Shown here piece by piece: positions 1 to 25,766 of a DNA stretch of 25,766 bases. The stretch lies in the IMG/VR virus record IMGVR_UViG_3300037963_001480, positions 9,988 through 35,753 of that record, one strand, 5' to 3'. The translations under genes and the position numbers were made by a program. The DNA is from a virus. Each line of letters opens with the position of its first letter. The first letter of the stretch is position 1. The notes under the pieces were generated by a model. It ran no database searches. It was not told the origin of the DNA and worked only from the letters and a program-made list of their open reading frames with translations.

Positions 1-1
1 T

Positions 2-88
2 ACAGCGAACAGCGCACAGGATAGGGAATCAATAGTGAACATGGACTACACACGTAAAGTTTATGACCCGTTACAATTTCAATTATGA
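2..88 (+). CDS. C-terminal end of an upstream gene (partial)
   Basis: An open frame runs from the window edge to a TGA at 86-88 and encodes 28 residues ending in DYTRKVYDPLQFQL. Its stop overlaps the ATG of the next gene in an ATGA arrangement, the same coupling used repeatedly in this window. That overlap is the main reason to call it real. No domain can be recognised from so short a tail. An internal ATG at 41 would give only 15 codons, so a gene entering from the left is more likely. Confidence 0.55.
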   Translation, partial: TANSAQDRESIVNMDYTRKVYDPLQFQL

Positions 89-267
89 AAGCTATAACAT
101 CAATTAACGGTAATGTTGAGGTAGTTAATCTACCGGACAACGCGAAGAACTGGACAAAGTTAGATAGCCCAAGCGAATCGGAAAGCACTAACACCTCCAA
201 ACGTCAGGATAACTGGGAGAAAGCCCTTACCCCTAACATAATCAAAAATAAAAAGTTAAGAACCTGA
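85..267 (+). CDS. hypothetical protein, 60 aa
   Basis: A 60-residue hydrophilic protein with a short beta-like N-terminus (MKAITSINGNVEVVNLP) followed by a Ser/Thr/Asn/Lys-rich, probably disordered tail. There is no membrane segment and no motif I recognise. The start is supported by the ATGA overlap with the preceding stop; there is no clear Shine-Dalgarno, so translation probably depends on coupling. The next gene begins 5 bases after the stop, consistent with one early operon. Function unknown. Confidence 0.6.
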   Translation: MKAITSINGNVEVVNLPDNAKNWTKLDSPSESESTNTSKRQDNWEKALTPNIIKNKKLRT

Positions 268-272
268 AGTAA

Positions 273-557
273 ATGGAAGACGTACAACAGAAAACTAAAG
301 ATGCTAGGCTAGATGCCTACAAGGACGGCATGGAGAACTTTACCATGCTACGCTACACAGCAGCACTTGAATCGCTTAACAGTACCATTCAAGCTACGCT
401 ACAGGACGGTGATATAGCGGGTGTACTATCCGACGACTGCGTTAGTCACACAGCAGCAACCCTAGCTGCGGCAGATATGCTTGGCAGCAAGCTTACAGCA
501 CTAGACAAGTCTATCCAGAACTTATCGTTGCTAGTGGGGAGGAGTCTAAGTAAGTGA
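273..557 (+). CDS. hypothetical alpha-helical protein, 94 aa
   Basis: A 94-residue protein, mostly alpha-helical by composition and rich in Ala, Leu, Ser and Thr, with no Cys cluster, signal peptide or membrane helix. It sits immediately upstream of the Nmad1-type gene, whose GTG start overlaps its TGA stop (GTGA, 554-557), so the two are probably translationally coupled. I do not recognise the family. By position it belongs to the early nucleotide-metabolism and replication block. Confidence 0.65.
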   Translation: MEDVQQKTKDARLDAYKDGMENFTMLRYTAALESLNSTIQATLQDGDIAGVLSDDCVSHTAATLAAADMLGSKLTALDKSIQNLSLLVGRSLSK

Positions 558-934
558 ACTCGACGTTACTCAAGAAGATAAAGTTAGAGACGCTCGCAGG
601 TAAGCGTGCGCTGTTTGTGGCAACCGACTGCGTTAGTCTACTGGATTCAAAGCAGAAGGACTACGGGCCAAGGAACATCAGCCGCTTCGGTACAAAAGGT
701 CTTGCAGTACGTCTGTACGATAAGGTAGAACGTCTGGCGAACCTTCTCATTGATAGAGAATCTGCTCCAAACAACGAGTCTTTAGAGGACACGTTTAAGG
801 ACATAACCAACTACGGAATCATTGGTCAGCTACTCTTAAAGGGAGAATGGCCAGCAGATGAGCCAGAAGAATTTGACACTTTCTACGGTGTCATTGAACC
901 AGAAACTAAAGTAGATATTAAAGAAAATGTATAA
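554..934 (+). CDS. DUF1599 / Nmad1-type protein
   Basis: A 126-residue all-helical protein. The segments DYGPRNISRFGTKGLAVRL, then DKVERLANLL, then NESLEDTFKDITNYGIIG match the pattern I know for DUF1599, also called nucleotide modification associated domain 1. Family members have a helix with an RLxDKxxRLxNLL core and a later NESxxDTxxDxxNYxII helix. The family is common in phages and is thought to act in nucleotide metabolism or DNA modification; its reaction is not established as far as I know. It starts with GTG coupled to the previous stop and overlaps the next gene by 8 bases. The acidic C-terminal tail is probably flexible. Family call fairly sure, role uncertain. Confidence 0.8.
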   Translation: MNSTLLKKIKLETLAGKRALFVATDCVSLLDSKQKDYGPRNISRFGTKGLAVRLYDKVERLANLLIDRESAPNNESLEDTFKDITNYGIIGQLLLKGEWPADEPEEFDTFYGVIEPETKVDIKENV

Positions 935-1583
935 ACCACTAATCGCTATCGTAGGTCATAGTGGCAGCGGCAAGAGTACGTCGTTGCGTAACCTAGACCC
1001 AAAGACAACTTACATCCTAGACTTGGAACGCAAAGGCTTTCCTTTTCCCGGCGCTAATAAGTTCAATGTAATTCCAGTAGATAACCCCAACGCATTCACG
1101 CGAGAGTTTGCCAAGGCACTCAAGGAGGAGAACTGTGAAACCATTGTTATTGAATCCTTCACGAAGTATGTAGAGCAAGTAGCTACGTTGGCTAACACCA
1201 GTTTCAAAGGGTTTGATATATGGGCTTTCATAGCTCGTACAATACGCTCAATGCTGGATAGCATAAAGAATGACAAGGCTACTGTTATATGTACAGCAGT
1301 TGATGATATTGTAAAGATCCCGCAAGTTACAGGTGGAGAAACCTCGAACCGCAGGATTAAAGTACAAGGCAAGGTACACGAAGGTACAGTTGAGAAGGAG
1401 TTTCTCATGGTCTTGTTTACTGAAGTTTGCAAGAACGAGAAGACGGAAGAGATGGAGTATTTTTTCCAGACCAACACAGACGGTGTTACTTCTGCCAAGA
1501 CTCCAATGGGTATGTTCAAGGAACGTCTGATACCCAACGATATTGTTGAAGTCTTGAAGGTTGCTGAAGAATACTACGAATAA
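927..1583 (+). CDS. Sak4-like RecA-fold ATPase (AAA_24 type)
   Basis: A 218-residue P-loop NTPase. The Walker A motif GHSGSGKST lies at residues 10-18, and a Walker B-like strand (ETIVIES) near residue 70 is preceded by a helix. The small single-domain size, the N-terminal P-loop and the position among replication genes fit phage nucleotide-binding proteins of the Sak4 type. These are RecA/Rad51-like single-strand annealing ATPases that work with a phage SSB. An SSB-like gene lies about 800 bases downstream (2401-2877), as expected for such a pair. The start overlaps the previous gene by 8 bases. Family placement comes from motif and context, not from a search. Confidence 0.8.
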   Translation: MYKPLIAIVGHSGSGKSTSLRNLDPKTTYILDLERKGFPFPGANKFNVIPVDNPNAFTREFAKALKEENCETIVIESFTKYVEQVATLANTSFKGFDIWAFIARTIRSMLDSIKNDKATVICTAVDDIVKIPQVTGGETSNRRIKVQGKVHEGTVEKEFLMVLFTEVCKNEKTEEMEYFFQTNTDGVTSAKTPMGMFKERLIPNDIVEVLKVAEEYYE

Positions 1584-1712
1584 TTTATACTTGAGATATG
1601 GAATACGCATCTTCTAGACGTTGGACAACGAGTAGCTCTGGTCATTGGCTACTTAGCGTAAACCTTAACCTGTTGTTAGTGTGTCAACGGGGTCTCAAGT
1701 AGTTTTTAACCT

Positions 1713-1946
1713 ATGAAGAAATTAAAGTTAAAACTAGGACGGCTACTAGAGGTAGAGAACAAAGGTAAGCGTAAGGCTGCCAACTCAACATACAGTCTTG
1801 TGTACCTTGAAGGTATGTATAAACAAAAAGATGGTAGCCCAGCTCCCTACTTGTTTACTACTTCGCAACTTGTGGAGGCTAGAGATAGGGCGCAGAAGAA
1901 CGTAGAGGACTGTGGTTCATTGTCTCGGTGGTGGAAGTTTTGGTAA
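1713..1946 (+). CDS. hypothetical small basic protein, 77 aa
   Basis: A 77-residue basic protein. It has a Lys-rich N-terminus (MKKLKLKLGR), a middle region with predicted beta strands (STYSLVYLEGMY) and a conspicuous aromatic C-terminus, RWWKFW. It follows a 129-base gap with no convincing gene and no clear Shine-Dalgarno before its ATG. Its TAA (1944-1946) is one base before the ATG of the nuclease gene. I do not recognise the family; the tryptophan-rich tail may be a docking peptide for a partner (inference). Confidence 0.6.
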   Translation: MKKLKLKLGRLLEVENKGKRKAANSTYSLVYLEGMYKQKDGSPAPYLFTTSQLVEARDRAQKNVEDCGSLSRWWKFW

Positions 1947-1947
1947 A

Positions 1948-2316
1948 ATGAAAACCAAGAACAAGCTTTACCACTACAGCGCAGAAGTTACACGGGTAGT
2001 TGACGGTGACACTGTTGATGCCTTCGTAGACTTGGGGTTTGATATGCACTCCAAACAACGTGTTCGACTGTACGGTATAAACACACCTGAGTGTAGAACA
2101 CGGGACAAGATAGAGAAGGTAGCTGGACTAGCTGCCAAAGCGCGTCTACAAGAGATGCTTAAAGAAAACAAAAACAAGTGTGTCATTAAGACTAGCTTGG
2201 ATAAGAAGGGTAAGTATGGGCGAGTTCTCGGCGTACTCTACGTTGATGATGTAAACCTAAACGAAACCCTAGTGGAAGAGGGCCATGCCGATAAATACTT
2301 CGGAGGCTCTCGTTAA
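1948..2316 (+). CDS. staphylococcal-nuclease-like endonuclease (SNase fold)
   Basis: A 122-residue single-domain SNase homologue (thermonuclease family, Ca2+-dependent phosphodiesterase on DNA/RNA). Visible family motifs are VVDGDT (residues 17-22, first metal Asp at D21), RLYGINTPE (R40 to E48, containing the catalytic Arg and Glu), and KYGRVLG with the second catalytic Arg at R92. The second metal-ligand Asp of the staphylococcal enzyme (DTPE) is Asn here (NTPE), a variant I know from other SNase homologues. There is no signal peptide, so it acts in the cell, perhaps degrading host DNA or processing replication intermediates. I chose ATG 1948 because an upstream ATG at 1912 would overlap the previous gene by 35 bases and add residues outside the domain. 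Confidence 0.88.
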   Translation: MKTKNKLYHYSAEVTRVVDGDTVDAFVDLGFDMHSKQRVRLYGINTPECRTRDKIEKVAGLAAKARLQEMLKENKNKCVIKTSLDKKGKYGRVLGVLYVDDVNLNETLVEEGHADKYFGGSR

Positions 2317-2341
2317 GAATTTTCCTGCGAGTGTAGGAGAA

Positions 2342-2368
2342 ATGTGTACGTTACACCTAATAAACTAA
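2342..2368 (+). promoter_or_regulatory. leader with dyad and mini-ORF after a strong Shine-Dalgarno
   Basis: In the 84-base gap before the SSB-like gene, AGGAGA (2335-2340) precedes an ATG at 2342. That ATG opens only an 8-codon frame (MCTLHLIN, stop at 2366-2368). The same bases hold a perfect dyad, GTGTA-CGT-TACAC (2344-2356). This could be a leader peptide controlling downstream translation or a protein-binding operator; neither is proven. Confidence 0.35.
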
Positions 2369-2393
2369 ACATAAAACATAAAACATAAAACAT
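2366..2393 (+). repeat. 7-bp tandem repeat, four copies
   Basis: Four consecutive 7-base units: TAAACAT once, then AAAACAT three times, ending 7 bases before the ATG of the SSB-like gene. The stretch is A-rich and unpaired on the plus strand and there is no Shine-Dalgarno at 2401. It may act as an A-rich ribosome/S1 standby region or a promoter-proximal AT element. Confidence 0.8.
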
Positions 2394-2400
2394 AATACTC

Positions 2401-2877
2401 ATGGCTACAATAAGTCTAAAAGATATTACGGAAAGTTCTGGTAGGCCATACCTACCGAACGGTACATACACGCTGCGTGTCGTAGAGGCAGAGCGTAAAG
2501 TTAGCGCAAAGGGCAACGATATGGTTGCTGTTGTCGCTGAAGTTGTTGAACCCACAGAAGTTAACGGGCCTAACGGTTTCGTTGAGGTTGGTGGTGTTCA
2601 GGTACGTGACTATCCTCTGATTCCTTCTCGGAGTCTCAAGGAGTATCACAAAATCTTTGATCTTCCAGATGAGTTTGAGTTGGAAGACTACGATGAGATT
2701 GCTGAAGGTTTGAAGGGTAAAGCATTTAAGGCTGTACTCTACACAAAGCAGGAGGCTAGAATGGACGAAATCAGCGGCGATCCCATGATCGACCCGATTA
2801 CGAATCAACCGTTGGCTACCAATAGGTACAACGTGGAGCGCAGGTTAGAAGCTGCACCAGACCACGACTTAGGTTGA
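2401..2877 (+). CDS. probable single-stranded DNA-binding protein (DUF669-like)
   Basis: A 158-residue acidic protein. The N-terminal half reads as an OB-fold-like series of strands: GTYTLRVVEAERKVSAKGND (residues 21-40) then MVAVVAEVVEP. The pattern 'K x SxKGNxM, hydrophobic strand, EVV' is typical of phage SSB-like proteins of the DUF669 and Gp2.5-like groups. A basic strand (GKAFKAVLYTKQEAR) is followed by a C-terminal tail ending in DHDLG, reminiscent of the acidic tip SSBs use to recruit partners. It sits between the Sak4-like/SNase genes and the polymerase, where an SSB would serve both recombination and replication. An alternative is an OB-fold protein of another role. Confidence 0.65.
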   Translation: MATISLKDITESSGRPYLPNGTYTLRVVEAERKVSAKGNDMVAVVAEVVEPTEVNGPNGFVEVGGVQVRDYPLIPSRSLKEYHKIFDLPDEFELEDYDEIAEGLKGKAFKAVLYTKQEARMDEISGDPMIDPITNQPLATNRYNVERRLEAAPDHDLG

Positions 2878-2893
2878 TCTAGTCTCTAACATG

Positions 2894-2981
2894 GGAGTTT
2901 GTGGTATGGTGCGTAGAGAGACTCTACGACTGGTTGCGGGTATATTGGTTCCCCGTTCCATCTGAAACAAACACAAACTCC
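2894..2981 (+). promoter_or_regulatory. structured leader (nested stems) upstream of the RHH gene
   Basis: A perfect 10-bp inverted repeat, GGAGTTTGTG (2894-2903) and CACAAACTCC (2972-2981), encloses a perfect 7-bp hairpin, CGTAGAG-AGA-CTCTACG (2912-2928), and a weaker stem, CGGG (2937-2940) with CCCG (2952-2955). Folded together they make a three-way junction ending 16 bases before the ATG of the RHH gene. There is no T-run, so it is not a terminator. It could be a structured 5' UTR or an operator for the RHH protein. Confidence 0.5.
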
Positions 2982-2997
2982 TCTTTAAGAAAATACT

Positions 2998-3150
2998 ATG
3001 GCTAACACAAAAACAGATGCGCGAGTTAAAGAGTACAAAGCTGTACTTATTCCAGCTCCGATGCACCGAAAAATAAAAAGGCTCGCAAGGCGTGAAGGTT
3101 TACGTCTTAACGACATCATTCCACAGCTACTAAAGACTGCTCTGAAATAA
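2998..3150 (+). CDS. predicted ribbon-helix-helix DNA-binding protein, 50 aa
   Basis: A 50-residue basic protein. After a 12-residue N-terminal arm it shows one strand (YKAVLIPAP) and two helices (MHRKIKRLARREG, then LNDIIPQLLKTALK). This is the ribbon-helix-helix layout of Arc/MetJ-type repressors, which bind operators as dimers through the strand pair. The length is right for a minimal RHH domain. Its TAA overlaps the next ATG (TAATG, 3148-3152). It is the only recognisable candidate regulator in the window and lies directly behind a dyad-rich leader (2894-2981), so autoregulation is plausible. Called from pattern only. Confidence 0.65.
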   Translation: MANTKTDARVKEYKAVLIPAPMHRKIKRLARREGLRLNDIIPQLLKTALK

Positions 3151-3425
3151 TGACTGTACTAGATACATTAAGACAAGAACTGGACAGCTTATCTCCTGAC
3201 AAGAAGCAGGATACAGAAGCTACGGCTCACAGGCTGGCTGACTTAATGTCTACTATCTTGGTTACAGGCTACAAGTCAGGATTTCAAGATGCGGCAGCAA
3301 TGTTAGGAGCTTATGCTAACGACCACTTCTCCGGTAACAAAGACTTTGATAAAGAGTCTGCGGAGATTGCTCTAAAGAAGTTAGGCGAACTAGACTTCCC
3401 TTCGGATGAGGCACAAACCGAGTGA
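3150..3425 (+). CDS. hypothetical protein, 91 aa
   Basis: A 91-residue acidic, mainly helical protein without Cys or membrane segments. It is coupled to the RHH gene by TAATG at its start, and its 3' end overlaps the polymerase gene by 20 bases. The helix TEATAHRLADLMSTILVTG and the Gly/Phe-containing middle suggest a small globular fold. No family recognised. By position it may be a polymerase-associated or regulatory small protein, but nothing in the sequence proves that. Confidence 0.65.
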   Translation: MTVLDTLRQELDSLSPDKKQDTEATAHRLADLMSTILVTGYKSGFQDAAAMLGAYANDHFSGNKDFDKESAEIALKKLGELDFPSDEAQTE

Positions 3426-5793
3426 ACCTTACTCCGGTCTAACTGTTGTCATTGACACGCCCTCGCGTTTTGACCGCCGTATACTAATGAGCGGTTACGC
3501 GGGGGCGTTTTTTGACTCTACACTTACTGTTAGCCGATACTCCTGTGATCTTCGTACTCTAGCTACGATGAACGCTGGGCTATTACCAGACACAAAGGTA
3601 GTCCTGCTGTTGGGTCGCAAGTCTTTGCATCAGTACAAACCGGGAGTAGGTCTTGATGAACAGAGAGGGAATCCTTGGATAGAAGATGGCGTAACTTACA
3701 TAGCCTCTTATATGCCACAGGATACATTTGATCGTAAGAACTACTTCAACCCCAACGAAGAGTACGTAGGTGGTAGTGACGACGACAAGGTAACACACGG
3801 CAAGACCAAGCGGCAGAACTGGAGATTCTGGCTACGCAAAGACTTGAAGAAAGCGTGTCGCTATCTGCTGGTTAAGCCTACGCTACATGAGGCAGAGGAG
3901 GTAATCTATCCAGAGGTTGACGATGTAGTTAAAGACCTTACAGAAACCAAGGGTAAGGATTTGTTCTTTGACGTAGAGACCGCGAGTGATCTGACACTTA
4001 CGTGCTTTGGCTACGGTTGGAACAGTAGGGTTGCCGTATGCGTTCCTATGTATGAGATACCACGACAGGCTTATTACTATGGGGGTAAGGGTACAGCAAG
4101 AATTTTAAGAGCCTTGGCGGTAGCTTTCCGCGACAATACGGTGGTAATCCACAACGCACTCTTTGACCTTTTCGTTATGGCTTACAAGTATGGTATCCCA
4201 GCACCCCGCAAAGTCTACGACACAATGCTGGCGCACCACCGCCTATATCCAGAGGTAGAGAAATCCCTTGGCCATTGTATCTCCCTCTACACAGACCGTG
4301 AGTATCACAAAAACGAGGGCGTATTCGAGCCACGCAATCAGCAACAGATACTTTCCCTCTACCACTACAACGCTAAGGACGTAGTTACTCTCGCCCTTCT
4401 CAAGCCAAAACTAGACCTCCACGCGAAGCAACTCTACGCAGAGGACAGCATACGCCAAGTAAACGAGAGCATCACGCCGTACCTGACAGCTATGTTCCAA
4501 GGTCTTAACTACGACAAGGACAAGCTGGAAGCACGTATAGCCTACAACAACCGTTACTGCGCTCAGATTTCCCGTATGCTAAGTATTCTCGTAGGCTACG
4601 AACTAAATCCGAACAGTCCCAAGCAGGTATCCAACTACCTCTACAACTGTATGCGGTACAAGAAACCTGCGAAAGACCTGACGAATGAGAAGACGATTCT
4701 ACAACTAAGGCTCAAGCACGATAATCCTGTACTCACGCTGATTCTAAAGTACCGAGAGATTGCCAAGCAGTCTGGACAGTTAAAGTTCCCGCCGTATGTT
4801 CCACGTGGAACAACCAAAGAAAGAGTAACTACAGCCTATAACCTTGCAGGTACTACGACATACCGACTAGCATCCCGTAGGCTGCTGAATAGGTGGGGGA
4901 CTAACGTGCAGAACTTCCCAAAAGACCTACGTAAACTGTTTATACCAGATGAAGGAAAGGTTTTCATACAGGTCGATCAGTCAGGTGCGGAGGCACTTGT
5001 TGTTTCTTACCTCTGTACTGAAGGTAACTTTCGCAGCCTCTTTCTACACGGCATTAAAAGTCATGTGTACGTTGCCTTGCGTCTGTTTGCCGATGTGTGG
5101 TCTTCAGAGATGGGCCACTCAGTTGATGAGTTTTGTACTGCGCCTATTGACAAGGTTGCTACGCTAAAAGGCTGGGCCGACCTAGACAAAGTAATAAAGT
5201 CAAGCGACGGCTGGAGCGCGGAGAAGCGTTACTACTTCATCTCAAAGATGGTATGTCACGCCAGTAACTACGGCATGAAGCCACCTACGTTTCGGCTAAA
5301 CTTACTCCAGAAGTCAGAAGGCAAAGTATCCATATCACTGCCAGAAGCTAAACGATTCCTAAACACTTACCACGAACTATTCCCCGAAATACAACTTTGG
5401 CACAGAGAAACCATAAACACATTACGTCGTGATGGTATCCTACGTAACTTGTTCGGATACCCTCGCGTTTTCACGGCTCAGGTAGAAGAGTCAATGTACA
5501 AGGAAGCCTACGCCTTCGTACCTCAATCCACCGTAGGCACAATAACGAACCTAACATTCAGTAAAATGCAGCAGAAAATAGAAGACCCAAATGACAAGCT
5601 ATCCGGTATGAACGTGGACATCGTACAGAATAACCATGATAGCGTACTAATCCAATGTCCACCAGAACACGCAGATTACGTAGCAAAAGAAACTGTTGAC
5701 GTAATGAACTGCGACTTGGTATCTCCAAGAGGCGAGAGATTCAAGATGAAGAGTGAAGCTTGCATAGGCGATACGTGGGGAGGTCTTGCGTGA
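3406..5793 (+). CDS. DNA polymerase, family A (with 3'-5' exonuclease and UDG-like N-terminal region)
   Basis: A 795-residue replicative polymerase. Residues about 1-150 (VVIDTPSRFD, then VVLLLGRKSLHQY, then RGNPW and YIASYMPQ) resemble a degenerate uracil-DNA-glycosylase-like fold. The 3'-5' exonuclease motifs are complete: DVET (D189, E191), HNALFD (D254), YNAKD (Y321, D325). Polymerase motif A is VDQSGAE (D524, E529). Motif B is K614-MVC-H618-ASN-Y622-G623. Motif C is NHDSVL (H744, D745, S746). Catalytic Asps 524 and 745 are present, so the enzyme should be active with proofreading. The residue at the E. coli Phe762 position is His618, and the Arg of the usual R-x3-K sits two residues early (R608). 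The start overlaps the previous gene by 20 bases; an internal ATG at 3487 would cut the first strand of the UDG-like region. A terminator-like hairpin lies in codons 18-36. Confidence 0.95.
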   Translation: MRHKPSEPYSGLTVVIDTPSRFDRRILMSGYAGAFFDSTLTVSRYSCDLRTLATMNAGLLPDTKVVLLLGRKSLHQYKPGVGLDEQRGNPWIEDGVTYIASYMPQDTFDRKNYFNPNEEYVGGSDDDKVTHGKTKRQNWRFWLRKDLKKACRYLLVKPTLHEAEEVIYPEVDDVVKDLTETKGKDLFFDVETASDLTLTCFGYGWNSRVAVCVPMYEIPRQAYYYGGKGTARILRALAVAFRDNTVVIHNALFDLFVMAYKYGIPAPRKVYDTMLAHHRLYPEVEKSLGHCISLYTDREYHKNEGVFEPRNQQQILSLYHYNAKDVVTLALLKPKLDLHAKQLYAEDSIRQVNESITPYLTAMFQGLNYDKDKLEARIAYNNRYCAQISRMLSILVGYELNPNSPKQVSNYLYNCMRYKKPAKDLTNEKTILQLRLKHDNPVLTLILKYREIAKQSGQLKFPPYVPRGTTKERVTTAYNLAGTTTYRLASRRLLNRWGTNVQNFPKDLRKLFIPDEGKVFIQVDQSGAEALVVSYLCTEGNFRSLFLHGIKSHVYVALRLFADVWSSEMGHSVDEFCTAPIDKVATLKGWADLDKVIKSSDGWSAEKRYYFISKMVCHASNYGMKPPTFRLNLLQKSEGKVSISLPEAKRFLNTYHELFPEIQLWHRETINTLRRDGILRNLFGYPRVFTAQVEESMYKEAYAFVPQSTVGTITNLTFSKMQQKIEDPNDKLSGMNVDIVQNNHDSVLIQCPPEHADYVAKETVDVMNCDLVSPRGERFKMKSEACIGDTWGGLA
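3457..3513 (+). terminator. intrinsic-terminator-like hairpin inside the polymerase gene
   Basis: ACGCCCTCGCG (3457-3467) pairs with CGCGGGGGCGT (3498-3508) over 11 bp with one G-T wobble. After a 3-base bulge, TGACCGC (3471-3477) pairs with GCGGTTA (3491-3497), leaving a 13-base loop. The helix is followed directly by a T-run (3508-3513). Form and T-tract are those of a rho-independent terminator on the plus strand, although the bases are codons 18-36 of the polymerase. Confidence 0.6.
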
Positions 5794-6998
5794 GTAACCT
5801 AGAGAAATGGCGACTGTACCTGCGTGACTTAGAATCCCCCGACCTTTACATAGATTGGGGATTTTACTTTCTAATAAGTACCTGCCTCCAACGTAGAGTA
5901 TGGACTTCCCAAGGTATCAACGCAATCTACCCCAACTTGTTCATGCTTCTTGTAGGCCCACCCGCTTGCGGTAAAAGTCGCGTTGTATCTATGATAGCTG
6001 ATCTTATAGAGGACAGCGCGTTGAAAACAATGAGCAAAGACAAGAAGCAAACTGCACCTCTGTTTCCTTACACAGCAGACAGTATCACAGCAGAGGCTTT
6101 GAGTGAGTACCTTGCGAAAGAATGCACCAAGCACTTCAAAACCGAGGACGACAAGGAATACATACACGCTTCGTGTACCATGCTTGTTGAAGAACTTGGT
6201 GTGTTTCTGAAGAAGCGTACAGAAGACACCGTAAATATGCTTAACCAACTGTACGATGCTCGCAACTATAGGTACTACACGAAGCAGAAGGGTAAGGATA
6301 ACATACAAAACGTCTGCGTGTCTTTGGTTGCAGGTACAACGCCTTCGTTTATACGCGAGTGTTTCAATGACAACCTAATATCCCAAGGCTTTACCTCTCG
6401 CTTTGTCGTAGTCTACCAAGACCAACCAAGATTCCTACGACAGTTCACGGGTTTCACGGACGACCAGCTTCAAGCTAGGGCAGAACTTGTGAAGCACATG
6501 AAGGAATTAAGTACACGCTGCGGCCCGATACCAATGTCAGAAGAATGCGCCGCCTATCACAAGCGACGTTACGAGAGCGGCTCTTACATACACAACAGAA
6601 TCAATACCAGTCCCAAGCTGGATATGTACTATGCCAGAAAAAACATTCACCTACAGAAACTTGCCATGTGCGTACAGATGGGCAAGTCGGCAAAGTCTAC
6701 AGAGATAGAGATGGAGTCATTTAAGCAAGCTGAGAAGTTTATTGCTGAGACAGAAATTTTCATGCACCTTAGCTATGACTTAACTGGCCGTAATGCAATT
6801 CACGAGTTCACACGCAAGCTTGGTGAGTACGTAAACAACGCACCAGAGGGCGTGTCGCATAAGCGTGTGTGGTTAGATTGGCACAGCGATTTGAAGAAGG
6901 ACGAGCTGGAAGCAGCCTTGGAGTTTCTACTGCAAACAGACCAGATCAAGGCGACGAAGCAAAAAGGAAAGCTAGTCTACCTACCTAAAGGAAACTAA
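5790..6998 (+). CDS. DUF3987-type P-loop ATPase (putative replicative helicase/primase-helicase)
   Basis: A 402-residue protein. Walker A is GPPACGKS (residues 56-63, K62), and a Walker B-like strand MLVEELG has E134/E135. A later segment SQGFTSRFVVVY carries a candidate arginine finger. The order (N-terminal helices, P-loop after LFMLLV, then a C-terminal helical region with a winged-helix-like end) fits the DUF3987 family, often found where phages carry a replicative helicase. No zinc-finger or TOPRIM primase domain is visible. I chose the GTG at 5790: it is coupled to the polymerase stop (GTGA) and has GGGGAGG at 5777-5783, 6 bases upstream. A TTG at 5760 would add residues lacking this support. 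Confidence 0.8.
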   Translation: MSNLEKWRLYLRDLESPDLYIDWGFYFLISTCLQRRVWTSQGINAIYPNLFMLLVGPPACGKSRVVSMIADLIEDSALKTMSKDKKQTAPLFPYTADSITAEALSEYLAKECTKHFKTEDDKEYIHASCTMLVEELGVFLKKRTEDTVNMLNQLYDARNYRYYTKQKGKDNIQNVCVSLVAGTTPSFIRECFNDNLISQGFTSRFVVVYQDQPRFLRQFTGFTDDQLQARAELVKHMKELSTRCGPIPMSEECAAYHKRRYESGSYIHNRINTSPKLDMYYARKNIHLQKLAMCVQMGKSAKSTEIEMESFKQAEKFIAETEIFMHLSYDLTGRNAIHEFTRKLGEYVNNAPEGVSHKRVWLDWHSDLKKDELEAALEFLLQTDQIKATKQKGKLVYLPKGN

Positions 6999-7204
6999 TG
7001 ACAACATGGCATGAAGAACAAAAGCAAACGATGAAAGAATCTTTAGAACAACTAATAATAAATCTTAACGAGTACAGGAAAAAGCTAAACAACAAGGACG
7101 AGCTACGCATAATCAATAAGGCAATTGAACAAGCGTGCGAAGTTCAGAATAAAAAAGTAGAAAGCCTAGAAGAAGCAGTCAAGGAGTCCGACGATGTTAG
7201 TTGA
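6998..7204 (+). CDS. small coiled-coil protein, 68 aa
   Basis: A 68-residue charged protein rich in Glu, Lys, Asn and Gln. Leu/Ile heptads run through KESLEQLIINLNEYRKKL and the following helix, so it is probably a short coiled coil. Its ATG overlaps the stop of the ATPase gene (TAATG). No catalytic motif or membrane segment. Position suggests a replication-associated accessory protein, but the family is not recognised. Confidence 0.65.
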   Translation: MTTWHEEQKQTMKESLEQLIINLNEYRKKLNNKDELRIINKAIEQACEVQNKKVESLEEAVKESDDVS

Positions 7205-7397
7205 TGGAGTAGATTGTATAGGTAGTTTGGAACGAGCAGGAGCGTTCATTGTTAACTCTGAGTATATGGAGGAGGAGATACTAGATAATACCGATGAGCA
7301 ATCCCACAAGTTCAAGACATGGAAACAGCTTATTGAGTACCTAGAAAAAGAGTGCGGTTCTGGCGAAGTCTACGAGCTGATTACCATACGGGAGTAG
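7194..7397 (+). CDS. hypothetical acidic protein, 67 aa, last gene of the plus-strand operon
   Basis: A 67-residue acidic protein with an early hydrophobic strand and a helix KTWKQLIEYLEKEC. It overlaps the preceding gene by 11 bases and has a good Shine-Dalgarno (AAGGAG at about 7181) before its ATG. Its TAG (7395-7397) directly abuts the stop of the convergent nuclease gene. There is no recognisable domain. It is the end of the early block, so the two transcription units meet here. Confidence 0.6.
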   Translation: MLVDGVDCIGSLERAGAFIVNSEYMEEEILDNTDEQSHKFKTWKQLIEYLEKECGSGEVYELITIRE

Positions 7398-7426
7398 CTA
7401 GGCTTCCAGTAGCTCCCAAGCGTTTT
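7390..7426. terminator. possible weak terminator at the convergent junction
   Basis: GGGAG (7390-7394) pairs with CTCCC (7413-7417). An inner CTAGG (7398-7402) pairs with CC and TAG (7406-7407, 7410-7412) across small bulges. On the plus strand this is followed by AAGCGTTTT (7418-7426). The bulged stem and short T-run make it weak, and there is no T-run on the minus side. Confidence 0.3.
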
Positions 7427-7814
7427 CCCACTTACGGTACTTGGGGTTGCTGTCATAGATTTTCACAGTCATAACTTTTATATCGTCAAAAGGAAATATC
7501 CAGAATCGCTTCTGGTCTATACCTACACAAACGTAAAAGTTAACCTCGTCTCTAGTGTACTGGCATTTGCTGTGCTTACCTTTGCCGAGTAAAAATTGAT
7601 AGTGCGGAGTATTGTTTTTGTAGTGATGCTGCTCCAAGGTGGCCTTAACTTGAATACATACTAAGTGTCCTTTCTTTACGCCAACAAGGTCATAAGACGC
7701 AGAATCAAAAGGTCGTGCTACGCTCCATCCATGCTCAAGCAATTTTTCAGCTACGAGTAATTCACCCCTCTGCCCTGTATTGCTTGCGCTTAGTTTAACT
7801 CCACCATTATCCAA
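7398..7814 (-). CDS. PD-(D/E)XK superfamily nuclease (Holliday-junction-resolvase-like)
   Basis: A 138-residue protein with the core PD-(D/E)XK signature: E18 in the first helix (GELLVAEKL), D42 in SYDLVGV, and Q55-V-K57 in CIQVKAT, the Q-x-K variant of (D/E)xK. Single-domain enzymes of this shape include phage and archaeal Holliday-junction resolvase-like nucleases and relatives of restriction endonucleases. As the last gene of the late operon it may resolve branched replicated DNA before packaging (inference). The only in-frame start giving the whole domain is a TTG at 7814, 5 bases after the stop of the 2026-aa gene, so expression probably depends on coupling. It lacks a DNA-recognition domain that would point to restriction. 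Confidence 0.75.
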   Translation of the reverse strand: MDNGGVKLSASNTGQRGELLVAEKLLEHGWSVARPFDSASYDLVGVKKGHLVCIQVKATLEQHHYKNNTPHYQFLLGKGKHSKCQYTRDEVNFYVCVGIDQKRFWIFPFDDIKVMTVKIYDSNPKYRKWENAWELLEA

Positions 7815-7819
7815 GATAA

Positions 7820-10800
7820 TCAGTAGCCTTTTGAGGCTAAAAAGTTAGGTAGATTCTCTGCGAGTAATTGCTTACGCCTTTCCGCTAACACTTCATCAGT
7901 TATCTCTTGGTTGATAACATTACGTACAGCATCCTTGCCTCGGAGCCTGTTGATAAAGTCAACAAACGCAGCGGACTCCCTGAGAGTCTGAGGGTCTTTC
8001 GTTACTCTAGGGGATATACGCTTGGGCTTTTGATAACCTTGCTGCAACAAGGACTTAAACCTTTCACGGTCTAGTATTTGTCTGCCAGTAACAGGATCTT
8101 TACTTTGCGATCTATCCCACGAACTCTGCATAAAATCCTGCAAAGTATCGCGCATCTCCTCTTCAGTCTGCGAGTATTGATAAGTAGACTTTGGTGTAGT
8201 TTCGTAACGGTTAAGATTCTGAAACCAACCTGTACCATATTCACCCTTGTTAAGTCTGTTAAATATACGAAGGTCACGTTCGTAACCCTTGCGGTCTGCC
8301 TCTGCTGCTCTGGTGCGTACGTAAGTTGTCCCTAGCGCTTTATCTATATCTTTTGAAAGGTTTGAACTTGCTATGACTTGGTTACGTGCTATGCGAAGTG
8401 TCTGGTTTAGGTTTGTAATTATGTCCTCAATAAACCGCATGGTAGTCGCAGTTTCCCTACCGGAATTCAGATACGCAACTGAAGTTTGTAACATACCCTT
8501 GTCAGCAAGTAAGGCTTCAAATCCTGGGAAAGTTACAAAAGACAAATCTTCTGGTGCAGCTTTTCCTGTACGTATCATACGAACTGCGTCATTGCTTAGG
8601 CCAGAAAGCAAACCAAAGTAACCGGACATATTCGCCATGTGCATTGCGTGATACACGTAGTCCTCAAACCCAGCATTAGATTCTAAAAGCTCTGCTGTTG
8701 TAGGTTCATAGTTCTCCTTGGCGTTAATCATCTCGGTAAGTTCCATGAGGACATTTGCCTCAACAACAGAACCTAGCGTAGCTTTTAGGAAAGGCTTAAA
8801 GTCCTTCTTGCCTGTTGCTGGATCACCTTTGGTCATAGGCATCACAACATCCTTCAAGTACCTGTTGTACTTTTCAATAGACCAGCGAGACAGAGAGGTG
8901 AACCAACTAGACGGGCCTCTTATAGACCAACTGGGTACGCCCCTTGCACCATAAGTGCCTTGGTTGACCTCTACCCAAGCTGTCGCAAGCTTGTTAAGGT
9001 CGGCCTCTGTAGCTGTCTCAGGATTCTTCGCGAGCCTAGCAGTATCAACGTCTCCCATACGGCCCATCAGATTTAGCATACGCTTAACGTGTGCGTCTGG
9101 AGTACCGCTGTTCAGGTAGCTACGCATAAGAAGCTTACCCAAGTTAAATTGTATCGCTCGCGTCCCGCGCTCAAAGAGTTCCCTGCCTGAGTATTTCTGC
9201 GACAAGTCGGCAACGGTTGCCATAGCATCCGAGGCTCGGTCTACGCTGTCGTGTGCAAACTCAAGTCTTGATAGCTTGCTTCTGTTTGCGCCTGAGATGT
9301 GGCTCTGTTTCCAAGCATCCTGAAAATGCGTAAGTGACTTGAGTACCAAAGGCCAGTCCTCTGTCCTCATGTACATATTTGCATTCTTAAACGAGTTAAC
9401 AAAATCACGTACGCCAGACAGAGTTCCGAGCCATTGGGAAGTAATAAGCCTGTTGAGGCGCAGAATTGAAAGGTCTCCTCTACGATGGAATCCTGTGTGT
9501 ACTTCATCAAGATTCTTAAACGTACCCTGCGCTCTCGCGAGATAACCAGCGTCAACGTCGTCACCAAAGATTTCCTTTAGCGTAGGTGTTAGCATCTTGT
9601 CGCTACCCTCACTCTCTGGTGTTCTGTGCGTAGGTACGTTTGCATCATCCGGTAAGTCTCGGATGGCTCGCATTACTTCATCACCTTCAATCTGCGTATG
9701 CCACGCCATGTCTTTTGAGAACCTGCCGATATACCGCTGCGCTCGCATAAACGGGTCAGCGTCTACTAAGTCCGGTGGCATCAGCAAACCTTCACCCTTA
9801 CGTAACGCACCAAACTTTGAAGCGGTTGTCAGAGGTCTGTTCTCTCCGGTAGTGGTTACATAACTGTCCTTGTTTGAGATAACAGCTATGTACTCTGCAA
9901 GTTCATCGCGGAGTTCGTCCTCTTGGCCAGCCTTTACACCTTCCTGCTGCTGTCGTTGCTTTAACCAGAAAGCTAAAATCTTTTCTTGGAGTTCCTCACC
10001 CTCTTTTGTATGAGCCTTGGTACGTAGCAGAGTGTTGTTATCATGGCTTAACATATAAGGGTCGTAGTAGTCCCCTTGTGTTTCCTCTACACGAACGTAC
10101 TTATTGCCAACCTTGATGCGCGGCCCATTAGCAACCTGCTCTGCGCGTGTCTCCCTGTACAACTTATCAAGAGTTTCGTTTGCGTCAGCCAGCTTGCGGT
10201 TTGATTTAATATTCGCCTCTAGCTTCTGGTACTTATCGGCGTAAGGTTTTGTGATCGTGCTGTCGTTGCCGAACTTTTTAACAAGACGACGTAGTATACG
10301 ATACGTGCCTAAGTCTTGTATCTCCTGCTTGCTCAGATGCATAGAACGAAAGCGCATTAGCAGAGGTTCTACAAACATATTAACATAACGCTTCTCTGCC
10401 ATCTCCAATCTGTTATGAGCGTCTCTGGCATACAAAGCCATACGCTTTGTGGAGTCTGTGATCTCGTCATTCTTCAAACCTTCAAACGGTCTGAGAATTA
10501 ACTGATCTGTTTCAGCTTGAATAAGACGAGACAGGCCAAAAATCTGACCACGCATAACCGCACGTTCAGCATCAAAATACTCAAGACCTGTTTGTACCTT
10601 GTCAAAGTTTTCAGCGTTGTACCGCGCAGAGTCTCTGACTTCCTTGAATGGGCTTTCTGTTGCGGTGCGTTCTCCTCTGGCTGCTTGATATTTACGACCT
10701 TCAACATTAGCATAGCGTTCCCGCTCATCTTTTAGTGCATAGTTTTCCCAGCTTTCTGGCCCCTTATCTACCTCTTGCTTGAGCTTTGCTGTAAGTAGTC

Positions 10801-13800
10801 TTGCATCATCCCAACGCTGTTCACCTATAGCAACTGCTAAATCCCTAGCATTTGTCTGAGCTTCGTTATACGTCTGAAGTTTTCTGTGTGCGTTAGCGTA
10901 TTCGGTAAGTGCGTCATCAACATTCTTTTGATAAACGTCTAAAGGTATGCCTTGGTAGCGTGCGTTATTGGTTGCGTTTTCTCTTAGTTCTTTTTGAAGA
11001 AACTCAGGGCGTAACTTACGTGAGATCGGGTCTAGCTTTTCTTTCACGTACTCCCAACCACCCGGCGGGCCTTGGAGCTGAGACATTCTATGAGTTAAGT
11101 CGCCGCCATGTTCTACGAGAAATGTTAAAGTACCTCCGCCATGTATTCTTTGAACATTAAGCATGGCAGACTCAGGCTCGCCCCGCTGTGCGTCAGCAAG
11201 TTCAGCAGAAAGATCTTCAAAGGAGCGTTCTCCTCTAGCTTCTTGGAATTTAAGGTCTCCAGATTCCTGCCTTATACCCTGCATTATCCGCTGGACAGGT
11301 GCGCCTGTTGCTGGCTTATCAAACTTCATACCCTGCTCGCGCTCTAGGGTTTTCTTCATCTGAGCCATGAGGTCTAAACCCTCTTCGTCCGACACAACAC
11401 GCTTACCAGATCTGTTAAACCTCTCCTTAGCTTCCTGAAATTTTAAATCAGCCCAAGGGTCTCTACTCCCAACGCCACCTATCGCAGCCGCAGGTATTGG
11501 ATTACCAGCAGTTACATCGTTAAGTATCTTCTGACGTTCTGCGTCCCAAGCGCGTGCTTCGGCTGGGTCAGTAGGCCGCTTCTTACCCATACGCTTTGCC
11601 GCAAAGCCGTCTATAAAATCTGAGTTGTACAAAAACGGGCTATCTGTTTCGTACTTGATAAGCATAAAGTCTTTAAGATTCTTAGCGGAGAACTTCATAC
11701 CAAACTTGTGCATCCAACGAAGCTTGGCCTCACGCACAAGTCGTCTTAACTTCTGCTGATTACCTGTAGCTTTGCGAGTCTTGAGTCGCTGAGTTAAAGC
11801 GCGGCCTAGAAATTCCACACCTTCTTCTTCGTCTCTGAAAAGTTTTAAGTAGTCCTCATGCAGCTTACGGTCTTTCTTATTCGTAGAATACTGAAGGTCA
11901 TCCATGAAGTTGTGCCATCCTTCATGAGCAATTGTGTCATCAGTTGCAGTACGTGGATCAAAAGTTATGTTACGTGTATCATAAGCTGCGAATCCTGCTT
12001 GACGTACGAGTCTACCATCTGGTGTGCGGCGATATATACCACGACGTATGGCTTCGGTTATGTTAAAGCCTCTTACTGCTGCAAGCTTGGCCAATTCAAT
12101 AAGTACATCCTCATCTAGTGGCTTGAGTTCTTTAGGCTTAGGCTTGGGGTAAAGTTTATCTATAGCTGCTGCGCGAGACGCTTCTTCCTGCCTAATAAGT
12201 TCAATCTCACGCTCGGCATTTTTTCGCGTACCCTCAATGTGATCTAGGTAATGCTGCCGTACTTTCTTTGCGTCAGCAGCCGAAGCAAATCTCCAAGACG
12301 TTGAGCCGTCTTTTCGTCTGACAGCAAGCTGCACACTACCGTTGTCTAGAATTCTTACCGGACTACCAAGCGTGGCGGCTCCTTCTCCATATACATCAGC
12401 CAAAGCTGGCAGTCTCCAAACATCAATCCTTTCATCCAAAGGCTCTCCGTTTCTATCAACCAAGCGTCGAGAAGCTGCTGGGTCAACTTCTATAACCCGT
12501 CTGGTTATAGGCTTACCTGTTGTGGGGTCAACGTCTTTAACACTTGTTGACCTACCTCTGAAAAGTGACTTGAGCTTATTAGACTCAGCCGCACTCATTG
12601 TAGGTGTAGTTTCAACAATAGCTGTGGCTTTGTTAACTTGCTTTTGTAGCTTGTTAACTGCGCTTTGTGCTTTGTTTATGGCACTCTTTTTAGACTGCGG
12701 GTTGTTGTTTAAGTTCTGGAGTTTTCTTTGCGCTATGTCTAGGTCTGGAAGTAAGCGATCAAGTTCTTCTGTTGCTTTCTGTGCGGCTTTCTCTGCGCCG
12801 CCATAAATATCTGACAACGTACTCGGTGCAACACCGTAGCCTTTTGCAGCTTCTTCTGCTGTCATGGGTGCAATACCAACACCCGGTCTACGCATACTCT
12901 GAGCCGCTGGCCCCGGTACAGTTGGGTCTAGAAAACCTACGCCACCAGTTACCTCGCGTTCTATCGTAGCAGCAACATCGTAAGGTGTGGGAGTAAGCCT
13001 GTCTTCTACAGTACCTACATGAGTTCCTTCTGTTCCTACGATAGCTTCATCACCAATTCCACGCTTTGGTATGTACGCGGTATTCCGTATGTTTACCGCA
13101 GCCTCTGTAGGAGATGGCAGAGGTTCTCTGTAGATATTAAAAAGTTTGCTGGGATCTTTACCACGGGCTATTGCGGCACTCTCGCGCCTTTTAATTAGAT
13201 CATCAATAACCTTTGGCTTAAACGTAGGTTTCTGCAATAACGTACCCACACCAAAAGCACCGGCTAGTCTACCTGCGTCAAAGTCACCTCTGGCAATCTG
13301 ACCTGCGCCTTCTATACCTGCTTCCAAACCTCCGCCTATACCTGACTGCAACAACGCAGCAGTCTCAACTTGAGTCAAAGGTTTAGCCTTTGCAATACTC
13401 CCTGCACCAGAGAACGTAGACTTGAGCAGTCGTGGGTCAGGTCTAAAAGCTACCAAAGAGGGAGCTACCTGACCGGCAAAAGAAGATAACGGGTTAGCAA
13501 GCCTCGCTTCCATACGATCTTGCTGTAGCTGTTGTAACTCGTCATCGTCGTAAACAGCACCTTCAATGCCTTCTTGTATTTTACTGCCGCCGTATGCACC
13601 AGCTAAACCAGCACCAATCATTAAAGGCACACCAACTAAAGCACCAACTCCTGTAGCAGATAGCGCTGCACCTGCACCTATGGCTCCTAATGCTCCACCT
13701 AAACCTGCGCCAGCAGACTCGCCTACACCTGTCGTAAAAGACTCAAACTTTGAGATGTCCTCTGCCAGATATTCTTCAAGTTCATCATCTGTTAAGAGTT

Positions 13801-13900
13801 CTACCTCGTCAGGGTTAAGACCTTTAGAGCGCATATAGTCATCGTAGATTCCCTTACGTTTGGTAGTTGGCCTACGATATACTGGTGTTAGTTTTGCCAT
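7820..13900 (-). CDS. giant polyvalent internal virion protein with zincin motif, 2026 aa
   Basis: A 2026-residue protein, by far the largest in the window, at the end of the structural block where podoviruses keep DNA-ejection proteins. Residues about 62-106 form a Gly/Ala-rich hydrophobic stretch (GAGLGGALGAIGAGAALSA onward) that could insert in a membrane. A zinc-metallopeptidase motif HEGWH lies at 659-663, preceded by strand RNITFDP and followed by an acidic helix (DEEEGVEFLGRALTQR) that may give the third ligand. Three copies of a short motif, (D)LKFQEA(R/K)xER or KYQAARGER, occur at about 818-830, 882-894 and 1069-1080. The remainder is long helical and coiled-coil. The Ala-Lys-Leu N-terminus has no export signal. 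Together this looks like an ejected multi-domain protein, possibly cleaved. Cell-wall hydrolase activity is not evident. Confidence 0.8.
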   Translation of the reverse strand: MAKLTPVYRRPTTKRKGIYDDYMRSKGLNPDEVELLTDDELEEYLAEDISKFESFTTGVGESAGAGLGGALGAIGAGAALSATGVGALVGVPLMIGAGLAGAYGGSKIQEGIEGAVYDDDELQQLQQDRMEARLANPLSSFAGQVAPSLVAFRPDPRLLKSTFSGAGSIAKAKPLTQVETAALLQSGIGGGLEAGIEGAGQIARGDFDAGRLAGAFGVGTLLQKPTFKPKVIDDLIKRRESAAIARGKDPSKLFNIYREPLPSPTEAAVNIRNTAYIPKRGIGDEAIVGTEGTHVGTVEDRLTPTPYDVAATIEREVTGGVGFLDPTVPGPAAQSMRRPGVGIAPMTAEEAAKGYGVAPSTLSDIYGGAEKAAQKATEELDRLLPDLDIAQRKLQNLNNNPQSKKSAINKAQSAVNKLQKQVNKATAIVETTPTMSAAESNKLKSLFRGRSTSVKDVDPTTGKPITRRVIEVDPAASRRLVDRNGEPLDERIDVWRLPALADVYGEGAATLGSPVRILDNGSVQLAVRRKDGSTSWRFASAADAKKVRQHYLDHIEGTRKNAEREIELIRQEEASRAAAIDKLYPKPKPKELKPLDEDVLIELAKLAAVRGFNITEAIRRGIYRRTPDGRLVRQAGFAAYDTRNITFDPRTATDDTIAHEGWHNFMDDLQYSTNKKDRKLHEDYLKLFRDEEEGVEFLGRALTQRLKTRKATGNQQKLRRLVREAKLRWMHKFGMKFSAKNLKDFMLIKYETDSPFLYNSDFIDGFAAKRMGKKRPTDPAEARAWDAERQKILNDVTAGNPIPAAAIGGVGSRDPWADLKFQEAKERFNRSGKRVVSDEEGLDLMAQMKKTLEREQGMKFDKPATGAPVQRIMQGIRQESGDLKFQEARGERSFEDLSAELADAQRGEPESAMLNVQRIHGGGTLTFLVEHGGDLTHRMSQLQGPPGGWEYVKEKLDPISRKLRPEFLQKELRENATNNARYQGIPLDVYQKNVDDALTEYANAHRKLQTYNEAQTNARDLAVAIGEQRWDDARLLTAKLKQEVDKGPESWENYALKDERERYANVEGRKYQAARGERTATESPFKEVRDSARYNAENFDKVQTGLEYFDAERAVMRGQIFGLSRLIQAETDQLILRPFEGLKNDEITDSTKRMALYARDAHNRLEMAEKRYVNMFVEPLLMRFRSMHLSKQEIQDLGTYRILRRLVKKFGNDSTITKPYADKYQKLEANIKSNRKLADANETLDKLYRETRAEQVANGPRIKVGNKYVRVEETQGDYYDPYMLSHDNNTLLRTKAHTKEGEELQEKILAFWLKQRQQQEGVKAGQEDELRDELAEYIAVISNKDSYVTTTGENRPLTTASKFGALRKGEGLLMPPDLVDADPFMRAQRYIGRFSKDMAWHTQIEGDEVMRAIRDLPDDANVPTHRTPESEGSDKMLTPTLKEIFGDDVDAGYLARAQGTFKNLDEVHTGFHRRGDLSILRLNRLITSQWLGTLSGVRDFVNSFKNANMYMRTEDWPLVLKSLTHFQDAWKQSHISGANRSKLSRLEFAHDSVDRASDAMATVADLSQKYSGRELFERGTRAIQFNLGKLLMRSYLNSGTPDAHVKRMLNLMGRMGDVDTARLAKNPETATEADLNKLATAWVEVNQGTYGARGVPSWSIRGPSSWFTSLSRWSIEKYNRYLKDVVMPMTKGDPATGKKDFKPFLKATLGSVVEANVLMELTEMINAKENYEPTTAELLESNAGFEDYVYHAMHMANMSGYFGLLSGLSNDAVRMIRTGKAAPEDLSFVTFPGFEALLADKGMLQTSVAYLNSGRETATTMRFIEDIITNLNQTLRIARNQVIASSNLSKDIDKALGTTYVRTRAAEADRKGYERDLRIFNRLNKGEYGTGWFQNLNRYETTPKSTYQYSQTEEEMRDTLQDFMQSSWDRSQSKDPVTGRQILDRERFKSLLQQGYQKPKRISPRVTKDPQTLRESAAFVDFINRLRGKDAVRNVINQEITDEVLAERRKQLLAENLPNFLASKGY

Positions 13901-13919
13901 CTAAGATGTAGCGTTAATG

Positions 13920-14993
13920 TTAAGGTTGGGGTCGGCCAAAGATCCTGTCAGCTTCTTCTTGGCTAAAGACATCTCTAGTAGGAACTATACTGCCTCTTGG
14001 CCTAATCGTGTTTAACGTATCAAGAACGCTTGACCCGCTGCCCTGACTACTACCACTGCCTCTACCTCGATAGTAAGTAGCCTGAGCTTGTTTCAAGTCT
14101 TTTTCCGCTTCTTGTAACTGTATCTCAAGTAGTTTTAATTGATCTCTAAGTTCTGGATTGACCTCATACAGTTTTTTCAAGTGATTAAGAGTTGCCTTCT
14201 CCAACTCAAGTGTCATTAAAGATTTGTCCATCTTTGACTCTTCAAGCTGCCTTGCTAAAGGACTCTGCGCCATAGCTAACCGAGTCTGATTAAGTACGTT
14301 CTCAAGTTGTGCGCTTATTACTTGCTTGTTAGCTAACGTGTTTGCGTAGTTTGGTGGCAATGCGTTACGAACTGCATCAGCAAGTTTCTTTGTTGCTTCC
14401 TGAGTTGCGAGTGTAGTTTGTGCTGACTTTAGTTGTGTCTGTGCTGCTAAAGCTGGAGTTGCTGCGCGATTTAACACCTCAAGTTCTGCTCTTTGACGAT
14501 CTGTTATCTGTGGAGTAGCACCTCTTACAAAGTCTTCTCTAGACATCCCCATACCACTAGGCTGAAACGGAACACTTGACATTTTAGCAAAGCGTTCTTC
14601 TGGTGTGGTAGTAGGCATCTTCTGTAACATCTGTCTACGAGCTTCATCTTGTATAGCTCTGGCGCGGTTTTGTCGTGCAATCTGCCGAGCAAAGTTCTGC
14701 TTCTGATTAAACTCTTCCAAAGCTTGCCGTTGACGTAATGCCGCACCTCTCGCATCCATTACATCAGCCAACCTGCGAGCTTTTTCAGGCTGAATCGCAG
14801 CTCGCATAGCAGCTAAGTTCTCGTCGCGACGACGGCCACCACCATACTGAAGATAGTTTACCGGACGCTCTCGTGGGACATACGCGCCAGCAGCACGCAT
14901 CTCCTTTATCATACGACGTTCTTCTTCGTCTAAGTCCCGCTGATTCTGCGGAAAGATACCGCTCATTAAGTTACCTAAAAAACCTTCTGCCAT
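13920..14993 (-). CDS. internal virion / structural protein, helical, 357 aa
   Basis: A protein of about 357 residues, rich in Ala, Arg, Gln and Leu, with long coiled-coil helices: a run such as LEEFNQKQNFARQIARQNRA near residue 90, and later LKLLEIQLQEAEKDLKQAQA. It ends with a Gly/Ser-rich linker and a short C-terminal element. No enzymatic motif. It lies between the 492-aa and 2026-aa proteins, fitting an internal core or ejection component. I chose the ATG at 14993 (MAEGFLGNLMSGIF), 14 bases after the previous stop and preceded by AGAAAG, rather than an ATG at 15026 that would overlap the previous gene. Family not recognised. Confidence 0.7.
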   Translation of the reverse strand: MAEGFLGNLMSGIFPQNQRDLDEEERRMIKEMRAAGAYVPRERPVNYLQYGGGRRRDENLAAMRAAIQPEKARRLADVMDARGAALRQRQALEEFNQKQNFARQIARQNRARAIQDEARRQMLQKMPTTTPEERFAKMSSVPFQPSGMGMSREDFVRGATPQITDRQRAELEVLNRAATPALAAQTQLKSAQTTLATQEATKKLADAVRNALPPNYANTLANKQVISAQLENVLNQTRLAMAQSPLARQLEESKMDKSLMTLELEKATLNHLKKLYEVNPELRDQLKLLEIQLQEAEKDLKQAQATYYRGRGSGSSQGSGSSVLDTLNTIRPRGSIVPTRDVFSQEEADRIFGRPQP

Positions 14994-15007
14994 GTTACTA
15001 CTTTCTT

Positions 15008-16486
15008 TTAATCGCCACCTTGCCAAAAATTCTTCAAAGTTTCTCCACCTCTGCTTACTCTACCCAAGAAGCTATTGTCTTGATCTAACGAACCCTGAAT
15101 TAAATTACTAGGTGCAGTCTGTCCCGCTCCCATATAATTCTGAACGGGTTGCACACCTTGGAAATTACCTGTTACAGCACCAGATCCGCTAGAACGACCT
15201 AGCGTTGCCTGTATAGGATCGTAACCTGTACGAGAGCCAGCCATGAAATTCGTAGCAGATTGCAAAGCTTGGCCTAGCTGACTGCGCTTCTGGTCTAGGC
15301 GAGAACCAAACTGCATAGCATTTTCTATCGCAGTTAAGTTTCCTCCCCCACCAGCTTGCCCACGCTGTAGATTACGCCGTGCGTTCATGCGCTCAATCTC
15401 TGCACGCTCTCCGCCAGAAAGTCCGCCCATGTTTATACTACCCAGCAGCTCTCGAACTTTCTGCGCTCCGGTATCTCTCGTTTCCAGAAAAGGTCGGTCA
15501 GTTAAATACAACTGATCCATTGAGGACTCGGCCATATACGGCCCTTGCAGCCTCATAATATCCAAGTCTGTAGCAGCACCGCCTCTACGTCTTATATGAT
15601 CTACGTCAGAATCAAGTATGGCGTACTCTCTGATGCCGGGAACATAACCTTCGGGAAGGTTCTTCGCCTCTTCGCTGCCAACGAACTGTTCATACTGAAG
15701 CCTCTGGTCTTTAGGCGCAAACTCTCTTTTTACGTCATACTCAGCTTCAGCTATAGGCTTTAGTTGACCTGTTACGCTTTTTACAATTTTAGGATAGGAC
15801 TCTTCAAAGGCTTCACCTTGGGCTTTTCCTACGTCACCTGCGTCTTTCTCACCTGCTTTTCCTACTGCATAGTTTATACCTGCGCCTATTGCAGAGCCTA
15901 AGAGATCGCCGCCGCTTATCCCTGTACCAAATAAACCATCATCTTCCCCGCCCATAAGCTGAACAGACCTTGCGGTGTTACGCCCAGCAGTTGAACCCGT
16001 AGCATTTGGCGCACCTTCAACCGGAGTCATTTGCGGTGTACCTCCGTCGTACGTAGCACCCTCTAACTGATTTTCTACAGGGGTTACAGGGCTTTCAAAT
16101 GGAGTCATTTGCGGCTCACCCTCATTCCCACCGTGTATCTGTTTAAGAAGCTCAGAAAGTTCCTTGTCAGCTCGCGCTTGTTGCTGCGCCTGCCACGCCT
16201 CCAATTGCTCTTGAGTCATGTCCGGCGCTCCCAGTTGTGGCCCAGCAGGTACAACATTACTGAAGCGTAGACTATCTTCAGCACCGGGACTAGCTGGTGC
16301 TTGCTGTACAGGTTGTTGCTGCTGTTTTATATATTCAGCCAGCCAAAGATCCGCCTCAGCTTGTTTAGCTTGGTCTCTGGCTATTGCCGCTTCATACTCT
16401 GGCGTACCCGGCACTAACGGCTGACTACGAACAGATGTTGCCGGTATCTGCAACATACCTAGATTCCCTGTGGTATTCTTTCCCAT
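15008..16486 (-). CDS. internal virion / structural protein, 492 aa
   Basis: A 492-residue protein of low complexity. The N-terminal 170 residues are Gln/Pro/Ala-rich and carry a repeated short element (EPQMTPFESP, then TPQMTPVEG). A Gly/Ala segment (GGDLLGSAIGAGINYAVGKA) follows at about 193-212. Residues about 240-345 look globular (YPKIVKSVTGQLKPIAEAEY, then REYAILDSDVDHIRRRGG). The C-terminus is Gly/Asn/Ser-rich. The hydrophobic Gly/Ala segment is similar in type to one in the 2026-aa protein. Its place after the tubular protein fits an internal core protein ejected with DNA, though no homologue is recognised. The start has AAGGT upstream. Confidence 0.7.
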   Translation of the reverse strand: MGKNTTGNLGMLQIPATSVRSQPLVPGTPEYEAAIARDQAKQAEADLWLAEYIKQQQQPVQQAPASPGAEDSLRFSNVVPAGPQLGAPDMTQEQLEAWQAQQQARADKELSELLKQIHGGNEGEPQMTPFESPVTPVENQLEGATYDGGTPQMTPVEGAPNATGSTAGRNTARSVQLMGGEDDGLFGTGISGGDLLGSAIGAGINYAVGKAGEKDAGDVGKAQGEAFEESYPKIVKSVTGQLKPIAEAEYDVKREFAPKDQRLQYEQFVGSEEAKNLPEGYVPGIREYAILDSDVDHIRRRGGAATDLDIMRLQGPYMAESSMDQLYLTDRPFLETRDTGAQKVRELLGSINMGGLSGGERAEIERMNARRNLQRGQAGGGGNLTAIENAMQFGSRLDQKRSQLGQALQSATNFMAGSRTGYDPIQATLGRSSGSGAVTGNFQGVQPVQNYMGAGQTAPSNLIQGSLDQDNSFLGRVSRGGETLKNFWQGGD

Positions 16487-16495
16487 GACTATACC

Positions 16496-16738
16496 TTACG
16501 TTGCTAACACTCCTGCTGTTCTAAGGCTTGCGAGAAGTGCGTTAATTTTTGTTTGATTATTAGAAGCTGAGTTGCCTGTAACATCAGTCACAGCCGCAGC
16601 TTGTTTTACCACGCCAAAAGCTGATGTTGTCGCTGCTGGAACCGTAAGACCTGCTAACCAGTTGTTAAAATCATCCTTACTTGTAAACAGAGTAACAGAA
16701 TCTGACTTAGTTATTGCGCTATTTATTGCTATAGACAT
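16496..16738 (-). CDS. head-fibre-like small structural protein, 80 aa
   Basis: An 80-residue protein. Its second half, SAFGVVKQAAAVTDV followed by INALLASLRTAGVLAT, matches a module I know from phage head-fibre-type proteins and fibre tips, namely GVVKxAAxVxD, then NALLAxLRxAGV. The N-terminus (SIAINSAITKSDSVTLFTSK) is short and Ser/Thr-rich. It is separated from the 793-aa gene by 4 bases and followed by the internal protein gene. Likely a trimeric virion-surface component or a small tail accessory; the exact location in the particle is inference. Confidence 0.6.
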   Translation of the reverse strand: MSIAINSAITKSDSVTLFTSKDDFNNWLAGLTVPAATTSAFGVVKQAAAVTDVTGNSASNNQTKINALLASLRTAGVLAT

Positions 16739-16742
16739 ATCA

Positions 16743-19124
16743 TTACGTGTAAGCTTGGTTTATTAGTGGTGACTTTAACGTCACATTCTTAGTTTGTATG
16801 CGAAGAGTAGATAGTTTCGGGGAACCTTTCAAGAGAAGCTTAAAAGACACCTTCCAACCCTGATTACTCGTCTGAGTATTAAATGTTAAATTAGCGTGTG
16901 TGTTTACGTTAACTTCAGCAGGAAAAACAACTGGGTATTTTAAACCCGAGTGTACTAACGGCAAACTCTTAATCTGAAACCCTCCGCTTGTACCAGATTC
17001 TCTTGCGTCATCTACGTAAGTTGCGATAGCAAAAAACCCAGCGTTGTAACCCAGTTCATTATCATCCACACTACTAGAAAGCGTACCGGCAAACTCGGTA
17101 CTCGATATACCAAGTTGAGTTCCTACAGTACCAGCTTCAGCCATCAACTTAAATACAAGATTGCTACCGCTATCAAAAAACAGCGTAGCGTTATGCTCAG
17201 GAAACCCTGTACTGGCTACGGACACTCCACTCTCTTTAACCTCATCCACCGTTATAAAATTTGAATTATCGGTAGAAAGATCGGTGGGGTAGCTTCCCGG
17301 CGGATAACCGCTGCCGTTATTTATCCTAGCTGAATTAAGAACTTCAAAAGGCTTGTTAAACAAAGCATTAACACTTATAGGCTTGAGTTCTATCATAGGG
17401 TCTTGTGTACAGTAACCCTTAGTTTCAACTGTTGCTAACTCATATTGAGTAGAACCGTACAATTGCTTAAACCAAAAACCTTCAGAATTTGGATCGTCTG
17501 TTACAGCAAATAAAACCCGCTCTCCCGCAGACGTAACTCCATTTGCCATATCCCGAATAGGCTTTGACTTAAAAGCGAGATCGGTACGTATGTTGTTGTT
17601 AACGTCACCGTCCCAGCTTTCAATAGCATAAGAAGAATCTGTATGCTCATCTAGGCTAACAAACTTTCTGGTTGCTATATCGTAGACTACCGAAAGCTCT
17701 CCCTGAGCCAAGTTAGTCATCATGTGAAAGATTGCGTAACCGTCATGAACTATAGCACATTGAAACGACCCATCCTGCAACACAGAGTCAAAGATATTAG
17801 ATATGGGGCGTGAAAAAATATCATTCCTTGCTATAGTCTCAGCTTGCTGCACAGCATTAAAAGACCTTATGCCATTTTGATCTATGAAGGCAAAGTCACC
17901 CAGCAAGTCTATAAAAGAGTTTTGATTTACTGGCCCCGTGCTGAACAGGTATTTTTTAATAAAAGTAGGCTCACCAAAAATCGTATTCGTTACGTCAGCT
18001 CTTACCGAATGGCTTGAGTTCTTTGAGCCGACAAAAAGTTCATCTGTGTTGAGTGAGTGTAAACAAGTAATGGGATCGTTACTTATCGTATAAGCTACAG
18101 CCTCAACACCGCCGATAGACTCTTTTTCGTGTATTTTAGCTCCGGTGTTTGTTATAGGAATCATGAAGTCCAGAGGACGACCACTTACACTATGGTATAA
18201 TTTTGTTCCATCAGGAGAAGCCACATAAAGCTTGCCACCGTGAAACGCCATCTGCTTTCCTATCGGAACATACTCACGAAAACCTACTATACCAAGCTCG
18301 TCATCTTCAACGCGCGCACCTGACAACGTACCCGCGAGAGCTGTATCACCAGCAGCGTTGCTGTCGCTAACCGTAAGAACACCGCCACCAGTAAACTTAA
18401 TAACTGCGTTGGCGTTTATCTGCTCTGGAATTGCGTCTACAGTATAAGTAGATGTTCCTGTGGCATAGCCAGCACTATTGTTTATTCTAACAAAGTTTGG
18501 TCTCCATTGGTCATAACCCATAAGCTGCCGACAAGTAACAGTCCCGTCCTCTGCGATTTCAATTAAGTTGGGCCTGTTTGTGCCATCTTGCACAACGATA
18601 CCAGATACTGTCGGGGCTATTCTTTGCGTATAGTCTGACTGTGCGCCTTGATTTGGGTTATCTTCTGAGCCAGCTCTGGCGGTAAAATTATCATACGAGG
18701 GTGGAACAACCGCCGTGTACACAGACTCAGCAGTTGTTGAAAGTCTGATTGTACCTGTAGTTGTTGTTACACCGTTAGAGTATGTTGCAACCTTTGTGTG
18801 TGTACTTGTTGTACTCCAGACTTCGGAAAAAGCATCAGAGTCTTTAGACTTTTTTAAGCAAATACCGTCAACAAAAACAAAGAAGTAAGGGTCTACAAAA
18901 ATTATACCTTGTACTTTAGGGTCTGTAGAAGTGTATCCGCCAGGATTTGGTATGATAGGAAAAAGCTGGTCTGTATCATAAGCCGTAGATTTTTTGACAA
19001 CCTCCAAAGAGTCGTGCCGATTCCTAATGTTAAAAGCTAGTCTATAAGCATCCTCGGGAACTCTTGTGTCATCAACACTAAGGTTCATGCCTCCAGCAAA
19101 AGAAGACTGTATAAAGTCTGCCAT
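16743..19124 (-). CDS. tail tubular protein B / nozzle-like protein, 793 aa
   Basis: A 793-residue beta-rich protein starting MADFIQSSFAGGMNLSVDDT, with the typical opening of podovirus tail tubular B / stabilisation proteins. This has a target such as FAGGxN followed by RVPEDAYRLAFNIR, a segment seen before the first propeller-like strands. It follows the adaptor gene, whose TAA overlaps its ATG (TAATG), the usual A-B order in short-tailed phages. Two copies of an INNxxGY module lie at residues about 213-279 and 599-693, the first ending TLSGARVEDDELG and the second TLSSSVDDNELG. A related copy is in the tail fibre. Probably a ring-forming tube/nozzle protein. Confidence 0.8.
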   Translation of the reverse strand: MADFIQSSFAGGMNLSVDDTRVPEDAYRLAFNIRNRHDSLEVVKKSTAYDTDQLFPIIPNPGGYTSTDPKVQGIIFVDPYFFVFVDGICLKKSKDSDAFSEVWSTTSTHTKVATYSNGVTTTTGTIRLSTTAESVYTAVVPPSYDNFTARAGSEDNPNQGAQSDYTQRIAPTVSGIVVQDGTNRPNLIEIAEDGTVTCRQLMGYDQWRPNFVRINNSAGYATGTSTYTVDAIPEQINANAVIKFTGGGVLTVSDSNAAGDTALAGTLSGARVEDDELGIVGFREYVPIGKQMAFHGGKLYVASPDGTKLYHSVSGRPLDFMIPITNTGAKIHEKESIGGVEAVAYTISNDPITCLHSLNTDELFVGSKNSSHSVRADVTNTIFGEPTFIKKYLFSTGPVNQNSFIDLLGDFAFIDQNGIRSFNAVQQAETIARNDIFSRPISNIFDSVLQDGSFQCAIVHDGYAIFHMMTNLAQGELSVVYDIATRKFVSLDEHTDSSYAIESWDGDVNNNIRTDLAFKSKPIRDMANGVTSAGERVLFAVTDDPNSEGFWFKQLYGSTQYELATVETKGYCTQDPMIELKPISVNALFNKPFEVLNSARINNGSGYPPGSYPTDLSTDNSNFITVDEVKESGVSVASTGFPEHNATLFFDSGSNLVFKLMAEAGTVGTQLGISSTEFAGTLSSSVDDNELGYNAGFFAIATYVDDARESGTSGGFQIKSLPLVHSGLKYPVVFPAEVNVNTHANLTFNTQTSNQGWKVSFKLLLKGSPKLSTLRIQTKNVTLKSPLINQAYT
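17046..17330 (-). repeat. INNxxGY module, copy in tubular protein (C-terminal)
   Basis: Residues about 599-693 of the 793-aa protein, opening RINNGSGYPPGSY and closing FAGTLSSSVDDNELGYN. The protein-level pattern (INN-GY start, alanine/valine-rich turn, TLSxxVxDNELG end) recurs at 18288-18488 and 24620-24835. It is the most divergent of the three copies. Confidence 0.55.
18288..18488 (-). repeat. INNxxGY module, copy in tubular protein (central)
   Basis: Residues about 213-279 of the 793-aa protein: RINNSAGYATGTSTYTVDAI, then VIKFTGGGVLTVSD and TLSGARVEDDELG. It closely resembles the tail-fibre copy (IPSGTILTFSGGGEYLLTS, then AAVADNEG). Confidence 0.65.
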
Positions 19125-20092
19125 TAGTAAATCCCAACTGCTCTAGATGATTTTGTATACTTGTTAAGTAGAGATACAGAAAGTTTGTCGTGAGGATGCT
19201 TGTCGAACTTGACTTTTTGTAGTTGACCACGTTCAAGATCTGCGTTACGTCGGCCAAGACTACGCGAAGCTTTTTGGTCATATATCCGAGCTTCCTCCAT
19301 TTTACCCTGTTCCTCCAGAAATAACTGCATAACCTTATTCACTAAGATGTTGTCATAACCGTCAGCAGGAAATTCATCGCTATCTTTGCTGAGGTAAGGA
19401 AGTTTTCTTTTATACAGAACCTCAAGCGTATGCTCGTCATCCTGTGTTGCTGTAGATTCCCAAGGGTACTCGCTAACATCACAAATAAGATAGCGAGATT
19501 CCTTCTCGTTATTTGGGATAACCGCAAGCACGGTGTCATCAGCCTGTTTTATACTAATATCATACGTACAAACATCAGACTTTATAACAGACTCTATCGA
19601 AGTAAATGTAGTTGAAAACGAATTACTGGTTCCTGACAAAGTAACGGTTTCAACGTACCGAGAAGCGTCAGACTTTTTGCCTACAATAGTTAAAGTTACG
19701 TCTGACATTGCTGATGCAACAGTAGCTTTAATACCGGCATAGTTTGTCGGAGTCACCTTGAAAGGTTCGTAGCCACGAACTCGCCAAGTTCTGTCATCCT
19801 GCTCTACATTATTCCGAGAGTAGCGTTCTGTGAGGTTTGTGAGAACCCAAGGATACTGACTCTCTTTTTCCCGCATAGCTCGTATTGAACTTACGTTACT
19901 TGGCAGAGCTATTGTTTTGTCACCTTGAACATAGAACGAGTCTTCGGTAAGACTCCCTACCATATCAGACTCCTCGTAGAGTTCTTGGGCTGCTTCGTTA
20001 AGGTAGTCCAGCATTATAGAACGCTGGTGATTATCATTAGGATTTATCCCCAACTTCTTCCCAACCCTACTTAGTATATATTCTACACTCAT
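19124..20092 (-). CDS. tail tubular protein A / head-tail adaptor-like protein, 322 aa
   Basis: A 322-residue protein. The N-terminus is YILSRVGKKLGI followed by a helix LDYLNEAAQELYEESDM, a pattern I know from podovirus tail tubular A and adaptor proteins ('hydrophobic helix, LNEAxxELxxE'). The central part is a beta domain (ATVASAMSDVTLTIVGKKSD onward). A C-terminal helical segment follows: DNILVNKVMQLFLEEQGKME, then ARIYDQKASRSLGRRNADLE. Such proteins form the ring joining portal to tube. Its start overlaps the end of the 42-aa repeat gene (ATGA), and its stop overlaps the tubular B start. Portal is not in the window. Confidence 0.75.
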   Translation of the reverse strand: MSVEYILSRVGKKLGINPNDNHQRSIMLDYLNEAAQELYEESDMVGSLTEDSFYVQGDKTIALPSNVSSIRAMREKESQYPWVLTNLTERYSRNNVEQDDRTWRVRGYEPFKVTPTNYAGIKATVASAMSDVTLTIVGKKSDASRYVETVTLSGTSNSFSTTFTSIESVIKSDVCTYDISIKQADDTVLAVIPNNEKESRYLICDVSEYPWESTATQDDEHTLEVLYKRKLPYLSKDSDEFPADGYDNILVNKVMQLFLEEQGKMEEARIYDQKASRSLGRRNADLERGQLQKVKFDKHPHDKLSVSLLNKYTKSSRAVGIY

Positions 20093-20217
20093 CTTGCTGT
20101 AACTGAACTTTTTGTAGGCTTACTACGAGCAGTAACCGCGCTAACAGAACTTTTAGTACGTGCTGTGACTGCACTTACTGTAGGTTTTGTTCTGGGAGTT
20201 ACTGCCGTAGTTGCCAT
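20089..20217 (-). CDS. 42-aa internal-repeat protein
   Basis: A 42-residue, very basic Thr/Ser/Val-rich protein made almost wholly of an imperfect repeat: AVTPRTKPTV, then SAVTARTKSSV, then SAVTARSKPTKSSV, then TAR. It is real in that it is locked between neighbours by a TAATG at its start and an ATGA at its stop onto the adaptor gene. AGAGGT lies about 9 bases upstream of the ATG. It has no membrane segment, no Cys and no known fold. It could bind nucleic acid or act as a linker or leader for the adaptor; I do not recognise it. Confidence 0.6.
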   Translation of the reverse strand: MATTAVTPRTKPTVSAVTARTKSSVSAVTARSKPTKSSVTAR

Positions 20218-20411
20218 TAGTTACCTCTTTCTAACTCATACTCAAGTCGTGCTATCGTTCTTATTGCTTGTCGTGTGAAGTCCGGTGCTTCCATCGCCGC
20301 TTTCGGAAACTGCGGGTGTGCTGTCAGTTCCTTGACGTTCTCGTACTTTGGAGTCGTCTGGCAACCCGTGGATACGCATAGCATTATCAATATGAGCAAG
20401 TTTATCCTCAT
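20217..20411 (-). CDS. small lipoprotein, nested in another frame (o-spanin-like)
   Basis: A 64-residue protein opening MRINLLILIMLCVSTGC, a lipoprotein-type signal peptide with the lipidation Cys at residue 17. The lipobox is imperfect (Ser at -3, Val at -4). The mature part contains TPKYENVKELTAHPQFP and a charged helix ending RLEYELERGN. Its frame lies almost entirely within the 92-aa gene read in another frame (20242-20520), the geometry of Rz/Rz1 spanin pairs, where the outer-membrane lipoprotein is nested in the inner-membrane partner. AAAGG precedes the ATG at short spacing. Longer in-frame starts exist but would disrupt the signal peptide. Spanin role is inferred; it lacks the proline-rich body common in Rz1. 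Confidence 0.7.
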   Translation of the reverse strand: MRINLLILIMLCVSTGCQTTPKYENVKELTAHPQFPKAAMEAPDFTRQAIRTIARLEYELERGN

Positions 20412-20520
20412 ACCTTTGCGATGCATTTGCTTCTCTGACTGCATTTGATACTTGCACGAAAAGCCTCTCCAAAGCAGGAAAGGCTTTGAACAACGCAAGT
20501 ATGGCCTTAATTAGACCCAC
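20242..20520 (-). CDS. i-spanin-like small protein, 92 aa, overlapping the lipoprotein
   Basis: A 92-residue protein starting at GTG 20520 (14-base overlap with the 57-aa gene). The N-terminus GLIKAILALFKAFPALERLF is hydrophobic but interrupted by Lys, Glu and Arg, so it looks amphipathic rather than a true membrane anchor. A charged helix (VREANASQRYEDKLAHID) follows, then a Ser/Thr/Asp-rich tail. It shares bases with the nested lipoprotein gene. By geometry it would be the inner-membrane partner (i-spanin), but the missing clear transmembrane helix is against this; it could instead be a membrane-surface lysis or accessory protein. Confidence 0.55.
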   Translation of the reverse strand: MGLIKAILALFKAFPALERLFVQVSNAVREANASQRYEDKLAHIDNAMRIHGLPDDSKVRERQGTDSTPAVSESGDGSTGLHTTSNKNDSTT

Positions 20521-20680
20521 TTGTGTCGCTCTTTACGCCCTTCCGTAGAAACACAGCAAGCAACGATGTAACAACAATGTTTATCATCGTACCCATTTCC
20601 ATGTCTCCAGAGAAGTACGCACCTACAGCCGCTAGAATACCACCGGCTGCCGTCATGTACGTCTTTTTACCACTTAACAT
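20507..20680 (-). CDS. small two-helix membrane protein, holin candidate, 57 aa
   Basis: A 57-residue protein. The first hydrophobic segment, YMTAAGGILAAVGAYFSGD, is followed by MINIVVTSLLAVFLRKGVK, with basic residues at both ends (N-terminal GKK, C-terminal RKGVK). This is a common layout of small phage holin-like proteins: a GKKTY opening, a Gly/Ala-rich helix, an acidic turn, then a second helix ending in a basic tail. It starts 1 base after the preceding stop and overlaps the 92-aa gene by 14 bases. Placed next to lipoprotein and spanin-like genes, it is a good holin candidate. Function not proven. Confidence 0.65.
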   Translation of the reverse strand: MLSGKKTYMTAAGGILAAVGAYFSGDMEMGTMINIVVTSLLAVFLRKGVKSDTSGSN

Positions 20681-20681
20681 A

Positions 20682-20813
20682 TTAGCGTCTGCGTTTTGCC
20701 ATAGCTGTTTTAGCAGCTTTTTTGGCAGTTCTTTTAGCTGTTGCGTTAGCAGCTCTACCCATTTTCGGTGGTCTACCCACTTTACTTCCGTATGTTCCCT
20801 TTCCGTGAGGCAT
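20682..20813 (-). CDS. very basic small protein, 43 aa
   Basis: A 43-residue protein opening MPHGKGTYGSKVGRPPKMGR and ending in an Ala/Lys/Arg-rich tail (AKKAAKTAMAKRRR). It is arginine- and lysine-rich with no acidic residues, like a protamine or histone-H1 tail, and the GRPPK element resembles an AT-hook. I chose the ATG at 20813: AGAAAG lies upstream, and it sits 4 bases after the preceding stop. Similar 'GKGTYGSKVGRPPK' small proteins are familiar to me from marine phage genomes, without an assigned function. DNA binding is inference. Confidence 0.65.
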   Translation of the reverse strand: MPHGKGTYGSKVGRPPKMGRAANATAKRTAKKAAKTAMAKRRR

Positions 20814-20817
20814 ATTA

Positions 20818-20976
20818 TTACTTTCTGTTTTTAGCGGTCTTTGCTGACCGCTTAAATGCTTTAGCAGTTGGCGCACCTTTAGTACCCGGTTTTCTCATTT
20901 TTTCACCGCTACCAGCCTTGATGCGATTTCGTTTAGCGTGGATGTTAGCGTATAGTCCTTTTTTCTTTGCTGGCAT
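20818..20976 (-). CDS. basic small phage protein, 52 aa
   Basis: A 52-residue, strongly basic protein: MPAKKKGLYANIHAKRNRIK, then AGSGEKMRKPGTKGAPTA, then a Lys-rich end (FKRSAKTAKNRK). The AGSGEKMRKPGxKGAPT segment is a recognisable conserved element of small phage proteins I know only as unknown function. It starts 3 bases after the preceding stop and is followed after 4 bases by the 43-aa gene. Its C-terminal KRSAKTAK resembles the KRTAKKAAK of that gene. A virion-internal DNA-binding or capsid-associated role is possible but not shown. Confidence 0.7.
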   Translation of the reverse strand: MPAKKKGLYANIHAKRNRIKAGSGEKMRKPGTKGAPTAKAFKRSAKTAKNRK

Positions 20977-20979
20977 AAA

Positions 20980-21291
20980 TCAACCTTTCTTCCACTTACT
21001 AGAACTAGATTTTGTTTTGCTGGGACTCCATTTAACCTTGTTCGCCCAATAGGCGGCGGACATAGGGCCGCGAGCTATGTTTTTCGAGTGACGGGATTTA
21101 AACGCTTCACGCTGTCCAGCCGTTTGATTTGTTTTAACTCCTTGCTGACCAAACCGAATAGTTTTAGTTTGGCCACCAGATTTGGCGACTACAACATGAG
21201 ATTTTGTAGGATGACTTGGAGTACGCTTAGGTTTATTATACCCGCTCACTCCGACTCTTGTTAATCTCGAATCTTTTTTACTTGTTGCCAT
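20980..21291 (-). CDS. basic conserved phage protein, 103 aa
   Basis: A 103-residue basic protein. The core is GVSGYNKPKRTPSHPTKSHV, then VVAKSGGQTKTIRFGQQGV, then REAFKSRHSKNIARGPMSAA and YWANKVKWSPSK, with a Ser/Lys-rich end. This order (NKPKRTPSHPTKSHVVVAK, then TIRFGQQG, then FKxRHxKNI, then SAAYWANKVKW) is a conserved phage family that I recall only as a domain of unknown function. Its ATG overlaps the 52-aa membrane protein by 14 bases. The high charge and His/Arg-rich centre suggest nucleic-acid contact (inference). Confidence 0.75.
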   Translation of the reverse strand: MATSKKDSRLTRVGVSGYNKPKRTPSHPTKSHVVVAKSGGQTKTIRFGQQGVKTNQTAGQREAFKSRHSKNIARGPMSAAYWANKVKWSPSKTKSSSSKWKKG

Positions 21292-21436
21292 TCTTCAAAA
21301 GCTGTCGTATCTTCAAACTTATGTAAACTAAACTTGCAACAGATATAGCCACCTTGAGAACAAGGTCTATCTCAACCATCCAGTTACCCAAACCTGTAGC
21401 ACTAGCGATTGCAACTTTAAGATCATCCAAATTCAT
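21278..21436 (-). CDS. small single-helix membrane protein, holin candidate, 52 aa
   Basis: A 52-residue protein with an amphipathic N-terminus (LDDLKVAIASATGLGNWM) and one strong membrane segment, LVLKVAISVASLVYISL, ending in a basic tail (KIRQLLKNGNK). One transmembrane helix with a short acidic N-terminus and positive C-terminus is compatible with a small holin or pinholin-like protein. It is tightly coupled to the lipoprotein gene (ATGA). The window therefore has two holin candidates, and I cannot tell which forms the lesion; the other could be an antiholin. Confidence 0.6.
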   Translation of the reverse strand: MNLDDLKVAIASATGLGNWMVEIDLVLKVAISVASLVYISLKIRQLLKNGNK

Positions 21437-21585
21437 TCACTCTTTTCGCCTTGGTATTCTATGTCAAAGAAAGGTGTGTCTACTTCCAAGGAACCCGGCA
21501 GCGACTTACAGCCACTCGCCAACACGACGATAAGTACCAATGCTCCTATAAAAATTCCTAATGTTATTTTATCAGTCCTGTCCAT
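21433..21585 (-). CDS. small lipoprotein, 50 aa
   Basis: A 50-residue protein with a signal-anchor (TLGIFIGALVLIVV) running into LASGC, with Cys at residue 26 followed by a short mature part (KSLPGSLEVDTPFFDIEYQG). The -1 Gly and Leu at -4 fit bacterial lipoprotein processing, with Ala at the -3 position. It overlaps the MscS-like gene by 14 bases and the membrane protein gene by 4. A second lipoprotein (20217-20411) lies about 1 kb downstream. It could be an outer-membrane spanin component or a superinfection-exclusion lipoprotein; the sequence does not decide. Confidence 0.65.
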   Translation of the reverse strand: MDRTDKITLGIFIGALVLIVVLASGCKSLPGSLEVDTPFFDIEYQGEKSE

Positions 21586-21967
21586 CTTTTACCAGCTCCA
21601 CTTTCATTACACCGCCTTCGTCACCTTTCGGCAAGTAAGATTCGCCGCCATTAACAGGTAGCCTTTTCTCTACAACAAGAGCCTTTAACTGCTCATTCGG
21701 CACGATCATTTTGGTCTGCCTGTCTGTCATAAAGAATGTAGTAGACGTTAAGCCAAGTCGTATAACCCGTGCTTGTCGTCCGCTAATGTAAAGTATCTCA
21801 TCGTTTTCAAAGTCGCTGCCCCAGTAGATTAGCAAGCCTTGGGCGAAGTTAAACAAGATGTCTTTGAACAGCAGCGCACAGAACGCAGCAATAAGCAACC
21901 AGCCATAATGACCGATCGCTTGTTCTGCTACGCGCTCAAGTGCGGCATGATCTAGGACGTTTGTCAT
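21572..21967 (-). CDS. MscS-like mini-protein (one membrane helix plus beta domain)
   Basis: A 131-residue protein. One hydrophobic helix at about 22-42 (WLLIAAFCALLFKDILF) is followed by FAQGLLIYW, an acidic turn F53-E57, strand ILYISGRQARVIRLG, LTSTTFFMTDRQ and V89-P90-N91. This mirrors the MscS pore-helix/beta-domain core: amphipathic TM3, the 'D/E-x-V' strand, G-x-V-x-x-I, the S/T-T pair, the D in the turn and the IPN motif. It lacks TM1-TM2 and the C-terminal alpha/beta domain, so it is far shorter than bacterial MscS. It is linked by ATGA to the 101-aa gene and overlaps the lipoprotein gene. A pore, an osmotic modulator or a lysis factor are possible. Family similarity is from motif pattern. 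Confidence 0.65.
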   Translation of the reverse strand: MTNVLDHAALERVAEQAIGHYGWLLIAAFCALLFKDILFNFAQGLLIYWGSDFENDEILYISGRQARVIRLGLTSTTFFMTDRQTKMIVPNEQLKALVVEKRLPVNGGESYLPKGDEGGVMKVELVKDGQD

Positions 21968-22269
21968 TCACCGCTTTCAGCAGGTGCTTCTTCTACTGGC
22001 GCACGTTCCAAGCCAAGCTGTGCAAGTGCTAGGTCGCCAACATAGGTCGCATCGTCTACGTCTGAACCCCAGTTGTTCCACGCATCGCCGGTCACATTTA
22101 GCAGACCAGAGTAGATCGGGTTTTCGCCCCACACTTCTTCGCCGTCTACCGTCACCTTCCCAAATGCGACTACGCTAAACTGCATTCCAAACTCCTGCGC
22201 GGAGTTGAGTTTTACCGCAACCTTGCTGGCGTTTAGTTCCGTTGTGGGTACTGTGTTTATTTCAATCAT
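21964..22269 (-). CDS. small structural/accessory protein after the tail fibre, 101 aa
   Basis: A 101-residue acidic protein: MIEINTVPTTELNASKVAVK, then FGMQFSVVAFGKVTVDGEEV, then a Trp/Asp-rich segment (DAWNNWGSDVDDATYVGDLA) and an Ala/Glu-rich tail. The ATG at 22269 has AGAGGAAT upstream; a longer start would overlap the whole 85-aa gene in another frame, so I reject it. It sits directly after the 85-aa gene and is coupled by ATGA to the MscS-like gene. I know such short proteins next to fibre genes in phages but cannot assign a role. Confidence 0.6.
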   Translation of the reverse strand: MIEINTVPTTELNASKVAVKLNSAQEFGMQFSVVAFGKVTVDGEEVWGENPIYSGLLNVTGDAWNNWGSDVDDATYVGDLALAQLGLERAPVEEAPAESGE

Positions 22270-22270
22270 T

Positions 22271-22528
22271 TTATTCCTCTGTTGATTCTTCTGCCGGTGC
22301 ATTCGCTTCAGCATACGCCGCCACAACAGCATCCGTTTGCACCGCCGCACAAATCGCTTTGGTAACGTCTGCCTCGGCTGAATAGTCATCGCCGGGAGTG
22401 ATTGGCTTGCGGTGATTGTTGCTTCCAACAACTGCACCGTCATCGGTGACGGTTGTGACTGTTTCCACGAAAACGATGCCGTTCGCCTCGATGTCGTGCC
22501 TTAATGTTTCTGATTTTTTTAATGCCAT
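22271..22528 (-). CDS. small accessory protein after the tail fibre, 85 aa
   Basis: An 85-residue acidic protein with a strand EANGIVFVETVTTVTDDGAV, a His/Arg/Lys patch (SNNHRKPITPGDDYS) and an Ala/Glu-rich C-terminus. It has no membrane segment. It begins 12 bases after the fibre stop and ends 1 base before the start of the 101-aa gene. Its base and codon use is more GC-rich than the window average, like the 3' half of the fibre, which suggests that the two entered together. Family and function unknown; a fibre assembly helper is a guess by position. Confidence 0.6.
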   Translation of the reverse strand: MALKKSETLRHDIEANGIVFVETVTTVTDDGAVVGSNNHRKPITPGDDYSAEADVTKAICAAVQTDAVVAAYAEANAPAEESTEE

Positions 22529-22540
22529 TTGATGTCTAAA

Positions 22541-25114
22541 TTATGCAATTTCTAAAACGCCGCACGCAGAAAACTCAAGTGCACCGCTCGTCCAGTTTGT
22601 TGCCGATTGTGTGCCGTATAATGTTACTGCCGATGCGTCATTAACCTGCCAGCGGTATGGACTTGTATTAAACGAGTTGCCGTTAAATATGACGTAACCA
22701 GCATTTAAAAACTGATATGGTGAGTCTTGGACAAAACTAAAAGGCAAAGCACCGATTTTCCACGCACTAACTCCGGTGGTTGTTGGAGAAGTGGTATGGT
22801 AATAGTACAGAATTACATAACACATTTTCCCAACGCGCACATAACGGCCAATAGCTGAGTTTGGTGATGAAAGCGTTGTCGAAAAATCGTCTTTGCTGAG
22901 AGTCGGGGTGAATGTCCCCTCTTTGTAATTTGATAAAGTTGTGTCACCGAGGTTGATGCCACCGCTGAACGTGCATAAGCCGGTATCGTCTATTGTCAAA
23001 CGAGTCGTTGCATCTGCGCCCGCCGTTTGCGTTTGAAACTCTAACTTGGACGAAGTCTTTGTGCCCGCTTCTGTTGCAATAATCTTCGCGAGAGTGCTGT
23101 CGGTGTCAGTATTTCCAAACCGAACTGCGCCAAGCGTCCCGTTATTGTCGCCGGTTGTGCGAGACAAAACAAGTGTTCCCCCGCCCGCTTTGTTAACGTG
23201 CAAATCAGCAATCGCGCCAGAAGCTGCGTTAGGCGTATCACCTACGACAACCACGCCGCTGTTGTTTATGGTGAGAACCTCTGTCCCGGTATCCGAGTTG
23301 TTGTGAGACGAAAAACGCAGCGTTGGCGTGCCATCACTTCCTGTGCGGTGTGCGCTAATTAGATACCCGTATTTGTCTACGGTGCTGGTTGATAAAGCCA
23401 AACTAGAAACTCCGGTGTTGTTCGTCGTGCCGGATGATGCGTTAGCTGGCAGCGCTTTAATTGCCGCACCCGAAAACGGTGTTCCGCTGGTGCTTTGCTG
23501 GTTTTTGCCGACTAGCAAACCTCCACTCGCGTCAATATCACCATCCGCAACGGTCGCCGCGCTTGTGCCGATTCGTGCTGCCGTAGCATTCAACTGAACC
23601 ACCGGCTGCACCTGCTTTACGCCGCTTGCGCTTGTCGTGCCATCCGCTGCGCCGCTACGGTCTTGAACGGTAAGTGATTGCGTTGGATTTGCGGAAAGTT
23701 CGTAGTCGGAGACGCAGCCAACGGCAACAATGCTGACGTTATCGAGCCAAAAACTTTCAGCAGCATCCAGACCAGCAAGCAGAAATTTGGGGGCGCTGCC
23801 AAAGCCGCCTTCAAGCACGACGCTATAATTGGCAAAACTTGTTGTCAGCGTTACCGACTCATTGAGCGCGGTGTTTGTTGTGTCGTCGTTGTTCTGAAAA
23901 TTAAAATACAGTTTGCTGCCGCCGGTTACAGCTTTAGCGTCAAAACTCAATCTATACCGTTTGTTGTTTTCAGTCGCGCCGCCGGTGTTGAAATAGTCTT
24001 TCCCGAGGAATGACCTTTGCGCGAAACTTGCGAGATTGTTTGTTCCGCCACCAAACGCTGCCGTCTGTGGGATTTTCAGCGCACCAGAATCGTTTACGGC
24101 TGTAATTGCAACCGCTCCCCAGTTGCCAACTCCGCTTGCGAAAGTGCGGTTTGCGGCATCGCCAATCTTCTCGGTCTGACTTGCATACTGGTCAGCAAAA
24201 TCAACGTCAGCACGTTCGTATGCTGTCTGCACCTCTGCGCTGCTGAGTGCTTTGTTGTAGAAGCGAGTTCGATATAGTGTGCCTTTGAACGGGTTATTAC
24301 ATATTACCAAGTCGGTGCAATTATTTAACCCGTGTGTCGCAGAGATTGTTGCCGTGCCTACTCGGTTTCCATTGTCATAAAGTGTCGCCGCCGTACCATC
24401 TACCGTCATAACTAGATGGTGAACTTTTAGGTCGTCTAAAACTTTTACTCCAAAATTAGTCCAACTGGCATTGTCATAAATACCTAGATTATAACTTTGA
24501 CTGCTTGTAGAACCAAAAACGAATCTTCCACCGTTGCTAAAATCAATTAGATAAGGGTCTGATGTTCCAAATTCGTCGGCTTTAATTACAAGCTCAAAGC
24601 TGAACTTGTTTTGCCCACCATACGCAGCACCCTCATTATCAGCGACTGCCGCGCCGGTTAAGCCTAATGTTGAAACAATGGCTGTCGCTCCGGCTGCTGC
24701 TGTTGATGTTAAAAGGTATTCCCCTCCACCGCTAAAAGTTAAAATTGTTCCTGAAGGTATTTCCGCCTTTAAAGCATCAACTGTCATACTGTTGACACCA
24801 ATAGAGTAGCCGCCTCCATTGTTGATATATGCAGCAAATGTTGACAGGTCTGGCGGTGAAGCAACGTCTATATTTCCTGTACCATCAAAATGCAGACCCT
24901 CGCCGTCACTCTGAACACCTGCTACAACTGGCTTACCATCAACAGTTAAATCTAACTTATTGTCAGCACCTTCTGTAATTTTTATAACGCTACTTCCAGT
25001 AGAAGCAGCCCATTCCATAACATCAGAAGATGCACCATCCGACTTAACAGTCGGTTCGTTCTCGTAAGAGACACCTGTTGTATGAATTGAACTTTGTTGA
25101 GTAATCCTAGCCAT
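22541..25114 (-). CDS. tail fibre with lectin-like domains, 857 aa
   Basis: An 857-residue fibre. After an N-terminal Ser/Thr-rich part there is an INNxxGY module (about 94-165). A concanavalin/LamG-type domain follows (about 168-305: FSFELVIKADEF, HHLVMTVDGTAATLYDNGNR, TRFYNKALSSAEV). Next is a carbohydrate-binding-type beta-sandwich (about 320-465, ending SFWLDNVSIVAVG). A long beta-helix-like stretch follows, with repeated short elements such as RLTIDDTGLCTFSGG and LTINNSGVVVVGD. The C-terminus (GTFTPTLS, YVRVGKMCYV) is a tail typical of fibre tips that meet receptors. No catalytic hydrolase motif is seen, so binding rather than depolymerisation is likely. The downstream half is GC-rich compared with the upstream half, hinting at recombination. 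Confidence 0.85.
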   Translation of the reverse strand: MARITQQSSIHTTGVSYENEPTVKSDGASSDVMEWAASTGSSVIKITEGADNKLDLTVDGKPVVAGVQSDGEGLHFDGTGNIDVASPPDLSTFAAYINNGGGYSIGVNSMTVDALKAEIPSGTILTFSGGGEYLLTSTAAAGATAIVSTLGLTGAAVADNEGAAYGGQNKFSFELVIKADEFGTSDPYLIDFSNGGRFVFGSTSSQSYNLGIYDNASWTNFGVKVLDDLKVHHLVMTVDGTAATLYDNGNRVGTATISATHGLNNCTDLVICNNPFKGTLYRTRFYNKALSSAEVQTAYERADVDFADQYASQTEKIGDAANRTFASGVGNWGAVAITAVNDSGALKIPQTAAFGGGTNNLASFAQRSFLGKDYFNTGGATENNKRYRLSFDAKAVTGGSKLYFNFQNNDDTTNTALNESVTLTTSFANYSVVLEGGFGSAPKFLLAGLDAAESFWLDNVSIVAVGCVSDYELSANPTQSLTVQDRSGAADGTTSASGVKQVQPVVQLNATAARIGTSAATVADGDIDASGGLLVGKNQQSTSGTPFSGAAIKALPANASSGTTNNTGVSSLALSTSTVDKYGYLISAHRTGSDGTPTLRFSSHNNSDTGTEVLTINNSGVVVVGDTPNAASGAIADLHVNKAGGGTLVLSRTTGDNNGTLGAVRFGNTDTDSTLAKIIATEAGTKTSSKLEFQTQTAGADATTRLTIDDTGLCTFSGGINLGDTTLSNYKEGTFTPTLSKDDFSTTLSSPNSAIGRYVRVGKMCYVILYYYHTTSPTTTGVSAWKIGALPFSFVQDSPYQFLNAGYVIFNGNSFNTSPYRWQVNDASAVTLYGTQSATNWTSGALEFSACGVLEIA
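24620..24835 (-). repeat. INNxxGY module, copy in tail fibre
   Basis: Residues about 94-165 of the fibre: YINNGGGYSIGVNSMTVDAL, then IPSGTILTFSGGGEYLLTS and AAVADNEG. It matches the module found twice in the 793-aa tubular protein and lies just before the LamG-type domain. Confidence 0.65.
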
Positions 25115-25130
25115 AACGTAGCCTTATGTT

Positions 25131-25493
25131 TTAGTAAGCTGTACCAGGCGTGTGAACACTATCGCCAATCTGCACGCTAAAAACCACGGCAGTTGTCGTA
25201 GCTGTTCCCGCTGCTGTACACGCTGTTACGTCTGTAAATTGTACGTCGCCTACGTCAGCCTGTGACATAGGAGAAAGTTTTATGTGGTAAACATCATCTG
25301 TAGCAACTCCATCTACACGAATGTACATATTTTCAGAGCCAACATTTTGAATCAATGCTGTTGCGTACTGATAACGTCCGTCAAGAAGCTTTACGTTTTC
25401 ACCGCCTCCTGCATCAAGAGGAACTGTAACTAAAGAAGGAGTGTTAACTGTGCCGTTTGTTACACGACCAGCTCTTAGAGATAAAGTAGCCAT
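25131..25493 (-). CDS. probable capsid-associated structural protein, 120 aa
   Basis: A 120-residue beta-rich protein: an N-terminal ATLSLRAGRVTNGTVNTPSL, then GRYQYATALIQNVGSENMYI, then HIKLSPMSQADVGDVQF and a Thr/Ala-rich C-terminus. The absence of Cys clusters and catalytic motifs, and its position between the capsid gene and the fibre, suggest a decoration, head-fibre or minor capsid protein. The first AUG (25493) follows the terminator by about 15 bases and no clear Shine-Dalgarno is seen. Family not recognised; a head-to-tail joining role is also possible. Confidence 0.6.
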   Translation of the reverse strand: MATLSLRAGRVTNGTVNTPSLVTVPLDAGGGENVKLLDGRYQYATALIQNVGSENMYIRVDGVATDDVYHIKLSPMSQADVGDVQFTDVTACTAAGTATTTAVVFSVQIGDSVHTPGTAY

Positions 25494-25508
25494 AATAGAA
25501 AAAGAAAG

Positions 25509-25534
25509 TGGAGGGGGCTTTTACACCCCCTCCA
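25509..25534 (-). terminator. rho-independent terminator after the capsid gene
   Basis: A perfect 9-bp stem, TGGAGGGGG (25509-25517) with CCCCCTCCA (25526-25534), has an 8-base loop. On the minus strand it is followed by CTTTCTTTTTC, a T-rich tract. It lies 10 bases after the capsid stop and 15 bases before the next start, so partial readthrough would set the level of the downstream late genes, as the terminator after the major capsid gene does in T7-type phages (analogy). Confidence 0.85.
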
Positions 25535-25544
25535 TTGTTATGAA

Positions 25545-25766
25545 TTAAGTAGTGCGACGACGACGATAGAATATCGGCAAGCAATGGCGAGCATCACCGG
25601 GGATGCCACCAAACACAGCTTGCGAGATGAACTTCAAGTAGTCACCGTACACGTTCAAGTCCTGCGTACCTGTATCAGACAGAGCAGTACCACTATTAGG
25701 AATCAAGAACTGATCCGTTAGAGTAACCTCACCGTTCCACTTCATAGAGTAAAACTTCTTGGCACT
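25545..25766 (-). CDS. major capsid protein, C-terminal part (probable, partial)
   Basis: The frame is open from the window edge to TAA (25545-25547), giving 73 residues of C-terminus: KKFYSMKWNGEVTLTDQFLI, then a turn, then YGDYLKFISQAVFGGIPGDA and a basic tail YRRRRTT. A strand-rich segment with 'NGEVTLTDQFLIPNSG' and a following helix is plausible for the edge of a capsid protein. The strong terminator right after it and the downstream structural genes support this. The identification rests on context more than on homology; it could be another virion protein. The 5' part lies outside the window. Confidence 0.5.
   Translation of the reverse strand, partial: SAKKFYSMKWNGEVTLTDQFLIPNSGTALSDTGTQDLNVYGDYLKFISQAVFGGIPGDARHCLPIFYRRRRTT

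Follow-up and report, generated by a model that had tools for sequence, protein, structure and literature searches.

A reduced, phage-encoded MscS-family protein and its lipoprotein partner in uncultured marine phages

Gene content of the locus

The window analyzed here is a 25,766-nucleotide stretch of viral DNA (bases 9988-35753 of the 35.7-kb IMG/VR virus record IMGVR_UViG_3300037963_001480). Replication genes on the plus strand (Sak4-like, DNA polymerase, and primase/helicase-type) occupy its first 7 kb as one block; beyond about 7.4 kb, a single long minus-strand block makes up most of the window and includes tail-adaptor (SU10_adaptor, E = 2.8 × 10−9) and LamG fiber-like genes. Within this second block lies a gene for a 131-aa protein that we call mini-MscS (Table 1). 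A first-pass annotation of the sequence had placed an MscS-like mini channel gene here and was silent on the strand; the open reading frame is present and is coded on the minus strand, the plus-strand frame over the same bases being full of stops. The motifs named in that annotation are all found in the protein (LIYWG, GRQARVIRLG, STT, TDR, and VPN). The open reading frame is not due to chance, because pN/pS between the gene in the window and its relatives is 0.05-0.2 and 23 aligned positions are invariant in the family alignment (87 sequences). Judged from these alignments, purifying selection on the gene is strong.

Table 1. Features in and around the mini-MscS cassette, with coordinates in the window
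Feature	Coordinates	Strand	Description	Evidence or remarks
Fiber-like protein	22541..25114	-	857 aa, LamG domain	PF13385, E = 8.9 × 10−14
Upstream small gene	21964..22269	-	Probable 101-aa form of the 22443..21964 ORF	4-nt overlap with mini-MscS
Mini-MscS	21572..21967	-	131 aa: one TM helix, MscS beta domain, conserved tail	ORF, PF00924, model, folds
Kinked TM3-like helix	21818..21949	-	Residues 7-33 and 35-50; K35-D36 at kink; N40 and G44 conserved	AlphaFold2 model, column conservation
MscS beta domain	21656..21817	-	Residues 51-104; four strands and a short helix	PF00924 over residues 36-94; strands 58-61, 64-71, 75-80, and 85-90 in model
Family-specific tail	21575..21655	-	NGGxxYLPKG ... 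KVEVV; low confidence in model	Alignment, model, column conservation
Partner lipoprotein	21433..21585	-	50 aa; lipobox ASGC, then CKSLPGSLEVDTPFFDIEYQGEKSE	14-nt overlap with mini-MscS stop
One-TM protein (TM52)	21278..21436	-	52 aa; follows the lipoprotein	Homologous in mini-MscS and slot-swapped phages
Basic protein	20980..21291	-	103 aa	phrog_7595 (unknown function)
Basic protein	20818..20976	-	52 aa	phrog_16028 (unknown function)
Basic ORF	20682..20876	-	64 aa	Shorter 44-aa form in L014
Membrane protein (TM57)	20507..20680	-	57 aa	Weak holin-like match, phrog_3428, E = 0.034; homologs in relatives
Protein with amphipathic N-terminus	20242..20520	-	92 aa	Possible partner of embedded lipoprotein
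Embedded lipoprotein gene	20217..20498	-	Other frame of the 92-aa gene	Weak Rz-like spanin match, phrog_456, E = 0.0088

Read 5' to 3' on the minus strand, the LamG fiber-like gene is followed by an 85-aa phrog_6228 gene, a gene for a protein of ~101 aa, mini-MscS, and the lipoprotein gene; after these come the one-TM gene, three small basic genes, the 57-aa membrane protein gene, the 92-aa gene with its embedded lipoprotein gene, and the adaptor. The upstream ORF overlaps mini-MscS by 4 nt, mini-MscS overlaps the lipoprotein gene by 14 nt, and the lipoprotein gene overlaps the next small TM gene by 4 nt. The start/stop overlaps of the first-pass annotation are thus real, including that with the lipoprotein, but the upstream partner is a small protein and not the fiber, which lies two genes away. 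This small upstream gene is swapped for other small genes in relatives.

Calling the cassette lysis-type draws on weak evidence, namely holin- and spanin-like PHROG matches at E values of 0.009-0.03. Mini-MscS itself matched no holin family of PHROG, Pfam, or NCBIfam, and other holin candidates are present in the same cassette. Seven window-type records (G000-G006), possibly incomplete, contained no endolysin of the Amidase_2, Phage_lysozyme, SLT, or M15_4 families. At 20217-20520 (minus strand), a lipoprotein gene lies inside the 92-aa gene, a spanin-like layout that is kept in relatives. Separately, in a second phage type the vicinity of mini-MscS repeatedly holds a TM protein that is KEK-rich at its C-terminus (L112:7944-8183, L187 at about 7508-7747, and L114:6372-6653); it looks i-spanin-like by eye and in L187 is apparently lipidated.

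Fold and family membership

PF00924 (MS_channel_2nd, the beta domain) matched the window protein at E = 7.2 × 10−5 and 23.3 bits (gathering cut-off 20.2), as well as all 16 of the 16 diverse members of the family that we scanned (best E = 2.7 × 10−7). Sequence searches of the PDB with phmmer and hmmsearch gave weak matches, to MscS-family channels only. We built an AlphaFold2 model from an 87-sequence alignment, a shallow 20-sequence alignment having given a poor model (pLDDT 49.8). The model is of moderate confidence (pLDDT 67.6, pTM 0.40; pLDDT 73-79 in blocks 21-50) and predicts two helical stretches with a break at residue 34, beside K35-D36, which corresponds to a pore-lining TM3 with the TM3a/TM3b kink.

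In a Foldseek search of this model against the PDB, ranks 1-48 were all members of the MscS family (rank 1: E = 3.9 × 10−4, probability 1.00), and a VIA alignment with AtMSL10 (Z = 8.5, 90 residues, 3.2 Å) spanned residues 12-104 of mini-MscS and thus ran through TM3. Query-normalized TM-scores to single MscS-family chains were modest (0.33-0.49). Unrelated SH3-like barrels (tudor, CarD, and FeoA) also aligned, with Z scores of 6-7.4, and an identity with these folds was rejected, their matches being confined to residues ~48-109, the generic beta-barrel part. Since such barrels match the beta part too, the MscS identity rests on Pfam and on the alignment through TM3. The reading of the protein as MscS TM3 plus beta domain, put forward in the first-pass annotation, is borne out by the agreement of PF00924, Foldseek, and the VIA alignment, and the resemblance is not merely SH3-like.

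What is missing was also called correctly. The 131 aa contain a single hydrophobic segment preceded by ~20 aa, so that the TM1-TM2 tension sensor is absent, and the ~27 residues after the beta domain lack predicted secondary structure, so that there is no C-terminal alpha/beta vestibule (cage). With TM3 and the beta domain present and TM1-TM2 and the vestibule lacking, mini-MscS is not a full member of the MscS channels; it is almost certainly a phage-specific, reduced subunit of the MscS family.

The mean net charge across the family is -2.7 before the TM segment and +2.7 after it, which predicts an N-out/C-in topology with a cytoplasmic beta domain, as in MscS. TM3a of E. coli MscS has a Gly/Ala packing pattern. 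This pattern is missing from TM3a in the family alignment columns of mini-MscS, which may therefore not pack as the same pore.

Distribution

To survey the family, we scanned IMG/VR with the single protein, which gave 52 loci, and with profiles, which gave 228 and 232. Conservation in other phages, on which the first-pass annotation had staked its proposal, is therefore found in ~230 IMG/VR relatives. Mini-MscS proteins of the window type (64-100% identity) are on contigs mostly up to about 47 kb (40-47 kb phages), and other types, at about 50-58% identity, have a different gene neighborhood and contigs of up to 144 and 170 kb; whether these phage types are taxonomically distinct is judged from contig size and gene neighborhood. 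Mini-MscS is a conserved module of many uncultured marine phages. Among the 50,697 isolate phage records of INPHARED, tblastn with three diverse queries gave no credible match, and searches with the tail and polymerase proteins of the window phage found no close isolate phage. Across ~85,000 species genomes, one mini-MscS match was found, on a 77-kb contig of a Flavobacteriales metagenome-assembled genome. The other matches to the family profile in 296 Flavobacteriales genomes numbered four; they were weak (E values of 10−7 to 10−5) and lay in open frames of 295-830 aa.

A conserved lipoprotein partner

The most informative facts are absent from the first reading of the sequence: mini-MscS has a dedicated, homologous lipoprotein partner, and its slot can be taken by a TM/coiled-coil protein. 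We detected the lipoproteins by motif search together with HMMs; a crude lipobox regular expression missed real cases. Three HMM types were used, A (CKSLPG.LEVDTPFFDIEY), B (NLKEVD.S.TG.E.EYY ... LMPM), and C (GRLEKVRFSVPAFFQVEMDYY ... LMEM). A lipoprotein of these types adjoins mini-MscS in 157 of 193 loci, a count that includes many overlapping fetches of one contig; by distinct mini-MscS genes (n = 135), about 104 have a lipoprotein neighbor. Five more loci have the lipoprotein at a distance of 0.2-1.7 kb, and the HMMs had no match elsewhere in the 193 loci.

The two genes usually overlap by 4-19 nt. Type B lipoproteins occur in both phage types and are strongly similar (phmmer E = 10−17 on the mature parts), and profile comparison ties type B to types C and A. 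The gene order is usually mini-MscS followed by lipoprotein, with the reverse order in the L114/L127/L129 group, and the L048 and L141 types have mini-MscS without a lipoprotein partner. Two lipoprotein queries found nothing credible in INPHARED (tblastn).

An alternative protein in the mini-MscS slot

Scanning IMG/VR with the lipoprotein gave 80 loci, of which 58 have mini-MscS, nearly always directly adjoining. At 17 loci (L217-L225, L245-L251, and L257-L258 hold these), the mini-MscS position, overlapping and directly upstream of the lipoprotein, is occupied by an unrelated 97-102-aa protein with one N-terminal TM segment and a coiled-coil-like C-terminal part; most of these proteins match phrog_18771 (unknown function). 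The remaining loci are L239, with another small gene in place, and four (L274-L277) in which a type C lipoprotein stands alone among repeated structural-type genes, with neither mini-MscS nor the coiled-coil protein.

Mini-MscS and the coiled-coil protein occurred together in no locus examined; as the loci are short, this is an exclusion within the neighborhood and not necessarily genome-wide. Downstream, phages with mini-MscS and phages with the coiled-coil protein have homologous genes (TM52, E = 10−14 to 10−17; TM57, 10−5 to 10−15), and the 92-aa protein and its embedded lipoprotein have counterparts in the slot-swapped L217 and L218 (10−16 to 10−21); a single cassette thus exists in two versions that differ in their first gene. 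The most economical interpretation is that the two proteins replace or displace each other functionally within the module. Each spans the membrane once and, by its charge, computed for mini-MscS and judged by eye for the coiled-coil protein, looks N-out with a cytoplasmic, probably oligomerizing domain.

We also considered the slot-swap protein as a BhlA/UviB or YvrJ holin, which was unsupported: its matches were to phrog_18771 and to the holin family phrog_4898 (E = 0.04-0.08), with no significant holin match. At L296:3495-3842 in the phage Melnitz-3 (MZ577098), immediately ahead of csgF-csgG, is a distant relative (30% identity over 67 aa). A gene that always precedes the curli genes is described as a "histidine kinase" by the authors of a pelagiphage study (PMC9599517); it may or may not correspond to this relative. 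If the relation to Melnitz is real, a small inner-membrane protein of the slot-swap kind would be repeatedly paired with envelope lipoproteins; equally, it may be a chance likeness of TM and coiled-coil segments.

Possible roles of the module

From a conserved gene with a kinked TM3-like helix and a beta domain, and from its lipoprotein partner in a structural-gene block, we infer a ring-shaped oligomer that forms a pore, is gated by the lipoprotein, acts late in infection, and affects lysis. In the host inner membrane, several copies of mini-MscS would come together, the expected number being seven as in MscS and MscS2; their acidic N-termini would face the periplasm, and the ring of beta domains the cytoplasm. 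The lipoprotein, anchored on the periplasmic side, would touch either the pore mouth or the short N-terminal segment in the periplasm, and might replace or control the missing tension-sensing TM1-TM2. Late in infection, the complex would open a small hole through which the ion gradient is dissipated or solutes are released, tuning the timing and manner of cell lysis in a pinholin-like or valve-like way. As the link to lysis is circumstantial (weak holin- and spanin-like neighbors, and no endolysin of the four families in the seven records), we regard this gated pore that tunes depolarization or lysis as a tentative reading of the whole mechanism. The rival roles are less supported.

Some of these keep the pair on the side of the host envelope. 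Known exclusion factors include small membrane proteins and lipoproteins, for example the Ltp lipoproteins (PMC3952083), and the pair could act in superinfection exclusion or envelope immunity by stopping the DNA entry of competing phages. We think this unlikely: the neighbors' PHROG matches to exclusion families (E = 0.03-0.2) are at chance level, PADLOC matched 0 defense families, and the gene sits in the structural block of the window. That location, together with the retained MscS pore helix and beta domain, would suit a tension-gated channel formed by the pair that prevents premature bursting while virions mature, in keeping with the description of MscS channels as osmotic safety valves in PMC11262690. 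Such a valve is distinctly unlikely given the missing TM1-TM2 paddle and the relatives that fill the slot with a non-MscS coiled-coil protein, which would sense tension differently. The retained oligomerizing TM3 and beta parts might instead let mini-MscS join host MscS assemblies as a dominant-negative subunit, locking or opening them. The family profile barely recognizes cellular MscS, as seen in the four weak matches among the genomes of the candidate host order (Flavobacteriales), and neither the conserved lipoprotein nor the slot swap is accounted for, making this role improbable.

Two further roles would make the pair part of envelope disruption or of the virion. Adjoining genes for an inner-membrane protein and a lipoprotein resemble two-component spanins (PMC6139136), and here such genes are adjacent and overlap in most loci; the two might then form an unusual envelope-disrupting pair, with mini-MscS as its subunit in the inner membrane and the lipoprotein as that in the outer membrane. 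The N-in topology and periplasmic coiled coil of such spanins are not seen, however: charge is predicted to place the beta domain in the cytoplasm, opposite to i-spanins, and the model has no coiled coil. No more than about 20-45 aa are predicted to lie in the periplasm at the N-terminus, the mature lipoprotein can be as short as 25 aa, and the cassette has a separate spanin-like embedded lipoprotein gene, all of which makes a spanin very improbable. The position between fiber-like and adaptor genes in the structural block could also point to a virion or DNA-entry component, packaged or inserted at infection as an inner-membrane conduit; this is the least probable of the roles, as a packaged protein would hardly be expected to carry a lipoprotein signal peptide and the neighbors are small membrane proteins.

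Relation to known channels and significance

Mini-MscS aligns throughout its TM3-type kinked helix and beta domain with MscS-family channels (E. coli MscS, MscK, and YnaI; plant MSL1 and MSL10), but differs from them in lacking the TM1-TM2 paddle and the C-terminal vestibule, in being phage-encoded, and in having a lipoprotein partner. Another parallel is MscS2 of the microsporidian Nematocida displodere, described as having TMH3 and the beta domain only, crossing the membrane once, and forming heptamers (PMC11262690). By this description mini-MscS keeps the same two parts, and the MscS2 structure shows that TMH3 and the beta domain alone can still form a heptamer. MscS2, unlike mini-MscS, comes from a eukaryotic parasite and has a possible signal peptide, and no lipoprotein partner is mentioned in that description.

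Virus-encoded mechanosensitive channels have been described in large eukaryotic DNA viruses, such as a 261-aa MscS-like protein of an Aureococcus virus (PMC6163359). Mini-MscS is likewise a viral MscS-like gene, but with one TM segment and in a phage, whereas the Aureococcus virus protein has three predicted TM segments and belongs to a virus of a eukaryotic host. Our search of BFVD with the model found this protein and three unnamed viral proteins of 104-138 aa, which matched better. As another bacterial pore repurposed by marine phages, CsgG/CsgF of Melnitz and pelagiphages (PMC9004378, PMC9599517) is comparable, and the authors suggest a pinholin or gated secretin for the CsgG pore of the OM43 phage Melnitz (PMC9004378). 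It differs in being an outer-membrane pore of unrelated fold, and its tie to our module is the distant relative of the slot-swap protein, with 30% identity across a 67-residue stretch of TM and coiled coil.

MscS-like genes in viruses (PMC6163359) and TM3-plus-beta MscS in microsporidia are thus already known. Our literature searches for phage MscS found no report of phage MscS in lysis, nor of a phage mini-MscS family with a lipoprotein partner and slot swap. We offer, as a rather doubtful proposal, that in marine phages a bacterial mechanosensitive channel has become an envelope device of two parts: a minimal TM3-plus-beta pore gated by a dedicated lipoprotein and interchangeable with a TM/coiled-coil protein in the same gene slot. 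If true, such pores would constitute a new class, distinct from every described holin, that times lysis or controls the envelope. The family is a widespread, virus-only case of MscS pared down to its pore helix and beta domain, similar in this to microsporidian MscS2, with a conserved lipoprotein at its side. It makes testable what the minimum MscS for a gated pore is and whether repurposed channels control lysis or the envelope in uncultured marine phages, and the slot swap provides a comparative test of the module's job.
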